Shown here piece by piece: positions 1 through 64,000 of a stretch of 64,000 bases of DNA (position 1 is the stretch's first letter; each line of letters begins with the position of its first letter). Below the pieces are notes generated by a model. It did no database searches and was not told the DNA's origin. It saw only the letters and a list, made by a program, of their open reading frames with translations. Both the position numbers and the translations under genes were made by a program. This stretch comes from Flavobacteriales bacterium (GTDB lineage Bacteria; Bacteroidota; Bacteroidia; CAIKAF01), in the NCBI GenBank assembly GCA_025451235.1, contig JANWKT010000013.1:145317-209316 (forward strand). Direction: 5' to 3'.

Positions 1-47
1 TTCATGGCAGTTTTAATGTCTTCATTAATGGTTGCTTCCAAACTCAT
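1..47 (-). CDS. GatB/YqeY domain protein, N-terminal fragment
   Basis: Only the first 15 codons lie in the window; the gene runs off the left edge. They read MSLEATINEDIKTAM, which fits the start of GatB/YqeY-domain proteins (typically MSL..rI.eDlK.AMkakd). In many Bacteroidota a gene of this family lies directly downstream of ftsZ on the same strand, and here it is the next but three gene after ftsZ. That context supports the call, but the fragment is very short. The family is related to the tail domain of the tRNA amidotransferase subunit GatB; its cellular role is not well defined. Confidence 0.6.
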   Translation of the reverse strand, partial: MSLEATINEDIKTAM

Positions 48-191
48 GGTAAAAAGTATTTATATTCAAAAATAAACTATTCCCCTTATAATATGGGTTT
101 TTTATTGTTTTTTATTGGAACTTAGGGTATGCCCTGAGTGGCCTGCGAGGTGGATCTGTGGAGGTCGAAGGGCTGGGTGAACCACCTGTTC

Positions 192-296
192 CGCTTTATC
201 TTTAGTTGTTGGTTGTCTGTTGTTAGTTCTTGGTTCCCCGGCGATAAGGGCTAGCAACCAAGAACCAGCAACCAACAACTAAAAGGATGCCGCTGC
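192..296. repeat. Palindromic element with word-repeat arms
   Basis: An inverted repeat lies at 201-283. TTTAGTTGTTGGTTG (201-215) pairs with CAACCAACAACTAAA (269-283), and GTTCTTGGTT (225-234) pairs with AACCAAGAAC (256-265). Each arm is built of short related words (GTTGTTGGTT, GTTCTTGGTT). Outside the arms are CGCTTTATCTTTA (192-204) and TAAAAGGATGCCGCTGC (280-296). Nearly the same two ends bracket an unrelated inverted repeat at 33266-33374. The 48-322 gap holds no gene that I can support. Confidence 0.7.
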
Positions 297-322
297 GCCC
301 GTTGCAGCGATTTCGGAATCAA

Positions 323-1879
323 TTATCGGATAGGCATAATAAAAAGACTGTCGTAAGTCGATTGATTATGTGCATCAATGGCATCTCTTCTGAGGTAATC
401 ACCTGATGTAATCGGATAAAATAAATTCTCCTGTGAAGGAAGGATCTCTTCCGTTTGCAGGGAAATATAATCCTTAAAAAATTTCTCGTTATCGTATAAA
501 GCATACATTTCGGCCCACCTTCCATGCAAATGTATAAAAGTGGGTTTTAATTCGTTCACTACATAGTCCTGTAAGGCTTGTTGTCCCTGGGGAATTTTTA
601 TGCGGATATTTTTATCACAAAGCCCTGCAGCATCGTATATTTTTATTTTTGAATAGTATAAAGTAGCACCAACATCCGGTAAAAGGAGGGTGGCATTTTT
701 AAGGTCCAGTTTCTCTGCATAATCATTGAATTTATCCGCATATTCCGTTTTTACTTCGGCAAATGGAACAGTTGGGTTTTTACTGAAGGTCAAGGTCCTG
801 TTATGAAAATGATAAAAACTATATCCTATAAATCCGGTCCACAATACAATGGCCGCTATTTGGGTTAGCCGGGTTTTTGTTTCCTGACTATTCCAAAGAA
901 TGGACAAATGAATGAAGAGGGTAAGATATACGAATACTATAAATGGAGTGGCGAATCTTAATTCACCCATCCAATCGCTTGGCAGCACAAAAAATTGGAT
1001 GATGGACAATATGTATAGGACACATACATAGCCATAAGCAGGTTTTTTTTCTTTGAGCTTGCGGAAAAAACTGAAGAGGAAGAAAAAATGGAAAACCAAC
1101 AAAATTTTCACCCATCTCCCCCCGATCCCAAAACTCAGGTATTGCAGCTTTTCTAGCATGCTGCCTTCGTGGTGGAATTTTATATAATAAGTATTGGGCA
1201 CCCAATCATGGAAATACCAAAACCTGAACAGTAAGAAGAAGCTCATCAGCAATCCGGTTCCCAACACATATAATACTACGAATTTTATTTTCCCCTTCAG
1301 GAACAATAGCACAAAAGGGAAAGCTATACTATAGATCATTCCTTCAGGTCGTGTAATAGCCACCAGGAAGGAGAGGAAACAAAGAACTCCTATTTTTTTA
1401 TGGGAGATTTGTTCTAATGTTTTCAAACTATTCCATGCCAAAGCCAGGAGAAGGCAAATGAACAAGGCATTTTCCAGTCCGGAATTGGTCCAGATCACAA
1501 AAGGACTGTTCACTGCCAGCAATAAATTGATCAGCATACCCGGGAATAAGCTTCCCATCATTTTATTACTAATGCGGAGGATATAAAAAAAAGAAATAAG
1601 TACCAGGATGGAGGATAGGATCTTTGGAGTGAGATACGGATCAAACACGCCTATCCAATGAAAAAAAGAAAGGATCAGGGTCCATAAAAAATTTGAAAAA
1701 CCTTCCACGGGTACTTCGCCAGGCCAGGAAACGAGTCCATGTCCATTGGCCAGGTTTTTTGCGTAAGCAAAAGTGATCCCTGCATCATCCACGATCCACG
1801 ACCATAAAAAACTACTATAAAAAATATATACTCCTATCGGAATAAGAAGGAAGAGGAGGTATCTGAATATATTTTTCAT
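323..1879 (-). CDS. GT-C fold membrane glycosyltransferase-like protein
   Basis: This is a polytopic membrane protein of about 518 residues with roughly ten hydrophobic segments. The first extracytoplasmic loop carries the pattern DDAGITFAYAKNLANGHG followed by GE-P-VEGFSNFLW. This matches the DDA.I..RYA.N...G.G..(N).GE.VEG(Y/F)(S/T)NFLW signature of GT-C transferases that use lipid-linked sugar donors (the AftB-like and ArnT-like group). The two Asp residues are the expected catalytic or metal site. A soluble C-terminal part follows. Substrate and acceptor cannot be told. I chose the ATG at 1879: the open frame continues to 1951, but that stretch overlaps an interspersed repeat (1931-1974) and the signal-anchor-like helix begins just after 1879. 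It is first in a same-strand run after PrsW. Confidence 0.7.
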   Translation of the reverse strand: MKNIFRYLLFLLIPIGVYIFYSSFLWSWIVDDAGITFAYAKNLANGHGLVSWPGEVPVEGFSNFLWTLILSFFHWIGVFDPYLTPKILSSILVLISFFYILRISNKMMGSLFPGMLINLLLAVNSPFVIWTNSGLENALFICLLLALAWNSLKTLEQISHKKIGVLCFLSFLVAITRPEGMIYSIAFPFVLLFLKGKIKFVVLYVLGTGLLMSFFLLFRFWYFHDWVPNTYYIKFHHEGSMLEKLQYLSFGIGGRWVKILLVFHFFFLFSFFRKLKEKKPAYGYVCVLYILSIIQFFVLPSDWMGELRFATPFIVFVYLTLFIHLSILWNSQETKTRLTQIAAIVLWTGFIGYSFYHFHNRTLTFSKNPTVPFAEVKTEYADKFNDYAEKLDLKNATLLLPDVGATLYYSKIKIYDAAGLCDKNIRIKIPQGQQALQDYVVNELKPTFIHLHGRWAEMYALYDNEKFFKDYISLQTEEILPSQENLFYPITSGDYLRRDAIDAHNQSTYDSLFIMPIR

Positions 1880-1930
1880 GTTATTTGGTAGTATCTCAAT
1901 TTGAAATTTCTTCTTTGTTATAATTGTAAC

Positions 1931-1974
1931 CGATTTTTTAGATTTCTCCACTACGGTCGAAATGACAAAAAATC
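1931..1974. repeat. Interspersed palindromic repeat
   Basis: The core AGATTTCTCC...GGTCGAAATGACA (1940-1967) resembles a short dispersed repeat I recall from other Bacteroidota genomes (unverified). It is bracketed by GATTTTTT (1932-1939) and AAAAAATC (1967-1974), which pair. It fills most of the gap between the glycosyltransferase and the PrsW-like gene. Confidence 0.5.
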
Positions 1975-1993
1975 TGCGATTTCAATATACCGG

Positions 1994-3409
1994 TTAAACG
2001 ATCATTTCTTTCCAGGTTTGGGTAATAGGTTCACTACCGTCGTGCTTCATCACCGACCATCTTAAAAACGAAGCGTTGGAAAGTTGAATGTTTTTCAGAT
2101 CCGTTGTATCAGCAAGTGTGATGATACCAATAATAGGCGAGCCTTTAAAAAACCGGGCTCCCGAAAGTTTGGGTTTGATCAGGAAATGGGTAGGATGGGT
2201 ATTGGGCGTACGGAAACGGTTGCCAGTTAATTCACATAAATAATAGATCTCTTTGTTTTTTCCCAGGAATACTTTGTCGAGGATCCAGCATTGATAATTT
2301 TCGTTGTCATCAAATCTTTTGTCCTTAAAAGCAAGTAATTGGGTAATGGCATTTACCCTGGTGGTAAAGGGATATTCATTGAATTCATCCCCCCGAATTC
2401 GGATAGAAATACCTAAGGAATTGTTGGTTGGATAACGGTTTTGTCCTAACTGTACAGAGGAACTGAGTTGAAGCTTAAAGGGTAATACAGGGAATATCTT
2501 TTTCCAATGACCAGGAACAACGGTATGCCTTGGGATCCTGGTGACGAGGATAAAGGTGAGGATGAGTTCTTCGATCAACAAAACCAAATGTGCTATCAAA
2601 CCATCTCTCCACCCGGCGCTGAGGATCAGCCCTACTAGCTGTATGGCCCCTGCCAGAATAAATGCCATGATGAGAAATCTTTGTAAAGTATTCCGATCGA
2701 TGGCAACATTCCTTTGATAAAAATGCGACCGGTTGAGAAAGTTATTCGAGGTTTGGGCCCATAATTCGATGATGACCAAAAACATGATCATGGATGCTAC
2801 GGTGCTGAGCACCGGGATATTTAAAAAGAGGACTGCATCAAAAACTCCATGCAATATGGCAGCGATCATCAAACCTCCTAAAAAATAAAGAGGAATAAAA
2901 AATCCCTTTTTCCGGACCCCAACCCCGAACATCGAAGCGATCACCGTTGTACATCCCATATGTACGAAGGTGCTCATGAGTCCACGGAGATATACCAGGT
3001 AAATTCCATATTTAAAGAAGTATAAACAATTTTCTACCGTAGCGAACCCAAGCGCAACTGTAGATCCATAGATGAGGAAATTAATTTCTTCGTCGAACCA
3101 TTTTCTAAAGATCAAATAAAATAGGAGGAAGCCGAGAAATTTACTCATCTCTTCCACCATCCCTATATTGAGGATACAAAAACTAAATTGCTGGATATAA
3201 ATATTGGTTTCAGAATAAACGGTGTCATCCAATTTAAGGAGTAATACCGGAATAGGAGTAAGGCAACCAAACAAAAATGCAATGAGGATCTTCCACCATT
3301 TCTCAGGGCGGAATATATCTGTTTTTCTTAAGTAAGCGGCCCATACGAATGCCATTAATATAGCAGCAAGGATCTGGAGTGCAGTGGCAATGATGATGGT
3401 AATGTTCAT
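1994..3409 (-). CDS. PrsW family intramembrane glutamic protease
   Basis: The N-terminal 290 residues are polytopic. They hold the PrsW motifs: EE-x-x-K at 86-90 (VEEMSKF), GFATVEN at 121-127, an His at 150 in the next helix, and HGVFD at 187-191. These correspond to the conserved Glu and His residues of the PrsW/CAAX-protease superfamily. The founding member in Bacillus cleaves the anti-sigma factor RsiW at site 1; a substrate here is unknown. Residues from about 300 to 471 form a soluble extension with no recognised domain, longer than the usual PrsW (200-380 aa). The gene is followed by the GT-C gene on the same strand, 114 bases away. Confidence 0.85.
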   Translation of the reverse strand: MNITIIIATALQILAAILMAFVWAAYLRKTDIFRPEKWWKILIAFLFGCLTPIPVLLLKLDDTVYSETNIYIQQFSFCILNIGMVEEMSKFLGFLLFYLIFRKWFDEEINFLIYGSTVALGFATVENCLYFFKYGIYLVYLRGLMSTFVHMGCTTVIASMFGVGVRKKGFFIPLYFLGGLMIAAILHGVFDAVLFLNIPVLSTVASMIMFLVIIELWAQTSNNFLNRSHFYQRNVAIDRNTLQRFLIMAFILAGAIQLVGLILSAGWRDGLIAHLVLLIEELILTFILVTRIPRHTVVPGHWKKIFPVLPFKLQLSSSVQLGQNRYPTNNSLGISIRIRGDEFNEYPFTTRVNAITQLLAFKDKRFDDNENYQCWILDKVFLGKNKEIYYLCELTGNRFRTPNTHPTHFLIKPKLSGARFFKGSPIIGIITLADTTDLKNIQLSNASFLRWSVMKHDGSEPITQTWKEMIV

Positions 3410-3811
3410 CGGGTCAGGAATAGGATTCTAAGATAAACATTTTTTGGAATTGTGGGGGTGGGTGGAATGAAAACCGTTCTGGACCTGCGACCCCGCTGGG
3501 GTCGTAAAATTTAAACGTGTCCTATTTTTTACCAACATGTGACCCCTCTGGGGTCAAGAAATAGGAGTGGGTGGAATGAAAACCGTTCTGGACCTGCGAC
3601 CCCGCTGGGGTCGTAAAATTTAAACGTGTCCTATTTTTTACCAACATGTGACCCCTCTGAGGTCAAGAAATAGGAAATATTTGAACAGTTATTTAACCAA
3701 CAAAAGTAAGGTGTTGACATAATGATTTGGTTATCGTTGTTTTCATGGACTCCCGATAGCTATCGGGACGCCCGTCGCTACAAAGGCGTTTTTTAAATAG
3801 AGGTGTTCCCT
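3410..3811. other. Repeat-filled intergenic region
   Basis: Between the PrsW-like gene and the lipoprotein gene there is no supportable gene. The region holds a 109-bp tandem duplication (3458-3675) and, further right, an 18-bp perfect palindrome TCCCGATAGCTATCGGGA (3751-3768). That palindrome is of a kind frequent between Bacteroidota genes and may act as a terminator-like hairpin. Confidence 0.7.
3458..3675. repeat. Two tandem 109-bp repeats with palindromes
   Basis: Units at 3458-3566 and 3567-3675 differ by a single base (3551 G versus 3660 A). Each unit carries two hairpins: CGACCCC-GCT-GGGGTCG (first copy 3488-3504) and TGACCCC-TCT-GGGGTCA (first copy 3540-3556). The second hairpin is preceded by TACCAACATGT, the same head that precedes another hairpin at 4541-4555. 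The near identity points to recent duplication. No coding frame is evident. This looks like a REP-type element. Confidence 0.9.
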
Positions 3812-4426
3812 TCATTCATATTTATATTCCAGCAGGAGGAATGGTATTTCCTTATTTTCTTTATAGTGGTAAAAGATCTTTTTACCTACGTTGCCTTGGA
3901 GGTCATATTGATATCTTTCGATGAAGGTTTCCCCATTGGCAGGATATATTTTTCTGGACATCAGGACCGTACTTTCGTATCTATAAAAGATCTCGTCGGT
4001 GTTGAATTTAAAATGGACCACTTTAATATGGGAAATTTGCTGAAAGGCATCATACCTGATCCTGCAGGATTTCCTGAATTCCTTTCCTTCATAATAGTCA
4101 CGATGGATCTGTCTGGAATTAGGCTGACGGTATTCCCAATTAGCCGTTTTTTCGTATACCAGATGTTCTTCACTATAAGGATGGATAAAGTCGTCATACC
4201 ATTCGCAATCCCCTTCCCGAAGGTTAGGTCTTTGATTACTTGGATAGGAATAGCTGCAAACTTCAATCACTTCTGCTTCCAGGGAATCCCTCACGGTACT
4301 TACGGTGACGGTGATGGTTGTTGCACTTCGGGTGGGTCTTTCCGAAGGTGGATCATACCGATGGAAGGCACAGGAATGCATCAAACCGGATATACCAAGG
4401 ACTATATAGATCTTCTTGAGGTTCAC
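3812..4426 (-). CDS. Hypothetical lipoprotein
   Basis: The 204-residue product starts MNLKKIYIVLGISGLMHSC. It has a short charged N-terminus, a hydrophobic stretch and a Cys at 19, a plausible lipobox, so export and lipidation are likely. The rest is hydrophilic and rich in Tyr, Arg and Glu with no domain I recognise; the last third has a YD-repeat or MORN-like flavour (YQYDLQGNVGKKIFYHY). The opposite strand carries an equally long open frame (3803-4435). I prefer this one because of the lipobox and because all neighbours are on the minus strand. Function unknown. Confidence 0.65.
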   Translation of the reverse strand: MNLKKIYIVLGISGLMHSCAFHRYDPPSERPTRSATTITVTVSTVRDSLEAEVIEVCSYSYPSNQRPNLREGDCEWYDDFIHPYSEEHLVYEKTANWEYRQPNSRQIHRDYYEGKEFRKSCRIRYDAFQQISHIKVVHFKFNTDEIFYRYESTVLMSRKIYPANGETFIERYQYDLQGNVGKKIFYHYKENKEIPFLLLEYKYE

Positions 4427-4529
4427 AGTAAATAGATACCTTTTTGATGAAAAGACAAAAAGTATACCAAAGGGAGCAATATTGTATTTCGTACCTACGG
4501 CACTCTATTATAAAACCAACCTCTTAGGC

Positions 4530-4555
4530 TACCAACATGTTGTCCCTACGGGACA
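4530..4555. repeat. REP-like palindrome with conserved head
   Basis: TACCAACATGT (4530-4540) is followed directly by the hairpin TGTCCC-TAC-GGGACA (4541-4555). The same 11-base head precedes the TGACCCC hairpins in the tandem repeat at 3530-3556 and 3639-3665, so the three are members of one family with diverged stems. Confidence 0.7.
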
Positions 4556-4703
4556 TTTTGCATTTTAATATGGTTACAAAACCCTTGATCTGCTTGGGAT
4601 TTAAAGAACATTTTTAAGTATTAGCTTAATGCCAATGGGCTTCCGCTGGGATAAGTTCAACTAACGATTTTTGCAAAGCAAAAATGGAAATCTCCCTAAA
4701 ATA

Positions 4704-4729
4704 AAACCCCGGGCATTACTCCGGGGTTT
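4704..4729 (-). terminator. Probable rho-independent terminator of the dcw operon
   Basis: AAACCCCGG (4704-4712) and CCGGGGTTT (4721-4729) form a 9-bp stem with an 8-base loop. Read on the minus strand it is followed by TTTTATTTTA. It lies about 130 bases past the ftsZ stop, beyond the 4781-4859 inverted repeat. Confidence 0.65.
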
Positions 4730-4780
4730 CCGACAAACATTCACCAATAAAACTATGATTATGGAGGCGAATACTATTTA

Positions 4781-4859
4781 AGGACGTAGGATGTAGGACT
4801 CAGGATTTCGGACCGACGTTTTTTATCATATGTCTTGCATCCTTGGTCCTACGTCTTTC
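4781..4859. repeat. Imperfect word-repeat inverted repeat
   Basis: The left arm contains GACGTAGGA, TGTAGGA and CAGGA words (from 4781). The right arm, read on the other strand, contains GACGTAGGACCAAGGATGC (right arm 4830-4859). The arms pair imperfectly over about 25 bases. It has the same architecture as the repeats at 201-283 and 15119-15214 but is made of a different word. Confidence 0.55.
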
Positions 4860-4860
4860 A

Positions 4861-6477
4861 TTAATCCACACTATCGTGCAGGAATGAATTATTCTCTCTC
4901 AGCTTATATCCTTCTTCTTTGTCTTCTGACAAGGATAAATTGCTAGCGATGGTTTCTTTGGACTGATCATTCTCTTCCAGTTTTACTCCGTATCTTTCAT
5001 AGGCAGGCTTATTCTCCATTTCTTTTAAACCAGAAGGGGTTTTTAGTTTACGGCTGATCTCCTGCAAACGTTTGATGCGGTCATTCTGTTTGAAGAGAAT
5101 TCCTTTTTCTTCATTCACATTGTCTAATGGCTGAGGAGTTTCTTTTGCAAAATCCACATCATTGAACAAGGCGAATGCATCCACATCCATAGGAGTTGTT
5201 TCTTCTTTTTGGTCTTCGAATAAATTGATCCTTTCTATTTGCTCTTGAGCATTATTGGAAGCGGTGATATCCAAATCGGAGAAAGTATCGATCTTAAATT
5301 CAATGTCATTGGCATCTTTGTTGCCGCCAAAATCCACTGCATCAGGACTTACAAAATAATCGTCCTCCTCTTTTTCAGTTACAATATTGAATTTTTCATT
5401 GTTGATCGCTTCAACGATCTCATCCATGTTTTTGTTGGCCACATCCAATACCACATTCTGATTTTGTTCCAGGTTGATCTGGAAATTATCATCGGCAATG
5501 GATTTGAATCCAGTGGCGATCAGCGTTACACCAATCCGGTTACCAAGACTATGGTCTTTACCTGTTCCAAAGATCACATGCTCATTTTGTCCGGTGATGT
5601 CCCCGATATAATCGGTAATTTCTCCCACTTCATCCATGGTTAATTCTTCATCTCCATAGGTCATGTATAAAAGAATATGTTTTGCACCACGGATATCACT
5701 GTCGTTTAAGAGGGGTGAATTCAATGCTCCTTCAATGGCTTTCAACGCACGGTTTTCCCCTTCGGCATAAGCCGATCCCATAATGGCAGCACCTCCATTG
5801 GTCATCACTGTTTTTACATCTTCAAAATCCACATTGATATAACCTGTAACTGTAATGATCTCTGAAATTCCTTTGGCAGCAGTCGTTAATACATCATCTG
5901 CTTTTCCGAAAGCATTGGTTAGCGACATATTGCTGTATATTTCTCTGAGCTTATCATTGGAAATGATGAGCAAAGTATCTACATGTTTTTTCAATTCATT
6001 GATACCATTTTCTGCTTGTTCTCTTCTTCTGCGACCCTCAAATCCAAAAGGTACGGTAACAATCCCCACGGTGAGGATCCCCATTTCTTTGGCGAGTTTG
6101 GCAATTACAGGAGCAGCACCGGTTCCGGTACCTCCACCCATACCTGCGGTAATGAATACCATTTTGGTATTGGTGGCCAATAATTCTCTTACCTCCTCTA
6201 TACTTTCGAGGGCTGATTTTAAACCGATCTCCGGTTTAGCACCGGCGCCACGGCCTTCGGTAAGACTTTTACCCAATTGTATTTTATTAGGTACAGGGCT
6301 TAATTCGAGTGATTGGTTATCCGTATTACAGATAATAAAATCCACTCCTTTGATCCCCATATTATACATATGGTTAACGGCATTGCTTCCGCCACCACCT
6401 ACACCGATCACCTTAATAATGGATGACTGATCCTTCGGTAATTCGAATTTTATCAGTTCGTTATTTTGGTTTTCCAT
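4861..6477 (-). CDS. ftsZ: Cell division protein FtsZ
   Basis: FtsZ is the tubulin-like GTPase that forms the Z-ring. The GTP-binding domain shows GVGGGGSNAV (26-34), NTDNQSL (51-57) and the tubulin signature GGGTGTG (114-120). The T7-loop region NVDFEDV lies at about 215-221. After the C-terminal polymerisation domain (to about 330) comes a long acidic linker, typical of Bacteroidota FtsZ, which brings the total to 538 residues. The extreme C-terminus, LRENNSFLHDSVD, is the form of the conserved C-terminal peptide that I associate with Bacteroidota and is expected to bind FtsA. It is the last gene of the dcw operon, 43 bases after ftsA, and is followed by a terminator-like hairpin. Confidence 0.98.
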   Translation of the reverse strand: MENQNNELIKFELPKDQSSIIKVIGVGGGGSNAVNHMYNMGIKGVDFIICNTDNQSLELSPVPNKIQLGKSLTEGRGAGAKPEIGLKSALESIEEVRELLATNTKMVFITAGMGGGTGTGAAPVIAKLAKEMGILTVGIVTVPFGFEGRRRREQAENGINELKKHVDTLLIISNDKLREIYSNMSLTNAFGKADDVLTTAAKGISEIITVTGYINVDFEDVKTVMTNGGAAIMGSAYAEGENRALKAIEGALNSPLLNDSDIRGAKHILLYMTYGDEELTMDEVGEITDYIGDITGQNEHVIFGTGKDHSLGNRIGVTLIATGFKSIADDNFQINLEQNQNVVLDVANKNMDEIVEAINNEKFNIVTEKEEDDYFVSPDAVDFGGNKDANDIEFKIDTFSDLDITASNNAQEQIERINLFEDQKEETTPMDVDAFALFNDVDFAKETPQPLDNVNEEKGILFKQNDRIKRLQEISRKLKTPSGLKEMENKPAYERYGVKLEENDQSKETIASNLSLSEDKEEGYKLRENNSFLHDSVD

Positions 6478-6520
6478 AATCGTTTTATTTGGTTTATAGT
6501 TTATGAATGTTTGTTTTTAT

Positions 6521-7798
6521 TTATAATTTGGTTTCGTCATCATCGAAGAATTTTCTTCCTTTATTGATGAGTCCGTCCCAAAAACTTCCTTTTGTTTTTT
6601 TACTATGCTGTTTTACTTTAGGCTCTTCCAACACTACTTCCCTTGTATGGTCATCAAATCCCATCATCATGAGTCCAATGGATGTACTGTAGATCGGAGA
6701 AGTTACTTTCTCGGCTTTTCCACCTGAAATATGTTCATTCGGGTATCCAATCCTGGATTCATGACCTGTAATGAACTCTGTTAACTGTTTAATAAATTTC
6801 AATTGCGAACCTCCGCCGGTGATCACGATGCCTGCTGCCAGTTTATCTTTATAGCCTGAGTTCACGATCTCATAGTTTACCATTTCCAGGATTTCACTCA
6901 TCCTGGCATTGATGATATTGGTAAGGTTACGAAGGGTAATTTCTTTGGGTGGACGACCTTTTAATCCAGGTACGGTGATCCTTGTATTCTCAAATTTCTC
7001 CAATGGTAATGCATAACCATGTTTTACTTTTAATAGTTCAGCATAGTTTTTAATAATACTGCAACCATTTTTAATATCCTCGGTTAATATATTCCCGCCA
7101 AAAGGGATCACAGCTGTATGGCGAATAATTCCTTCCTGGAAAATGGCGATATCGGTAGTTCCACCACCAATATCGATCAAAGCAACACCCGCTTCTTTTT
7201 CTTCAGCACCTAAAGCTGCTTCAGCAGAAGCCAATGGCTCAAGGATGAGGTCATCAATGGTAAGACCTGCCTGCTGGCAGCATCTTGAAATATTCTGAGC
7301 TGCGGAGATCTGCCCGGTAATGATATGGAAGTTAGCTTCTAGGCGTGAACCCATCATTCCCAAAGGATCTTTGATATCCGGTATATTGTCTACAATATAT
7401 TCCTGAGGGATCACGTGCAAGATCTGCTCTCCCGGAGGAATAGATAGCTTATACATATCATCGATGAGGTTGTCTACATCTTTTTGTTCGATCACTTCAT
7501 CCGTATTGTGACGGGTATAGATACCCCTGTGCTGGTAGCTTTTTATATGCTGACCTGCGATACCCACTACCACTCTTTTAATTTCTACACCGGAAGCTAT
7601 TTCTGCTTCGGAAACGGCTTTCTTAATGGAGTCGATAGTTTGTACAATATTGGTGACTACCCCTCTTTGTACACCCAGGGATTCGGCTTTTCCTTCCCCG
7701 AGGATCTCTATTTTCCCGTTTTCATTTTTTCGACCCACCATGGCTACAATTTTTGTAGTTCCAATGTCGAGTCCAACGATAATTTCTGATTGTGCCAT
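6521..7798 (-). CDS. ftsA: Cell division protein FtsA
   Basis: FtsA is the actin-like protein that tethers FtsZ to the membrane. VGLDIGTTKIVAMVG near the N-terminus is the phosphate-1 motif; the SHS2-type 1C region follows, and LIDIGGGTTDIAIF (about 200-215) is phosphate-2. ITGGGSQL (about 340) is the adenosine motif. The basic, aromatic C-terminus (GLINKGRKFFDDD) could be the amphipathic membrane-targeting helix. The frame opens with TTG at 7804, but the ATG at 7798 (MAQSE) gives the family-typical start, 13 bases after the ftsQ stop. Length 425 residues is normal. Confidence 0.97.
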   Translation of the reverse strand: MAQSEIIVGLDIGTTKIVAMVGRKNENGKIEILGEGKAESLGVQRGVVTNIVQTIDSIKKAVSEAEIASGVEIKRVVVGIAGQHIKSYQHRGIYTRHNTDEVIEQKDVDNLIDDMYKLSIPPGEQILHVIPQEYIVDNIPDIKDPLGMMGSRLEANFHIITGQISAAQNISRCCQQAGLTIDDLILEPLASAEAALGAEEKEAGVALIDIGGGTTDIAIFQEGIIRHTAVIPFGGNILTEDIKNGCSIIKNYAELLKVKHGYALPLEKFENTRITVPGLKGRPPKEITLRNLTNIINARMSEILEMVNYEIVNSGYKDKLAAGIVITGGGSQLKFIKQLTEFITGHESRIGYPNEHISGGKAEKVTSPIYSTSIGLMMMGFDDHTREVVLEEPKVKQHSKKTKGSFWDGLINKGRKFFDDDETKL

Positions 7799-7811
7799 GA
7801 TCAATGTTGTT

Positions 7812-8663
7812 TTATTCTAGTTGTGCTTGTCCATTATTTATATCAGCAGCCAATGCTACCGAATCGGGTGTAGGTACCCATGCCTGGTCGTGTCCGATCC
7901 CTATCACCTGACCTTTATACTGGATATCGATGGTTGTATACTTTTCCCATCCTACCCGGTTAATACCGGAATGATAAAACAATTCCAGTTTTTTAAATTT
8001 TCCTTCAATATGTGATGCATCTCCAAACATGATCTCATGCATGCCTATTTTAGGAATGAGAACGAATTTTCTATCGGCCGTTACATAGATCTGCTCTATT
8101 TGTGCTTTCCAGAATTCATCTTTATGTATAAATGATAAGATCCTGTACACATCATCCATTATAGATTTAGTGGCCAGGCTATCATCCTGGAGATAATAAG
8201 GAGTTTCATTGTATTCTTCAATGATCTCACCATTTACAATGCATACCCTGGCAGGTTTATCTTCCACAATAGGCATCATGGTCCCTTTTGAATCCAGGTA
8301 AAAGGAGTTACCTCTTTTATTGATGATCCTTCCGATCACCGTTTTTAATTCTACCTCGATGGTAATGGACCCATTCACATTTTTGTATACATCAGAATGA
8401 TCAACTGAAGGATTCTGGTTGATATGGTCCTCTATTTCCTTTAGCTTCAAGCTTCCTTCATCGCTTGATTCTTCTGAACAAAAGGTCTTAAAGTTCTCCA
8501 GGATCTCATCTTCAGTTACGAACATGGCTTCATTATCCCCTTTGATCTTTACCTGTACATTGTAGCAATTGATCTTTTTGGGGCGGCTGCTAACAAAGGC
8601 AAGCAAGCTGGTAACTCCTGCTACCAGTAATACTCCCAATGTTATTTTAAGCCACTTTTTCAT
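7812..8663 (-). CDS. ftsQ: Cell division protein FtsQ
   Basis: This is a bitopic membrane protein of 283 residues: a short cytoplasmic N-terminus, one transmembrane helix (about 5-25) and an extracytoplasmic part. The latter begins with a POTRA-like domain (INCYNVQVKIKG...MFVTEDEI) followed by the FtsQ beta domain (YLDSKGTMMP; ERIYVTADRKF-like strand near the end). Overall identity to proteobacterial FtsQ is visibly low, as is usual in this phylum. The assignment rests on topology and on its position between murC and ftsA. FtsQ links early and late divisome proteins through FtsL/FtsB. Confidence 0.9.
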   Translation of the reverse strand: MKKWLKITLGVLLVAGVTSLLAFVSSRPKKINCYNVQVKIKGDNEAMFVTEDEILENFKTFCSEESSDEGSLKLKEIEDHINQNPSVDHSDVYKNVNGSITIEVELKTVIGRIINKRGNSFYLDSKGTMMPIVEDKPARVCIVNGEIIEEYNETPYYLQDDSLATKSIMDDVYRILSFIHKDEFWKAQIEQIYVTADRKFVLIPKIGMHEIMFGDASHIEGKFKKLELFYHSGINRVGWEKYTTIDIQYKGQVIGIGHDQAWVPTPDSVALAADINNGQAQLE

Positions 8664-8674
8664 TTATCTCGCTG

Positions 8675-10051
8675 TCAGTTATTGTGCAATTGTATTAGCT
8701 TCCTGATGGGTTCAATGAGGGTATCAATATCTCCAGCCCCCATCGTTATTAAGACTTCGATATTAGACATTATATCATTGAGGTGGGTTAGTACCTCCTC
8801 CTTATTTATTAATACCTTGTTGTTAATATTGGCTTTATCCAAAATTAATTGTGAGTTAATACCTTCAATAGGAAGCTCTCTTGCTGGGTAAATGGGCAGT
8901 AAAATAAGGGTATCCAGCTTTTCCAGGCTCTGCGCAAATTCATTAGCAAAATCTCTTGTCCGGCTAAATAAATGTGGCTGAAAAATTCCTGTGAGCTTCT
9001 TTCCGGGGAATAATTCCCGGGCTGCAGCTATGCAGGCCCCAATCTCAGTAGGGTGGTGAGCATAATCGTCTATATACGTGGTAGTATTAGTTGATGCAAT
9101 GGTCTCAAACCTTCTTTTTACCCCTTTAAAGGTATCCATGGCTTGTTGAATGGTGGGAAGAGGAATCTCCAACAGGAGCCCAACCGCAATGGCAGCAAGG
9201 GAATTCTCAATATTATGGCGGCCAGGAACACCTAATCTAAACATACCCAGCGACGTATTTCCATTGAACACTTCATACCCAAACTTCCCGTTTTTCACCT
9301 GTATATTCCGAGCTGAAAGTCCATCAACATCCACTCCATACTCATATGCAGGCTTTTTAGCTGGCGATAGATTAATACCTTTGCGCATGATGAGTTTTCC
9401 TGACTCTTTGATCCTACCGGTAAATTCCTCAAAGCTTTGCTTCACCGATTCTGCTGTATTGTAGATGTCCAGATGGTCTGCCTCGGCCGAAGTAACAATC
9501 GCAATATCAGGGTTGAGCTGGAGGAAAGACCGGTCGTATTCGTCTGCCTCCACCACGGTAATGGTAGCGTTGGGTGTTTCAATATAATTGGTGCCATAGT
9601 TGGCAGTGATCCCCCCCAGAAAAGCCGATACGGGCAAGCCCGCCAGCTTACACATATGCGCAACCATGCTGGAAGTGGTGGTTTTTCCATGGGTCCCGGC
9701 AACCGCAATGCAGAAGCTATCTCTGGAGATGAGGCCCAGCACCTGTGCCCTTTTATAGATAGTATATCCGTTTTGCTGGAAGTACAACAACTCTGAATGG
9801 TTAGCTGGAACGGCCGGAGTGTAAACGATCAGGGTTTTTTGGGGATTGAACACTCTTTTCGGGATGAGGTCTTTATTGTCTTCATAATGCACATCGATCC
9901 ATTCGCTTTGCAATGCTTTGGTTAATTCGGTTTCTGTTTTATCATAGCCACTGCAATACACATCGCGGCCATTAAAATACCGGGCCAGGGCACTCATCCC
10001 AATGCCCCCAATACCAATAAAATATACCTGCTCTATTTCTTCGATCCTCAT
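8675..10051 (-). CDS. murC: UDP-N-acetylmuramate--L-alanine ligase MurC
   Basis: MurC adds L-Ala to UDP-MurNAc in the cytoplasm. The N-terminal Rossmann motif FIGIGGIGMSALA spans 11-23. The ATP-binding loop AGTHGKTTT is at 118-126, the middle-domain motif EADEYDRSF lies near 170, and DDYAHHPTEI is at about 325 in the C-terminal domain. The 458-residue length is typical. The start overlaps the murG stop by 4 bases (ATGA), indicating translational coupling. No ddl gene follows, in line with the usual Bacteroidota cluster. Confidence 0.98.
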   Translation of the reverse strand: MRIEEIEQVYFIGIGGIGMSALARYFNGRDVYCSGYDKTETELTKALQSEWIDVHYEDNKDLIPKRVFNPQKTLIVYTPAVPANHSELLYFQQNGYTIYKRAQVLGLISRDSFCIAVAGTHGKTTTSSMVAHMCKLAGLPVSAFLGGITANYGTNYIETPNATITVVEADEYDRSFLQLNPDIAIVTSAEADHLDIYNTAESVKQSFEEFTGRIKESGKLIMRKGINLSPAKKPAYEYGVDVDGLSARNIQVKNGKFGYEVFNGNTSLGMFRLGVPGRHNIENSLAAIAVGLLLEIPLPTIQQAMDTFKGVKRRFETIASTNTTTYIDDYAHHPTEIGACIAAARELFPGKKLTGIFQPHLFSRTRDFANEFAQSLEKLDTLILLPIYPARELPIEGINSQLILDKANINNKVLINKEEVLTHLNDIMSNIEVLITMGAGDIDTLIEPIRKLIQLHNN

Positions 10052-11157
10052 TTTACCAGTTTTAAAACCTCTGATGCTATGACGGCCGCTGCATCAAAAG
10101 CGGCAAATTTTTGAATATTGCTGGCAAGTTGACCCATTTTAAGATCATCCTTTAAGGTAGCAATGGCTTTATTTTTGAGCTCTTCCAGCGCTTCCGTATT
10201 TTTTACCAAAAGGGCTGCACTTTTATTCACCAATGCCATGGCATTTTTGGTCTGATGATCTTCAGCTGCCGAAGGAAGTGGTACAAATATGCAGGCCTTA
10301 CCACAAACCGAAAGCTCTGAAATGGACATGGCACCCGCCCTTGAGATCACCAGGTCTCCGGCGGCATAAGCAAAATTCATTTTCTCTATAAATTCCAACG
10401 GAAGGATGTTTTTATATTCTCCTTGATCTACCGCAGCTTTTGCTTCAGCAAAAAAGGGCTTGCCCGTTTGCCAGATCACCTGAAGATCGTTTTTAGCAAA
10501 TTCTTCCAATGCATTTTTAATTCCCTGGTTAATGGCCAATGCCCCTTGACTTCCGCCTACCACTAAAATGGTTTTCTTGGCTGGATCTAACCCGAAATGG
10601 CTGATCCCCTGTTCACGGGTGAATTTATTATGTTCAATATTTTTTCGGATGGGATTTCCAGTGTAAACTATTTTTTCTTTGGGGAAAAATTGATCCATAT
10701 CCGGATAAGCTACACAGATCCGATGGGCATATTTGCTTAAGTTCTTGTTGGTTTTTCCTGGAAATGAATTTTGTTCCTGGATGAGTACAGGGATTTTTTT
10801 TCTCCCGGCTGCATATACAACCGCAGCACTTGCATATCCACCCACCCCAATCACCACCTGTGGATTGAAGCGTTTGATAATTCCGGAAGCCTTGGTAACG
10901 GCCCCCAATACTTTAAAGGGCAGGACCAGGTTCTTTAATGAAAGTTTTCTTTGCAGACCGGCAATGTTCAATCCTTCAATTTTATATCCGGCTGCAGGTA
11001 CTTTTTCCATTTCCATTTTTCCATTGGCACCCACAAATAAAATATCGATCGAAGGATTGGCTTCCTTCAATGCATCGGCAATGGCAATGGCTGGGAATAT
11101 ATGACCGCCGGTGCCCCCTCCGCTAATGATCACTCTCTGCAGTTGCACTCTCGTCAT
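10048..11157 (-). CDS. murG: UDP-GlcNAc:lipid I N-acetylglucosaminyltransferase MurG
   Basis: MurG converts lipid I to lipid II at the inner face of the membrane. The N-terminal G-loop ISGGGTGGHIFPA is at 11-23. GVGGYASAA (about 103) is the second G-loop, and VVGGSQGALAIN (about 200) is the third. The donor-site motif near residue 295 reads PLPSAAEDHQTKNA, the family's (Y)P.a.d.HQ..NA motif. The chosen start overlaps ftsW by 35 bases; GTG codons a few residues in (for example at 11148) are possible alternatives. Length 369 residues is normal. Confidence 0.97.
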   Translation of the reverse strand: MTRVQLQRVIISGGGTGGHIFPAIAIADALKEANPSIDILFVGANGKMEMEKVPAAGYKIEGLNIAGLQRKLSLKNLVLPFKVLGAVTKASGIIKRFNPQVVIGVGGYASAAVVYAAGRKKIPVLIQEQNSFPGKTNKNLSKYAHRICVAYPDMDQFFPKEKIVYTGNPIRKNIEHNKFTREQGISHFGLDPAKKTILVVGGSQGALAINQGIKNALEEFAKNDLQVIWQTGKPFFAEAKAAVDQGEYKNILPLEFIEKMNFAYAAGDLVISRAGAMSISELSVCGKACIFVPLPSAAEDHQTKNAMALVNKSAALLVKNTEALEELKNKAIATLKDDLKMGQLASNIQKFAAFDAAAVIASEVLKLVK

Positions 11158-12325
11158 TTTTAATCAATGTTCTGCTTACACTTAAAATAATTCCTAAGGT
11201 CAACCCGGTAAAGAGGGTAGAGGTACCCCCCATACTTACCATAGGTAAAGGTTGCCCAGTTACCGGTAAAATATTTACCGCTACACACATGTTCACCAAC
11301 GCCTGGAGTACCAGGCTGAAGCAAAGCCCAAGGGCGAGGAAGGTGGCAAAGGCAAATTCGCTTTTCTGTGCAATCCGTATGGCCCGGTACATTAAGATAA
11401 GATAGGCCAGGATAACCACAATACCTCCCAGTATAAAACCATATTCACCAATGATCATGGCGAAAATAAAATCGGAATAACTTTGGGGTAAACTATACTT
11501 GGTTAAATTATTGGCCGGACCGGTTCCAAACAGCCCCCCTTTGGCCATTGCCATTTTTGAATACTTTACCTGGTAATCTTCGTTCAAGGCCTCTGTACTC
11601 GTTTTTTCTACTACCACTGCTTCTTTATCTTTTACTCCGGCAAAAGTTTCTATTCTCGCCTTCCATGTATCCAATCGTGGAAGTAATTTGGGGAATGCAT
11701 AGGACAACAGGATCAATAGCATAAATCCACTCACCGCAGTTCCTACCAATCCACTTATATGTTTGAGTGAACATCTACCGATGAACATCAACACCAAACA
11801 GTTGGCAAACAACAATGCTGCTGTGGAAAAATTGGCCGGTAAAATAAGTCCGCAAACCAATACTACCGGTATAACCAAGGGCAAAAACCCTTCTTTAAAA
11901 TCTTTGATCACCTCTTGTTTTTTGGCCAATGTTCTGGCTACATAGATCAATAAAACAATTTTGGCAAGATCGGATGTTTGAAATGAACTGGTAACACCTG
12001 GAATAGCTAACCACCTGCTGGCACCATTTACATTTGATCCCATGATAAGTGTAACGAGTAACAAAGGAATGGCGATCAATAAACCGATCACCGATAATTT
12101 TGAGAACATGGTGTATTTAACTCTATGTGCAACAAACATCAATGCTATTCCCATGGCCAACATAAAAAACCGTTGGATAAGATAGTATTCTGTATTCCCT
12201 CCTTTATACCTGAAAGCTAACTGCCCAGCTGAACTATATACAGCCAATAAAGAATAAACTGAAATGATAATGGCTATGATCCATATCACCCTGTCGCCTT
12301 TCATGTATTTCTGTATAAATGTCAT
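11123..12325 (-). CDS. ftsW: SEDS peptidoglycan polymerase FtsW
   Basis: FtsW is the septal SEDS-family glycosyltransferase that polymerises lipid II together with FtsI. The product has about ten transmembrane helices. It carries the family features S.VNGA.RW (SNVNGASRWLAI), FS...LAK (TSDLAKIVLL), and the C-terminal LPVTGQPLPMVSMGGTS. A long extracytoplasmic loop between helices 7 and 8 (about 210-255) contains the region around the catalytic Asp. The 400-residue length fits. Upstream, the gap to murD is occupied by palindromic repeat DNA (12349-12440), unlike the tight spacing elsewhere in the operon. Confidence 0.96.
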   Translation of the reverse strand: MTFIQKYMKGDRVIWIIAIIISVYSLLAVYSSAGQLAFRYKGGNTEYYLIQRFFMLAMGIALMFVAHRVKYTMFSKLSVIGLLIAIPLLLVTLIMGSNVNGASRWLAIPGVTSSFQTSDLAKIVLLIYVARTLAKKQEVIKDFKEGFLPLVIPVVLVCGLILPANFSTAALLFANCLVLMFIGRCSLKHISGLVGTAVSGFMLLILLSYAFPKLLPRLDTWKARIETFAGVKDKEAVVVEKTSTEALNEDYQVKYSKMAMAKGGLFGTGPANNLTKYSLPQSYSDFIFAMIIGEYGFILGGIVVILAYLILMYRAIRIAQKSEFAFATFLALGLCFSLVLQALVNMCVAVNILPVTGQPLPMVSMGGTSTLFTGLTLGIILSVSRTLIKNDESATAESDH

Positions 12326-12457
12326 TTCTTTACTTTTTTTGGCGCCTTATCCGGCTATCCGCTTTACTCCTCACCCACGGTTGAAACCGTGGGCTGCGGG
12401 GTGCCGCTGCTATCCGGGGCGCTTGCGTTTTATTTTAATCGTAAATCCAACATCCGT
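12326..12457. repeat. Palindromic insertion between murD and ftsW
   Basis: The gap holds a perfect hairpin CCCACGGTT-GA-AACCGTGGG (12374-12393). Around it are ATCCGGCTATCCGCTT (12349-12364) on the left and a CCGCTGCTATCCGG-type stretch (about 12411-12420) on the right. The left end is nearly the same as the left end of the GC-rich island at 44797-44811. No gene or promoter is apparent. On the minus strand there is no T-run after the hairpin, so it need not terminate the operon. Confidence 0.65.
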
Positions 12458-13798
12458 TTACAGTTCTCTTACCATCATTTTAAATTGCGTTCCTCTCTCT
12501 TCGTAATTCTCAAAAAGGTCGAAGCTTGCGCAGGCTGGTGATAATAAAACCACATCGCCTTTTTTACCCATTTGATAACCTAATTTCACGGCTCTTTCCA
12601 TGGATTGGGTTTCTTCGATAATAGGCACGATGTCTTTAAAAGCCTGGACAATTTTCGAATTGTCGACACCTAAGCAAATAATGGCTTTTACTTTTTGACC
12701 CACTACTTCCTTTAACTCGTCGTAGTTGTTGCCCTTATCTACTCCACCCACTATCCAGATAACAGGTTCACTCATGCATTCCAACGCATACCAGGTTGAA
12801 TTTACATTGGTGGCCTTGGAGTCGTTGATGTATTCCACTCCACGTACCTTGGCTACTTTTTCAAGCCGATGTTCAATTCCTTCGAAGTCGGATAAAGACT
12901 CCTTGATGACTTCATCAGCAATGTCAACCGTTCGTGCAGCTATTGCTGCTGCCATTGAGTTGTACTGATTGTGTTTTCCTTGTAGTGCCAGATCTCTAAT
13001 AAACATGTTTGTTGTGGTTTTATATAGGTTAATAAAAAATTGCTCGTTTTGTATATAGCCTGTCATCCCTTCGGTTTTTTTGATCGAAAAGGGAAGCTGT
13101 TGTGCCCGAATGTTCTGCTCGGCTATATTTTCTATGGTTAGTGTGTCGTCGGCACAGTAGATAAAATAATCATCAGCGACCTGTGCTTTTGTAATAAGGA
13201 ATTTGGATTGGATATAGTTTTCAAGCTTGTAATCGTATCTGTCGAGATGATCCGGAGTAATATTGGTGAGTATGGCGGTATTTACCCTGAATTTATCCAG
13301 ACCATCCAATTGAAAGCTGCTTAGCTCCAGTACATAATAATCGCAGTCTTTTTCATTTTCTGCAATGCTCATGGCAAAACTTTTTCCAACGTTTCCTGCC
13401 ACCCTTACATTCAATCCTGCTTTTTTAAAGATATGGTGAGTAAGCAGGGTAGTAGTGGTTTTACCATTGGTGCCCGTAATACCTATGATCTTTGCATGGG
13501 TATAACGCCCGGCAAATTCTATTTCGGAAATTACCGGGATGCCTTTTGACCTTATTTTTTTAATGATCTCCACTTTATCAGGCACTCCCGGACTTTTTAC
13601 TACTTCCTTTGCATTTAAAATTTTTTCTTCGGTATGGGTGCCTTCTTCAAAATCAATTTTCTCGTTCTTTAAAACTTCTTTATACTTATTTTTTAATCCA
13701 CCTTTATCCGATAGGAACACTTCATACCCCTTCCGTTTGGCTAGCACTGCTGCTCCCACTCCGCTTTCTCCTCCTCCTATGATGACCAGCCGATTCAT
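12458..13798 (-). CDS. murD: UDP-N-acetylmuramoylalanine--D-glutamate ligase MurD
   Basis: MurD adds D-Glu to UDP-MurNAc-L-Ala. The N-terminal Rossmann-like motif IIGGGESGVGAAVLA is at 6-20. The ATP loop GTNGKTTTT is at 109-117, the LELSSFQL motif near 157 (including the residues that hold the carbamylated-Lys region downstream) and NDSKATN near 305 are all present. Length 446 is typical. The start lies 1 base from the mraY stop, consistent with coupling. Confidence 0.98.
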   Translation of the reverse strand: MNRLVIIGGGESGVGAAVLAKRKGYEVFLSDKGGLKNKYKEVLKNEKIDFEEGTHTEEKILNAKEVVKSPGVPDKVEIIKKIRSKGIPVISEIEFAGRYTHAKIIGITGTNGKTTTTLLTHHIFKKAGLNVRVAGNVGKSFAMSIAENEKDCDYYVLELSSFQLDGLDKFRVNTAILTNITPDHLDRYDYKLENYIQSKFLITKAQVADDYFIYCADDTLTIENIAEQNIRAQQLPFSIKKTEGMTGYIQNEQFFINLYKTTTNMFIRDLALQGKHNQYNSMAAAIAARTVDIADEVIKESLSDFEGIEHRLEKVAKVRGVEYINDSKATNVNSTWYALECMSEPVIWIVGGVDKGNNYDELKEVVGQKVKAIICLGVDNSKIVQAFKDIVPIIEETQSMERAVKLGYQMGKKGDVVLLSPACASFDLFENYEERGTQFKMMVREL

Positions 13799-13799
13799 T

Positions 13800-15068
13800 C
13801 TACCTTAGTTTCAATGTTATAATGGTTAATACAGCCAGCATCAAACCTATAATCCAGAACCTGGCTACTATTTTTGCCTCATGCATATTTTTTTTCTGAT
13901 AATGATGATGGAGTGGAGCCATTTTGAAGATCCTTCTTCCTTCTCCGAATCTTTTCTTGGTATATTTAAAATATCCAACCTGTACAACTACCGATAAGTT
14001 TTCAATTACAAAAACACCGCATAAAATGGGAAGCAATAATTCTTTTCGAACCATGATTGCCATTACCGCAATAATTCCACCCAGGGAAAGACTTCCGGTA
14101 TCGCCCATGAATACCTGAGCCGGATATGAATTGTACCATAGGAACCCAACACATGCACCCACAAATGCGGCGCCGAATATCACGAGCTCTCCTATATCGG
14201 GGATATACATAATGTTGAGGTAGTCAGCGAAAATGGCATTACCACTTACGTAGGCAAAAATGGCCAGTACAATTCCTATGATGGCCGATGTACCTGTTGC
14301 CAGTCCATCCAATCCATCGGTCATATTGGCCCCGTTTGACACTGCTGTGATAATGAAAATAACAGCAGGTATAAAAATGATCCATGCCCATATCGCAGCA
14401 CTTTTTGGGGTCATCCCAAAAATCTTCAACACACTTTCGTAATTAAATTCATGTGTATTGATGAAAGGAACCGTGGTCATCATTGATTTTTTATCCCTGT
14501 ATTCAAGGGTCCCGGTGGTATCGGATGCAACCGGCATCCATACGGTGGATTGGGCAGTACTGTTGGGATCAACGGTTCTAAATTCCCGCACTTTTACATC
14601 CTTATGGAAGTATAATCCACATCCTACTACCAAACCGATCCCAATTTGCCCAACGATCTTAAATTTACCTGCCAATCCTGCTTTGTTCTTTTTAAACACT
14701 TTGATATAATCATCCAGGAAACCGATGGTCCCTAACCATATGGTGGAAATGAGCATCAGGATCACATAAATATTGTTGAGCTTGGCAAACAATAAAGTAG
14801 GAATAAGGATGGCTGCCAATATGATCAAACCTCCCATGGTGGGTGTTCCTTTCTTCTGCATTTGTCCTTCCAATCCCAGGTCACGAACAATTTCACCAAT
14901 CTGTTTTAGTTGAAGTCTTCGAATAATAGATTTACCAATTACCGCAGAAATGATGAGTGAAAGTATCATGGCAAAACCGGCCCTGAAGGAAATGTATTGC
15001 AACAAACCTACACCGGGGATGTCGGTGTGCTTGAATTGCTCTAAATATTCATACAAATGGTACAACAT
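13800..15068 (-). CDS. mraY: Phospho-N-acetylmuramoyl-pentapeptide transferase MraY
   Basis: MraY makes lipid I from UDP-MurNAc-pentapeptide and undecaprenyl phosphate. It is a ten-helix membrane protein. GTPTMGG is at 74-80, the catalytic DD at 119-120 (GFLDDYIKV), [10 protein letters not shown] near 248-257, the MGDTGS-L motif near 330, and the loop-E HHH near 388 ([10 protein letters not shown]). A loop of about 60 residues after helix 4 ([10 protein letters not shown]...) is an insertion that I associate with Bacteroidota homologues and explains the 422-residue length. The start ATG follows a 207-base gap that contains an inverted repeat, so the operon is interrupted here physically. Confidence 0.97.
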
Positions 15069-15118
15069 ATATTTTCAATTATGGATATATTATACTATTA
15101 ATTACTCCGATCTTAAAT

Positions 15119-15214
15119 AGAACCAAGACCTCCGCCTTTTGGCGGATGCAAGAAGCAAGAAACAAGACAGATCCACTCATAAGTCTTGTTTCTTGCTTCT
15201 TATCTCTTGGTTCT
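15119..15214. repeat. Word-repeat inverted repeat between murE and mraY
   Basis: AAGAAGCAAGAAACAAGAC (15150-15168) pairs perfectly with the reverse complement at 15183-15201. The outer AGAACCAAGA (15119-15128) pairs with TCTTGGTTCT (15205-15214). Each arm repeats an (A)GAAACAAGA-type word. A small hairpin TCCGCC-TTTT-GGCGGA (15131-15146) is nested in the left half. The whole lies inside the dcw operon. A 66-codon frame that crosses it (15079-15279) is not credible. Confidence 0.85.
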
Positions 15215-15275
15215 AACATGAACTTAGAAGAGAAAAGAATTTCTTTAACTCCGCCGTTCATATGTTTTGCAATAA

Positions 15276-16733
15276 TCATATCTTCTTGAATACATTGGTT
15301 AATTCTTCCACATCATCAAAATGGTGCTTCACTCCATTGATCTCCTGATAAGTTTCATGTCCTTTGCCTGCAATTAATATTACATCATGCGGTGCTGCCA
15401 GTTTAAAACCGGCTTCGATCGCTGCTCTTCTATCTGTGATCATAATGGTTTTGATCAGATCATCCAGGTCCAATCCATCTTTCATTTCCTTCATGATCTG
15501 TTCAGGATCTTCATTTCTAGGATTGTCGGAAGTGATCACCAGCTTATCGGAAAGACCGGCAGCAACCTTCGCCATTACGGGTCTTTTGGTTTTATCCCGG
15601 TTACCACCACATCCCACGATCGTAATTACTTTTTGATCTTTCTTGACAATATCTCGGATCGTATTCAACACATTTTGCAAAGCATCAGGCGTATGGGCAT
15701 AATCCACAATACCTGTAATTCCTTTGGGACCTTTTACGATCTGAAACCTACCATCTACTGGCTCGAGTGTGCTTAAAGTGGTTAAAGCATTCATTTTATC
15801 GATACCCAACAAAACCGCCGTTCCATAAATGGCGGTGAGGTTATATGCATTGAATTCTCCAACAAAATGTGCCCATACTTCGGTATGATCGATGCTGAGT
15901 TGAAGTCCGCTGATATGATTTTCAATGATCCGGGTCTTGAAATCAGCCACATTCCTCAAGCTATAATAATGTTTGTTGGCTTTGGTGTTTTGGAGGATCA
16001 CTTTCCCATTTTTATCATCGGCATTTGAAAGTGCAAATGCATTTTCTTTCAATCCATCGAACAATATTTTTTTCGATTTTAAATAATGATCGAAAGTCTG
16101 ATGATAATCCAGGTGATCGTGGGTAAGATTGGTAAATACTGCTCCTTTGAATTCAATGCTTTCCACTCTTCCCTGGTCTAATGCATGAGAACTCACTTCC
16201 ATAAAACACAATGAACATTTCCTGCTCACCATTTCTCTTAAGGTTTTGTTCAAACTAATGGCATCAGGTGTAGTATGGGTAGCAGGGAGCACCTCTTTGT
16301 CAATTACAATTTTCACTGTGCTGATCAACCCACATTTGAAATCCAGTTTGGTAAACAGGTTATACAAACCCGAAGCGACCGTGGTTTTTCCATTGGTACC
16401 CGTGATACCTATTAATTTCAGTTCACGTGATGGATGGTCATAAAAATTGGCAGCGATATTTCCCAGCGCTTTTTTGGTATCACTCACTTTTACATAAGAA
16501 ATACCGAGTTTTAGTTTTTCAGGCAGGTCTTCGCAGATAATAGCTACTGCCCCTTTGTCGATCACTTCATCAATATATTGGTGACCATCGGTTTGGGTCC
16601 CTTTAATGGCAATAAAGCAGGATAATTTGGTTACCTGCCTTGAATCAAAACAAATATTTTCCACCGCGGTATTGTTGTTACCGTGTAACTCCATCAATCC
16701 TGATTTGTATAATATGTCCTTTAATAACTTCAT
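15276..16733 (-). CDS. murE: UDP-MurNAc-tripeptide synthetase MurE (meso-DAP type)
   Basis: MurE adds the third amino acid to UDP-MurNAc-L-Ala-D-Glu. The ATP loop GTNGKTTVA is at 112-120, the middle-domain MEVSSHAL follows near 178, and DYAHTPDAL near 340 begins the C-terminal part. The specificity loop reads DNPRNEDP (about 410), whose DNPR form is the signature of enzymes that use meso-diaminopimelate rather than lysine. Length 485 is typical. Start and stop codons of murE and ftsI overlap by 4 bases (ATGA), so the pair is probably translationally coupled. Confidence 0.98.
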   Translation of the reverse strand: MKLLKDILYKSGLMELHGNNNTAVENICFDSRQVTKLSCFIAIKGTQTDGHQYIDEVIDKGAVAIICEDLPEKLKLGISYVKVSDTKKALGNIAANFYDHPSRELKLIGITGTNGKTTVASGLYNLFTKLDFKCGLISTVKIVIDKEVLPATHTTPDAISLNKTLREMVSRKCSLCFMEVSSHALDQGRVESIEFKGAVFTNLTHDHLDYHQTFDHYLKSKKILFDGLKENAFALSNADDKNGKVILQNTKANKHYYSLRNVADFKTRIIENHISGLQLSIDHTEVWAHFVGEFNAYNLTAIYGTAVLLGIDKMNALTTLSTLEPVDGRFQIVKGPKGITGIVDYAHTPDALQNVLNTIRDIVKKDQKVITIVGCGGNRDKTKRPVMAKVAAGLSDKLVITSDNPRNEDPEQIMKEMKDGLDLDDLIKTIMITDRRAAIEAGFKLAAPHDVILIAGKGHETYQEINGVKHHFDDVEELTNVFKKI

Positions 16734-18850
16734 TGCGCCAATAACAGGGTTATGGTATTTAATTCTCCAATACTGGTACCTGCAGCAATGGATTGTTGTT
16801 TTACACTTCCTTTTCCTACAAGTATTACCTGAAAACCTAATTGTTCAAGAATGTAAACCGCATCTCTTGCTCCCATGCCTCTTACCTCAGGCACTTGTGT
16901 TTTATTAAAGGTGATGTCGAGGATATTCATTTGTTTTTCTGCCCTGGCCGTTTTGCAAAATGTACTGTTGGATGACCCGGAAGCAGGCACATTCATTTTT
17001 TTCAAAATGGTTTTTATATCGTTGGTATAACCGTTTTTCGAAGGTGGAGTTTGAGTTTTGACTGCTGCGATCTCATCTTTATAAAAGGCCTGGTTAATGT
17101 CGAAAGAGGATGCATAGATCTTGTCGGATACCGCTTTAAAGATCGGACCGGCCACTACGTTTCCATAATACACTCCTTCCGAGGGGGCATTTACTACCAC
17201 TATGCAAGTGTATTTTGGATTGTCGGCAGGGAAATACCCGCAGAAGGAAGCCCTGTAAGTCATTTTCCCATTCATCCCATAACCACTGCCATTGTTGGCA
17301 ATTTGTGCTGTTCCGGTTTTACCGGCAATTTGGTAGACGGATCCTTTTAGATTGGTAGCGGTTCCTCTTAGCACCACTCCTTCCATCATTCTTTTCAATG
17401 CATCCACCGTAGTTGGTTTGCACACGGCTTCTTCGATCACCACCGGTTCAAATGTTTTAATGACCTGGTTCCGATTGCGAACTTCTTTTACAAACCGCGG
17501 CTTTACCATTTTACCATTGTTGGCCACTGCATTGTACATGGTAACAATTTGAAGGGGAGTGATCAACACTTCATAGCCAAAAGCCATGGAGGGCAAACTA
17601 AATCCACTCCATAATGAATCTGTAGTATTTCTAACCAAAGGGGTTGCTTCTCCAGGTAATCCTGTATTTAACTTTTCATGGAGATGTAATTTCTTCAAAT
17701 GGTCCACAAACTTTTGTGCACTCTCATCATTCTTTCCATAATGTTGCAAAGCCATTTTAATGAAGGCCACATTGGATGATAATTCGAAAGCTTGTTGAAC
17801 GGAGATAGTTCCGTACTTATGTGAATCATGTACCGTATGGCCATAGTAGGTGATGCTTCCATCGCCGGTTGAAATAAGATCAGCAGGTTTTACATGGCCA
17901 TCATCCATTAAAGCCATAGCGGTGGCCAGCTTAAATGTAGAGCCTGGATCGGTTGCTTCGCCAATGGCATAGTTGAAACTTTCGTAATAATTCCCATCCT
18001 CATTCCTTTTTAAATTGGCAATGGCACTGATATCACCCGTAGCTACTTCCATAACGATCACGCAACCATGACTGGCCCCATGCATTTTTAACTGACGGTC
18101 TAATTCAGTGGTGGCTACTTCCTGTAATCTTGGATCAATGGTGGTAACAATATCAAATCCATCTACAGGTTCTATGGTATTGTCGTGATCCACCGGACGC
18201 CACATGCCACCGGCCAATTTTTCCATGAGTCTCAACCCTTCTTCTCCTCTTAAGTATTCATCGTAGGCCTGTTCAATTCCAAGACCTTGCACATTTTCAT
18301 TGGATTCTTTTCCAATGGTCCTGGCGGCTAAATTTCCATAGGGTTTTACCCTTTTGTATTTTTCATCTTCAATCAAACCCCCTTTATATCTTCCCATGCG
18401 GAACATAGGGAAGGTTCTTACCATTTCAACTTCTCTGCGGGTTACATTTCTTTTTATTAATAAGTATTGGTTTTTCCCTTTGCGACCCTCCTGTAAAATG
18501 GATTTGTATTGTCCCACTGTTTTATCTTTAAAAAGATTGGCCAAACAAAAACTGAGTGAATCTATATGCTTATTCCAGGTTTCAGTATTCAGCTTTTCTG
18601 CTTTCGTATCCATTCTTAGGTCATATACCGGAACAGAAATGGCCATATAGCTGGTATCTTTTGCTAAAATATTTCCACGGGTAGGTTTTACTAAAAAAGT
18701 ATCCTGACTCATGTTGTCGGCCATGGTTCTCCATTTATCTCCCTCTACAAATTGGATCTGAAATATTTTCCATACTACCGCTAATCCTACAATTACTACC
18801 AGGAGGTAGAGGATGTACATGCGCCATAATATGTCTTTCTTTTTATCCAC
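16730..18850 (-). CDS. ftsI: Septal transpeptidase FtsI (PBP3) with PASTA domain
   Basis: This class B penicillin-binding protein cross-links septal peptidoglycan. It has an N-terminal transmembrane anchor (about 10-30) and a PBP dimerisation domain. The transpeptidase domain has the three active-site motifs: STFK at 304-307, SSN at 358-360 and KTGTAQ at 511-516. A single PASTA domain ends the protein (about 645-706: VPEVRGMGARDAVYILEQLG...). Length 706 is larger than the E. coli enzyme mainly because of the PASTA domain and linker. Its start immediately adjoins the ftsL-like stop. Confidence 0.97.
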   Translation of the reverse strand: MDKKKDILWRMYILYLLVVIVGLAVVWKIFQIQFVEGDKWRTMADNMSQDTFLVKPTRGNILAKDTSYMAISVPVYDLRMDTKAEKLNTETWNKHIDSLSFCLANLFKDKTVGQYKSILQEGRKGKNQYLLIKRNVTRREVEMVRTFPMFRMGRYKGGLIEDEKYKRVKPYGNLAARTIGKESNENVQGLGIEQAYDEYLRGEEGLRLMEKLAGGMWRPVDHDNTIEPVDGFDIVTTIDPRLQEVATTELDRQLKMHGASHGCVIVMEVATGDISAIANLKRNEDGNYYESFNYAIGEATDPGSTFKLATAMALMDDGHVKPADLISTGDGSITYYGHTVHDSHKYGTISVQQAFELSSNVAFIKMALQHYGKNDESAQKFVDHLKKLHLHEKLNTGLPGEATPLVRNTTDSLWSGFSLPSMAFGYEVLITPLQIVTMYNAVANNGKMVKPRFVKEVRNRNQVIKTFEPVVIEEAVCKPTTVDALKRMMEGVVLRGTATNLKGSVYQIAGKTGTAQIANNGSGYGMNGKMTYRASFCGYFPADNPKYTCIVVVNAPSEGVYYGNVVAGPIFKAVSDKIYASSFDINQAFYKDEIAAVKTQTPPSKNGYTNDIKTILKKMNVPASGSSNSTFCKTARAEKQMNILDITFNKTQVPEVRGMGARDAVYILEQLGFQVILVGKGSVKQQSIAAGTSIGELNTITLLLAQ

Positions 18851-19270
18851 TTAATATATTTTAGTATAATCTTCTACACTTACATTAATCACTCTGGGTG
18901 GAATACTGTCTGATACCAGCATACCGGTAGGCTCCAACATTTTGGATACCTGATACTCTTTGCATTTTTCTGTTAATTCAGCTTTGAGCGAAATGAATTC
19001 GGCATGGAGCTCTTTGATCTCATTCTCGGTTTCAGTGATCTCCCTGATCTTGTTTTCTGCATAATATGCATTGGCGATATAAATGGCCAGCAACACGGCG
19101 ATGAATAGAAAGAAAGGCAGGTTTTTCAGAAAATATTCTTTCTGTAAAAACTCGCCATTCAATAAAAAGAGAACCGAGAACCGACGTTTTTTCTTAGGCT
19201 TTGCAGCCTGGGGAGCTTCATCGCTTCCGTCGATAATGATCTCTTTTACTGTATTTTTTTCTTTACTCAT
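18851..19270 (-). CDS. ftsL: FtsL-like division protein
   Basis: The 139-residue product has a basic cytoplasmic N-terminus, one transmembrane helix (about 47-67) and a short heptad-rich extracytoplasmic stretch (NKIREITETENEIKELHAE...) that should form a coiled coil. Sequence similarity alone would not identify it. The topology and the position between rsmH and ftsI are those of FtsL, and homologues in Bacteroidota are annotated as FtsL-like. It probably pairs with a FtsB-like partner and FtsQ. The hairpin at 19302-19337 separates it from rsmH. Confidence 0.85.
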   Translation of the reverse strand: MSKEKNTVKEIIIDGSDEAPQAAKPKKKRRFSVLFLLNGEFLQKEYFLKNLPFFLFIAVLLAIYIANAYYAENKIREITETENEIKELHAEFISLKAELTEKCKEYQVSKMLEPTGMLVSDSIPPRVINVSVEDYTKIY

Positions 19271-19301
19271 TTGTGCCGGTACTATTTATTGTTGGTTTAA
19301 T

Positions 19302-19337
19302 TTGCTATCCCCCCGGCAAAGCCGGGAGGATAAGCAA
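19302..19337. repeat. Hairpin between rsmH and ftsL
   Basis: TTGCTATCCCCCCGGC (19302-19317) and GCCGGGAGGATAAGCAA (19321-19337) form a stem of about 16 bp with a three-base loop, one bulge and one mismatch. No T-run follows on the minus strand. It is the third palindromic insertion within the dcw operon and may modulate read-through or mRNA stability. Confidence 0.7.
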
Positions 19338-19367
19338 CCGTTTAACCAAAATCATTGATAAGAACAA

Positions 19368-20288
19368 TTATATTTTGATCCCTATCCTCAGTTTTGCACT
19401 TCGGCTTCGGGGATTTGTTTCTATTTCCTTTTCATCAGGCACGATGGGTTTTACTGTAAGCGATCGAATGGGTGAAATAATATTCCCATATAGATCCTTT
19501 TCCAAGTGCCCTTCCAGGTTTCCACTCCTAAAAAAATTCTTCACCAATCTATCTTCCAAACTATGGTAACTCATAATGACTATTCTTCCTCCTGGTTTCA
19601 AGACCCTGATGCTGGATGCCAGCAATATCTTTAATGCTTCCAGCTCATCATTCACTTCTATTCTGATCGCCTGAAAGAGCTGAACCATCAATGCTTTTTC
19701 TAAATGCGGCTTGGTAACTCCACTCAATGCTTTTTTTAAATCAGATGGAGTAACGATGGGCTCAATGCTTCTTGCTTTCACTATTTTCGAAGCCAACAAC
19801 CTTGAGTTGTGAAGTTCGCCGAATAGGTACAACACACTCGCCAGTTCTTTCTCCTCATACTCATTCAACACGGTTTGTGCATTTAGCTTGGCCGATTTAT
19901 CCATGCGCATATCCAACGGCTCATCGAACCTGATGGAGAATCCTCTATAACCTGCGTCAAACTGATGACTTGAAACACCCAGGTCGGCAAGAATTCCATC
20001 AATGGGAATTAGATTTTGTATATAACTTTCAAAGAACCTATAATTAGTTTTTATCAATGTCAATCTTCGATCCTCTATTTTATTTGCTATTGCCTCTTCA
20101 TCCTGATCGAAAGCGTATAACTTGCCTTTTTCTGTTAGTCTTTTCAATATTTCCGCCGAATGCCCACCACCTCCATACGTCACATCCGCATATACTCCGT
20201 CCAGGTTGGTTATTAAACCATCCACAGTTTGTTGCAATAGGACGGGGATGTGATACTTATTATCCGTGTCCTCGTGCCTGTTAATCAT
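19368..20288 (-). CDS. rsmH: 16S rRNA m4C1402 methyltransferase RsmH
   Basis: RsmH (MraW) N4-methylates C1402 of 16S rRNA using S-adenosylmethionine. The SAM-binding motif DVTYGGGGHSAEIL lies at about 35-48. DLGVSSHQFD (about 100) and GFSIRFDEPLDMRM (about 115-128) are typical, and the C-terminal MSYHSLEDRLVKNFF is the family signature. Length 306 is normal. The gene overlaps the mraZ stop by 8 bases, as often in dcw clusters. Confidence 0.98.
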   Translation of the reverse strand: MINRHEDTDNKYHIPVLLQQTVDGLITNLDGVYADVTYGGGGHSAEILKRLTEKGKLYAFDQDEEAIANKIEDRRLTLIKTNYRFFESYIQNLIPIDGILADLGVSSHQFDAGYRGFSIRFDEPLDMRMDKSAKLNAQTVLNEYEEKELASVLYLFGELHNSRLLASKIVKARSIEPIVTPSDLKKALSGVTKPHLEKALMVQLFQAIRIEVNDELEALKILLASSIRVLKPGGRIVIMSYHSLEDRLVKNFFRSGNLEGHLEKDLYGNIISPIRSLTVKPIVPDEKEIETNPRSRSAKLRIGIKI

Positions 20289-20757
20289 TCTCCGATTCTA
20301 AATTCAGATCGATTTCACCCATTACTTTTTCGGCCAGCTTGGCGAAGTCTTCAGCGCTTACATTCATTGTTTGCTCGTAAGCTTGTTTACTCCAGAGTTC
20401 TATTTTTCTTCCGTTGGCTGTGAAGTAGAGATCAGCTTCGATCTTTGCATACTTCTGCAACTCTTTCGGAATCAATAGTCGACCCGCTGCGTCGAGTGCT
20501 ACCAGGGTGGCACCGTTGTTAAAGAGCCTTATAAACTGCCGGTTCTCGGCTTTAAAGGGATTGAGAGCATTAATTTTTTTGCTGATGGCGTCCCACTCTT
20601 TCTTGGGATAAAGAACCAAACACTCTTCAAAGCCCCTGTTGATGACAAATTCTTCCTGCCCCTCTTCACCCAGCTGTTTTCTAAAAGGTGCAGGGAACAT
20701 TACCCGCCCTTTAGCATCCAGCTTTCCGGTGTATTCTCCAATAAAATGCGCCATCAT
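20281..20757 (-). CDS. mraZ: Transcriptional regulator MraZ
   Basis: MraZ is a DNA-binding protein of the AbrB/SpoVT fold that regulates its own dcw operon. Two tandem MraZ repeats are visible, each with the D.KGR/DAAGR signature: GKLDAKGRVMFPA (13-25) and VALDAAGRLLIPKEL (about 87-101). Length 158 is typical. Four direct repeats expected to bind it lie immediately upstream at 20789-20824. Two ATG codons in tandem begin the frame; either could serve. It is the first gene of the operon. Confidence 0.97.
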   Translation of the reverse strand: MMAHFIGEYTGKLDAKGRVMFPAPFRKQLGEEGQEEFVINRGFEECLVLYPKKEWDAISKKINALNPFKAENRQFIRLFNNGATLVALDAAGRLLIPKELQKYAKIEADLYFTANGRKIELWSKQAYEQTMNVSAEDFAKLAEKVMGEIDLNLESEND

Positions 20758-20771
20758 GAAAATTTTCGTTT

Positions 20772-20801
20772 CAAAAGTATATAAGATTTACCACTTTACA
20801 A
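20772..20801 (-). promoter_or_regulatory. Probable dcw operon promoter
   Basis: On the minus strand TTG (20801-20799) and TACTTTTG (20779-20772) are separated by exactly 19 bases. They match the Bacteroidota sigma-A pattern TTG-N19-TAnnTTTG. Transcription would begin about 10 bases before the mraZ ATG, leaving a very short leader. The -33 TTG lies inside the third repeat of the MraZ operator. Confidence 0.7.
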
Positions 20802-20824
20802 CACTATTTCCCACAATCTACCAC
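20789..20824 (-). promoter_or_regulatory. Probable MraZ operator: four boxes at 10-bp spacing
   Basis: Read on the minus strand, the boxes are GTGGTA (20824-20819), GTGGGA (20814-20809), GTGTTG (20804-20799) and GTGGTA (20794-20789), each starting exactly 10 bases after the last. E. coli MraZ binds TGGGN repeats separated by 5 bases, the same 10-base period. The overlap with the -33 element suggests autorepression. The third box is the most degenerate, perhaps because it also serves as -33. Confidence 0.75.
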
Positions 20825-21185
20825 TTTGTTTAAAAGTATAACTTATGAACAGGTTTTTTTATTGTATTTGACGGGTATTTCAGCGTGTATACTTTGCTAA
20901 TCCTAGGAAAATGGCCATTTTCGATATTAACAATACATAAAATATTAATAATCAATATGATATATTGATTTTAGATTATTGATCGATCTCAATGAAATTA
21001 ATTTACTGAATTCTAGATATTTACATGGAGTCTTTTTCGTGTCTTCCTTGCTGGGAAAGGATAGTGACAACACCATGGGCAGCGCCATGGATAAGTAGTT
21101 GCTGAACCTATTGCCTAGCCTGCGGTTGTCCCGCTTGCCAGGGACGGAAAGAATTTTGGATTTGTGGTAGAAGGTGGGAGGGAGG
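20825..21185. other. AT-rich intergenic region upstream of the dcw operon
   Basis: Beyond the MraZ boxes I see no gene. The stretch 20870-21000 is AT-rich. A 94-codon minus-strand frame (20945-21229) has no signal, domain or codon pattern that suggests a protein. Confidence 0.6.
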
Positions 21186-21662
21186 TTATTTCTTTTTATA
21201 GGTGCCGGCAAACGGACATTCCTCCCCATGGTACGCCAGGCAATTGGTGTCTTCGTCGATCTCTATGGTCTTTTTTCCATCGAATTTAAACCGGATGCCA
21301 CAAAGCTCCATTTCGTACCATTTCTCAAATACGGCCAGACCATCATTTATGTTTGCAACCCCTTCCATTTCACCGGTGCACATATCTTCACCAGCAGTGG
21401 TAAGCTTAAAAGTAAAGGTCAGCGAAGAGTCAGAATATTCCGAAATGATCAGCGTACCCATCTTATTTTTATAGGTTCCAATACAGTTAGTATTCCAGTT
21501 TCCTGGGGATGTATTTGTACCAACTGTCTTAGGCGTATGCATGTTTGCTGGTATGGATGTGTCGATGTCCTTGGAAGGATCAGTTTTTACCGGCTCACTT
21601 GTTTTACCACATGCTGTAAATATAAGCGCAGTAATACTTAAGATTAGAAATGCTTTTGTCAT
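21186..21662 (-). CDS. Hypothetical lipoprotein
   Basis: The 158-residue product starts with a lipoprotein signal peptide, MTKAFLILSITALIFTAC, with Cys at 18 following FTA. A Thr/Pro/Ser-rich linker (20-50) precedes a compact domain with several Cys residues and beta-strand-like pattern (GTYKNKMGTLIISEYSDSSLTFTFKL...). It resembles small calycin or lipocalin-like lipoproteins only in general shape; I do not recognise the family. It lies 7 bases after the cupin gene on the same strand, so the two are probably co-transcribed. Confidence 0.75.
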   Translation of the reverse strand: MTKAFLILSITALIFTACGKTSEPVKTDPSKDIDTSIPANMHTPKTVGTNTSPGNWNTNCIGTYKNKMGTLIISEYSDSSLTFTFKLTTAGEDMCTGEMEGVANINDGLAVFEKWYEMELCGIRFKFDGKKTIEIDEDTNCLAYHGEECPFAGTYKKK

Positions 21663-21669
21663 GAATGGC

Positions 21670-22161
21670 TTATAGGGTTTCCATCAAAGTATATTTAATG
21701 ATTGCTTCCTTGTGTTGAGGAAACATAGTGATCAGCTCGTTCCGATCCGCCATTTCTAGATCTGAAAATTCAAATCCGGGTGATACCATACAACTTACCA
21801 AAACAAATGAATTGGATTGCATTACCCTGGCGCCGAACCAGGTATTTTTAGGAATGAGCACGGATAGTTCTTCGCCTTCCCCGGGTCCACAAACTCGTAT
21901 GGACCAATTGCCCTGCTCATCTATTAAATATAAAGTAACCGGTGCCCCCACATGGTAATACCAGATCTCATCTGATTTTAGCTTATGGCAAAATGATTTG
22001 GTTTCTGAATCCAATAAATAATAAATGGAAGTGGAGGAAGCCCTCTGTTGATCTCCAGAAGAAGAGGGGATGATATGGGTGCTTTTATAGATCTCTCTAT
22101 AATATCCTCCTTCGGGATGTACTTGTAGTTCCAACCGGTTGATCCACTCATTTTTTTCCAT
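21670..22161 (-). CDS. Cupin, DUF985 family
   Basis: The 163-residue product has the DUF985 (Cupin_5) pattern: HPEGGYYREIY near residue 17, a STSIYYLL strand, the FCHKLKSDEIWYYHVGAP core motif, and a final FVLVSCMVSPGFEFSDLE. The last is the characteristic G(C)V.PGF.F.DF.la stretch. Members are single-domain cupins of uncertain function, some suggested to bind sugar nucleotides or metal. It heads a two-gene unit with the lipoprotein and is separated from the gene upstream by a strong hairpin terminator. Confidence 0.88.
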   Translation of the reverse strand: MEKNEWINRLELQVHPEGGYYREIYKSTHIIPSSSGDQQRASSTSIYYLLDSETKSFCHKLKSDEIWYYHVGAPVTLYLIDEQGNWSIRVCGPGEGEELSVLIPKNTWFGARVMQSNSFVLVSCMVSPGFEFSDLEMADRNELITMFPQHKEAIIKYTLMETL

Positions 22162-22236
22162 AAGGGTTGCCTGGTTTATTCAAGAGGTTAAATGGTAGTA
22201 TAAATATAATCATTTTTTTATTGGAGCATAAAAAAA

Positions 22237-22282
22237 GCCGGAAGACCCTGTCCCGATAACTATTGGGACAGGGTCTTCCGGC
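22237..22282 (-). terminator. Strong bidirectional hairpin terminator
   Basis: GCCGGAAGACCCTGTCCC (22237-22254) pairs perfectly with 22265-22282, an 18-bp stem with a 10-base loop. A-rich sequence lies on the left (T-run on the minus strand) and TTTTT on the right. It ends the three-gene unit that finishes at 22304. The loop and inner stem resemble the common Bacteroidota TCCCGATA-type palindrome, so it may be a repeat used as a terminator. Confidence 0.88.
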
Positions 22283-22303
22283 TTTTTAAAAAAGAAAATG
22301 ATC

Positions 22304-24094
22304 TTATTTTTTAAGGATGATCTTTTTAGTTAACTGCTCGGAACCCTTGTTCAATTTAACCATATAGATCCCATTTGCTAAGTGCATCATGTCGATATGC
22401 GCATTGGCACTTAACTGGTTTTTGTTAATGACCACTTTACCGGTAAGGTCCATGATCTGTATTGAATAATTATCTATTTCCGAACTAATGTTCAATATTC
22501 CTGAAGTGGGATTTGGATAAATAGATACATCCCATCCATTTTCATTTTCAACCGCATTTAATAAAATAATGTCTTCTATTTTACGAGGTACGATCTGGTA
22601 ACCATCCGTAAAAGGAGGAGTGGTGGTACTGGCAAATTGTGAGCCTATCCCGATTACATCGAACGGAACAGCAGGTGCCGGCATCGGTATAGCAGTGGTA
22701 TTTCTTTCGATACGAACCTGGAAGGTGGTTATTCCATCGGTTGCATCTACAGTGAATCCATTTGTATTATTGGTCCATTGCGACGGAGTTACCAATGTAA
22801 GTCCATTGATACGGATCATTTCTCCCTCGGTACTTTCGTTCAAGGTGGTAACTACTAATGGATTTGGAATTGGATTTCCTGTGCTGATCAATAAAACGGA
22901 ATCTAAAAATGCCATTTGTGACAACCCTCTGAAGGTAGTGACTTCTCCATATACAACTACAGAATCTCCTTCAGTAACCGTATATCCAAATGTATTGGTG
23001 GGAGAAAAAATATTCATACCAGCTGTAGCGTCATTGATGAAAAAAGAAAAACCTGTTGTGCGGAAATTTACACCATAAACAGTTCCACCTACTCCGCAAA
23101 GTACTGTCATGGAATCGGGCTGACCCTGTGTGTTGGCACCTCGTACTTGAGCAATGGAATAAAATGGTAAACCGGGATTCCATGGTTGATCGCTTGCATT
23201 GATGGTAAGGGTATACAATGTATCAGGACCGAGATCCAATGCTCCACTCGGATTTCTTAATGCAAAGATGATGGTTTCAGCACCTTCCTGGGTAATATCA
23301 TCGGTGATAGTTACGTTTAATGAAGCAGTTGTAACATTGTTGGGGAAATTCACCGTTTGCGTGGTATAGTTATTTACATCCGCAGCTGAACCTGTTCCAC
23401 CCACCAATACAACATCTACATCAAGTGAAGCATTTACAGGAGTATTTAAATAAATAGGAATGTTGGCAATCGCACCTTCATTGAAAGTTCCGGAAGGTTG
23501 AGTAAAATTAACCAAGGTATCGGAGGCAGCACCACAGGAAGTCATCGTATGTGATCCTAGATTGGCCAAGTTATCCTGAGGAAAAACATCCCATTGTGTT
23601 GCACCCGCAGTCCAACTGGTAGTTCCTTGTTGTATCCCTACCATGCGAACCAGTGTAAATTCACTGGTGGCTCCGGTTCCAACCGGCCAGTTCGTTCCCG
23701 GATCAACTCCCAACTCTCCAATCACATCCAACAAAACACCGTTATGTACTAAATGCAATACATCATCCCCGTTATAAAATGTAATGGTATGAAGTGTATC
23801 GGATAATGAAGTAATACCCACTACCGCCGAAGGGTTACCTGCAATATAAACTCCACCGGCAGGAAGAGTTCCTGATAGTACAAGTGAATCCTGGTAAGAA
23901 GGACTTCCATTATTCGACCGGTATACTACATAACCTGTAAGATTAATGGCGGAAAGAGTAGGATTATAGATCTCTATAGCCTTATTGTTGCTGGTACCTT
24001 CTATATATTCCGAGAAAAATAAATCAGTACAAGGTTGAGAAAAAAGGAACATCATTTGTGCTGCTCCAAAAACGGTAAGTAAAATCTTTTTCAT
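22304..24094 (-). CDS. Secreted lamin-tail / Calx-beta protein with T9SS sorting domain
   Basis: The 596-residue product begins with a signal peptide (MKKILLTVFGAAQMMFLFSQ). Next is a lamin-tail domain (LFFSEYIEGTSNNKAIEIYNPT...NLTGYVVYR), then a Calx-beta-like segment (NFTQPSGTFNEG...ITDDITQEGAETIIFAL), then an OB-like region with DUF5689 character (AQVRGANTQGQPDSMTVLCGVV-type start). A type A T9SS sorting domain ends it (YPNPTSGILNISS...NGIYMVKLN...KKIILKK). It should be secreted by T9SS. I chose the ATG at 24094, 7 bases after the nuclease stop; the longer frame to 24151 overlaps that gene. Catalytic function is not apparent. Confidence 0.85.
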   Translation of the reverse strand: MKKILLTVFGAAQMMFLFSQPCTDLFFSEYIEGTSNNKAIEIYNPTLSAINLTGYVVYRSNNGSPSYQDSLVLSGTLPAGGVYIAGNPSAVVGITSLSDTLHTITFYNGDDVLHLVHNGVLLDVIGELGVDPGTNWPVGTGATSEFTLVRMVGIQQGTTSWTAGATQWDVFPQDNLANLGSHTMTSCGAASDTLVNFTQPSGTFNEGAIANIPIYLNTPVNASLDVDVVLVGGTGSAADVNNYTTQTVNFPNNVTTASLNVTITDDITQEGAETIIFALRNPSGALDLGPDTLYTLTINASDQPWNPGLPFYSIAQVRGANTQGQPDSMTVLCGVGGTVYGVNFRTTGFSFFINDATAGMNIFSPTNTFGYTVTEGDSVVVYGEVTTFRGLSQMAFLDSVLLISTGNPIPNPLVVTTLNESTEGEMIRINGLTLVTPSQWTNNTNGFTVDATDGITTFQVRIERNTTAIPMPAPAVPFDVIGIGSQFASTTTPPFTDGYQIVPRKIEDIILLNAVENENGWDVSIYPNPTSGILNISSEIDNYSIQIMDLTGKVVINKNQLSANAHIDMMHLANGIYMVKLNKGSEQLTKKIILKK

Positions 24095-24101
24095 GTTATC
24101 T

Positions 24102-25517
24102 TTAATTTTGAACGATGATTTTTTGAATGAATATTTCTTTATCCGATTCAATCTTTAGTAAAAAAACGCCGCAATATACGTCTGAAAGGTCTATACTAAA
24201 AGGATTGTTCGTTAACTGTTGATTAATTCTTATCTTCTTAATGATTCTTCCATTCATCTCTATGAGGCTAACTGTTGTACTTTCAGCTATATAGTCGGCA
24301 TTTATATTTATATGACCTTGCGCTGGGTTTGGATAAACACGGATATTCATGCTTGTTTCATTCTCGGTTCCCACTGTGGTATAGCATCCAGGGAATCTGA
24401 TCAGTTGGTACCAGTTGATACAATTGACCCAGTCAGGATAATCAGTAAAAGGATTTCGATTCCCCTGCAGGAAATAAATATATTCGGATTTTGCTTTTTC
24501 AGGCCCACTGGGCGGGTCGGCAAAATGCCAGTCAAGTAATACATCCACATCCTGATTGGGTCCTACAGCTGCTAAGTTAGCAATGGCCCAATTGCTTCCA
24601 CCAGTTCCATCCCAAGCAACCATTTCATAGAACATGGCTCGTGCAACATCGCCTTTTATATGTTCTGCCGGTTCGAAAACGATCCCACCCAGACTATCAT
24701 ATCCCACTTTACAATCCATAAAAGTATAGGTAGGGGTGATTACTTCTCCAACAGGATGATTGCTTCTTGGGGTATTCGCATTGGAAAGATTGGTCAACAA
24801 TAAATTATGATAATCTGCTGCCTCAGGGTCATCGGTAGTCGCATCCGATGGCATCCAGCTTCGTGCTAGGCAATGCTCCCGGCTAAAATCAGTTGCAGTA
24901 AAGCTAAAAGGCGCATAATATTGTGTAACCAATCCCGAATACTCACATTCCACCAACTTTTTTCCGCCAACAGTATCTCTTTCAAATACGGCCGGAATAA
25001 TGTTATCATCATAGTCGTAATAGTCGATATGAGTATGGGTTGATTGAAGTAAATTGTGTAAGTCGGAAATAAAACCGGATGCATTTTGGTCGATACCCAG
25101 GTAATAATTCCCTATCTGGTTATCCGGTGTAGAAACGGTGGCGGTTAATGGGTTCGATTGCAAGTAATCAATAGAAGCTCCTGAACCGTTGTAGGCAAAA
25201 ATGGTAAAGTAGTAGGTTGTATTGGCAGACACTTCTTTTATTTGAGCAAAGGTGGCTGAAGAAACAGAAAATATTTTTGCATTGGCTATTCCTCCTCCTT
25301 TTTGGTATTCGGTCCCATCCACAGGAGTCGCTATAAAAGGTGTTGTGCTTCGGAATACAATATATCCATCCGATGCTGATCCTGTAAAACCAATGTTAAA
25401 ACTATATGGTTTTATATTGGAGGAAACAAAATTGGTAGGCTGATTTATTGGCTCCTGTGCCGATAAAGGGGTTGAAATAAATATTCCCAGAAGGATATGC
25501 AAATAATATTTGATCAT
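24102..25517 (-). CDS. Secreted endonuclease I with FnIII and T9SS domains
   Basis: The 471-residue product has a signal peptide (1-20), a fibronectin-III-like domain (about 25-130) and an endonuclease I (EndA/NucM) domain (about 135-385). The nuclease motifs are DLHNLL, the active-site FSREHCLARSWMP near 212, ADYHNLLLTN, GDVARAMFYE and FTDYPDWVN. A T9SS sorting domain follows (VYPNPAQGHINI...). Family members are metal-dependent enzymes that cut DNA and RNA non-specifically at a REH-W motif. It lies between the lamin-tail gene and the exonuclease/phosphatase-family gene in one apparent operon, opposite a TonB receptor. Confidence 0.92.
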   Translation of the reverse strand: MIKYYLHILLGIFISTPLSAQEPINQPTNFVSSNIKPYSFNIGFTGSASDGYIVFRSTTPFIATPVDGTEYQKGGGIANAKIFSVSSATFAQIKEVSANTTYYFTIFAYNGSGASIDYLQSNPLTATVSTPDNQIGNYYLGIDQNASGFISDLHNLLQSTHTHIDYYDYDDNIIPAVFERDTVGGKKLVECEYSGLVTQYYAPFSFTATDFSREHCLARSWMPSDATTDDPEAADYHNLLLTNLSNANTPRSNHPVGEVITPTYTFMDCKVGYDSLGGIVFEPAEHIKGDVARAMFYEMVAWDGTGGSNWAIANLAAVGPNQDVDVLLDWHFADPPSGPEKAKSEYIYFLQGNRNPFTDYPDWVNCINWYQLIRFPGCYTTVGTENETSMNIRVYPNPAQGHININADYIAESTTVSLIEMNGRIIKKIRINQQLTNNPFSIDLSDVYCGVFLLKIESDKEIFIQKIIVQN

Positions 25518-25529
25518 CAGAGATCAAAT

Positions 25530-26585
25530 CTACTTATTTATTTTTTTCAGGTAATACGTCAATACCGGAAAATGGTCGCTATAGCCACCCGTATATTCAT
25601 TTCCCACATAACAGCGGAATGGATAACCTTTGAAGTTACCCGTCTTTTGGGTCATGAATGATTTATTAAATACTTCTGCTTTACTGAAAAAGAATCCTAA
25701 TTGGTTTTCCTGCGTCCATGATTTACTCATGATCACCTGGTCAAAAAGATTCCATGCATCCTGCCATGCCAATGTACCGATACCCTGTACATAAAAGTCA
25801 GCAAAAGGATTGTAGAGCTCTGCGATATTCAGGTCTTCCATTTCCTTATTGGCCCTTAACACTTTACGAATACTAGGACTCATGGGATCATCATTAAAAT
25901 CACCCATCACCAATATTTTGGCTTCGTCGTTGGCGTCCAGGATGGAGTCGATTACTTCGCGACATACTTCTGCGGCTTTGGCTCTTAAAGGCGCAGAAGC
26001 ATCTTCACCACCCCTTCTGCTAGGCCAATGATTCACAAAAATGTGGACCATTTCATTCAACAATAGCCCTTTCACATATAAGATATCTCTGGTAAACGCG
26101 GTGTCTCCATCCCTTTTGATGGGAACATAGATGCTGGTAGTTTTGATGGGGGTAAAATATTTTGGATTATACAATAAAGCCGGATCGTTCCCTCTTAAAT
26201 CAGGTCCGTCAATTAAAATAGGTTGATAGTTTCTATTAGCAATAGCTGGTTGTTTGGCCAAGTCATATAGAACATGGATGTTTTCAATTTCAGCAGTTCC
26301 TATGATGGCAGGTCCATCAGGAGTCTTGTCAATACCCATCTTCGAGATGACGTCCGCTAATTTTGATAGTTTATCTTTATAAACAGCTCCTGTATAATTT
26401 TTTGCTCCTTCCGGAAGGAATTCTTCATCATCTTTGTTAGGATCGTTAATGGTATCATATAGATTTTCGAAGTTGTAAAAAGCTATTGAAACAATTTGAT
26501 AATCAGAATATTCATTTTTCTGACCCCATAGATGAAAGGGTAATAAGATCAATAGAAAAAGGCTCGGGAATAACTTTAAACGCAT
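25530..26585 (-). CDS. Endonuclease/exonuclease/phosphatase family protein
   Basis: The 351-residue product has a signal peptide (MRLKLFPSLFLLILLPFHLWGQ) and a single EEP (DNase I-like) domain. Visible motifs are FYNFENLYD, GTAEIEN (metal Glu), VNHWPSRRGGEDAS (catalytic His), GDFNDDP and the terminal YSDHFPVLT (catalytic Asp-His). It may be a periplasmic or surface nuclease or a nucleotide phosphatase. No T9SS domain is present. The frame opens upstream at 26624, but the ATG at 26585 starts the signal peptide cleanly. It is first in the unit with the endonuclease I gene, 12 bases apart. Confidence 0.92.
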   Translation of the reverse strand: MRLKLFPSLFLLILLPFHLWGQKNEYSDYQIVSIAFYNFENLYDTINDPNKDDEEFLPEGAKNYTGAVYKDKLSKLADVISKMGIDKTPDGPAIIGTAEIENIHVLYDLAKQPAIANRNYQPILIDGPDLRGNDPALLYNPKYFTPIKTTSIYVPIKRDGDTAFTRDILYVKGLLLNEMVHIFVNHWPSRRGGEDASAPLRAKAAEVCREVIDSILDANDEAKILVMGDFNDDPMSPSIRKVLRANKEMEDLNIAELYNPFADFYVQGIGTLAWQDAWNLFDQVIMSKSWTQENQLGFFFSKAEVFNKSFMTQKTGNFKGYPFRCYVGNEYTGGYSDHFPVLTYYLKKINK

Positions 26586-26683
26586 ATACAATAATTCTGT
26601 GAGCAAAGATATTACAAGAATCAAACCATATATTTTTTGTTATTAAGTTTTGGATAAGTAATCATTAAATTGAACGGGTATAA

Positions 26684-26713
26684 TTGATAAAGAGGGAAAA
26701 TGAAGTAATTTTA
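26684..26713 (+). promoter_or_regulatory. Probable promoter of the TonB receptor gene
   Basis: TTG (26684-26686) and TAATTTTA (26706-26713) are 19 bases apart, matching TTG-N19-TAnnTTTG with one mismatch in the last base. The start ATG is at 26736. In the same divergent gap a minus-strand TATCTTTG (26611-26604) is a perfect -7 box for the nuclease operon, though without a clear -33. Confidence 0.5.
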
Positions 26714-26735
26714 CGCCCCGGTTCAAATTTTGATA

Positions 26736-29519
26736 ATGAAGAAATCACTACTCATTCTAAGCCTTGTACTCGCTTTATTTTCGTTTAGATCCTATAGCCA
26801 GAATGCAACCATCAAAGGAACAGTTAATGACCAAACTACCCAGGATGGATTGGCCAAAACGCTGGTTATTTTAATGCCATTAGGCTTAGATACTTATACA
26901 GATGACAATGGTAATTTCCAGTTTGACAAAGTACCTCCGGGCACTTACACCCTTAAAATTGTTGCAAGTAATTTTACGCCCATTGAGCAAACGGTAGAAG
27001 TAAAAGGCGAAAATATCGATTTAGGTGAAATTGAAATGAAGGCTGATCTAAGTAAAGAAGTGACCAATAACGATGCCTTGATCCCGGTAGTTACTGTAAG
27101 TGATGATGATGCACAGGAAGGAGGAACGGGAGACAATAATGTTGCCGGTATACTTACTGCTTCCAGAGATGTATTTGTGGGTGCTGCCAGTTTTACTTTT
27201 AGTGCTGCCAGGTGGAGACCCAGAGGTTATGGGGGAGGGGAATACCAGGTATTTATCAATGGTATACCGGTAAATGAATTAGATAATGGAAGAGTATATT
27301 GGGGCAACTGGGGCGGATTGAATGATATGTTCCGTTTCAATGATCAGAGTTATGGATTGGAACCAACCACTTTTGCATTCGGCGATATTGGAGGATCTAA
27401 TAATATTGATGCAGTAGCTGCACGCCAGAGAAAACAATTGAGAATTTCGTATGGGGGTTCAAACCGACAATATAACCATCGGATCATGGCTACTTACTCT
27501 ACCGGAATGCTAAAAGGGGGATGGGCATTTTCCTTATCGGGCTCATATAGGTTAGCAACGGAAAGTTATTTCCCTGGAACTTTTATGGATACGTGGGCTT
27601 ATTTTTTTTCAGCTTCAAAAAAGATCGGGACCAAGCATATTTTAAGCTTTACAACATTTGGTGTTCCAGGCCGAAGAGGAAAAAACTCAGCAAGTGTTCG
27701 GGAGGCCATGGACCTAACGGGTAATATGTTTTATAATTCCAATTGGGGATATCAGAATGGAAGGGTAAGAAATGCGAACTACAATGAAAGTTTCCAGCCT
27801 TATTTTATTTTGTCTCATGAATGGAAGATCAATCCACATTCCTCTTTACAAACTGCGGCAGCTTACCAAACAGGTACCAATGGTGATTCTTATTTCAATT
27901 GGTTCAATGGATCGAATCCTGATCCAGATTATTATAAATACCTACCCAGTTATCAAACGGACAGTACATTACGTCAGCAAACGACTGAGGCGATCCAAAG
28001 TAATCCAAATCTTTTGCAGATCAATTGGGATGATCTATATAATCAGAACTATGCCAATCTCGACTCTGTTCCAAACGCGGAAGGAATCCCCGGAAATACG
28101 GTGGTAGGAAATAGATCTATCCATATCCTGGAAAAAAGAATGAAAGCCTTGAACGAATTTTCTTTCAATACATACTATAACAACACGGTAAGTGATCATG
28201 TTGCCATTACATTCGGTGCCATGTATCAAATGCAAAAGAACCGATATTATAAAGTGGTGGATGATTTGTTAGGCGGAGATTTTTATGTAGACCTGAACCA
28301 ATTTGCCCAGTTTACTTTTCCAGGGAATGATTCAGTATCACAAAATAATTATGATACTCCCAACCATGTAGTTCGGGCCGGAGATGAATATGGCTATAAC
28401 TATGAGTTGCATTTGCATAAAGCATCCATCTGGGCTCAGGGAAGGTTTAGCTTCAAAAAGGTAGATTTCTTTATTGCCGGTAAAATGGACCTGAATGTTT
28501 TCTGGAGAAATGGATTATGGAGAACAGGATTGTTTCCGAACAACTCATTGGGAGAATCCGAAACCTTTACCTATGCCTCTCCTTTTGTGAAAGCCGGACT
28601 TACCTATAAAATCAATGGTAGAAATTATATTTTCGCCAATGGATCCTATGGACTCAGGGCACCTTCGGTAAATGATGTATTTCTTTCACCCAGGACCCGT
28701 AACCAGACCCTGGTGAACCCTATTCAACAAACGGTGATCTCAGCCGAAGGAGGATATATCCATAATTCGCCCAAATTCAAATTCAGGGCGGTGGGTTATA
28801 TTACATATGCATTGGATGGTATCAGGACCATGAGTTTTTATCATGACCTGTATAACAACAATGTGAATCTCAATTTACAAAATATTGACATCCGTTCTTA
28901 TGGAGGTGAATTTGGATTGGATTGGAAAATTTGGAAGGGAATTGCATTGAATGCGGCGGTTGGTATTGGAAGATCTCAATATGTTGACCGACCCTTGGCT
29001 ACTACTACACTGGATAATTCACAAGCTCTTTTATCGGCTGATGAAACCGTGTACTTTAACAATGTAAATGTGGCAAATGGCCCACAATGGGCCAATACCA
29101 TCGGGATTGCTTATAACTCACCCCAATTCTGGTTTTTGAAGCTCAACTTTAATTATTTCGATTGGATGTGGGTGGATGCTAGCCCAATACGAAGAACAGC
29201 CACTGCAGTGGAAGGATTGGATCCGAATGGAGAACAGTATAGGAAGATCATTACGCAGGAAAGACTTCCTGGTGCTTTTACAATGGACTTCTTCGGAGGT
29301 TATTCATGGAAACTGGATAAGACCTTCAAAAAAATGAAGAAAAGTCAATACCTTAATTTTACTGCCAGTATAAGTAACATCACCAACACTATTTTCTTTA
29401 ACGGAGGGTTTGAACAGTTGAGATATGATGATGTGAACAAAAATCCTGACAAATTTGCCAATAAATACTATACTGCTTACGGCTTCAACTTCTTTTTGAA
29501 TGTAACTTACAGAATGTAA
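26736..29519 (+). CDS. TonB-dependent receptor
   Basis: The 927-residue outer-membrane protein has a signal peptide (MKKSLLILSLVLALFSFRSYSQ). A CarboxypepD_reg-like domain follows (about 23-105: ATIKGTVNDQTTQDGLAKTLV...), then a plug domain (about 130-240) and a large beta-barrel ending in the aromatic NFFLNVTYRM. No SusD partner is adjacent; instead a DUF5689 lipoprotein follows after 27 bases. With two nucleases and a lamin-tail protein transcribed divergently, uptake of nucleic-acid breakdown products or phosphate is a reasonable inference. The frame begins at a TTG, but the ATG at 26736 is the natural start. Confidence 0.92.
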   Translation: MKKSLLILSLVLALFSFRSYSQNATIKGTVNDQTTQDGLAKTLVILMPLGLDTYTDDNGNFQFDKVPPGTYTLKIVASNFTPIEQTVEVKGENIDLGEIEMKADLSKEVTNNDALIPVVTVSDDDAQEGGTGDNNVAGILTASRDVFVGAASFTFSAARWRPRGYGGGEYQVFINGIPVNELDNGRVYWGNWGGLNDMFRFNDQSYGLEPTTFAFGDIGGSNNIDAVAARQRKQLRISYGGSNRQYNHRIMATYSTGMLKGGWAFSLSGSYRLATESYFPGTFMDTWAYFFSASKKIGTKHILSFTTFGVPGRRGKNSASVREAMDLTGNMFYNSNWGYQNGRVRNANYNESFQPYFILSHEWKINPHSSLQTAAAYQTGTNGDSYFNWFNGSNPDPDYYKYLPSYQTDSTLRQQTTEAIQSNPNLLQINWDDLYNQNYANLDSVPNAEGIPGNTVVGNRSIHILEKRMKALNEFSFNTYYNNTVSDHVAITFGAMYQMQKNRYYKVVDDLLGGDFYVDLNQFAQFTFPGNDSVSQNNYDTPNHVVRAGDEYGYNYELHLHKASIWAQGRFSFKKVDFFIAGKMDLNVFWRNGLWRTGLFPNNSLGESETFTYASPFVKAGLTYKINGRNYIFANGSYGLRAPSVNDVFLSPRTRNQTLVNPIQQTVISAEGGYIHNSPKFKFRAVGYITYALDGIRTMSFYHDLYNNNVNLNLQNIDIRSYGGEFGLDWKIWKGIALNAAVGIGRSQYVDRPLATTTLDNSQALLSADETVYFNNVNVANGPQWANTIGIAYNSPQFWFLKLNFNYFDWMWVDASPIRRTATAVEGLDPNGEQYRKIITQERLPGAFTMDFFGGYSWKLDKTFKKMKKSQYLNFTASISNITNTIFFNGGFEQLRYDDVNKNPDKFANKYYTAYGFNFFLNVTYRM

Positions 29520-29546
29520 TATTTAACTAATACAAAAACGTTTCTC

Positions 29547-30842
29547 ATGAAAAAACAATTTTTGTTTTTAATTTTATTAACCGGGCTTTTTTCTTCCTGT
29601 ATCCAGGACAATTTCGATAATCCACCTACGAATGGAGTTGATCCAAATATGACAGCCAATATTACCATTGCTGGTTTAAAGGCCATGTATACCGGAACAG
29701 CCTTACAATTGCCAGATTCTTTGATCATCTGTGGAATCGTAGTAGCGGATGATAAATCGGGGAATTTCTATAAGTCAATTGTTATTCAGGATTCAACTGC
29801 CGGTATTTTGATCAGAATGGACAATACCGGTTTATTTGGAAGTTATCCTGTAGGAAGAAGGCTTTTCATTAAACTTGGTGGTTTATGGATGGGAGAATAC
29901 GGTGGATTGATACAATTGGGCGCAGCTCAAACGATCGGAACCACCAATGAAGTAGATCCTATTCCTGCAGTATTGTTTGATTCCTATATTTTTAAAGGAA
30001 CATTGAACAATGATGTAATTCCAATTACCGTTGATATTACTTCTCTCAGCAATTCACACCAGAACATGTTGATCAGATTACAGAACGTTCAATTCGTTCC
30101 TGGGGATACCGGAGAGACTTTTGCTGATGCAGTATTTCAGCAATCCGTAAATCTTTATATAAAAGATTGTAATAATAACCAGGCTATTGTTAGAACCAGT
30201 GGATATGCTGATTTTGCAGGTACGGTGGTGCCTTCAGGCAACGGAGAATTTGTTTGCATTTATAGTGTATATGGTTCCGATCAACAATTGATCGTAAGAG
30301 ATCCTTCGGATCTGAAGTTGACTGGTCCACGTTGTGGTGACCCCGTTATTTATAAGGATTTTGAGGATGGAGCATTGCTTTCTGGTGGATGGACGATGCA
30401 GAACGTGGTGGGCTCCATTAACTGGGCCACCAATACCATAGGAGCTCAGTTCGGAAATGTATACGCCCAATGTTCGAATTATATTCCACCGAATACAGCT
30501 TGCGAAACCTGGCTGATCTCTCCATCGATGGATCTTTCGAGTGTGGCATTACAAAACCCGATCTTTAGTTTTGAAAATGCATGCAATTACAGCGGAGCAG
30601 CTTTACAGGTATATATATCAGAAGATTATGTATCCGGTTTACCTTCAACCGGTACCTGGACCTTATTGCCGGTTGCCCTTTCTTCTGGTAGCTGGAGTTG
30701 GGTGAATTCTGGAAATATTAATTTATCTGCGTATTATATAGGAGCTGACTTTAGCAATATCCATGTTGCTTTTAAATATACCGGCTCCGGAACTGACGGA
30801 AAAACTTGGGAGTTAGACGAAATAAAGGTGATCCCACAATAA
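29547..30842 (+). CDS. DUF5689 / choice-of-anchor J lipoprotein
   Basis: The 431-residue product starts with a lipobox signal (MKKQFLFLILLTGLFSSC). Residues 30-260 fit the DUF5689 domain, with OB-fold-like strands (ICGIVVADDKSGNFYKSIVIQDSTAGILIRMD). Residues 270-430 fit a choice-of-anchor J or MAM-like jelly-roll domain (YKDFEDGALLSGGWT...ETWLISPSMDLS...WELDEIKVIPQ). DUF5689 proteins commonly accompany TonB receptors and secreted nucleases in Bacteroidota. It may be a surface ligand-binding partner of the receptor just upstream. A strong terminator follows at 30863. Confidence 0.88.
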   Translation: MKKQFLFLILLTGLFSSCIQDNFDNPPTNGVDPNMTANITIAGLKAMYTGTALQLPDSLIICGIVVADDKSGNFYKSIVIQDSTAGILIRMDNTGLFGSYPVGRRLFIKLGGLWMGEYGGLIQLGAAQTIGTTNEVDPIPAVLFDSYIFKGTLNNDVIPITVDITSLSNSHQNMLIRLQNVQFVPGDTGETFADAVFQQSVNLYIKDCNNNQAIVRTSGYADFAGTVVPSGNGEFVCIYSVYGSDQQLIVRDPSDLKLTGPRCGDPVIYKDFEDGALLSGGWTMQNVVGSINWATNTIGAQFGNVYAQCSNYIPPNTACETWLISPSMDLSSVALQNPIFSFENACNYSGAALQVYISEDYVSGLPSTGTWTLLPVALSSGSWSWVNSGNINLSAYYIGADFSNIHVAFKYTGSGTDGKTWELDEIKVIPQ

Positions 30843-30862
30843 GAAAAAAATGTATAATGGAT

Positions 30863-30895
30863 CGGGGTGAAAATTTTTCATCCCGGTTTTTTTTT
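30863..30895 (+). terminator. Rho-independent terminator
   Basis: CGGGGTGAAAA (30863-30873) pairs with TTTTCATCCCG (30875-30885), with one G-T pair. The stem is followed by nine T's (30887-30895). It ends the TonB receptor-DUF5689 unit. Confidence 0.85.
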
Positions 30896-30920
30896 GGTAC
30901 AACGGGGAATGAAACAACGG

Positions 30921-31679
30921 TTATAACAAAAACTCAAGCGTAGTATTCAAATACTCCAAAGGCTTTTCTGCATGTATCCAATGGCCGGCCCCAGCTATGG
31001 TTGCCAGCCTGCTGTTGGGAAAATGCTCTAGTATAGGATCAATGTCCGAATCGAGAATATATTTACTTTTTTCACCCCTGATAAATAGGGTAGGACCTTC
31101 AAAAAAAATATTTTTGGGTAACTCCTCTCCTACATTTTCTATCTGAGCTTTTATAACCGGTAAATTAAATCTCCAGGCTAGTTTTTCTTCTTTCCAATAG
31201 AGGCTTTTTAAAAGAAACTGGCGAACACTAAAATCGGCCAACTTTGACCCCATATAGGTCTCTGCTTCTTTTCGAGTAGAAATGGTTGCAGGGTTGAGTC
31301 CGGTAAGTGCATCTAAAATGTCGCTATGATGTGGAGGATAGTTTTTGGGAGCAATGTCACTCACCACCAATTTATCCACCCTTTCCGGAAACTTTCCGGC
31401 AAGGAACATGGCCACCTTTCCCCCCATGCTATGCCCCATAATATGGGCCATCTTTAATTGCTCATCCTGCATTAATTCAATCACATCTTCGGCCATGGCA
31501 TCGTAGGTCCAAACTTCGCTATGGGGCGATTGGCCATGGTTACGAAGATCGATAGCGTACGTAGTAAAATGTGTTCCATATTTTTTGGCGAGTGTATTCC
31601 AGTTATCTGCGGTTCCAAACAACCCGTGTAGGATGATCAATGGTCTTCCTTCGCCATATTTCCTGAAAAACAATTTCAT
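30921..31679 (-). CDS. Alpha/beta hydrolase (YbfF-like esterase)
   Basis: The 252-residue single-domain protein shows the alpha/beta hydrolase features. The oxyanion motif [12 protein letters not shown] is at 18-29, the nucleophile elbow GHSMGG near 82-87, the acid in the C-terminal half (IRGEKSKYI...D) and the catalytic His in [12 protein letters not shown] near 235. This pattern is closest to the YbfF esterase group. The substrate is unknown. The start overlaps the pdxJ stop by 4 bases, so it is translated from the same mRNA as pdxJ. Confidence 0.9.
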
Positions 31680-32395
31680 TGAACAGATAATTGTCGCTTG
31701 TACATTTGTATGGTATTTTCCAATCCGAAATACAGTGCATCCGCAATGAGAGCATGACCAATACTTACTTCCAACAACTGTGGGATCGTACTTGCGAAGT
31801 ATTGAAGGTTATCTAAGTTGAGGTCGTGCCCGGCATTTATTCCTAAACCCAGCTCATTGGCTTTTATGGCGGCATTCAAATATGGCTTGATGGCTAACTC
31901 TTTACCGCCGGCATATCCTTTCGCGTATGCTTCGGTATATAATTCAATTCGCTCGGTTCCTGTATCAGCTGCATGGATGATCTGGTCTTCCACCGGATCC
32001 ATAAAAATGGAAGTTCTGATCTTATGTTTTTTAAATTCTTTAATGATCTCTTTTAAAAAGTCCTTGTACTTGAAGGCATCCCAACCGGCATTACTGGTAA
32101 TGGCATCCGGGGCATCCGGTACCAGGGTTACTTGGGCCGGCTTTACCTTGCAAACCATTTCAATAAACGGAACACTGGGATAACCTTCAATATTGAATTC
32201 GGTGGTAAGAATCGGTTGTAATTCATATACATCCGAGAACCTGATATGCCGTTCATCAGGCCTTGGGTGTACTGTAATACCATCTGCCCCAAACCTTTCA
32301 CAATCCAGGGCCACAGCGGTTACCCGGGGGATATCCCCTCCCCTGGAGTTTCTAAGTGTGGCTATTTTATTAATATTTACGGATAGTTTGGTCAT
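31676..32395 (-). CDS. pdxJ: Pyridoxine 5'-phosphate synthase PdxJ
   Basis: PdxJ condenses 1-deoxyxylulose 5-phosphate with aminoacetone phosphate to make pyridoxine 5'-phosphate. It is a TIM barrel. The start [17 protein letters not shown], the [12 protein letters not shown] motif (about 40-51), ELYTEAYA near 155 and the phosphate-binding [12 protein letters not shown] and [13 protein letters not shown] near the C-terminus are all present. Length 239 is typical. The frame opens with TTG at 32404, but the ATG at 32395 gives the family start [10 protein letters not shown]. Confidence 0.97.
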
Positions 32396-32538
32396 CTTAA
32401 CCAATATTTAAGTAATAATCAAAACTTTTCTGAGTTTTAACTGTATAATTTATTAGTTTCGCTACCATACAGTACATTTATTAATGAGTAGCTGCGTAAA
32501 GTTAAACATATTAAGAACTAAAAGTAAATTCTCCTTTA

Positions 32539-33201
32539 ATGATTGCTGAAGAGCTCATAAGTAATGAAATTCCGCCCTTGAAAACTTCGGATACCGGGTT
32601 AAAAGCTTTGGGCTGGATGGAAGAATTTAAGATTTCGCATTTACCTATTGTCAACCATACTGATTTTCTTGGATTGGTTTCAGAAGAGGACATCATTAAC
32701 TATAATGCACCCGATGAAGCGTTGGGAAGCTACCGTTTGTCGTTGGCCCAGCCTTTTGTTCGTAGCAATCAGCATATTTATGAGGTGATCAAGCTGGTGG
32801 CCGATCTACACCTTTCCGTGATACCGGTTTTGGATGCACAACAAAAATACCTGGGGCTTATTACCATCCGTGATCTGGTACAAAAGCTGGCCGCTCTTTC
32901 ATCTATTAAGGACCCAGGAGGGATCATTGTTCTTGAAGTAAGCGAAAGAGATTATAGCTTGTCTCAAATTGCACAGATCGTTGAAAGCAATGATTGTAAA
33001 ATCTTAAGTTGTTATGTAAATACTATTCCCGATAGTACGCAAATGAAGGTGGTGATCAAAGTAAACCGAACCGATCTTCGGACCGTACTGGCCACCTTTA
33101 CCCGTTATAATTATATCATCAGGGGTTCCTATATGGAGAATGGTGCCAACGACGACATGCGTGACCGTTATGATATGCTCATGAATTATTTAGACATGTA
33201 A
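32539..33201 (+). CDS. CBS domain-containing protein
   Basis: The 220-residue soluble protein has two CBS repeats in the first 125 residues (FKISHLPIVNHTDFLGLVSEEDI and DLHLSVIPVLDAQQKYLGLITIRDLV). The remaining 90 residues have an ACT-like pattern (VLEVSERDYSLSQIAQIVESNDCKILS). CBS pairs usually bind adenosyl ligands. In Bacteroidota a gene of this family often lies next to pdxJ, as here, where it is divergent from it. The target is unknown. Confidence 0.9.
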   Translation: MIAEELISNEIPPLKTSDTGLKALGWMEEFKISHLPIVNHTDFLGLVSEEDIINYNAPDEALGSYRLSLAQPFVRSNQHIYEVIKLVADLHLSVIPVLDAQQKYLGLITIRDLVQKLAALSSIKDPGGIIVLEVSERDYSLSQIAQIVESNDCKILSCYVNTIPDSTQMKVVIKVNRTDLRTVLATFTRYNYIIRGSYMENGANDDMRDRYDMLMNYLDM

Positions 33202-33265
33202 TTTTTTGGGGCGGCCCTTTTCCATTCGCCAGGGCCTGTGCACAATCCACTCAGGGTGGGGCTTA

Positions 33266-33374
33266 CGCTTTATCTTTACAGGTAGGTGTATATTCGAAAA
33301 TCGGCCCTCCTCACAAGCCACATATGCCCCGGAGATTTACTCCTATCCACCTACCTGTAAAGGATACCGCCTGC
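33266..33374. repeat. Palindromic element, second copy of the outer ends
   Basis: The inverted repeat TATCTTTACAGGTAGGTG (33271-33288) pairs with CACCTACCTGTAAAGGATA (33348-33366), with one bulged base. The outer ends are CGCTTTATCTTTA (33266-33278) and TAAAGGATACCGCCTGC (33358-33374). The first is identical and the second nearly so to the ends of the element at 192-296, while the inner arms are unrelated. Confidence 0.75.
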
Positions 33375-33439
33375 CTAAGCGCAGGCCTGCAACATGGCAG
33401 GCAGGCTTTTATCTTTGCCGCATATTTTATTCAAAAAAA

Positions 33440-33460
33440 ATCCCGGTAGTTAACCGGGAT
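33440..33460 (-). terminator. Rho-independent terminator of the OmpA gene cluster
   Basis: ATCCCGGT (33440-33447) pairs with ACCGGGAT (33453-33460) around a 5-base loop. The minus strand continues with eight T's (33440-33433). It lies 11 bases past the stop of the last OmpA-family gene. Confidence 0.85.
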
Positions 33461-33470
33461 CTAAATATTT

Positions 33471-35732
33471 TTATTTGATGATCTTGAATTCTACCCGTCT
33501 ATTCAGCTGGCGGTTCTCATCAGTATCATTTGGTGCAATCGGTTGGTCAAATCCATAACCTTTGCTGGTTAATCTACCTGCATCAATTCCATTGCCGATT
33601 AACCATTCCATAACCGATTGTGCCCTTGAGTCGGATAAAGCATAATTATAGGTAGCAGACCCATGGTTATCGGTATGTGCCGATACTTCCACTCTTACCT
33701 GAGGATTATTAGTAAGGAATTCCTTCAATACATTCAATTCGTTAATTGATTCAGATCTTAAATTTGACTTGGCATAGTCGAAATATACATTCTTCAGCAC
33801 GAACTTATCACCCAATTCAAATTCTTCCATCTCCATGTTCAGGTAAATAGTTTTTTCCAGATCCTCTTTGGTGAACCTGAGTTTTTCTTTTACTATTTTA
33901 TACCCTTGTGCAATAACGATCACTTCATAATCCACATCCACTTCAAGGCGGTATTCGCATTTACCTTCCTTTGTATGCAGTTTTGTAATGACGTTTTCTC
34001 CTGAAGTGATCTCAATTTCACCTTCCACCATGGCCAATGTCTTTTTATTCTTCAACTCACATTTCATCACAATCGGAGCAAAGGTGGGTTTCAGGTATAT
34101 TTTTTGCCGAATGACAGTGGTGTCGAAATTCGGCATCTTTTCAAATTTTGTGTTGAACTTGATTTTAGATGGTAAGTACCCATCAGCCCTTGCATCAGCG
34201 GTATAGTATTTAGAAACTCCTATCAATGAAGAGTACGTACCGATGTTATCGTTTTTCATATCCAATTCAACCGGAATATAAGCAGCTTCAATTACGCTCA
34301 GGTCGGATTCAATCAGTTTGTTGGTCCTCTCATCGTATACTTCAACAATTAAAGGAAGCTTAATGGCATCCAGGATAAACATCTCATAAATATCCTTTTC
34401 ACCTTGTCCTCCTTTTCTATCGGAATCAAAGAAGGCCTTTTTACCATCTTCGGTAAAGAAAATGAATACATCATTCGAGGTGGAATTGATCGGGAACCCA
34501 ACATTTTTAAGTGAAGTAACTTTGTCACCTTCTATTTCACATTTGAAAATATCAAAACCACCGATAGAAGTATGTCCCTGTGAGCTGAAGTAGAATGTTT
34601 TTCCATCCGATTTGATGAATGGGCTTTCTTCATTATAAATAGTGTTGATAGCGTCGATTTCTTTAGGCTCACCCCATTTACCAGTTTCATCTTTGGTAAC
34701 CCTACAAATATCCAATCCACCTTTGGTAGCATATTTAGGATTGGCAGTAGTAAAGTAAATGGTGTTTCCATCAGGCGAATAACAGGCATGTGTTTCCCTG
34801 TACTTAGAATTGATCATTTTCATGGGTTCTGGTTTCGACCATGAACCATTTTTATTTTCCGATTCGTACAAATCTCCATTATCGTTTTTATCATAGCGAT
34901 AGATAATGAGTTTGTCTCCTTTGGAAGATAGCCAAACGACCGCGTCGTGATCTGATGAATTTACATCCCCTTTCAGTTTTTCAGCCTTTGTCCATGTTCC
35001 GTCTTCATTTTTAGTAGAATAGTAAATGTCTTCATATTCAAAAGGTGATTCAGGATCTATCATTCCTCCGGTGCTTCCTGTTCTTCTGCTGGTAAATACG
35101 ATCATATCCTCTGTTGCATTCACTGCAGCCGTATAATCTGGATATTTACCATTGATCTGTGTACCCATATTCAACATGATAATGGGAATAGAGTCACGAA
35201 CATTCTTTTTACCGTTGTTGCATTGCAGGATGCGCATGCCCACGTATTTTTTTTCCACGTCTACCGAACCTTCAGGATTTTCAAGTTCAATTTTATTTGC
35301 AGAGGAGGAGTTGAGCAAAGTATTGTATTCATTGTACATTTCTATCGCTTTATCCCATTGTCCATCTAAATGAAGTTCTTCTGCCAATGGAAGGAGGGCC
35401 TTATTCCTATAGTCTTTTTCAAGGACGATGGCTTTTTCATAATAATCTGCAGCCTCATGTGTATTGTTGAACTGCCGATAGATGGAAGCGATCTGAAAAT
35501 TAAGGTAGGCGTTGTTTGGATTAAATTCGTTTGCTTTTAAATAATACCTCAGGGCTGTTTCCCAGCTTTGCGGGCCCATCTCGAAATAGTCATCTCCTTT
35601 GTCGAGATTTGCCTGAGCACTTTTTAAACCGGTCTTATTATCAGGGAAGTTTTTTTCGGTGAACTCAACATTATTTTGGGCAACAAGGTTACTTCCAATA
35701 GCGATCAATAAAGCAATAACTAATTTTTTCAT
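33471..35732 (-). CDS. PorE-like OmpA protein (TPR-PD40-CRD-OmpA), copy 3
   Basis: The 753-residue exported protein has a signal peptide (MKKLVIALLIAIGSNLVAQ). Tetratricopeptide repeats occupy about 30-170 (LNFQIASIYRQFNNTHEAADYYEKAI). PD40/WD40-like beta-propeller blades follow (about 190-440: GNTIYFTTANPKYATKGGLDI, GKTFYFSSQGHTSIGGFDIFKCE), then a carboxypeptidase-regulatory-like segment (about 560-620). An OmpA C-terminal domain ends it (NVYFDYAKSNL...HTD...SDSRAQSV...NRRVEFKI), with the Asp and Arg expected to bind peptidoglycan. This domain order is that of the T9SS-associated PorE. It is the most diverged of the three paralogues. Confidence 0.9.
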   Translation of the reverse strand: MKKLVIALLIAIGSNLVAQNNVEFTEKNFPDNKTGLKSAQANLDKGDDYFEMGPQSWETALRYYLKANEFNPNNAYLNFQIASIYRQFNNTHEAADYYEKAIVLEKDYRNKALLPLAEELHLDGQWDKAIEMYNEYNTLLNSSSANKIELENPEGSVDVEKKYVGMRILQCNNGKKNVRDSIPIIMLNMGTQINGKYPDYTAAVNATEDMIVFTSRRTGSTGGMIDPESPFEYEDIYYSTKNEDGTWTKAEKLKGDVNSSDHDAVVWLSSKGDKLIIYRYDKNDNGDLYESENKNGSWSKPEPMKMINSKYRETHACYSPDGNTIYFTTANPKYATKGGLDICRVTKDETGKWGEPKEIDAINTIYNEESPFIKSDGKTFYFSSQGHTSIGGFDIFKCEIEGDKVTSLKNVGFPINSTSNDVFIFFTEDGKKAFFDSDRKGGQGEKDIYEMFILDAIKLPLIVEVYDERTNKLIESDLSVIEAAYIPVELDMKNDNIGTYSSLIGVSKYYTADARADGYLPSKIKFNTKFEKMPNFDTTVIRQKIYLKPTFAPIVMKCELKNKKTLAMVEGEIEITSGENVITKLHTKEGKCEYRLEVDVDYEVIVIAQGYKIVKEKLRFTKEDLEKTIYLNMEMEEFELGDKFVLKNVYFDYAKSNLRSESINELNVLKEFLTNNPQVRVEVSAHTDNHGSATYNYALSDSRAQSVMEWLIGNGIDAGRLTSKGYGFDQPIAPNDTDENRQLNRRVEFKIIK

Positions 35733-35767
35733 CTTATCTGTTATTGTAAGGTTTATATATTGGCTGC

Positions 35768-38056
35768 TTATTTCTCAGTAATTGATATTTCGGTTCTTCT
35801 GTTTAACGCTTTGCCCTGATCTGTATTGTTATCCGCTATAGGTCTGTCTGGACCATAAAATTTTATGATTTGAATTCTTTCTTCATCGATTCCATTTGCT
35901 TTGAACCATTTACAAACTGATTTGGCTCTGTTATTGGAAAGTCTCAGGTTCATGCCATGTAAACCCACAATATCCGTATGACCTTCCACTTTTATTTTAG
36001 CAGTAGGATGACTGAGAAGATAAGACCTTACTTCATTCAATGTTCTTATATCTTCATCGTCGAGATTATACTTGGCGGTTTCGAAATAAACATTTTTAAT
36101 AAGCATGTTGCCGCTGATCTCCTCTTTATCCAGGTAAAAATCTTTTTTCTCATCACCTTTATACAATTTAAAAGTTCCCTGATAGGTAACGTAGCCGTTT
36201 GAGCTGGCGGTGATAGAATATTGTGTGTTGGTTTTTAGATCCGCGGTGAACAATGAATTCACGGTGTTGAGTTCAGCAATTTTTTCCGTTCCCAGATTGA
36301 TGGTAACCTGACCATCGATCGGCTTTTTGGTGATATCATCAAATAACTGTCCCCTGAATGCAATAGGTTCGATCTTTTCATCTTTTTGCATATAAACCAC
36401 CAAAGTAACCTTCAGGGTGTCTAAGTGCACCATTTTATCGAAGTTGGTGTTAAATACTTTACTGGTTGGAATATAACCGTTCGCCTCTACGTCCACAGCA
36501 TATTTCTTGCTTACCCCTACATATACAAAATAGGTACCAGAGTTGGCGGCAACAATTTCCTTGAAGAATGGACGCCCTTCAGACTCTTTCACTTTTAGGT
36601 CAGCGTTCTTGATCACCTCAAGGGTCATTGAATCTTTAACAATGATTTCTACAGGAATATCTACCTCACTTAGGATAAATCCTTCATAAATATCGTTGGC
36701 TCCAAACCCTCCAATCCTGGTTGAATTAAAGAACACTCTCCTTCCATCATCCGAAACATAAATAAACGCATCATCATAAGGGGTGTTCAAAGGGAATCCA
36801 AGGTTAACAGGTTCTGAAAACGAACCATCCTCCCGTAATTCACACTTGAAGAAATCAAATCCCCCAATAGAAGTATGTCCTTGTGAACTAAAATAAAAAT
36901 GCTTGTCATCCGGTTTGATGAAGGGGCTTTCTTCATCCCATTCAGTATTAATGGTGCTACCTACATCCACAGGCTTGCTCCATTTGCCAGTTGCTTCGTC
37001 ATAGGTGGTCTTTACGATATCCATTCCACCATGTTTGGCATACTTGGGATTGTTGGTAGTAAAGTAAATGGTTTTACCATCGTTAGAAATAGAAGCATGG
37101 GTTTCTCTATAACTGGAGTTAAGCATCTTCATCGGCTTGGGGTCAGTCCATTTACCCTCTTTTAAGTAAGTTTCATAAATATCACCTTGCTTCTGGAGAT
37201 TTTTCTTTTTGGATTTGTTATAATAAAGTAACAACCTGGTAGCGTCTCCATTTACCCAACAAGGGGCTTCGTGTGCATGGCTGTTTACCTCCCCATGAAT
37301 AGGGATACCTGTTTGCCAGCCGTTTTCGGTCCGGCGAGAAAAGTATACGTCATCATATTCAAAAGCTTCACCATGATGTTTTCTTGGATTTACATTGGCC
37401 GGTCTTCTGGATACAAAAAACAATATATTTTCTTCATGGTTCACCACTGCAGAGTATTCAGGATATTTGGTGTTGATGGCAGGCGAAATATTTTCAAAAA
37501 TGATCGGAATAGTATCATGTGTAAGAATTTTTCCGGTTTCGCATTGTCTAATACAAAGATCAGCATACCTGAGTTCATGTTTTATATCTTTGGTATGCAT
37601 GTTCAGGTGCTTATGTCCCCCTTCTTGTATAAATGCCTTGTATTCCTGATAGTGTGCAATCGCATTGTCCCATTCTCCATCCTGGTGGTAAGCATCCGCT
37701 AATTCAAAAAGCACCAACTCCCTTAATTTAGGATTTAGCTTGATAGCTTTTTCATAATATACCTCTGCGTCTTTTGGATGATGAAAAGCAAAATAAATAT
37801 GGCCAATATGAAAATTCAATAGGTCATTATTCGGATTGAACTTGTTTGCCTCCAGGTATTTTTCTAATGCCGGTTCGTAAAATGGTGGCCCGTCATAATA
37901 GAATTTTTCTCCTTCAAGGTAAGTTTTAAAGGCAGATTTGAATTCAGCCTCTTTGCCTGGAAAATTTTCTTTCTTCCATTCCACATTCGACTGTGCGGTA
38001 ATGTTAACTATCGTAACTAATATTACGAATAAGGTTATAGAATAGGTTTTATTCAT
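35768..38056 (-). CDS. PorE-like OmpA protein (TPR-PD40-CRD-OmpA), copy 2
   Basis: The 762-residue product has the same architecture as its neighbours. A signal peptide (MNKTYSITLFVILVTIVNITAQ) is followed by SNVEWKKENFPGKEAEF, a stretch shared with copy 1. TPRs cover about 20-170, propeller blades about 185-450 (GKTIYFTTNNPKYAKHGGMDIVKT, KHFYFSSQGHTSIGGFDFFKCEL), then a CRD-like segment. The OmpA C-terminal domain has GHTDIVG and LSNNRAKSV. I chose ATG 38056, 14 bases past the stop of copy 1; the frame opens with a TTG at 38074. It is visibly closer to copy 1 than to copy 3, so that pair looks like a more recent duplication. Confidence 0.9.
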   Translation of the reverse strand: MNKTYSITLFVILVTIVNITAQSNVEWKKENFPGKEAEFKSAFKTYLEGEKFYYDGPPFYEPALEKYLEANKFNPNNDLLNFHIGHIYFAFHHPKDAEVYYEKAIKLNPKLRELVLFELADAYHQDGEWDNAIAHYQEYKAFIQEGGHKHLNMHTKDIKHELRYADLCIRQCETGKILTHDTIPIIFENISPAINTKYPEYSAVVNHEENILFFVSRRPANVNPRKHHGEAFEYDDVYFSRRTENGWQTGIPIHGEVNSHAHEAPCWVNGDATRLLLYYNKSKKKNLQKQGDIYETYLKEGKWTDPKPMKMLNSSYRETHASISNDGKTIYFTTNNPKYAKHGGMDIVKTTYDEATGKWSKPVDVGSTINTEWDEESPFIKPDDKHFYFSSQGHTSIGGFDFFKCELREDGSFSEPVNLGFPLNTPYDDAFIYVSDDGRRVFFNSTRIGGFGANDIYEGFILSEVDIPVEIIVKDSMTLEVIKNADLKVKESEGRPFFKEIVAANSGTYFVYVGVSKKYAVDVEANGYIPTSKVFNTNFDKMVHLDTLKVTLVVYMQKDEKIEPIAFRGQLFDDITKKPIDGQVTINLGTEKIAELNTVNSLFTADLKTNTQYSITASSNGYVTYQGTFKLYKGDEKKDFYLDKEEISGNMLIKNVYFETAKYNLDDEDIRTLNEVRSYLLSHPTAKIKVEGHTDIVGLHGMNLRLSNNRAKSVCKWFKANGIDEERIQIIKFYGPDRPIADNNTDQGKALNRRTEISITEK

Positions 38057-38070
38057 AAGGGTTTTTAATA

Positions 38071-40353
38071 TCAATGATCTTCAATGATCTTTATCTCCGC
38101 TCTTCTGTTCAATGCTCTGCCTTCTTCAGTATTGTTATCCGCAATAGGAACTTTGGGGCCGTACCCTTTGTACGACATCCTTTCTTTCTCTATTCCGTTT
38201 TTCGTAAGCCAGGTGTAAACAGATTTTGCTCTGGAGTCAGATAACCTCATATTCAATGCAAGTGAACCGGTAATATCGGTATGTGCACTTATCTCAAGTT
38301 TGATATATGGATTTTCGGTCATAAATTCCTTCAGAATTTCTAATTCTGTAATAGATTCCGGTTTCAAGGTTGACTTACCGGTTTCGAATTGAATATTCCT
38401 CATGGCGAATCTATCACCCACTTTAATTCTATCCAGGTAATATTCTTTTTTGTTATTGTTTTCTTTGAGTACAAATGTTTCTCTAAAAGGCATATGACCT
38501 TTCGCTAAAGCCGTTACTGTATATTCCTTATTTCTTGGAATGGTAGTACTGAATTTACTGTCAACAGTGGTCACATGGCTTACTTTTTGATTACCGATCG
38601 TTATTTCTACAATTCCATCCACCGGGTTTTTAGTAACCTTATCAAAAAGCTGGCCGGAGAAAGCGATCGGATCATAGTTTCGAGATAAATAAATTACTTT
38701 CCTTATTTTGATCGTATCAAAATTGGTGAGTTTTTCAATCCTTGTATTGAAGCTGAATTTCTCACCATGATAATCCATAGCACCCACTTCCACTTCAAAA
38801 ACTTTCATGATCCCAACGGTGGACAGGTACATACCATCATTGTTGTTAGATACATTAAGCATGGCCATATCCGAAGTTCTTTTTAACGAAACAGTAGCAT
38901 CTTTGATCGGTAATTTGGTTTCTGCATCGTAAACAGTGAGTTCAAAAGGGAAAGCGATCTCACTTAAAATAAATCCTTCATAGATGTCGTTTGACCCAAA
39001 ACCGCCTACACGGTTTGAATTGAAATAAACTCTTTTACCATCGTCCGAAAAATAGATAAAGGCATCATCGTAAGGGGTATTTAAAGGAAATCCCATGTTG
39101 ATGGGTTCTGAAAACGAGCCATCCTCCTGCAATTCACATTTAAAGAAATCAAATCCTCCAACAGACGTATGCCCCTGGGAGCTGAAATAAAAATGTTTTC
39201 CATCTGGTTTAATGAATGGGCTTTCTTCATCCCATTCAGTATTGATCTTGCTGCCAATATCAGTGGGTTCACTCCATTTGCCGGTTACATCGTCATAGGT
39301 GGTTTTTACGATATCCATTCCACCATGCTTGGCCCATTTGGGATTATTGGTGGTAAAATAAATGGTTTTCCCGTCATTCGACATGGATGCATGGGTTTCA
39401 CGGTATTTGGAATTAACCATTTTCAAAGGACTTGGATCTGTCCATTTACCCTCCACAAAATCACTTTCGTAAATATCCCCTTGTTTATGAGGATCCGCAT
39501 TTTTGGATTTATTGTAATAGAGTAACAGCCTGGTACCATCACCGCTTACCCAAACAGGGGCCTCGTGAGCATGACTGTTCACATCTCCATGCAAATGCAC
39601 CGCTTCGGTCCAGCCATTGGCTTCCCTTTTTGAAAAATAAACATCTTCAAATTCAAATGCTGAACCGTGTGCATCACGGTCACCTGTATTTCCCGGGCGT
39701 CTTGATACAAATATCAGCAGGTCCTCATTATGGTTAACTACCGGTGAATATTCGGGATATTTGGTATTAATGTTGGGCGATATGTTCTCAAAAATAATGG
39801 GAATAGTGTCATGAGAAAGAATTTTCCCGGTTTCACATTGTTGGATACAAAGATCTACGTATCTTATTTCACGTTTCAGATCGTGCTCATGCATAACTAC
39901 ATGCTTATGCCCACCCTCTTTTAGAAAGCTTTGGTATTCCCGATAATGGGATATGGCTCCATCCCAGTCTCCGTCCTGATGATAAGATACGGCCAATTCA
40001 TACAGCACCTGCTCTCTCAGTTTTGGGTTCAGAACAATGGCCTTTTCGTAATATTTTTCAGCATCATGTGGGTGGTGCAAGGCATAGTATATATGGCCTA
40101 TATGTAAATTTACCTCATCGTTATTCGGATTGAACTCATAAGCCTCCAGGTATTTTAACAGAGCTCCTTCGTAAGCCGGAGGGCCAATGTTATAATATAG
40201 CTTATCTCCTTCTATATAAGATTTATATGCTTTGTCAAATTCAGCTTCTTTACCCGGAAAATTTTCTTTTTTCCATTCAACATTGGTCTGTGCAGACAAC
40301 ACAGAAACCGAAAAAATAAAGCTCAACAAAAGAATGAGGCGGTTAAATTTCAT
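38071..40353 (-). CDS. PorE-like OmpA protein (TPR-PD40-CRD-OmpA), copy 1
   Basis: This 760-residue product is first of three in the unit. It has a signal peptide (MKFNRLILLLSFIFSVSVLSAQ), TPRs (about 20-170; HIGHIYYALHHPHDAEKYYEKAI) and six or so PD40 blades (about 185-450; FYFSSQGHTSVGGFDFFKCEL). A CRD-like region (KVTKNPVDGIVEITIGNQKV) precedes the OmpA C-terminal domain (QFETGKSTL...SAHTDITG...LSDSRAKSVYTWL...GYGPKVPIADN). No lipobox Cys is present, unlike P. gingivalis PorE as I recall it. Expected location: periplasm or inner face of the outer membrane, bound to peptidoglycan. The start ATG 40353 replaces an upstream TTG. Confidence 0.9.
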   Translation of the reverse strand: MKFNRLILLLSFIFSVSVLSAQTNVEWKKENFPGKEAEFDKAYKSYIEGDKLYYNIGPPAYEGALLKYLEAYEFNPNNDEVNLHIGHIYYALHHPHDAEKYYEKAIVLNPKLREQVLYELAVSYHQDGDWDGAISHYREYQSFLKEGGHKHVVMHEHDLKREIRYVDLCIQQCETGKILSHDTIPIIFENISPNINTKYPEYSPVVNHNEDLLIFVSRRPGNTGDRDAHGSAFEFEDVYFSKREANGWTEAVHLHGDVNSHAHEAPVWVSGDGTRLLLYYNKSKNADPHKQGDIYESDFVEGKWTDPSPLKMVNSKYRETHASMSNDGKTIYFTTNNPKWAKHGGMDIVKTTYDDVTGKWSEPTDIGSKINTEWDEESPFIKPDGKHFYFSSQGHTSVGGFDFFKCELQEDGSFSEPINMGFPLNTPYDDAFIYFSDDGKRVYFNSNRVGGFGSNDIYEGFILSEIAFPFELTVYDAETKLPIKDATVSLKRTSDMAMLNVSNNNDGMYLSTVGIMKVFEVEVGAMDYHGEKFSFNTRIEKLTNFDTIKIRKVIYLSRNYDPIAFSGQLFDKVTKNPVDGIVEITIGNQKVSHVTTVDSKFSTTIPRNKEYTVTALAKGHMPFRETFVLKENNNKKEYYLDRIKVGDRFAMRNIQFETGKSTLKPESITELEILKEFMTENPYIKLEISAHTDITGSLALNMRLSDSRAKSVYTWLTKNGIEKERMSYKGYGPKVPIADNNTEEGRALNRRAEIKIIEDH

Positions 40354-40434
40354 TTTGTATAGCAATTGGGTGTTTTTTTAAAAGCGCTAAAGTACGCTAA
40401 AATTATGAAAATCTAACCATTTTTTAATATTTTT

Positions 40435-41211
40435 TTAATCCCCGGAGAACTTGTTCTTCAGCATGTTAAGTTTTATCCGCTGAATTATTTTTTTGGTATA
40501 CCCGGAAAACTCACCATCAATCATCCAATTATAGTAAGAGGGCTCATTTTCAAATACTTGGGTAACTTTTTTGCCCTTATGTTTCCCGAAATTGAAAATT
40601 TCTTCCCCTTTGTCATTTTTTACGATCCTTCCCTCCAGGTCTACCCGGTTATTGGTGCCTAAAAAATCAATGATTCCCTGGAGGTCCTTTTTAAGGTTCT
40701 CATACCGGTTCAGCTGAGCTTTAAAAACTTCAAAAGTTGCGATGGTGTCCACCTCAGCATTATGAGCATTAACTAACTCTTTATCGCAATAAAATTTATA
40801 TGCCGCGGAAAGGGTCCGTTGCTCCATTTTATGAAATATCGACTGAACATCGATGATATGAATATTTGCAATATCAAAGTCGATTCCAACCCTGATAAAT
40901 TCTTCCAAAAGCATGGGTACATCGAACTTAAGCAAATTAAATCCGCCCAGATCTGCTTGCTGTATAAACTGAAAAATTTCTTTAGCCACATCTTTAAAAA
41001 CAGGCTTTCCCTTTACATCTTCGTCACTTATTCCGTGAATGGCTACCACTTCAGCCGGTATAGACATCTCCGGATTGATCGTATAATTCTGGATCTCCTC
41101 TTTCCCATCAGGATGTATTTTTAACAAGGATATTTGAACAATTCTATCCTTGATAATATTCAGCCCAGTTGACTCAATATCAAAGAAAACGATCGGACGG
41201 GTCAGTATCAT
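40435..41211 (-). CDS. DEDDh 3'-5' exonuclease with DUF3820-like tail
   Basis: The 258-residue protein has an N-terminal DnaQ-type exonuclease domain. ExoI is FFDIESTGL (Asp 11, Glu 13), ExoII lies around GGFNLLKFDVPML near 93, and ExoIIIe is HNAEVDT (about 149-155), with His and Asp in place. The C-terminal 70 residues carry FNFGKHKGKKVTQVFENEPSYYNWM, the DUF3820-like motif found in some DnaQ-like proteins. It probably acts in DNA repair or proofreading rather than as the main epsilon subunit. It stands alone between the OmpA cluster and the E2 gene. Confidence 0.92.
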   Translation of the reverse strand: MILTRPIVFFDIESTGLNIIKDRIVQISLLKIHPDGKEEIQNYTINPEMSIPAEVVAIHGISDEDVKGKPVFKDVAKEIFQFIQQADLGGFNLLKFDVPMLLEEFIRVGIDFDIANIHIIDVQSIFHKMEQRTLSAAYKFYCDKELVNAHNAEVDTIATFEVFKAQLNRYENLKKDLQGIIDFLGTNNRVDLEGRIVKNDKGEEIFNFGKHKGKKVTQVFENEPSYYNWMIDGEFSGYTKKIIQRIKLNMLKNKFSGD

Positions 41212-41232
41212 AATGAAAAAGTATTAAAAATG

Positions 41233-41259
41233 AAATCCGGGTATTTTTTGCCCGGATTT
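41233..41259 (-). terminator. Probable terminator after the E2 gene
   Basis: AAATCCGGG (41233-41241) pairs with CCCGGATTT (41251-41259), a 9-bp stem with a T-rich loop. On the minus strand it is followed by TCATTTTTAATAC, a weak T-tract. It lies about 25 bases past the E2 stop and just upstream of the exonuclease gene. Confidence 0.6.
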
Positions 41260-41283
41260 TCAGATCGTAGGTATGTTTTTAAA

Positions 41284-42621
41284 CTATATAGGTCGGTTTA
41301 CATCAAATGCTTCAAGGAGGTCAGCAACCCTTCTAACAAACATTCCACCAAGGGCCCCGTCTACTACACGATGATCATAAGAATGGGATAAGAACATCAT
41401 ATTTCGAATGGCGATCACATCTCCATCTTCGGTTTCAATTACAGCCGGCCTTTTTCTAATAGCACCCAATGCCAGAATGGCTACCTGTGGCTGATTGATG
41501 ATGGGTGTACCCATTACATTTCCAAAAGTCCCCACATTGCTTACCGTATAAGTTCCATCAGCAACTTCATCAGGAAGTAGCTTTCCTTTTTTAGCTCTTC
41601 CTGCCAGGTCATTCACTGCTTTCGTAAGACCAAATAAATTCATCTGGTCGGCGTTTTTAATTACCGGAACAATTAAATTTCCACTGGGTAAAGCAGCTGC
41701 CATACCAATGTTGATCCGTCCTTTGATAATAATATTGTCTCCATCTACCGATGCATTCACTCCTGGAAATTCTTTGATAGCTTGCACCACTGCTTCTATG
41801 AGCATGGGAGTATAGGTTAATTTTTCTCCATACTTATTTTCGAACTCGGTTTTTACTTTTTCCCTCCATCTCACCAGGTTGGTTACATCTGCTTCAACAA
41901 AAGAAGTAACATGGGGAGAAGTATGTTTGCTCATCACCATATGAGCAGCAATGAGTTTTCTCATCCTGTCCATTTCGATGATCTGATCATTTCCTGATAG
42001 GGTAATTTTTTGCTGTGGTTGAACGGTTTCTTTTTGCTGGGTGGTTTTCTTTTCTGCAATAACCGATTCAGTTTTTGTAGATACTTGCTGGCCACCAGAT
42101 TTTCCTTTTTCAATGTAGGCAAGAATATCCTGCTTGGTTACCCTTCCATCGAGGCCTGTGCCGGCGATGGTTTCCAATTCCTGTGCTGTAATATTTTCTT
42201 TAGTGGCAATGGTTTTTACCAATGGAGAATAAAATCTGGAGCTATCGGATTTAGAAATGGTGACCGATTTGGTTTCAATAGTATTCACCAGTTCTTTTTG
42301 CGGAGAAACCATTCCATTGCTGCCGTTGGTTTTTGTGTCAGGCACAACTTTTACAGGGTCCTCGTTAACAGATGCTCCGGTTTCAGTTTCAATAACCGCG
42401 AATGCCTGGCCAATTTTAACTACCTCACCTTTGGCAAATAATTTCTTTACCAGAACACCGCTGAAAGGTGAAGGTACTTCTGAATCAACCTTGTCGGTTG
42501 CAATTTCTACAATAGGTTGATCCATTTCGATCTTATCACCTTCTTCCACCAACCAGGAGGTAATGGTTGCTTCCATTACACTTTCGCCTAATTTAGGCAT
42601 GGTTATGTCTGTTCTTGCCAT
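41284..42621 (-). CDS. 2-oxoacid dehydrogenase E2, dihydrolipoyl acyltransferase
   Basis: This is the acyltransferase core of a 2-oxoacid dehydrogenase complex. A single lipoyl domain (1-78) has the lipoylated Lys at 44 (ATDKVDSEV). A Ser/Thr/Gln-rich linker, a peripheral-subunit-binding domain (about 125-165: YSPLVKTIATKENI...GLDGRVTKQDI), another linker and the catalytic domain follow. The active site SHSYDHRVVDGALG is near the C-terminus. The sequence is most like branched-chain or generic E2s of Bacteroidota; pyruvate, 2-oxoglutarate or branched-chain substrate cannot be decided. It follows acyP and M61 on the same strand, and an E3 gene (lpdA) is divergent 2.4 kb away. Confidence 0.93.
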   Translation of the reverse strand: MARTDITMPKLGESVMEATITSWLVEEGDKIEMDQPIVEIATDKVDSEVPSPFSGVLVKKLFAKGEVVKIGQAFAVIETETGASVNEDPVKVVPDTKTNGSNGMVSPQKELVNTIETKSVTISKSDSSRFYSPLVKTIATKENITAQELETIAGTGLDGRVTKQDILAYIEKGKSGGQQVSTKTESVIAEKKTTQQKETVQPQQKITLSGNDQIIEMDRMRKLIAAHMVMSKHTSPHVTSFVEADVTNLVRWREKVKTEFENKYGEKLTYTPMLIEAVVQAIKEFPGVNASVDGDNIIIKGRINIGMAAALPSGNLIVPVIKNADQMNLFGLTKAVNDLAGRAKKGKLLPDEVADGTYTVSNVGTFGNVMGTPIINQPQVAILALGAIRKRPAVIETEDGDVIAIRNMMFLSHSYDHRVVDGALGGMFVRRVADLLEAFDVNRPI

Positions 42622-42665
42622 TTTACTCGATTATCTTATTCTGCAAATGTAAACTTTTTCCACTA

Positions 42666-42941
42666 TTAACGGATGATCTTAAAACCAGAATAGCCTACCC
42701 ATTCTGCCGGACCATCCTCTACCTTTGTAACCACCGCATTTTTCGGCCCCTTTTTACACCAATTGATCAATTCCGACAGGGCCTCAGGGCTACCTTCGGC
42801 CAGCATTTCAACCGTACCATCCTTGTTATTTTTAACCCAGCCGTTGATGGAGAGAGAAATGGCTTTTTCCAATGTACTTTGCCTATAAAATACTCCCTGA
42901 ACCTTTCCGGATACCTGAATGATGATGGCAGCTTTATCCAT
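42666..42941 (-). CDS. acyP: Acylphosphatase
   Basis: This is a 91-residue single-domain enzyme that hydrolyses acyl phosphates. GKVQGVFYRQST (12-23) contains the catalytic Arg 20 in the phosphate-binding loop, and GWVKNNKDGTVEM (34-46) contains the catalytic Asn 38. Length and both signatures match the family exactly. It is located 18 bases after the M61 gene and 44 bases before the E2 gene on the same strand. Confidence 0.95.
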   Translation of the reverse strand: MDKAAIIIQVSGKVQGVFYRQSTLEKAISLSINGWVKNNKDGTVEMLAEGSPEALSELINWCKKGPKNAVVTKVEDGPAEWVGYSGFKIIR

Positions 42942-42959
42942 AAAAAATGTACTGGATTA

Positions 42960-44690
42960 CTAACCAATGGAATTCTTGGTCCATTGCTCAAATAAACTGA
43001 TCTGGCTGTCGCTGATCTGGCTCAATACTTTCATTTTATGCACTGCATAATAATTGTTTTCGTAGGGAGGCAGCACCAGATGTCGGATGCGGTTATCGAT
43101 AGTTCGTACCCGTACTTGGATCTCATCGTTTTTAAAATAATGGAACCAATGCTTCAAATTAGATCCGGTTACGGTAAATCCATTGATGGAGGCAATTTGT
43201 TCTCCAACCATAATCCCATGTTTTTCGGCCGGTGAGCTGGGTGCTATATGTGTAAATTTAAGTGTTTCCTCACTTACCTTACAGCCCAGGTTCTTTTCAT
43301 AAGGTTGAGGATTTGGTTCTGCCTCAAAATCAAGTCCCACCATATTAAATACTTTGCGTAATTCTTCTTCATAACTATTTACCCCATTGATATATTTATC
43401 GAAGAACCAAGTAAAATCTTGTTCTAAATACTTTTCTATTAAACCTTTATAAATTTCTTCGGTATATCCTTTGTTCTTTTTGGCGTATTCATGGTAAAGA
43501 TCATACATGACATTATCAAGCGAATATTTAAATCCCGACTCTTTAATAATATAAATATCAGTCATCAGAGCACATAAAGCCCCTTCCGTATAGATCGAAG
43601 TTTTACGGTGAGGTACACCCGGCTCATATCCGTCAATCCAAGTATCGAAAGATGCTTCGGTAACCGGCATAAACAAACGACCATAATTATGAAAATGTTT
43701 ATCGAGCAGGTCTTCCAAGGCGATAAAAAAATGCTCCTGGGTAAATACCTTGCTGCGATAACACATATAATCTCCGTAATAGGTGGTAACTCCTTCTGCT
43801 ATATAACCTAACCGAGAATAATTTTCTTTGGTGAAATCATAAGGAAGCATTTCTACAGGCCTTATTTTTTTTATGTTCCAACTATGGTAAAATTCGTGTG
43901 ATGATAAACTTAAGAACTCATCATAACCGGTAGTAAATAAACTATAAGTTGGACCAATCATACAAACAGTAGAATTTTCATGTTCCACTCCATGATGGGT
44001 TTTATGCGGAGTAATTTGGTAAAGAAAGTGATATTCTTTTTCCGGAAACTCATCAAAAGATTCTATTTGTTCTTCGATGAATCTTGAAAAATCGTTGGTC
44101 AGCTTTATTTTATCCGGCTTGGTTTCACCCTGGAACCAAAGGTTCACGAGCAAGCCACTCACCTTAAAAGAAATATGCTGTAGGGTTGGACTTGCTATGA
44201 ACGGACGATCAGCCAACTGATCGAAATTGGGTGCTGAAAGAAGTTTTGGGTTCTGGGGGTCTTTTTCTAACCCTGTTGCTATTTTATAATCATTTGGGAT
44301 TTCAAGTAACATTTCGCATTTTTCATTTTCCCTGCCCTCAGCATAACAACAGCAATTTACTGGATTCATATACAACTGGTGCTCGTCGAGATAAGTGGAA
44401 CCAGCATTTAATAAGCCACCATATACTTCATATTTTACAATAAGAGTAGAAATACCTTTGGTATTCACTTCCCATCTTTCCCTGTCTACTTTTTTATAGT
44501 CAAGTAAATTTCCTTTTTCGTCATAGGCTTTCCAGTTCCGGATGTTTTTGGCGAAATTTCCCAGTTCATACCGACCCGGTCTCCAGGCAGGGATGCGTAT
44601 ATAGGTTTCGGAAGATTTGATCCCTGTTATGGTTAGTTCAAAATAAATAAACTGTGTAGAGGGGCTTTGGTAGGATACTTTGTAATGCAT
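42960..44690 (-). CDS. M61 family metallopeptidase with PDZ domain
   Basis: The 576-residue protein begins without a clear signal peptide (MHYKVSYQSPSTQFIYFEL). An N-terminal beta domain (AWRPGRYELGNFAKNIRNWKA) precedes the glycyl aminopeptidase-like domain. That domain has the zinc motif SSHEFYHSWNIKKIRP (HEFYH at about 265-269) and the downstream LGYIAEGVTTYYGDY with the third ligand Glu. A PDZ domain ends the protein (about 475-560: FTHIAPSSPAEKHGIMVGEQIASINGF). This is the standard M61 architecture. Substrates of bacterial members are mostly small N-terminal residues of peptides. Confidence 0.93.
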   Translation of the reverse strand: MHYKVSYQSPSTQFIYFELTITGIKSSETYIRIPAWRPGRYELGNFAKNIRNWKAYDEKGNLLDYKKVDRERWEVNTKGISTLIVKYEVYGGLLNAGSTYLDEHQLYMNPVNCCCYAEGRENEKCEMLLEIPNDYKIATGLEKDPQNPKLLSAPNFDQLADRPFIASPTLQHISFKVSGLLVNLWFQGETKPDKIKLTNDFSRFIEEQIESFDEFPEKEYHFLYQITPHKTHHGVEHENSTVCMIGPTYSLFTTGYDEFLSLSSHEFYHSWNIKKIRPVEMLPYDFTKENYSRLGYIAEGVTTYYGDYMCYRSKVFTQEHFFIALEDLLDKHFHNYGRLFMPVTEASFDTWIDGYEPGVPHRKTSIYTEGALCALMTDIYIIKESGFKYSLDNVMYDLYHEYAKKNKGYTEEIYKGLIEKYLEQDFTWFFDKYINGVNSYEEELRKVFNMVGLDFEAEPNPQPYEKNLGCKVSEETLKFTHIAPSSPAEKHGIMVGEQIASINGFTVTGSNLKHWFHYFKNDEIQVRVRTIDNRIRHLVLPPYENNYYAVHKMKVLSQISDSQISLFEQWTKNSIG

Positions 44691-45040
44691 GGTTTAAATT
44701 TTCAGGAGCATAAAGGTATTAATTTGCTGTTGACTTAAGCCAAGAGGAATAGACTTTATAGTCCTGGCAGCTTTCCCGTTTTCCACTTGAGTAGCCATCC
44801 GGCTATCGCTTCAACAGGGGCCGCAAGTAGACCCAAAAGTCCAGGGTCCTTCCACTTTGAACTATTGAACTGCTGCGGAAGTGGCCTCTCCTCAGCCATT
44901 GAAGCGGTACCCGGCAAACCCCGGCCCTTGTGGACGGGTGAGGAGTTGAGCGGATGGTCGGGGGCGGTGTTTTGGCCAGAAGTGGAGGCGATAGCGGCCA
45001 AACATTTTTTTATTAATTTCGTCCCTATAAATACTAAAAA
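44691..45040. other. Long gap upstream of lpdA with GC-rich island
   Basis: The divergent gap between the M61 gene and lpdA holds the GC-rich island 44756-45001 and, next to lpdA, an AT-rich stretch that should contain its promoter (TTATTAATTTCG at about 45009-45020, a weak match to TAnnTTTG). Confidence 0.6.
44756..45001. repeat. GC-rich palindromic island
   Basis: About 245 bases are much richer in GC than the flanking genes. The ends are inverted: ATCCGGCTATCGCTTCAAC (44797-44815) pairs imperfectly with GTGGAGGCGATAGCGGCC (44982-44999). The left end is almost the same as 12349-12364 in the murD-ftsW gap. Open frames exist on both strands (81 and 85 codons), which GC-rich sequence produces by chance; neither has recognisable features. 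It may be a repeat element or a structured RNA. Confidence 0.6.
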
Positions 45041-46429
45041 ATGAGCTACGATTTAATAGTTATAGGAAGTGGTCCCGGTGGTTATGTTGCTGCCATCAGA
45101 GCCTCACAGTTAGGATTAAAAACCGCCATTATTGAAAAGGAATCATTAGGGGGGATCTGTTTGAATTGGGGATGCATACCTACCAAAGCATTATTAAAAA
45201 GTGCCCAGGTGTATGATTATCTTAAACATGCAGGCGATTATGGCTTGAAGGTAAAAGAATGTGAAGTTGAATTTGAAAAAATTATTTCAAGAAGCAGAGA
45301 CGTTGCAGGTGGCATGAGCAAGGGTGTTCAATTCCTGATGAAAAAAAACAATATTGATGTGATCATGGGGGCAGGTAAAATTGTTGCCAAAGGAAAAGTA
45401 GAAGTAACGGCTGCTGATGGATCAAAGAAAAACGTAGACGGAAAAAATATCATTATTGCCACCGGTGGAAGATCGAGGGTATTGCCGAATATTCCGCAGG
45501 ATGGTAAAAAAATAATTGGTTATAGAGAAGCAATGAGTTTGCCGAAACAACCTAAATCTATGGTAGTAATTGGTTCTGGAGCGATAGGTACTGAGTTTTC
45601 TTATTTCTATAATTCTATTGGAACCAAAGTAACCATGGTGGAGTACTTACCGAATGTATTACCGGTGGAGGATGAAGAAGTTTCGAAAACCATGGAGAAG
45701 CTCCTTAAAAAACAGGGAATTGAAATCCTTACGGATGCATCTGTTGAAAAAGTGGATACCAGTGGCACGGGTTGTAAGGTGCTGATCAAAACAAAAAAAG
45801 GGGACCAAACCATTGAATGTGATATTGTTCTTTCTGCAGCAGGCGTGGTAGCCAATATTGAAAATATTGGTTTGGAGGCTATGGGTGTAAAGACAGATAA
45901 AGGCAAAGTGTTGGTGAATGAATATTTACAAACCAATGTACCGGGAATTTATGCGATCGGGGATATTGTCCCAGGTCCGGCATTGGCTCACTTAGCTTCA
46001 CATGAAGGAATTGTTTGTGTGGAAAAAATTGCAGGAAAAAACCCTCATCCGATAGATTATACCAATATTCCCGGTTGTACTTATTGCTGGCCTGAAGTTG
46101 CTTCAGTAGGTTATACCGAAAAGTCGGCAAAAGAAGCAGGCTACGAAATTAAAGTAGGCAAGTTCCCATTTTCAGCCTCTGGTAAAGCAAGTGCGGCTGG
46201 AGCAAAGGATGGATTTGTAAAACTAATATTTGATGCTAAGTATGGGGAGCTGCTGGGAGCTCATATGGTGGGCGCCAATGTTACGGAGATGATTGCTGAG
46301 ATTGTAGTGCTTAGAAAACTTGAAAGTACTGGCCACGAAATTATTTCGGCCATCCATCCGCATCCAACCATGAGTGAAGCGGTGATGGAAGCAGCGGCAG
46401 CGGCTTATGGTGAAGTGATCCATTTATAA
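45041..46429 (+). CDS. lpdA: Dihydrolipoyl dehydrogenase (E3)
   Basis: E3 reoxidises dihydrolipoamide on 2-oxoacid dehydrogenase and glycine cleavage complexes, reducing NAD. The N-terminal FAD motif GSGPGGYVAAI is at 9-19. The redox-active disulfide is Cys 40 and Cys 45 in GGICLNWGCIPTK. The NAD motif VVIGSGAIGTEF is near 178, and the second FAD motif is YAIGDIV near 310. The C-terminal catalytic HPHPTMSE completes the set. Length 462 is typical. It is transcribed away from the E2/acyP/M61 unit. Confidence 0.97.
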   Translation: MSYDLIVIGSGPGGYVAAIRASQLGLKTAIIEKESLGGICLNWGCIPTKALLKSAQVYDYLKHAGDYGLKVKECEVEFEKIISRSRDVAGGMSKGVQFLMKKNNIDVIMGAGKIVAKGKVEVTAADGSKKNVDGKNIIIATGGRSRVLPNIPQDGKKIIGYREAMSLPKQPKSMVVIGSGAIGTEFSYFYNSIGTKVTMVEYLPNVLPVEDEEVSKTMEKLLKKQGIEILTDASVEKVDTSGTGCKVLIKTKKGDQTIECDIVLSAAGVVANIENIGLEAMGVKTDKGKVLVNEYLQTNVPGIYAIGDIVPGPALAHLASHEGIVCVEKIAGKNPHPIDYTNIPGCTYCWPEVASVGYTEKSAKEAGYEIKVGKFPFSASGKASAAGAKDGFVKLIFDAKYGELLGAHMVGANVTEMIAEIVVLRKLESTGHEIISAIHPHPTMSEAVMEAAAAAYGEVIHL

Positions 46430-46524
46430 ATTTGATAATTTGAAGATGCGCCCATTTGAAAATGATAAACTTACAAGATATCCTCATGTCAAATTTTCAA
46501 ATGGTCAAATTTTCAAATTGATAA
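46427..46524. repeat. Word-repeat inverted repeat between lpdA and asnB
   Basis: The right arm (46486-46524) repeats TCAAATTTTCAAATgg-type words. The left arm (46427-46470) repeats ATTTGA and ATTTGAAAA words, with an insertion of seven bases relative to the right. The arms pair over about 35 bases. The left arm begins inside the lpdA stop codon and the right arm runs to one base before the asnB ATG, so the element fills the whole gap. Confidence 0.8.
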
Positions 46525-46525
46525 C

Positions 46526-48400
46526 ATGTGTGGAATAGCGGGGATCATAGCTATCCATGAAAATGGACGAAGATCATTCGGACAACTCCCCGGGGCTCTA
46601 AAAACACTTGCGAAAAGAGGCCCCGATCATGAAGGCTTATTTGAGAATGAACATGTGGCCTTAGGCCACCGGCGTCTATCCATTCTGGATTTAAGTATGG
46701 AAGCATCTCAGCCAATGCATAGTTCCAATGGGCGATATGTAATTATTTTTAACGGCGAGATCTTTAATTATAAAGAATTAAAATCACAACTGGTAAAGGA
46801 TGGATTTGCTTTTACGACTGGCTCGGACACGGAGGTACTATTAAATCTTTATATAGCACATGGTGCTGAATGCATCAACCAACTCAACGGATTTTTTTCT
46901 TTTTGTATTTATGACAAGGAAGAAAAAAAAGGGATCATCGTAAGAGACCGGTATGGTATCAAGCCACTGGTCTATTATCAGCAGGATTATTCGATTTTTT
47001 TCGCATCTGAATTGAAGGCACTGGTATCAATGGGAATTCCCAAACTGCTTAACCAGGATGTTCTTCCTTATTATTTTTCCTTGGGATATATTCCAGCTCC
47101 TAACTCCATCTATAAAAATGTTTTTAAACTGGAACCGGGTAATTATATTGAATTTAAAGTGGGTGCCGGAACTGAAGTGAAAAAATATTACGACCTGCCG
47201 TTTCGCACTGTTCCGGATGCATCAAATATAAATTATGAGGAGGCAAAAGCTCACCTTAGAAAATTAATATCGGATGCTGTAAAAATCAGACTGGTAGCAG
47301 ATGTACCGGTAGGAGCATTTTTAAGTGGCGGAGTGGATTCATCGATCATTTGCGCAGCAGCGAGTGAACATACTTCCAAACTTCATACGTTTTCCATTGG
47401 ATTTAGCGGGAATTCTTATATCGATGAGGGTAAATATGCCAAAATGGTCGCTGAACATCTGGGGACCACCCATACGCTGTTTGATCTGGATGAGGATGAA
47501 ATGCTGAATGACCTGGAAAATGTGCTGAACTATTTGGATGAACCTTTTGCTGATTCATCCTCTATTGCGGTGTATGCTTTAAGTAAACTCACTTCTGAAA
47601 AAGTGAAGGTAAGTCTTTCGGGTGATGGAGGTGATGAGCTTTTTGCCGGATATAGAAAGCATAAAGCGGAATGGATGATTAGACATCAAGCTGGAAAAAG
47701 GCGGCTGGGAAGAATGTTGGCTCCCATTGTAAAAAATGTGGCAGGTTCAAGAGAAAATTCAGCCGGCGACCTTCTGAGAAAGATCAGGAAATTTTCGGAG
47801 ATCGCATCCAAAGGACCTCAAGGGAGATACCTTCACCTGGCCTCGTTTGTTCCCTCGGATGAATTGGATTGGTTACATATTGGGAAATTTAATAATAATT
47901 TAAGAATAAGAATCTCGGAACGAGGAAATGATTTAAGCGACTTTCTCTGGAATGATATCAAGCTGGTGTTGTCAAATGATATGCTGCACAAGGTAGACAT
48001 GATGAGTATGGCCAATTCTTTGGAGGTAAGAGTACCCCTTCTGGACTACAGGATTGTTGATTATGTGAATGGCTTACCGGACTCCTTTAAAATTGACAAA
48101 AACAGGGCAAAAAAACTTCTATGGGATTGCTATTCAGATAAGTTACCTGCCGAAATTTATGAAAGACGGAAAATGGGTTTTGAAGTTCCTATGGAGAAAT
48201 GGCTTAGGGGAAGGATGCAACCAATGTTGGCTGACCTAACATCTTCCAATAAGATGAACCACCAGTTAATTGACCTAAGCTATATTGAAAAACTGTTACG
48301 AGGTTTGAATAATAAAGGAGAAATAAGTAACTTAGGATTTAGGTTATGGTCAATATTGGTTTTTCAATATTGGTTTTTGAAGAACAACCCGACACTGTAA
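46526..48400 (+). CDS. asnB: Asparagine synthase, glutamine-hydrolysing
   Basis: This amidotransferase moves the glutamine amide to a carboxylate via an AMP intermediate. The N-terminal class II glutaminase domain starts at the nucleophile Cys 2 (MCGIAGIIA), with NGEIFN at 76-81. The synthetase domain has the PP-loop SGGVDSS at 267-273 and LSGDGGDELFAGY near 375. Length 624 fits. It leads an exopolysaccharide cluster, where AsnB paralogues are common and may amidate uronic-acid or other carboxylate groups instead of aspartate. The alternative is an ordinary housekeeping enzyme. Confidence 0.92.
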   Translation: MCGIAGIIAIHENGRRSFGQLPGALKTLAKRGPDHEGLFENEHVALGHRRLSILDLSMEASQPMHSSNGRYVIIFNGEIFNYKELKSQLVKDGFAFTTGSDTEVLLNLYIAHGAECINQLNGFFSFCIYDKEEKKGIIVRDRYGIKPLVYYQQDYSIFFASELKALVSMGIPKLLNQDVLPYYFSLGYIPAPNSIYKNVFKLEPGNYIEFKVGAGTEVKKYYDLPFRTVPDASNINYEEAKAHLRKLISDAVKIRLVADVPVGAFLSGGVDSSIICAAASEHTSKLHTFSIGFSGNSYIDEGKYAKMVAEHLGTTHTLFDLDEDEMLNDLENVLNYLDEPFADSSSIAVYALSKLTSEKVKVSLSGDGGDELFAGYRKHKAEWMIRHQAGKRRLGRMLAPIVKNVAGSRENSAGDLLRKIRKFSEIASKGPQGRYLHLASFVPSDELDWLHIGKFNNNLRIRISERGNDLSDFLWNDIKLVLSNDMLHKVDMMSMANSLEVRVPLLDYRIVDYVNGLPDSFKIDKNRAKKLLWDCYSDKLPAEIYERRKMGFEVPMEKWLRGRMQPMLADLTSSNKMNHQLIDLSYIEKLLRGLNNKGEISNLGFRLWSILVFQYWFLKNNPTL

Positions 48401-48410
48401 AAGAACTGCT

Positions 48411-49622
48411 ATGATTAGAGTCCTGAGAATCCTTAACCGTTTCAACCTGGGTGGCCCTACGTATAACGCTGCCTATCTTACCAAATATTTATCTCCGGAT
48501 TATAAAACTTTATTGGTGGGTGGTACCATCGACAAGAGTGAAAACTCTTCCATGCATATATTAGATGAGTTGGGGATTAAGCCGATCATCATTCCTGAAA
48601 TGAGAAGGTCGATCAACTATAACAATGACCTGGTTGCATATTATAAAATTAAAGAGATCATTCATAGATTTAAACCCGATATTATACATACCCATGCTTC
48701 AAAGGCCGGCAGTCTGGGCCGATGGGCAGCCTATCGATGTAATGTCCCGGTAATCATTCATACTTTTCATGGCCATGTATTCCATTCTTATTTTGGACCT
48801 GCGAAAACCTCCATCGTAAAATCAGTAGAGCGTTCGTTGGCTAAAATATCTAATTCAATCGTGGCTATCAGTGAAAAACAAAAAAACGAGTTGAGCAATA
48901 TTCACAAGATTGCTCCTGAAGAAAAAATAAGTGTTATTCCATTAGGTTTTGATCTTGGAAAATTCAGAGAGGACCAAGAAAGAAAAAGAGCTGAATTCAG
49001 AAAGGCCTATAATATTGGTCCCGATGAAATTGCCATTGGAATCATTGGCCGACTGGTACCCATCAAAAACCATGGATTTTTTATAGATGTGATTGATCAT
49101 CTTAAAAAAACCACGGACCTTCCTTTGCGCTTTTTTATTGTGGGTGATGGAGAAACAAGGAACGAAATAGAAAGCTATGCCAGCTCAAAAAATATTGAAT
49201 TTACCAATAAGAAAGGGGTCAAGTCCTTACTTACTTTTACTTCATGGATCAAGGAAATTGATCAGGTGAATGCAGGAATGGACATTATTACTCTATGTTC
49301 ACTGAATGAAGGAACTCCTGTGAGTCTTATCGAAGCCCAGGCTTCCGGAACACCTATCGTGAGTACAAATGTGGGTGGGGTAGAGGACGTAGTTTTACCA
49401 GGTAAGACGGCCATTTTATCGAATAATAATGCGGAAGAATTTGCAAAAAAAATATTGCAGCTCATCAAAGATGTGTCGCTCAGAGAAAAAATGAAAGCGA
49501 ACGGTTGGGCCTTTGTTGAGGGTAAGTTCCACTATACCAGGCTGGTAAAAGACATGGAACATTTATACTGGAACCAGTTGATCAGTGCAGGTTTAAAGAA
49601 ACACTCTTTTGCAACTGCCTGA
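48411..49622 (+). CDS. GT4 family glycosyltransferase
   Basis: The 403-residue protein has the GT-B fold with family 4 features. N-terminal LRILNRFNLGGPTYNAAYL carries the acceptor-side GG motif, and THASKAGSLGRWAA and HTFHGHVFH follow. The C-terminal donor half has GIIGRLVPIKNHGFF (about 205) and the EX7E motif CSLNEGTPVSLIEAQASGTPIV (about 300). Members transfer a nucleotide-activated sugar to a lipid-linked or saccharide acceptor on the cytoplasmic side. It starts 10 bases after asnB. The sugar cannot be predicted. Confidence 0.93.
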   Translation: MIRVLRILNRFNLGGPTYNAAYLTKYLSPDYKTLLVGGTIDKSENSSMHILDELGIKPIIIPEMRRSINYNNDLVAYYKIKEIIHRFKPDIIHTHASKAGSLGRWAAYRCNVPVIIHTFHGHVFHSYFGPAKTSIVKSVERSLAKISNSIVAISEKQKNELSNIHKIAPEEKISVIPLGFDLGKFREDQERKRAEFRKAYNIGPDEIAIGIIGRLVPIKNHGFFIDVIDHLKKTTDLPLRFFIVGDGETRNEIESYASSKNIEFTNKKGVKSLLTFTSWIKEIDQVNAGMDIITLCSLNEGTPVSLIEAQASGTPIVSTNVGGVEDVVLPGKTAILSNNNAEEFAKKILQLIKDVSLREKMKANGWAFVEGKFHYTRLVKDMEHLYWNQLISAGLKKHSFATA

Positions 49623-49630
49623 TGGTCTGA

Positions 49631-49664
49631 CCAATACAAACTAACTAATAGGTTTTCGTATTGG
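49631..49664. other. Inverted repeat upstream of the OPX gene
   Basis: CCAATAC (49631-49637) pairs with GTATTGG (49658-49664), and the inner AAAC/GTTTT extend the stem with a bulge. There is no T-run. It lies about 10 bases before the -7 box at 49674, so it could be an operator or an mRNA end signal for the gene before it. Confidence 0.4.
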
Positions 49665-49673
49665 AATTATTCT

Positions 49674-49681
49674 TACCTTTG
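49674..49681 (+). promoter_or_regulatory. Probable -7 box of the polysaccharide export operon
   Basis: TACCTTTG matches TAnnTTTG exactly and lies 16 bases before the start codon of the OPX gene. No clean TTG is found 19 bases upstream, so strength is uncertain. It suggests that the OPX-Wzc-rfbC-WecA-transglycosylase genes can be transcribed apart from asnB and the GT4 gene. Confidence 0.5.
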
Positions 49682-49697
49682 TTAAAACCGTAAAAAA

Positions 49698-50477
49698 TTG
49701 AAGAGGCTCTATTTTATACTTATCGCCTTTCTGTTTGTCTTTACATCCTGTGCAACCTTTAATCCAAGTGTATTGTTCAGGGAAACTCCAAATTTTCAGT
49801 ATGATAAGTTCATTGCCGGGCCAGATTCCATTTATCGCTTGGCCCCTAACGATATTATCAACGTAAGGATACTTACCAATAATGGAGAGAACCTGATCAA
49901 TGTAACCCAGGATGTTGAATCAAAAAATTCACCCAATGATGCTCAGTTTGGGGGTATTCCCATTCTCATTGAATATGATGGCTCGGCCAAACTTCCGTTG
50001 ATCGGAAGGGTGCAACTTTCAGGGCTTACCCGCCGGGAGGCAGAGGACAAACTGGAAGAATTATATAAAGACCAATACAAAGACCCGTTTATAACACTTA
50101 CGGTAAATAACCGTAAGGTCTTGGTATTCCCGGGTACTGGAAACAATGCCAAGGTGGTAAATTTTACGGGGGATAACATGAACCTGATTGAAGCCTTGGC
50201 CGAAGTAGGTGGGATCAGCAATACTGGAAAGGCCAAGAAAGTAAAGCTCATCAGAGGAGACCTAAAAAATCCGAAAGTTTATAAGATCGATCTTTCAACA
50301 TTGGCAGGCATGAAGGAAGCAGATCTGGCATTACAATCCGGAGATATTATTTATGTGGATCCTTATGAAGATCCTGCCGTGTTGTTCAATAAGAATATAA
50401 CACCTTATATTACCGCATTGGGCAGTCTTGCATCAGTGGTTACTTCGGTTGCACTTATTATAGTCTTAACCAAATAG
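49698..50477 (+). CDS. Polysaccharide export (OPX/Wza-like) lipoprotein
   Basis: The 259-residue product is an outer-membrane polysaccharide export protein. A lipoprotein signal (KRLYFILIAFLFVFTSC, Cys 18) is followed by the Poly_export domain (about 45-130: YRLAPNDIINVRILTNNG...IPILIEYDGSAKLPLIGRVQLSGLT) and a SLBB domain (about 145-210: VVNFTGDNMNLIEALAEVGGI). A C-terminal hydrophobic segment (ITALGSLASVVTSVALIIVLTK) may span the membrane. The frame begins with TTG and no ATG fits before the signal peptide, so a TTG start is likely. It is 6 bases from the Wzc-like gene. Confidence 0.9.
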   Translation: MKRLYFILIAFLFVFTSCATFNPSVLFRETPNFQYDKFIAGPDSIYRLAPNDIINVRILTNNGENLINVTQDVESKNSPNDAQFGGIPILIEYDGSAKLPLIGRVQLSGLTRREAEDKLEELYKDQYKDPFITLTVNNRKVLVFPGTGNNAKVVNFTGDNMNLIEALAEVGGISNTGKAKKVKLIRGDLKNPKVYKIDLSTLAGMKEADLALQSGDIIYVDPYEDPAVLFNKNITPYITALGSLASVVTSVALIIVLTK

Positions 50478-50483
50478 ATTGTA

Positions 50484-52877
50484 ATGGAAAGGAAGCACGT
50501 ACCTAGATTTAACCAGGACATAGAATTCCCATTAATTCTTATCATACTCAAAAAAAATATTTTATGGGTATTGGCCATACTGATTATTCTACTGGTACTT
50601 TCTTTTTTATATTTAAGATATACCATACCTCGGTATGATGCTTCTACCGTTATTCAGCTTACAGAAGAGCATTCTCAACTCAATTTTTTCGAGGAAAAGA
50701 AAATGATGGGAGACCAGAATATTGCCCAGGATATAGAATTACTAAGATCCCAGGTTTTTATTCAACGGATCATCGATAGTCTTCCCCTCGAAATTACTTA
50801 TTTTAGGGAAGGACGGATCCTTGACTACGACAATTATAACCTGGCACCATACAATGTCGAGATACTGAACCTATCACCTGAAATTTATGGAGTCCCTATC
50901 TATATAAAATTTTCTTCCCCGAACAGTTATGCATTGAAATATAAGATCGGGAAGGATAAATTCGAATATGACCTGGCCACCAATCTTCCTCAGAAATCCC
51001 AGCATTTCGATATTCAGGTGAGTCTGATCGATACCAATTCTTGTCTAAAAACGACCAATCCATTCTACTTTGTATTCAATAAGCCCTTAGATGTGCTTGC
51101 AATGTTCAAATCGAAACTGAAGATCCAGGTACAAAATGAAGCAGCCCGGACGATCAAGATCTATTTTACGGATGTCAACCCGATCAGAGCAAGTGAGGTG
51201 GCCAATCGAGTCGCAAAAGAATTTGCCAATTTCAATCTTGAAAAGAAGAGAGAAGGGGTGACCAATATTGTCAATTACATCGACAACACACTTGATCATG
51301 TTAAGATCAACCTGGACCAGGCAGATAGTAGTCTGCGAAGTTTTGTTCAGGAACATAATATCCAGGAGAAAAAAGATGAGGACAACCCTATCCAGGATAA
51401 AAATATTGAGTTGGTGAAGCAACTCGAAAATCAGAAGTTTGATTACGAAATACAGTTGCTCGTGTTGAATGATGTGATCAAGAATGTGAACAGGCAGGAC
51501 ATTGATATTTATGAAATGCTTGCGCAGATCTCACAGCTAAAAGCCGATGTATATGTAGTTGGCATGGCGAACAACATTAATATGTTGATCATTAAAAGGG
51601 ATAAATTAAGGGCAAGTCTTACGGAGAAACATCCAGAAGTGATCAAAGCTTCAGAAGATATTGAGATCCAAAGAAAACTTCTTATCAAGTCGCTGGAGAC
51701 CATTAAGATCTCTACCCAAGCTAAAATTGATGAGTTGCAAGGCAATATTAAAAAGATTGAAAGTACTTTTTTAGTGGGCACGGGGAACCTACCTAACCAG
51801 GTAGAGTACATGCAGAGAAAACGATATTATGAGGTAAACCAAACTTATTATGATCTGCTGATCCAGAAAAGAGTGGAGTACGATCTGTTGAGCAAAGGAT
51901 ATACATCCGGCTACCGGGTTTTACAATATTCAATCCCGGCTAAAGATCCGGTGTACCCTAGAAAATTATATGTATTGATTGGTGTTTTTGGAGTATGGTT
52001 GTTAGTTGCAGCGATCGGACTTACGCTTAAATATCTTTCGCATGATACCATCTTGGATGTGGATCATATTACCAAATACTGTAGTGTGCCTGTATTGGGA
52101 ACGGTATCAAAATATAAAAGTGATATTCCAGTATCGCAATTGGTAGTGGATAAGAAACCCAAATCATTGATCGCTGAGTCGTTTAGAAATATCAGGGCCA
52201 ATCTTGATTTCATTTCCAATCGTCCGGAGGCAAAACTCATTGCGGTTACTTCTACCATTTCGGGAGAGGGTAAAACATTTGTATCCATTAACCTTGCCGG
52301 GATCCTGGCCTTTACCGGTAAAAAAGTGATCATCATTGATGCCGACATGAGAAAACCAAAAATTCACGTGGGGTTTAATGTTTCGAATGATAAAGGATTA
52401 AGCAATTTATTGATTGGGAAAAATGAATTGGAGGAAACCATTATGCACAGTACTCTTGAAAACCTTCATTTCATTACTGCTGGCCCCATTCCCCCTAATC
52501 CATCTGAATTATTGTTAAGCCCGGCCATGACCACGCTGATCGAAAAACTTCAGAAATTATATGAATATGTGGTGATCGATAATCCTCCGGTGGGTATAGT
52601 AACGGATGCGATGGCATTATTGAGCAAGGCCGATTATCCTATTTATGTTTTCAGGGCTGGAGTTTCAAGAAAGTATTTTGTAAATAACCTTCAAAAATTG
52701 GTGTTCGACAATAAGATCAAAAATATTTCCATTGTATTGAATGGCATGGATCAGAAGGGCAGCAAATCGTATGGCTATGGTTATGGCAATTACGGGTATA
52801 CATCCAGCGGGTATGGATACTATGATGATGAGATAAAAAAGAAAAAACGTAGAATTTCGTTACGCGGGAAAAAATAA
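50484..52877 (+). CDS. Wzc-like polysaccharide co-polymerase / tyrosine kinase
   Basis: The 797-residue inner-membrane protein starts with a Wzz domain and a transmembrane helix (about 25-47). A long periplasmic coiled-coil region follows, with a GNVR-type stretch, and a second helix at about 500-518. The cytoplasmic BY-kinase domain has Walker A SGEGKTFVSINLA near 592-604, Walker A' IIIDADMRKP near 615 and Walker B VVIDNPPVGIVTDA. The C-terminus has a tyrosine cluster (YGYGYGNYGYTSSGYGYYDD, about 762-782), the usual autophosphorylation site. It governs chain length and export with the OPX protein. Confidence 0.95.
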   Translation: MERKHVPRFNQDIEFPLILIILKKNILWVLAILIILLVLSFLYLRYTIPRYDASTVIQLTEEHSQLNFFEEKKMMGDQNIAQDIELLRSQVFIQRIIDSLPLEITYFREGRILDYDNYNLAPYNVEILNLSPEIYGVPIYIKFSSPNSYALKYKIGKDKFEYDLATNLPQKSQHFDIQVSLIDTNSCLKTTNPFYFVFNKPLDVLAMFKSKLKIQVQNEAARTIKIYFTDVNPIRASEVANRVAKEFANFNLEKKREGVTNIVNYIDNTLDHVKINLDQADSSLRSFVQEHNIQEKKDEDNPIQDKNIELVKQLENQKFDYEIQLLVLNDVIKNVNRQDIDIYEMLAQISQLKADVYVVGMANNINMLIIKRDKLRASLTEKHPEVIKASEDIEIQRKLLIKSLETIKISTQAKIDELQGNIKKIESTFLVGTGNLPNQVEYMQRKRYYEVNQTYYDLLIQKRVEYDLLSKGYTSGYRVLQYSIPAKDPVYPRKLYVLIGVFGVWLLVAAIGLTLKYLSHDTILDVDHITKYCSVPVLGTVSKYKSDIPVSQLVVDKKPKSLIAESFRNIRANLDFISNRPEAKLIAVTSTISGEGKTFVSINLAGILAFTGKKVIIIDADMRKPKIHVGFNVSNDKGLSNLLIGKNELEETIMHSTLENLHFITAGPIPPNPSELLLSPAMTTLIEKLQKLYEYVVIDNPPVGIVTDAMALLSKADYPIYVFRAGVSRKYFVNNLQKLVFDNKIKNISIVLNGMDQKGSKSYGYGYGNYGYTSSGYGYYDDEIKKKKRRISLRGKK

Positions 52878-53419
52878 TGGAGGTTCAAAAAACAGAGATA
52901 GAAGGTTTATTGGTTTTGCAACCAAAGATTTTTGGGGATGATAGGGGACATTTTTTTGAAAGCTACAACATAGATCTTTTTAACAGGATTGGAATTCCTG
53001 ACCAGTTTTTTCAAGACAATGAATCCCTTTCTTCGAAGGACGTGTTGAGGGGATTGCATTTTCAAAAACCACCTTTTGAACAAGGTAAACTGGTAAGGGT
53101 AGCGGCAGGCAGTGTATTGGATGTGGCGGTGGATATAAGAAAGAAGTCGCCTACTTATGGGAAACATTATTCCATTAAATTAAGTGGATCGAATAAAACG
53201 ATGCTTTGGATACCCCCCGGTTTTGCGCATGGTTTTTTGGCATTGGAAGACGGTACCATTTTTTTGTATAAGTGTACCAACGTTTATAATAAAGAATCGG
53301 AAGAATGTATTTTGTGGGATGATCCCTCGTTGAATATTGATTGGGGAGTAAAAAGTCCACTTGTTTCAGTAAAGGATAATATTGGGGAATTATTTAAAGA
53401 TATAAATTCACCTTTTTAA
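52877..53419 (+). CDS. rfbC: dTDP-4-dehydrorhamnose 3,5-epimerase
   Basis: RfbC (RmlC) epimerises dTDP-4-keto-6-deoxyglucose at C3 and C5 in dTDP-rhamnose synthesis. The cupin shows FGDDRGHFFESY (18-29), the active-site VLRGLHFQKPP (55-65), GSVLDVAVDIRKKSPTYGKH and the IPPGFAHGFLALED motif near 112. Length 180 is typical. The ATG overlaps the last base of the Wzc stop codon. No rfbA, rfbB or rfbD lies in the window, so the rest of the pathway must be elsewhere, or the enzyme epimerises a related sugar nucleotide. Confidence 0.93.
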   Translation: MEVQKTEIEGLLVLQPKIFGDDRGHFFESYNIDLFNRIGIPDQFFQDNESLSSKDVLRGLHFQKPPFEQGKLVRVAAGSVLDVAVDIRKKSPTYGKHYSIKLSGSNKTMLWIPPGFAHGFLALEDGTIFLYKCTNVYNKESEECILWDDPSLNIDWGVKSPLVSVKDNIGELFKDINSPF

Positions 53420-53431
53420 ATTTCATAAACT

Positions 53432-54520
53432 TTGGCCGGTTTTTCACAAAATATCAGTTTACTTATCCTGGTAGGATTTTTCATCCTCCAGTTTGTGTTT
53501 GCTTATATTCTGGGAAAGATTTTGCTGAAGTTTGCTACCAATTTGGGGGTTCGTAACCATGGAGATGGTGTAGTGCGTTGGACCGCCAGCACCAAACCAT
53601 CTTTGGGTGGGATTTTATTCTTTTTTTCCTTTTTATTATCCATTGTATTTTATCTGATGATGCTTTCTGAGAATTCACAATTCAATAACCTCGAATTTTT
53701 AGGAGCGGTATTGGTTTGTATGATGGGCTTTGTGATGGGTTTGGCGGATGATGCATATAATACCAAGCCATGGCTTAAGTTTTTTGTGCAGATCTTATGT
53801 GGGGTGGTATCTATATTATGTGGAAACCACATCAATATATTTTCTTATCAACCCATCAATTATTTTTTAACCGTTTTCTGGTTCGTGGGTATCATGAATT
53901 CGCTGAATATGCTCGACAATATGGATGCCATCACATCTTCGGTAGTATCCGTAGCTTGTTTATTTATGCTTGTATTCAATTATTATAGCCATCACTTATT
54001 TGTTTATGATAGCATTCTCATTTTAGGCGTATTAGGAAGTGTTCTGGCATTTTTAAAATATAACTGGCACCCTTCAAAAATGTATATGGGTGATAGCGGA
54101 AGTCAATTCATTGGCGCATTTATGGCGTATTTTGCTTTGAAGGTACTATGGAATGTGGAACTGGAAACCAGTTCAACTGCCACCGATATATTTATGGTGC
54201 TTTTACCGGTGTCTTTCTTTATTATTACCATTTCGGATACAACTACGGTTGCCATCAACCGATTGCTGAGAAGAAGATCTCCATTTATTGGTGGGAAAGA
54301 TCATACTACCCATCATTTGGTATATGCCGGGTTTACCCAACGTTTGGTAGCCGTTACATATATTTTGGTTTCGGCCATTAGTGCCACCGGGGGCTTTTTT
54401 ATTTTTTACTTCGAATTATATACGAATAAACTGGTTTTAGGAATATTTGCGGGTATATTGTTTTTAATATTTGTTTCGTTATTCATAGTAACAAAAAAAT
54501 TCAAGAATGACACAGAGTAA
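53432..54520 (+). CDS. WecA/TagO-like undecaprenyl-phosphate sugar-1-P transferase
   Basis: The 362-residue polytopic protein belongs to the MraY/WecA superfamily, which moves a GlcNAc-1-P-type group to undecaprenyl phosphate. STKPSLGGILFF (about 52-63), GLADDAYNTKPWLKF (Asp pair near 106), NSLNMLDNMDAIT near 160, MYMGDSGSQFIGA near 215 and the loop motif GGKDHTTHHL near 288 are present. The His-containing last motif is the WecA-type one, not the HHH of MraY. The start is TTG, with no suitable ATG. It probably makes the first lipid-linked sugar of the polysaccharide. It overlaps the next gene by 14 bases. Confidence 0.92.
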   Translation: MAGFSQNISLLILVGFFILQFVFAYILGKILLKFATNLGVRNHGDGVVRWTASTKPSLGGILFFFSFLLSIVFYLMMLSENSQFNNLEFLGAVLVCMMGFVMGLADDAYNTKPWLKFFVQILCGVVSILCGNHINIFSYQPINYFLTVFWFVGIMNSLNMLDNMDAITSSVVSVACLFMLVFNYYSHHLFVYDSILILGVLGSVLAFLKYNWHPSKMYMGDSGSQFIGAFMAYFALKVLWNVELETSSTATDIFMVLLPVSFFIITISDTTTVAINRLLRRRSPFIGGKDHTTHHLVYAGFTQRLVAVTYILVSAISATGGFFIFYFELYTNKLVLGIFAGILFLIFVSLFIVTKKFKNDTE

Positions 54521-55466
54521 GCAAAAGAACATATTGATCATGGTGGTGGCTTTTTTTGTAACCATACTGTTATTGCAATCTTATTTTATTTACAACTTGT
54601 ATGACGGGAAAGGGAATACAAAAACATCCTCTACAGATACTACCAATGCAGGAGTAGTGGATGATAAGAATGAATTGCGAAAAATTACCCTGGCTCCTCT
54701 ACCTCCCAAAATGGATTTTTGTGGAGAAGAAGTTCCATTGAATGATCCCGAAGTTTTTGAAAGGATGGAATTTGAATGGATAGCAGCGCAAAACAGAACC
54801 ACAGCCAATTGGATCATTTTAAAAAGATCAACACGTTATTTCCCTATCATCGAACCTATATTAAAGAAAAATGGTATACCTGATGATTTTAAATACCTGG
54901 CGGTTGCTGAAAGTAATTTGGCCAACGTAATTTCTCCTTCTTACGCGGAAGGCTTCTGGCAATTTTTGCAGGAAACCGGGTCTGCTTTCGGACTTGAAAT
55001 AAGCAAGACCGTAGATGAGAGATATGATGTGGCCAAGGCTACAGAAGCTGCCTGTAAATACCTCAAAGCAGCCCATGGTATGTTTGAAAACTGGACCTTG
55101 GCAGCGGCCTCTTATAATATGGGGCAAGGTGGACTGGCCGATGAAATGGAAGTACAGCAGCAAAATGATTATTATAAGCTCCGCTTAAATCCAGAAACAT
55201 CCAAATATTTATTTAGGATCATTACCTGGAAATATATTATTGGAAATCCTTCATCCATAGGTATGGTATGGAAACCCGAAATGGGACAAAAAATGCCTGC
55301 CACCAAAACTGTAAAAGTTTCCAGTACGATCAATGACCTTGTTCAATGGAGCATTCAGCAAGGAACTGACTATAGGATGGTGAAATACCTGAATCCATGG
55401 ATAAGAGGTGGAAAGTTGGAAGTAAGGGCTGGTAAAACCTTTGATGTATTGCTCCCAGCAAAATAA
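54507..55466 (+). CDS. Lytic transglycosylase (MltD-like, SLT domain)
   Basis: The 319-residue protein has a membrane anchor (about 9-31), a low-complexity linker and an SLT domain (about 100-240). The catalytic Glu lies in YLAVAESNLAN (about 135), followed by SPSYAEGFWQFLQETGSAFGL and the AAASYNMGQGGL motif. A LysM-like remnant may cover the last 55 residues (KTVKVSSTINDLVQWSIQQG...). It cleaves the glycan strand of peptidoglycan and could open a path for the polysaccharide export machine. Overlap with the preceding gene supports co-translation. Confidence 0.9.
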   Translation: MTQSKQKNILIMVVAFFVTILLLQSYFIYNLYDGKGNTKTSSTDTTNAGVVDDKNELRKITLAPLPPKMDFCGEEVPLNDPEVFERMEFEWIAAQNRTTANWIILKRSTRYFPIIEPILKKNGIPDDFKYLAVAESNLANVISPSYAEGFWQFLQETGSAFGLEISKTVDERYDVAKATEAACKYLKAAHGMFENWTLAAASYNMGQGGLADEMEVQQQNDYYKLRLNPETSKYLFRIITWKYIIGNPSSIGMVWKPEMGQKMPATKTVKVSSTINDLVQWSIQQGTDYRMVKYLNPWIRGGKLEVRAGKTFDVLLPAK

Positions 55467-55469
55467 AAC

Positions 55470-55506
55470 AATTTGAAATTGATTTAAATACTCAATTTTT
55501 CAAATT
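55470..55506. repeat. Small inverted repeat between convergent genes
   Basis: AATTTGAAATTGA (55470-55482) pairs with TCAATTTTTCAAATT (55492-55506), apart from a two-base difference in the A-tract. It is made of the same ATTTGAAA word as the 46427-46524 repeat, and ends at the stop codon of the next gene. It may serve as a terminator. Confidence 0.6.
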
Positions 55507-57910
55507 ACCGTCCTCCACCCACTCTGTCGAAGAGTGCATCTTTGTCTTTTTGATTATCTTCTTTGATCCTTCTGCCGAATTTAAAGCTGGCTGAAAAAGT
55601 AAGGCGACGGCTATCCCATCTGAACGTGCTGTTCACGGTTTGTCCATCTTCGGTGGTGGTAGTACTCCGGAACGGTGTAGTGAGGAAAAGATCGGTGGCA
55701 CCTATCTTCAATGTAAGCTGTTCTTTGAAAAACTTTTTGGAAACTCCAATACCTACTTCTCCCATTGGTTGAGTAACCGATTGACCGTAGGGTTGCTGGG
55801 TCATTGCGTAGCCATTGAGTTCAATCGTGAATTTAGCAGGTAAAGTAAATTCCACATAGGCACTGAACATTCCATACCATCCCTGACGGTTGATATTTAG
55901 ATTTGTGTCGACTACGCTGTTGTATATAGCGCTTCCATTCAGCATGAAGTAGCACCATTTACCTATAGGCATCATCCATGTTCCACCTGCGGTATAATTA
56001 TGTGTTTCGCCTAAGTTGGTATTTGTATAGATCAATCGCTGTGAATTGAGTGAATCTATTCGGAAAATATCCGTTAAGTTATTATTGATCTGTGTATAGG
56101 AGGTGGTAATGGTGAATGCCTGAAACATGGTATAGTTCAACTCAATATTATTGGAGAACATCGGCAGCAAATTTGGATTTCCCTGATAACTGCTATAGTT
56201 ATCCATGGTATAAATAAATGGATTTAACTCGTTGTATTCCGGACGATCAATCCGGCGGCTATACATAAAATTAATGGAGTGATTATCGCTTGGATTCCAG
56301 GCAATACCCGCAGAAGGGAATAAACTGAAATAATTCTGACGGTTCACCTGTCCGGTGGTTACCTGCCTGCCGGTTGTGTTGGTATGCTCACCTCTCAATC
56401 CTGCGGAAAAAGACCATTTTTTTACATTGTATTTCAACGAAAGATAAATGGCGTTGATGTTCTCCTCATAAATGAAATGATTACTCATGGAAGGAATGGG
56501 GATCTCATTGTTACCTGTATCCCAGGTTCTGTATTGAACATTGGCTTCATTGGTAACATAACTTGATTTGATACCTGTTTCCAGTTTTAATTTTTTGAAT
56601 ACATGCGGATTTTCATAATCCAATTTCCCTGACACAAGATATAGAGCCGGCGCCTGCTGGTAATTCATATCAGGAGAACTTCGGAACTCCTGGCCCCATT
56701 GGTCATAAAAATAATACTGGTAATTTCCTTTTACAAATTCAAGATAGGTGCCTCCATCCGCGTTGATGCTGAATTTTTGTCCCAATGAATCGATTTTCCA
56801 CTGCGTATTTAAATTGAAGGTAACGCTATAGTTGGTCCATGCTGTGCTATCCAAAACAGCCTGTGTTGAATCAACTGTCCCTGAAGTTAAATTGGTGAAA
56901 GTAGAGCGTGTACGTCCTTTCCAATTGGCATGACCTGCATTGAAAGTAATTCCGGTTCCCAATATCCATTTTTTACTGATATCGTAATCGATATTAAATT
57001 TCACGTTATGACTATTTTCAATAGGCTGTCCTTTATATATCTGGGCATAACCTGTACTATCGAGAATACGTTCTGAACTGGGTTGGATAATCCCATGCCA
57101 ATGGGTAAAAGAATAACTTCCGAAAATATTCCATTTACCTTTTCCATAGTTGAAGCTAAAGCTTCCGCCCCCCTTGGGATAGATACCTTGAATATACCAT
57201 CCTTCTAGATTTCCATTGAAGCCCAAGGCAATTTTTTTAATGAGGGTGATATTGATGATACCGGCATTTCCTTCGGCATCATAATTAGCTCCCGGTTGGG
57301 TAATTACTTCGATCTTGCTAATGTTTGTGGCTACCAATGTTTTTAGAAAATTTTTGAGCAGGGTTCCACTTAAATAGGTTGGACGTCCATCAATGTAAAC
57401 ATTCACTCCACTCTTTCCTTTGATGGAAATATTTCCATCATTATCAACAAATACCCCGGGCATTCTTCTTAACATATCCAACGCGTTATTACCGGCGGTT
57501 AAAGTGGAGTTTTCGAGGATCATGATCACTTTACCAGGTTCAAATTCAATTTTATTGGTCTTTACATCCAGTGTAAACTCATTTAGTGTTTTAGTGGATT
57601 GGGTCATTACAATTCGGATCGTATCCTTGTGATCGGTATTGATCACTGCACTGGAGGTATCAATGTAACCAACTACAGTGGCTTTCACAAAATAAGAAGG
57701 ATAGGCAACATGGGTAAATTCAAATCTTCCATTGGCATCAGTGGCGGTTCCCACATATTGGTTGGAATCAGCAACATTGGTAAGAAGTATGGCAACAAAC
57801 TCTAAGGGCTTCCCTTCGGTATCCGTTACCACACCATGGCAGGTATGTTGAGAATAGACTTTTACAAAAAGCGAAAGAATGAAAATGAGGAGTAGTGGTT
57901 TTTTACTCAT
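55505..57910 (-). CDS. TonB-dependent / outer-membrane beta-barrel family protein
   Basis: The 801-residue protein has a signal peptide (MSKKPLLLIFILSLFVKVYSQ) and a CarboxypepD_reg-like domain (about 22-100: TCHGVVTDTEGKPLEFVAILL). A plug-like domain follows (about 120-225: DMLRRMPGVFVDNDGNISIKGKSGVNVYIDG), then the OMP_b-brl_3 type barrel (to about 780). It ends RIKEDNQKDKDALFDRVGGGR rather than with an aromatic residue, as some members of this family do. Ligand unknown. I chose ATG 57910; the longer frame to 57955 puts 15 non-signal residues in front. Confidence 0.9.
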   Translation of the reverse strand: MSKKPLLLIFILSLFVKVYSQHTCHGVVTDTEGKPLEFVAILLTNVADSNQYVGTATDANGRFEFTHVAYPSYFVKATVVGYIDTSSAVINTDHKDTIRIVMTQSTKTLNEFTLDVKTNKIEFEPGKVIMILENSTLTAGNNALDMLRRMPGVFVDNDGNISIKGKSGVNVYIDGRPTYLSGTLLKNFLKTLVATNISKIEVITQPGANYDAEGNAGIINITLIKKIALGFNGNLEGWYIQGIYPKGGGSFSFNYGKGKWNIFGSYSFTHWHGIIQPSSERILDSTGYAQIYKGQPIENSHNVKFNIDYDISKKWILGTGITFNAGHANWKGRTRSTFTNLTSGTVDSTQAVLDSTAWTNYSVTFNLNTQWKIDSLGQKFSINADGGTYLEFVKGNYQYYFYDQWGQEFRSSPDMNYQQAPALYLVSGKLDYENPHVFKKLKLETGIKSSYVTNEANVQYRTWDTGNNEIPIPSMSNHFIYEENINAIYLSLKYNVKKWSFSAGLRGEHTNTTGRQVTTGQVNRQNYFSLFPSAGIAWNPSDNHSINFMYSRRIDRPEYNELNPFIYTMDNYSSYQGNPNLLPMFSNNIELNYTMFQAFTITTSYTQINNNLTDIFRIDSLNSQRLIYTNTNLGETHNYTAGGTWMMPIGKWCYFMLNGSAIYNSVVDTNLNINRQGWYGMFSAYVEFTLPAKFTIELNGYAMTQQPYGQSVTQPMGEVGIGVSKKFFKEQLTLKIGATDLFLTTPFRSTTTTEDGQTVNSTFRWDSRRLTFSASFKFGRRIKEDNQKDKDALFDRVGGGR

Positions 57911-57943
57911 ATAGTGATTTTTTTTAAATGTATTCGTGAACTC

Positions 57944-57964
57944 ACCTGACGGCAAGCGTCAGGT
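57944..57964. repeat. Hairpin upstream of the beta-barrel gene
   Basis: ACCTGACG (57944-57951) pairs with CGTCAGGT (57957-57964) around a 5-base loop. It lies 34 bases before the start codon and may be a leader structure or a short interspersed palindrome. The remainder of the gap to 58097 shows nothing I can name. Confidence 0.45.
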
Positions 57965-58097
57965 TCGGTTCATAGCATCATCTTGTACCACAAAACTAGG
58001 TGTATGGATGAAAACTTGGCTATCCCCCAAGAGTTATTTAAATATTTTTCACTGTTTTTGTATATAATTTAAAAACCTCAGGCCTTCATGAAAAGAA

Positions 58098-59387
58098 CTA
58101 TTCTTCTCTTCTCTTGGGTTTAATGATGAGCCTAAGAGATTGGTCGTACGAAATATAATTCCATACCCAGTTAATGAATACAAATAACCGGTTCTTTACA
58201 CCTACGATCGACATGAGGTGAACTACCATCCATACCAACCAGGCAAAAAATCCTTGGAACTTGTAAAAGGGGAGTTCTACCACCGCCAGGTTTCTTCCAA
58301 CTGTAGCCATCGACCCCAAATCTTTATAAGCAAAGGATTTCATATGTATTTTCATATGAGCCCGTTTGAGATTGTCAGCCAATAATACTCCCTGTTGCAT
58401 GGCAGGTTGAGCTACTTGCGGATGACCGTCGGGAAATTTTTCATCCGAAAACATGATACAAACATCTCCTAAGGAGAATATATTCCTGGTTCCTTGCACC
58501 TTGTTATGTTCATCTACGAGTATCCTTCCTGACTTATGAATGCTTTCGGCCGGAAGACCTTCAATAACGGCGGCTTTTACTCCAGCGGCCCATATAAGGG
58601 TTTTGGCACGAATGGTTTTTCCATCCGCCAACGTAAGGATATTTCCATCATAGGCCGATACCCTCGTATTAACTAATACTTTTACGCCTAAACGTTCCAG
58701 AAATTTTTTAGCATGGATCGAGGAGGTTTCACTCATAGTACCCAATACTTCCGGACCTGCTTCTACTAATGTGATGGTCATTAAATTAAAATCCAACTCA
58801 GGGTAATCCTTGGGTAAAACAGTTTTTTTCATATCCGCCAACGTCCCGGATACTTCCACACCTGTGGCCCCTCCACCTACCACCACAATATTGAGTAATT
58901 CTTTTTTTAATTCCTCGTCTTTGGTAACTAAGGCATGCTCAAAATTGCCTAGCACTTCATTTCTTATATAGAGTGCCTCTGCCACCGTTTTCATCGATAA
59001 AGAATGCTTTTTGATCTGCTGATTACCATAATAATTGGTATCAGCCCCTGTGGCGATCACCAAAAAATCGTAATTCACCCTGCCAATATTGGTGAGCACA
59101 TAATTTTCTTGTTCAACTATTTTTTCCACTTCACAAACACGGATATGCGTATCTTTCTTCTTTTGAAAGATCTTTCTAAGCGGAAAAGAAATGGCCGATG
59201 GTTCCAGACCGGCTGTTGCCACCTGGTAGAATAAGGGTTGGAACTGGTGATAATTGTTCTTATCCAACAGAACCACCTGGTAGATCTTTTTATCAAGTCT
59301 TTTTGCCATGGAAAGTCCTGCAAATCCAATTCCGATAATCACCACTCTTTTTTTGGTTGTTTCGGGAATATTGGCGAATGTGATCAT
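58098..59387 (-). CDS. ndh: NADH dehydrogenase type II (NDH-2)
   Basis: The 429-residue flavoprotein oxidises NADH and reduces quinone without pumping protons. The FAD motif VVIIGIGFAGLSMAKRL spans 15-31. KNNYHQFQPLFYQVATAGLEP (about 43-63) is the NDH-2 signature, VVVGGGATGVEVSGTLA near 165 is the NADH motif, and SLGDVC near 305 binds flavin. The hydrophobic C-terminus (FFAWLVWMVVHLMSIVGVKN) fits membrane attachment. Catalytic gene identity within the NDH-2/sulfide:quinone group is inferred from the HxFxPLxYQVATAGL motif. Confidence 0.9.
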   Translation of the reverse strand: MITFANIPETTKKRVVIIGIGFAGLSMAKRLDKKIYQVVLLDKNNYHQFQPLFYQVATAGLEPSAISFPLRKIFQKKKDTHIRVCEVEKIVEQENYVLTNIGRVNYDFLVIATGADTNYYGNQQIKKHSLSMKTVAEALYIRNEVLGNFEHALVTKDEELKKELLNIVVVGGGATGVEVSGTLADMKKTVLPKDYPELDFNLMTITLVEAGPEVLGTMSETSSIHAKKFLERLGVKVLVNTRVSAYDGNILTLADGKTIRAKTLIWAAGVKAAVIEGLPAESIHKSGRILVDEHNKVQGTRNIFSLGDVCIMFSDEKFPDGHPQVAQPAMQQGVLLADNLKRAHMKIHMKSFAYKDLGSMATVGRNLAVVELPFYKFQGFFAWLVWMVVHLMSIVGVKNRLFVFINWVWNYISYDQSLRLIIKPKRREE

Positions 59388-59445
59388 GTGTTTGTTTTTG
59401 TAAAAGTAAGGGTGTAAAATAATGGATACGAATATTTAACCCAAA

Positions 59446-59886
59446 TTAAGTTTTTGTTTCGTCCTCATTGAACCACAATTTTCCGGTGCGATATACCATG
59501 CCTTTAAACAATGCTATCTTATTTCCATCCTGGTTGGTAATGCTAATATGGTATAAACCGATCCGGTTGGTGATCCGAATTTCCTCTGTTGTTGCCGTTA
59601 AAAGGTCCCCTTCTTTGGCCGGCTCGAAATAGTTAATGGAATTATCAATAGATAAACTTTGAATGCCATGTGAATTGGAAGCAAAGGCCAGAGCGCTATC
59701 TGCCAATGAAAAGGTAACTCCTCCATGAATGATCCCAAATCCATTCAACATGTTCTTTCTTACCTTCATTTGTAAGGTACTTGAACCTTCCGACTCCTGG
59801 ATCCTTTCAATCCCCAGCCAAATACTAAAGGGGTCATTGTTGTACATTTTATCTACCACCCTGGTTGCTAAGGATTTGTTGCTCAT
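59446..59886 (-). CDS. PaaI-like hotdog thioesterase
   Basis: The 146-residue protein is a single hotdog domain with the PaaI pattern. NGFGIIHGGVTFSLADSALAFASNSHG (about 47-73) holds the HGG and the Asp nucleophile or activator region, followed by SIDNSINYFEPAKEGDLLTATTEE. Length is typical. PaaI removes CoA from stalled intermediates of phenylacetate breakdown. The nearby 3-hydroxyacyl-CoA dehydrogenase and enoyl-CoA hydratase support that role, although a generic acyl-CoA thioesterase is equally possible. The frame opens with TTG at 59907; I chose ATG 59886. Confidence 0.88.
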   Translation of the reverse strand: MSNKSLATRVVDKMYNNDPFSIWLGIERIQESEGSSTLQMKVRKNMLNGFGIIHGGVTFSLADSALAFASNSHGIQSLSIDNSINYFEPAKEGDLLTATTEEIRITNRIGLYHISITNQDGNKIALFKGMVYRTGKLWFNEDETKT

Positions 59887-59965
59887 TGGCTTGTATTTAT
59901 AGTTCAATCAAATGTAGTAAAATAAAATTATGGCCTGTACTGCAACGATTTAGCCATTCGTATGC

Positions 59966-59973
59966 TATATTTG
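59966..59973 (+). promoter_or_regulatory. Probable -7 box of the PNGase F-like gene
   Basis: TATATTTG matches TAnnTTTG exactly and lies 16 bases before the ATG at 59990. The -33 region has no clear TTG at 19 bases. Confidence 0.5.
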
Positions 59974-59989
59974 TGGAAGATTCATAATT

Positions 59990-62233
59990 ATGAAAAAAAT
60001 CACCCTGTTTTTTGCCCTGGCATCTGTTCTTGTACTAAATGCCCAAGCTCCTTTCACCGTTACTTCACATAATGCGGTAGATATGGGCTGGTATGGCAGC
60101 TATGACCAATGGGCCCAATTCCCGGATGGTAGCCAAACCTATAGAAAAATTATTTTGCATTATACGATGGGATGCGCCACCGGAGGTTGCAGTCCTTGGG
60201 ATTATACTACCCAGATCCAATTGCGTCACAGGACCGGAGCAATGGACTCTACTTTACAACAACAGGCAACTTTCACTGTAAATGGTTCGGTGCTCGACTC
60301 TGTTCATTTTGATCTTACCACTACCTATACTACTTTTTATGATACGCTGGGAACTTCCACCGATTCAACTGCTAATGGAGTGATGACCATAGTTATCTAT
60401 GGAGATCCTCTGAATGCAACCACTCCCACCGATACGGTTTTGGGTTATCCGGTGAATTATTGGAATTATGAATTTGATAATACCGGGACCATCATTGATT
60501 CGAATTATGTATTTGCTGATTCATCCTGGTATGTTGGTTATTTACCTTACTACAATGTATTCGAAGTAATCGAGACTTACGAATTGGCCAGGGTGATCAC
60601 CCCTTACGGTGGAAATTTACCTATCACCTATGCTTTTACTCAGGATTTTGATGTCACTGATTTTGCACAACTCTTACAGGACTCTGTTGAAATTCGTGCA
60701 TTTTATTCAGGTTGGTCAAGTGGATTTAGTGCCACACTTGATTTTGAATTTTTCCCGGGAACACCAGCCAGAGATGTAGTGGATATAGAAACTATTTATA
60801 GAGGAGATTTTGGATATTCTACTTCCGCGAATTTTGAAGCCAATGTATTAGTGCCCAAAAATATGTACATCGATCCGGGAGTTTCTTCCGCTAAAATAAG
60901 AATGACAGCAACAGGTCATGGTTTTGATAATACTATTTATGCTGCAGAGTTTTATCCAGCTACTTATTATGTGAAAATAGATGGTAACCAAACACATTCT
61001 CAATTAAATTGGTTTGATGATTGTGGGTTCAATCCGATATACCCAGATTATGAAACAGGAAGTTCTTATGTACATACATGGTTATACGATCGTGCTAACT
61101 GGTGTCCGGGAACAAGAGCAGATGTTCATCAATTCAATATCACACCATACATTACAGCAAATGACACCGTAAATATTAACCTGGATTGGCAGAATTATAC
61201 CTGGAGTGGAGCACAACAGCCTTCTTATACCATCGATTGCCAATTAGTAGAATATGGTGCAGCGAATTTTACCAATGATGTGGAGTTAGTAGAAATTGTT
61301 GCCCCAACCGATAAAGATGAATATGCACGTCTGAATCCGATTTGTTCTACCCCAAGAGTAACTATCCGAAATTATGGAAGTGCTACGTTGACCAGTTGCG
61401 ATGTTGATTATCATATCGATGGAGGACCAACGGAAACTTTTCACTGGACCGGAAGTTTACCATTTATGGATACGGTAACGATCAATTTACCGATCACTAA
61501 TATTCCTGCATTTTGGACCACTGCTACCAACAATCATATTTTCAACGCTACGGTAAGAAACCCAAATGGGGTAACAGATCAGTACACTGCTAACAATGAT
61601 CTTATTTCTACTTATACAGATGTGCCCACATATACAGATGATATTATCATCAACTTCAGGACTAATCTGATGGGTTCTGAAAGTGCCTATCGTTTATTGG
61701 ATGGATCAGGAAATATAATTTTCCAACGAAGTGGTATGAGTAATTCAACTACCTATAATGATACTTTGCACCTGGAATGGGGATGTTATGTTTTTGAGAT
61801 GACGGATGCAGGTGATGATGGATTGTATTTTTATTATAACTCCGCCGGTACAGGTTTCTGTCGTTTAAAAAACGCAGATAACGGATCAACTTTCCGCACC
61901 TTCAAACCTAACTTTGGGGCTGGTTATACCGAATATTTTAAGGTGGGTTATTTATTTGATGTAGAAGAAACCGAAGTGCCAACAGAAATGTTGATCTATC
62001 CTAACCCAGGTTCTGGTATTTTCAATGTGGACCTGCTGGGTTTTGGAGCCGGAGATATTCAGGTTCATGTATACAACACGTTAGGTCAACTTGTATGGAA
62101 CCATGTGATCCATTCCGATAACGGAGATGAAATTGTTCCTGTGGATCTAACTCATGTAGCGGATGGGATGTACATTGTACGTGTATCAGGCAACGGGAAA
62201 TATGGTGCACAACAGTTGATCAAGAAGAATTAA
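59990..62233 (+). CDS. Secreted PNGase F-like protein with T9SS sorting domain
   Basis: The 747-residue product has a signal peptide (MKKITLFFALASVLVLNA). A region of about 400 residues resembles the two jelly-roll domains of peptide-N-glycosidase F: GCATGGCSPWDYTTQ (about 61-75; PNGase F has a Cys..Cys-x-x-WDR motif with the catalytic Asp), ARVITPYGG, GTPARDV, AAEFYPATYYV near 319 and YDRANWCPGTRADVHQFNIT (365-384). A CARDB-like region, a lectin-like strand region and a type A T9SS domain (YPNPGSGIFNVD...QQLIKKN) follow. PNGase F cleaves N-glycans from asparagine. Whether this protein is active is open, since one acidic position appears not to be kept. Confidence 0.78.
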   Translation: MKKITLFFALASVLVLNAQAPFTVTSHNAVDMGWYGSYDQWAQFPDGSQTYRKIILHYTMGCATGGCSPWDYTTQIQLRHRTGAMDSTLQQQATFTVNGSVLDSVHFDLTTTYTTFYDTLGTSTDSTANGVMTIVIYGDPLNATTPTDTVLGYPVNYWNYEFDNTGTIIDSNYVFADSSWYVGYLPYYNVFEVIETYELARVITPYGGNLPITYAFTQDFDVTDFAQLLQDSVEIRAFYSGWSSGFSATLDFEFFPGTPARDVVDIETIYRGDFGYSTSANFEANVLVPKNMYIDPGVSSAKIRMTATGHGFDNTIYAAEFYPATYYVKIDGNQTHSQLNWFDDCGFNPIYPDYETGSSYVHTWLYDRANWCPGTRADVHQFNITPYITANDTVNINLDWQNYTWSGAQQPSYTIDCQLVEYGAANFTNDVELVEIVAPTDKDEYARLNPICSTPRVTIRNYGSATLTSCDVDYHIDGGPTETFHWTGSLPFMDTVTINLPITNIPAFWTTATNNHIFNATVRNPNGVTDQYTANNDLISTYTDVPTYTDDIIINFRTNLMGSESAYRLLDGSGNIIFQRSGMSNSTTYNDTLHLEWGCYVFEMTDAGDDGLYFYYNSAGTGFCRLKNADNGSTFRTFKPNFGAGYTEYFKVGYLFDVEETEVPTEMLIYPNPGSGIFNVDLLGFGAGDIQVHVYNTLGQLVWNHVIHSDNGDEIVPVDLTHVADGMYIVRVSGNGKYGAQQLIKKN

Positions 62234-63420
62234 TAGAATCTCTTTCCTTCCCGTACCATTTTCCTCAATTGGGTACTTGCCCTGTATCTGTCTTCATGGT
62301 ATTCCGCATATAAACGGTCCATGGTATCGTGGCAATGTTGGATTCCCATTTCATCCGCCCATTTCAATAAACCTTTGGGATAATTCACTCCTTTGGTCAT
62401 CGCCAGGTCGATATCATCTCGGGTGGCTATATTCAGATACAAAGCATCCGCCGCTTCATTGATGAGCATGACCAAGATCCTCCAGGAAATATGTTGGCCC
62501 AGCTCTTCGTCTTTATTAGGTTCAGGTGCTATGGCCCCTTCTGAATAATCATAATATCCTTTTCCGGATTTACGGCCTAACCTTTTTGCTTCTACCATTC
62601 TTTTTTGTGTGAATGATGGTTTATACCTGGGATCATTCCAGAATTCTTTATAAACAGTTTCGGTAACGGTGTAATTGATATCATTGCCGATAAAATCCAT
62701 TAATTCAAATGGACCCATTTTAAATCCACCATAGGTTTTTACCGCCCAGTCGATAGTAGCAAAATCAGCAAATCCTTCTTCATAAATGCGGATGGCTTCA
62801 CCATAAAATGGACGTGCAATTCTGTTCACAATAAATCCAGGAGTATCTTTAGCGACAACAGTTACTTTTCCCCAGCTATCAATTATTTTTCGGGCATTGA
62901 CTAATATTTGGGGATCTGTATCTACTCCCGGTATAATTTCTACCAGGGGCATGATAGTAGCTGGATTAAAAAAATGAATGCCTACAAATCTTTGTGGTTG
63001 TAGGCAAGAGGCTGCAATGGCTGTAATGGATAAGGAAGAAGTATTGGAGGCAAGTATACAATCATCAGTTACGATCGACTCGATCTTTTCAAAGATCTCC
63101 TGCTTTACTTGCAAATTTTCTACGATCGCTTCAATAACCAAATTACATTCCTTAAAACTATCAAGGTGAGAAACAAAATGAATATTCTTTTTGATGGAAT
63201 CTGCTTTATCTCTGGAGATTTTTTCTTTTTCAACTAACCTGGAAAGATTTTTATCCAATCCTTGATGGAATTTATCAGAGGACCCAACGGCAGTATCATA
63301 GATCACCACTTCGTTACCTGCAGTTGCCGCTACTTCTGCAATCCCTGATCCCATGGCACCTGCGCCTATGATTCCTACTTTAGATTTGGTTGATAGTTGT
63401 TGGTTGATAGTTGTTGGCAT
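62230..63420 (-). CDS. 3-hydroxyacyl-CoA dehydrogenase (PaaH-like)
   Basis: The 396-residue enzyme oxidises 3-hydroxyacyl-CoA with NAD. The Rossmann motif KVGIIGAGAMGSGIAEVAA is at 14-32. VIEAIVENLQVKQEIF (about 95-110), the catalytic-site ASNTSSLSIT and VGIHFFNPATIMPLVEII (His near 147) follow, then two C-terminal helical domains. Length suits the PaaH or FadB-like stand-alone group with a second partial HAD domain. The first 12 residues (MPTTINQQLSTK) are encoded by the left arm of the repeat beside the S23 gene, and no other ATG precedes the Rossmann motif. Its stop overlaps that of the convergent PNGase F-like gene within TTAA. Confidence 0.93.
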   Translation of the reverse strand: MPTTINQQLSTKSKVGIIGAGAMGSGIAEVAATAGNEVVIYDTAVGSSDKFHQGLDKNLSRLVEKEKISRDKADSIKKNIHFVSHLDSFKECNLVIEAIVENLQVKQEIFEKIESIVTDDCILASNTSSLSITAIAASCLQPQRFVGIHFFNPATIMPLVEIIPGVDTDPQILVNARKIIDSWGKVTVVAKDTPGFIVNRIARPFYGEAIRIYEEGFADFATIDWAVKTYGGFKMGPFELMDFIGNDINYTVTETVYKEFWNDPRYKPSFTQKRMVEAKRLGRKSGKGYYDYSEGAIAPEPNKDEELGQHISWRILVMLINEAADALYLNIATRDDIDLAMTKGVNYPKGLLKWADEMGIQHCHDTMDRLYAEYHEDRYRASTQLRKMVREGKRFY

Positions 63421-63828
63421 TTTCTATTTGAGTTTGTCGTAATAATTGATAAATCCATTTAATAATTTTTTACAAGCCGTTATTTTTTCCAAGATTGTGT
63501 TGAGCATGGGCTCGTCAAAATAACCTTGATCGAATGCCAAATATAGTTGTGTTTCCAACTCAAACAAAGAACCTCGACTAATATGAAGAAATTGAATAGA
63601 TTCCTTGGTATGATTTCGACCGCACCCCTCAGCAATATTTGATGGGATAGAAATAGCGGCCTTTCTCATTTGTGCTGTTAACCCAAAGAGTTCCTCTTTT
63701 GGGAACTTCTTGGTTACATCATAAACTATTACAACCAAATTTCTGGATTCTTTCCAAACATCTAACTCAATATATGTTTTGTAGCCCATGTTTTGATCTA
63801 ACAACCAACAACTAACAACCAATAACAA
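63388..63828. mobile_element. Putative S23-gene element bounded by word-repeat inverted repeats
   Basis: The left arm (63388-63417) is two copies of GGTTGATAGTTGTT with trailing GG. The right arm (63799-63828), read on the other strand, is TTGTTATTGGTTGTTAG followed by TTGTTGGTTGTTAG. The arms pair as GTTGTTGG / CCAACAAC words. They enclose the S23 gene exactly, between the enoyl-CoA hydratase stop (63829) and the dehydrogenase start (63420). Whether the unit moves is inference; no transposase or target duplication was identified. Confidence 0.45.
63424..63789 (-). CDS. S23 / IVP four-helix-bundle protein
   Basis: The 121-residue protein matches the four-helix-bundle family first seen as the product of 23S rRNA intervening sequences, also related to the Avd proteins of diversity-generating retroelements. 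Pattern: LDVWKESRNLVVIVYDVTKKFPKEELFGLT near the N-terminus, QMRKAAISIPSNIAEGCGR (about 40-58), then FLHISRGSLFELETQL. The frame runs up to 63828, but the extra 13 residues are read from the repeat arm; ATG 63789 (MGYKTY) gives the family start. It interrupts an otherwise metabolic gene pair on the same strand. The molecular function of stand-alone members is unknown. Confidence 0.92.
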   Translation of the reverse strand: MGYKTYIELDVWKESRNLVVIVYDVTKKFPKEELFGLTAQMRKAAISIPSNIAEGCGRNHTKESIQFLHISRGSLFELETQLYLAFDQGYFDEPMLNTILEKITACKKLLNGFINYYDKLK

Positions 63829-64000
63829 TCATTCTCCTTTAAAAATGGGTTTCCGTTTTTCCAAAAATGCTTTTACTCCCTCTTTATGATCATGTGAATT
63901 AGAAGCTTCCTCCTGTAAGAGAGCTTCCAATTTTAATTGTTCCTGCAGATCGTTACTCAAGCCCTGGTTAATGGCTCTCTTGGTAAGACCCAAACCCATG
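63829..64000 (-). CDS. Enoyl-CoA hydratase/isomerase (PaaG-like), C-terminal part
   Basis: The frame enters from the right edge and ends at the stop 63829-63831. The visible 56 residues include LGLTKRAINQGLSNDLQEQL, then LEALLQEEASNSHDHKEGVKAFLEKRKPIFKGE. This is the characteristic end of crotonase-family enzymes, close to PaaG-type 1,2-epoxyphenylacetyl-CoA isomerases (ADHREGV.AFLEKR.P.FKG). Together with the PaaH-like and PaaI-like genes it hints at phenylacetate degradation, although general beta-oxidation cannot be excluded. The S23 gene follows after 39 bases. Confidence 0.88.
   Translation of the reverse strand, partial: MGLGLTKRAINQGLSNDLQEQLKLEALLQEEASNSHDHKEGVKAFLEKRKPIFKGE

Follow-up and report, generated by a model that had tools for sequence, protein, structure and literature searches.

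Intervening sequences (IVSs) of 23S rRNA that carry an S23/IVP open reading frame (ORF) occur in Coxiella, Leptospira, Xanthomonas and Brucella. To our knowledge, the S23/IVP proteins have gone without a function for the ~30 years that they have been known, and the origin of the 23S rRNA IVSs is an open question. In the Coxiella 23S rRNA copy, the IVS is 428 to 444 nt long, its 5' arm contains GACAGAT heptamers and RNase III cuts within the stem; S23 itself is described as without known function (PMC4990558).

We analyzed a 64-kb stretch of a Flavobacteriales genome (the window) and interpret its wordy hairpins as being of the same kind as the rRNA IVSs, in a non-rRNA form. Our main reading, to which we give a probability of about 0.7, is that the inverted repeats are arms of S23 elements or the gene-less remnants of these elements, with each S23 lineage having its own word. 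In both, the S23 ORF runs in the direction of the host transcript, between complementary arms that can pair into a long stem, and the lengths are similar; the 5' arm of the Coxiella copy also has heptameric direct repeats. The host differs, being here the junction between two genes of an mRNA operon, or a Flavo-1-like RNA, rather than 23S rRNA; cutting by RNase III is known from Coxiella and may occur here; and heptad words coupled to the S23 lineage are found here in well over a hundred loci, versus one. The window copy has an ORF matching PF05635/TIGR02436, long-stem complementary arms and arm heptamers, and we file it as a non-rRNA variant rather than a classic rRNA IVS because it lies between an enoyl-CoA hydratase-like gene and a 3-hydroxyacyl-CoA dehydrogenase (3HCDH) gene.

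Other described systems share parts of this design. Avd of the diversity-generating retroelements has the same four-helix fold family as S23, but S23 needs no RT/TR/VR partner, and the window S23, at 27.3 bits, falls short of the Avd model cut-off, which is 80. MITEs and REP/RAYT systems also place short gene-less palindromes alongside a gene-bearing copy with cognate ends, whereas S23 elements have no known transposase, Y1 is absent from the S23-rich genome G024 and the arms are degenerate tandem heptads. The TAACTGA repeats of Beggiatoaceae, Cyanobacteria and some Bacteroidetes are intergenic 7-nt tandem words adjoining start codons, but they consist of a single exact word, are direct rather than inverted and have no reported S23 gene (PMC4679880). 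Flavo-1 RNA (RF01705) supplies the frame for the hairpin at 201–283 and several other solo hairpins; this frame is conserved and nonperiodic, while the words are confined to the apical hairpin. In the openly accessible literature, we found no description of heptad arms as a general S23 feature. Although the heptamer array of one rRNA copy (Coxiella) is already published, the general heptad-word rule and the lineage coupling appear to be new. An arm rule that holds outside rRNA and in many phyla opens direct tests of the nucleic acid ligand of S23 and of the need for binding in movement, and it explains a large set of unannotated Bacteroidota hairpins, suggesting that these record earlier visits of S23 elements; a lineage-specific word would also give S23 a testable job, that of reading the word.

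Hairpins of the window and of the source genome

The initial annotation had proposed an inverted-repeat design common to several places of the window, with differing vocabularies. The design was retained for four solo hairpins, none assigned to a strand, and for the arms of the S23 gene. The gene-less hairpin at 201..283 has words of the GTTGnnn family and caps, as apical hairpin, a Flavo-1-like RNA frame at 190–296 on the minus strand; this frame scores 20.8 bits against RF01705, for which the Rfam gathering score is 42. The hairpin at 4775..4863 abuts the ftsZ stop codon and has words GACnnAG, matching those of S23 locus L002 in the source genome; the hairpin at 15119..15214 lies in the murE–mraY gap and has words AAGAAnC, matching the S23 locus L004. 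This gap is closed in the same-genus genome G001 and nearly all relatives, and in G029 and G036 it is occupied by full-length S23 genes. The hairpin at 46421..46528 abuts a dehydrogenase stop codon; its 8-nt words, nATTTGAn, match the S23 element L105 of the family member G006, and an orthologous hairpin is found in G001. In comparison with dinucleotide shuffles, RNA folding of the four hairpins gave z scores of –6.2, –4.1, –8.7 and –3.9 in the order above, and that of the S23 unit –4.6. The design did not extend to 55470..55506, an AT-rich weak palindrome (AATTTGAAATTGA/TCAATTTTTCAAATT; no strand) between convergent genes, which we rejected as a family member: its z score is –1.8 and 10 of 200 shuffles fold equally well, the chance level for an AT-rich sequence.

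Two further structures were observed in the window. The near-perfect 27-bp hairpin at 22232–22287 (AAAAAGCCGGAAGACC...) is probably a bidirectional terminator, and a similar frame at 33266–33370 (CGCT.TATCTTT ... AAAGGATACCGC) encloses a nonperiodic hairpin, CTTTACAGGTAGGTG, and has no convincing match in Rfam.

The source genome (G000) is 4.28 Mb long in 46 contigs, and we scanned 464 kb of it, consisting of the window and 400 kb of sampled stretches, for inverted repeats with periodic arms. Of 26 strong hairpins, 12 were internally periodic, 8 at lag 7 and 2 at lag 8, while three dinucleotide-shuffle sets of the scanned sequence contained no periodic hairpins. Chance or base composition as the origin is ruled out by these shuffles (0 versus 12) and by the scores of random intervals (0.23 versus 65% for S23 loci; see below). 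The words had been described as locus specific, and the vocabularies do differ between loci; however, the GTTGnnn word of 201–283 and of the S23 gene in the window forms inverted pairs at ~8 genomic places, and the words therefore define families, of which the 64-kb window reveals just one or two members each.

The proposed common design is real and can now be specified: the arm unit is a degenerate 7-nt word, inverted between the arms. Identity at lag 7 was 0.57–0.60 versus 0.32 in shuffled arms (z = 28), with more peaks at 14 and 21, and the best lag was 7 in 50 and 8 in 15 of 69 loci. The number of words per arm has its maximum at four to five. Within an array, ~4 positions are nearly fixed and ~3 variable, and mismatches avoid the word core beyond a uniform null (0.214 versus 0.144, SD 0.005); uniform slippage is excluded, as the mismatches are unevenly spread over the word. 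The arm strand reading into the element is C-poor (11% C, 24% G), with G exceeding C in 57 of 65 loci. Permuting the word order dropped the best-register arm score from 37.6 to 29.3 (SD 0.9), which speaks against the arms being complementary simply through having one word in common but is supportive only, because the tested loci were picked by alignment score.

S23 elements and the lineage of their words

The S23 (23S_rRNA_IVP) gene of the window, encoding a four-helix bundle protein, lies on the minus strand at 63424..63789 with its ATG at 63789, and matches PF05635 (4e-39) and TIGR02436 (127.9 bits). Its AlphaFold model has a pLDDT of 93 and the best Foldseek match is 2gsc; matches of the fold were limited to 2gsc, 2rld and Avd, including the Avd of the RT–Avd complex 8ub7. 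The entries 2gsc and 2rld, each deposited with five chains, are S23 structures. In the sense of the gene, the 5' arm (ATTGTTATTGGTTGTTAGTTGTTGGTTGTTAG; minus strand, 63798..63831) is complementary to the 3' arm (CCAACAACTATCAACCAACAACTATCAACC; minus strand, 63386..63417). The 3' arm doubles as coding sequence for an N-terminal extension, MPTTINYQPTTINYQPK, of the downstream 3HCDH ORF, and the insertion of the element displaced the 3HCDH start codon. The site of the element is empty in G001.

According to the initial annotation, the connection to S23 was only that one copy happened to contain the gene. This turned out to be wrong: six of the seven PF05635 genes of the source genome have wordy inverted arms, as do about two-thirds or more of the S23 genes elsewhere, in comparison with 0.2% of random intervals. 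The vocabularies of the six armed genes all differ (GTTGTTGGTTGATA, GACGTAAGACT, TTCAAGATTCAATG, AGAACCAAGAAGCAAGA, GTTATCCGTTATCC and GAAGTCGGAAG). In one S23 locus of the genome, L007, the gene is truncated to 68 aa while the arms are intact, plausibly an intermediate en route to a solo hairpin. The only one of the seven without arms, L006, is a 160-aa ORF of the S23 family (L006:810–1292) near a contig end, followed by several copies of TAGGACGGGAGTTACTCGGCTCGGCTGCGCC.

Arms were found in 89 of the 114 S23 loci of the source genome and its relatives, called at P < 0.05 against the arms of mismatched loci. For the 80 closest S23 relatives from named genomes, arms were found in 21 of 28 Bacteroidota loci and in 47 of 52 loci from other groups (Patescibacteria, Omnitrophota, Deltaproteobacteria, Atribacterota and others), the latter counts including L242, a run of N that is to be disregarded. 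An alignment score of at least 29 was reached by 65% of S23 loci and by 0.23% of random 330-bp intervals. Most of the ~190 S23 loci, which come from many phyla, have such arms on either side, and about a quarter of the loci, L006 included, have no detectable arm pair. S23 genes with very long arms, of 10 to 16 or more heptads, were observed in Saprospiraceae and Prevotellaceae (L231 and L226; TTATTCG and AGTAATT).

The words follow the S23 lineage. Word similarity is flat at S23 identities below 50% and climbs above 50%. After pairs sharing a flanking gene were removed, nearest neighbors at least 55% identical had a word similarity of 0.606, versus 0.462 (SD 0.014) in a permutation null; as the link persists at different sites, orthology of the sites is ruled out as its only cause. 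S23 proteins closely related to that of the window (52–66% identical), from Siphonobacter, Kordia, Chryseobacterium, Aquimarina, Ferruginibacter, Chitinophagaceae and Flammeovirgaceae, have GTTG-type words, although some of their arms are weak. Some close S23 pairs are exceptions, such as L226/L250, in which the S23 proteins are 86% identical and the words differ. The words had been ascribed to a copying process that generates them locally. This finds no support in our data: the words descend together with the S23 protein, even where the genomic sites are unrelated, and solo hairpins reuse the S23 words of their own genome.

Among the alignment columns scanned, a single one, the residue immediately after NIAEG, predicted how similar the words are over and above overall identity (r = 0.264; in 95% of the permutations the maximum was below 0.13). 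With groups phased by an eye-level consensus, Phe at this position goes with many G-N-N-T words, Ser often with AAG/TAG and Cys often with GTTG; the window S23 has Cys (NIAEG-C; minus strand, 63622–63624), which the covariation scan marks as a candidate word-reading residue. That the residue tracks word specificity is suggestive and not proof, because relatedness was removed in part only, and the covariation of the words stays confounded by phylogeny despite the correction for overall identity.

Insertion sites and solo hairpins

In the surveyed loci, the ORF mostly has the sense of the host transcript: S23 and its upstream neighbor are co-directional in 130:16 (n = 146) and S23 and its downstream neighbor in 128:13 cases. 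The elements have a median length of 474 bp, start a median of 3 nt past the upstream stop codon and end a median of 9 nt before the next ATG. Survivorship can account for much of this operon-junction pattern, because an insert in a tight operon is tolerated in the gap only. All five comparable S23 sites were empty in G001, indicating gain or clean loss, and no target-site duplication was found in the filled/empty pairs, which have a flank identity of 67–85% and junctions blurred by small edits. Long vertical residence is also common, because many elements share one operon junction across families (71 same-site pairs from different families; median S23 identity 0.51). Naming the junctions by reading the flanking proteins, we found the sdhA–sdhB junction occupied in four genomes; as the S23 genes there are only 35–50% identical and their words unrelated, a junction can be filled more than once. 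At the shared junctions sufB–sufC and ctfA–ctfB, the S23 genes are more alike than at sdhA–sdhB. No S23 gene inside rRNA was found among six other loci tested. In Chryseobacterium (L180), and at L178, L181 and L051, an S23 element was seen to lie between apparent N-terminal and C-terminal portions of the methionine synthase MetH, which form separate ORFs.

Word change at fixed sites was seen between G000 and G001 at two places, and slippage may contribute to it. At the 3' side of ftsZ, the orthologous site of G001 has a co-located hairpin whose words have drifted within one class; in the C14:103095 gap, the hairpin words are TTCAAGG in G000 (L277) and ACGAAC in G001:C247 (L292), and both drift and replacement by another element fit the difference.

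Solo hairpins share words with the S23 elements of their own genome far more than with those of other genomes (296 versus a null of 197.6; SD 15.3; 0 of 5,000 draws). Several GTTG solos, 201–283 of the window included, are apical hairpins within Flavo-1-like RNA frames. In the sampled stretches, four Flavo-1 RNAs were above the Rfam threshold (L261:15366–15519, L264:15630–15781, L266:3718–3913 and L270:1886–2024); their apical hairpins are long and variable, and two of the four have S23-type words. A looser local pattern identified seven Flavo-1 frames in 464 kb, while a genome search with a spaced frame pattern gave zero matches, its gap limits probably being too tight. Among the Flavo-1 copies, the frame is constant and the apical word differs from copy to copy, as if the word had been inserted into a loop that tolerates it. 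At G000:C19:112640–112800 (L312), the arms of a GTTG hairpin are very unequal, with ~3 versus ~11 words, which may reflect word expansion.

Proposed mechanism and its alternatives

In the mechanism that we propose, the full element of ~475 bp consists of a short S23/IVP four-helix-bundle ORF between a 5' arm and a 3' arm that are complementary to each other, with ~4–5 copies per arm of a degenerate 7-nt word that has ~4 conserved and ~3 variable nucleotides. S23 probably recognizes its own word, and a pentamer would bind the array of cognate words in either DNA or RNA. Within the host-operon transcript, the arms would pair and leave the S23 ORF in the loop, and RNase III may cleave the paired arms, as it does in the 23S rRNA IVSs. 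The element would spread to sites tolerating a stem-loop, such as operon junctions and the apical loops of structured RNAs, and on loss of the gene, a solo hairpin would remain and drift slowly. A ring of S23 with approximately one word per subunit would make an attractive picture, because both 2gsc and 2rld were deposited with five chains. Going further, S23 proteins may be word-specific nucleic-acid-binding rings, the pentamer reading approximately five 7-nt words per arm and the residue after NIAEG tuning the specificity, with recognition driving the spread of pan-bacterial tiny selfish elements that have no known recombinase, transposase or reverse transcriptase; we put this forward tentatively, as less likely than not.

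The arms could also be the terminal inverted repeats of a DNA transposon-like element, moved as double-stranded DNA by S23 or an S23-aided host enzyme, with the solos as its MITEs; on identity this is a subcase of the S23-element explanation and on mechanism a rival to it. Inverted arms at both ends, cognate pairing of gene and ends, empty sites, solo derivatives and the symmetrical word polarity of the two arms all agree with such an element, but no target-site duplication was seen at the comparable sites, whose junctions are blurred, and S23 matches only 2gsc, 2rld and Avd and has no known catalytic fold. The co-directional pattern at operon junctions is also unusual for DNA transposons, though selection could produce it, and we consider this mechanism rather unlikely. 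A requirement for the Y1 transposase (PF01797) was rejected, as G024, with 12 S23 genes, has no match, nor do G030 and G038. Movement by a reverse transcriptase acting in trans, in the manner of Avd and the RT of diversity-generating retroelements, draws on the four-helix fold that S23 shares with Avd, as in 8ub7, and on a weak match of S23 to the Avd family. PF00078, however, has matches in just 12 of the 40 relatives and is missing from G023, G027, G028, G029, G035 and G039, which have 6–11 S23 genes each, and we consider this route very unlikely.

Replication slippage with template switching at hairpins (quasipalindrome correction) could build the arms without any protein that reads the word, heptamers arising from a preference of slippage for ~7 nt and copying within the hairpin keeping the arms complementary. 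Heptanucleotide repeats are, by the account of Mrazek 2007 given in PMC4679880, the commonest longer simple repeats in many genomes and were linked there to slippage of the polymerase; the heptamer number differs among Coxiella strains (PMC4990558), the arms of the solo at C19:112640 are of very different lengths, and orthologous solos of G000 and G001 differ in words. Slippage does not, however, predict structures tied to S23 genes, words that track the S23 lineage over unrelated sites, mismatches concentrated outside the word core or a residue of S23 that tracks the word, and as the main process, we regard it as improbable. That the hairpins are ordinary transcription terminators, mRNA stabilizers or parts of known regulatory RNAs is in keeping with those at 4775 and 46421 directly following stop codons and with 201–283 being the apical hairpin of a Flavo-1-like frame. 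The hairpins, though, are not followed by a U tract, as judged by eye, and scans of two ranges for intrinsic terminators (a GC-rich stem with a U tract) flagged only an ORF-internal stem within 63300–63900 and, within 55400–55600, a stem other than the palindrome. Ordinary RNA signals would leave the period of seven, the S23 gene, the lineage words and the empty orthologous sites unexplained, and the change of Flavo-1 words between copies under a constant frame resembles insertion; we hold this explanation to be very unlikely.

The source genome has a single match to the reverse transcriptase family PF00078, at G000:C13:134340–134882, ~11 kb before the window.
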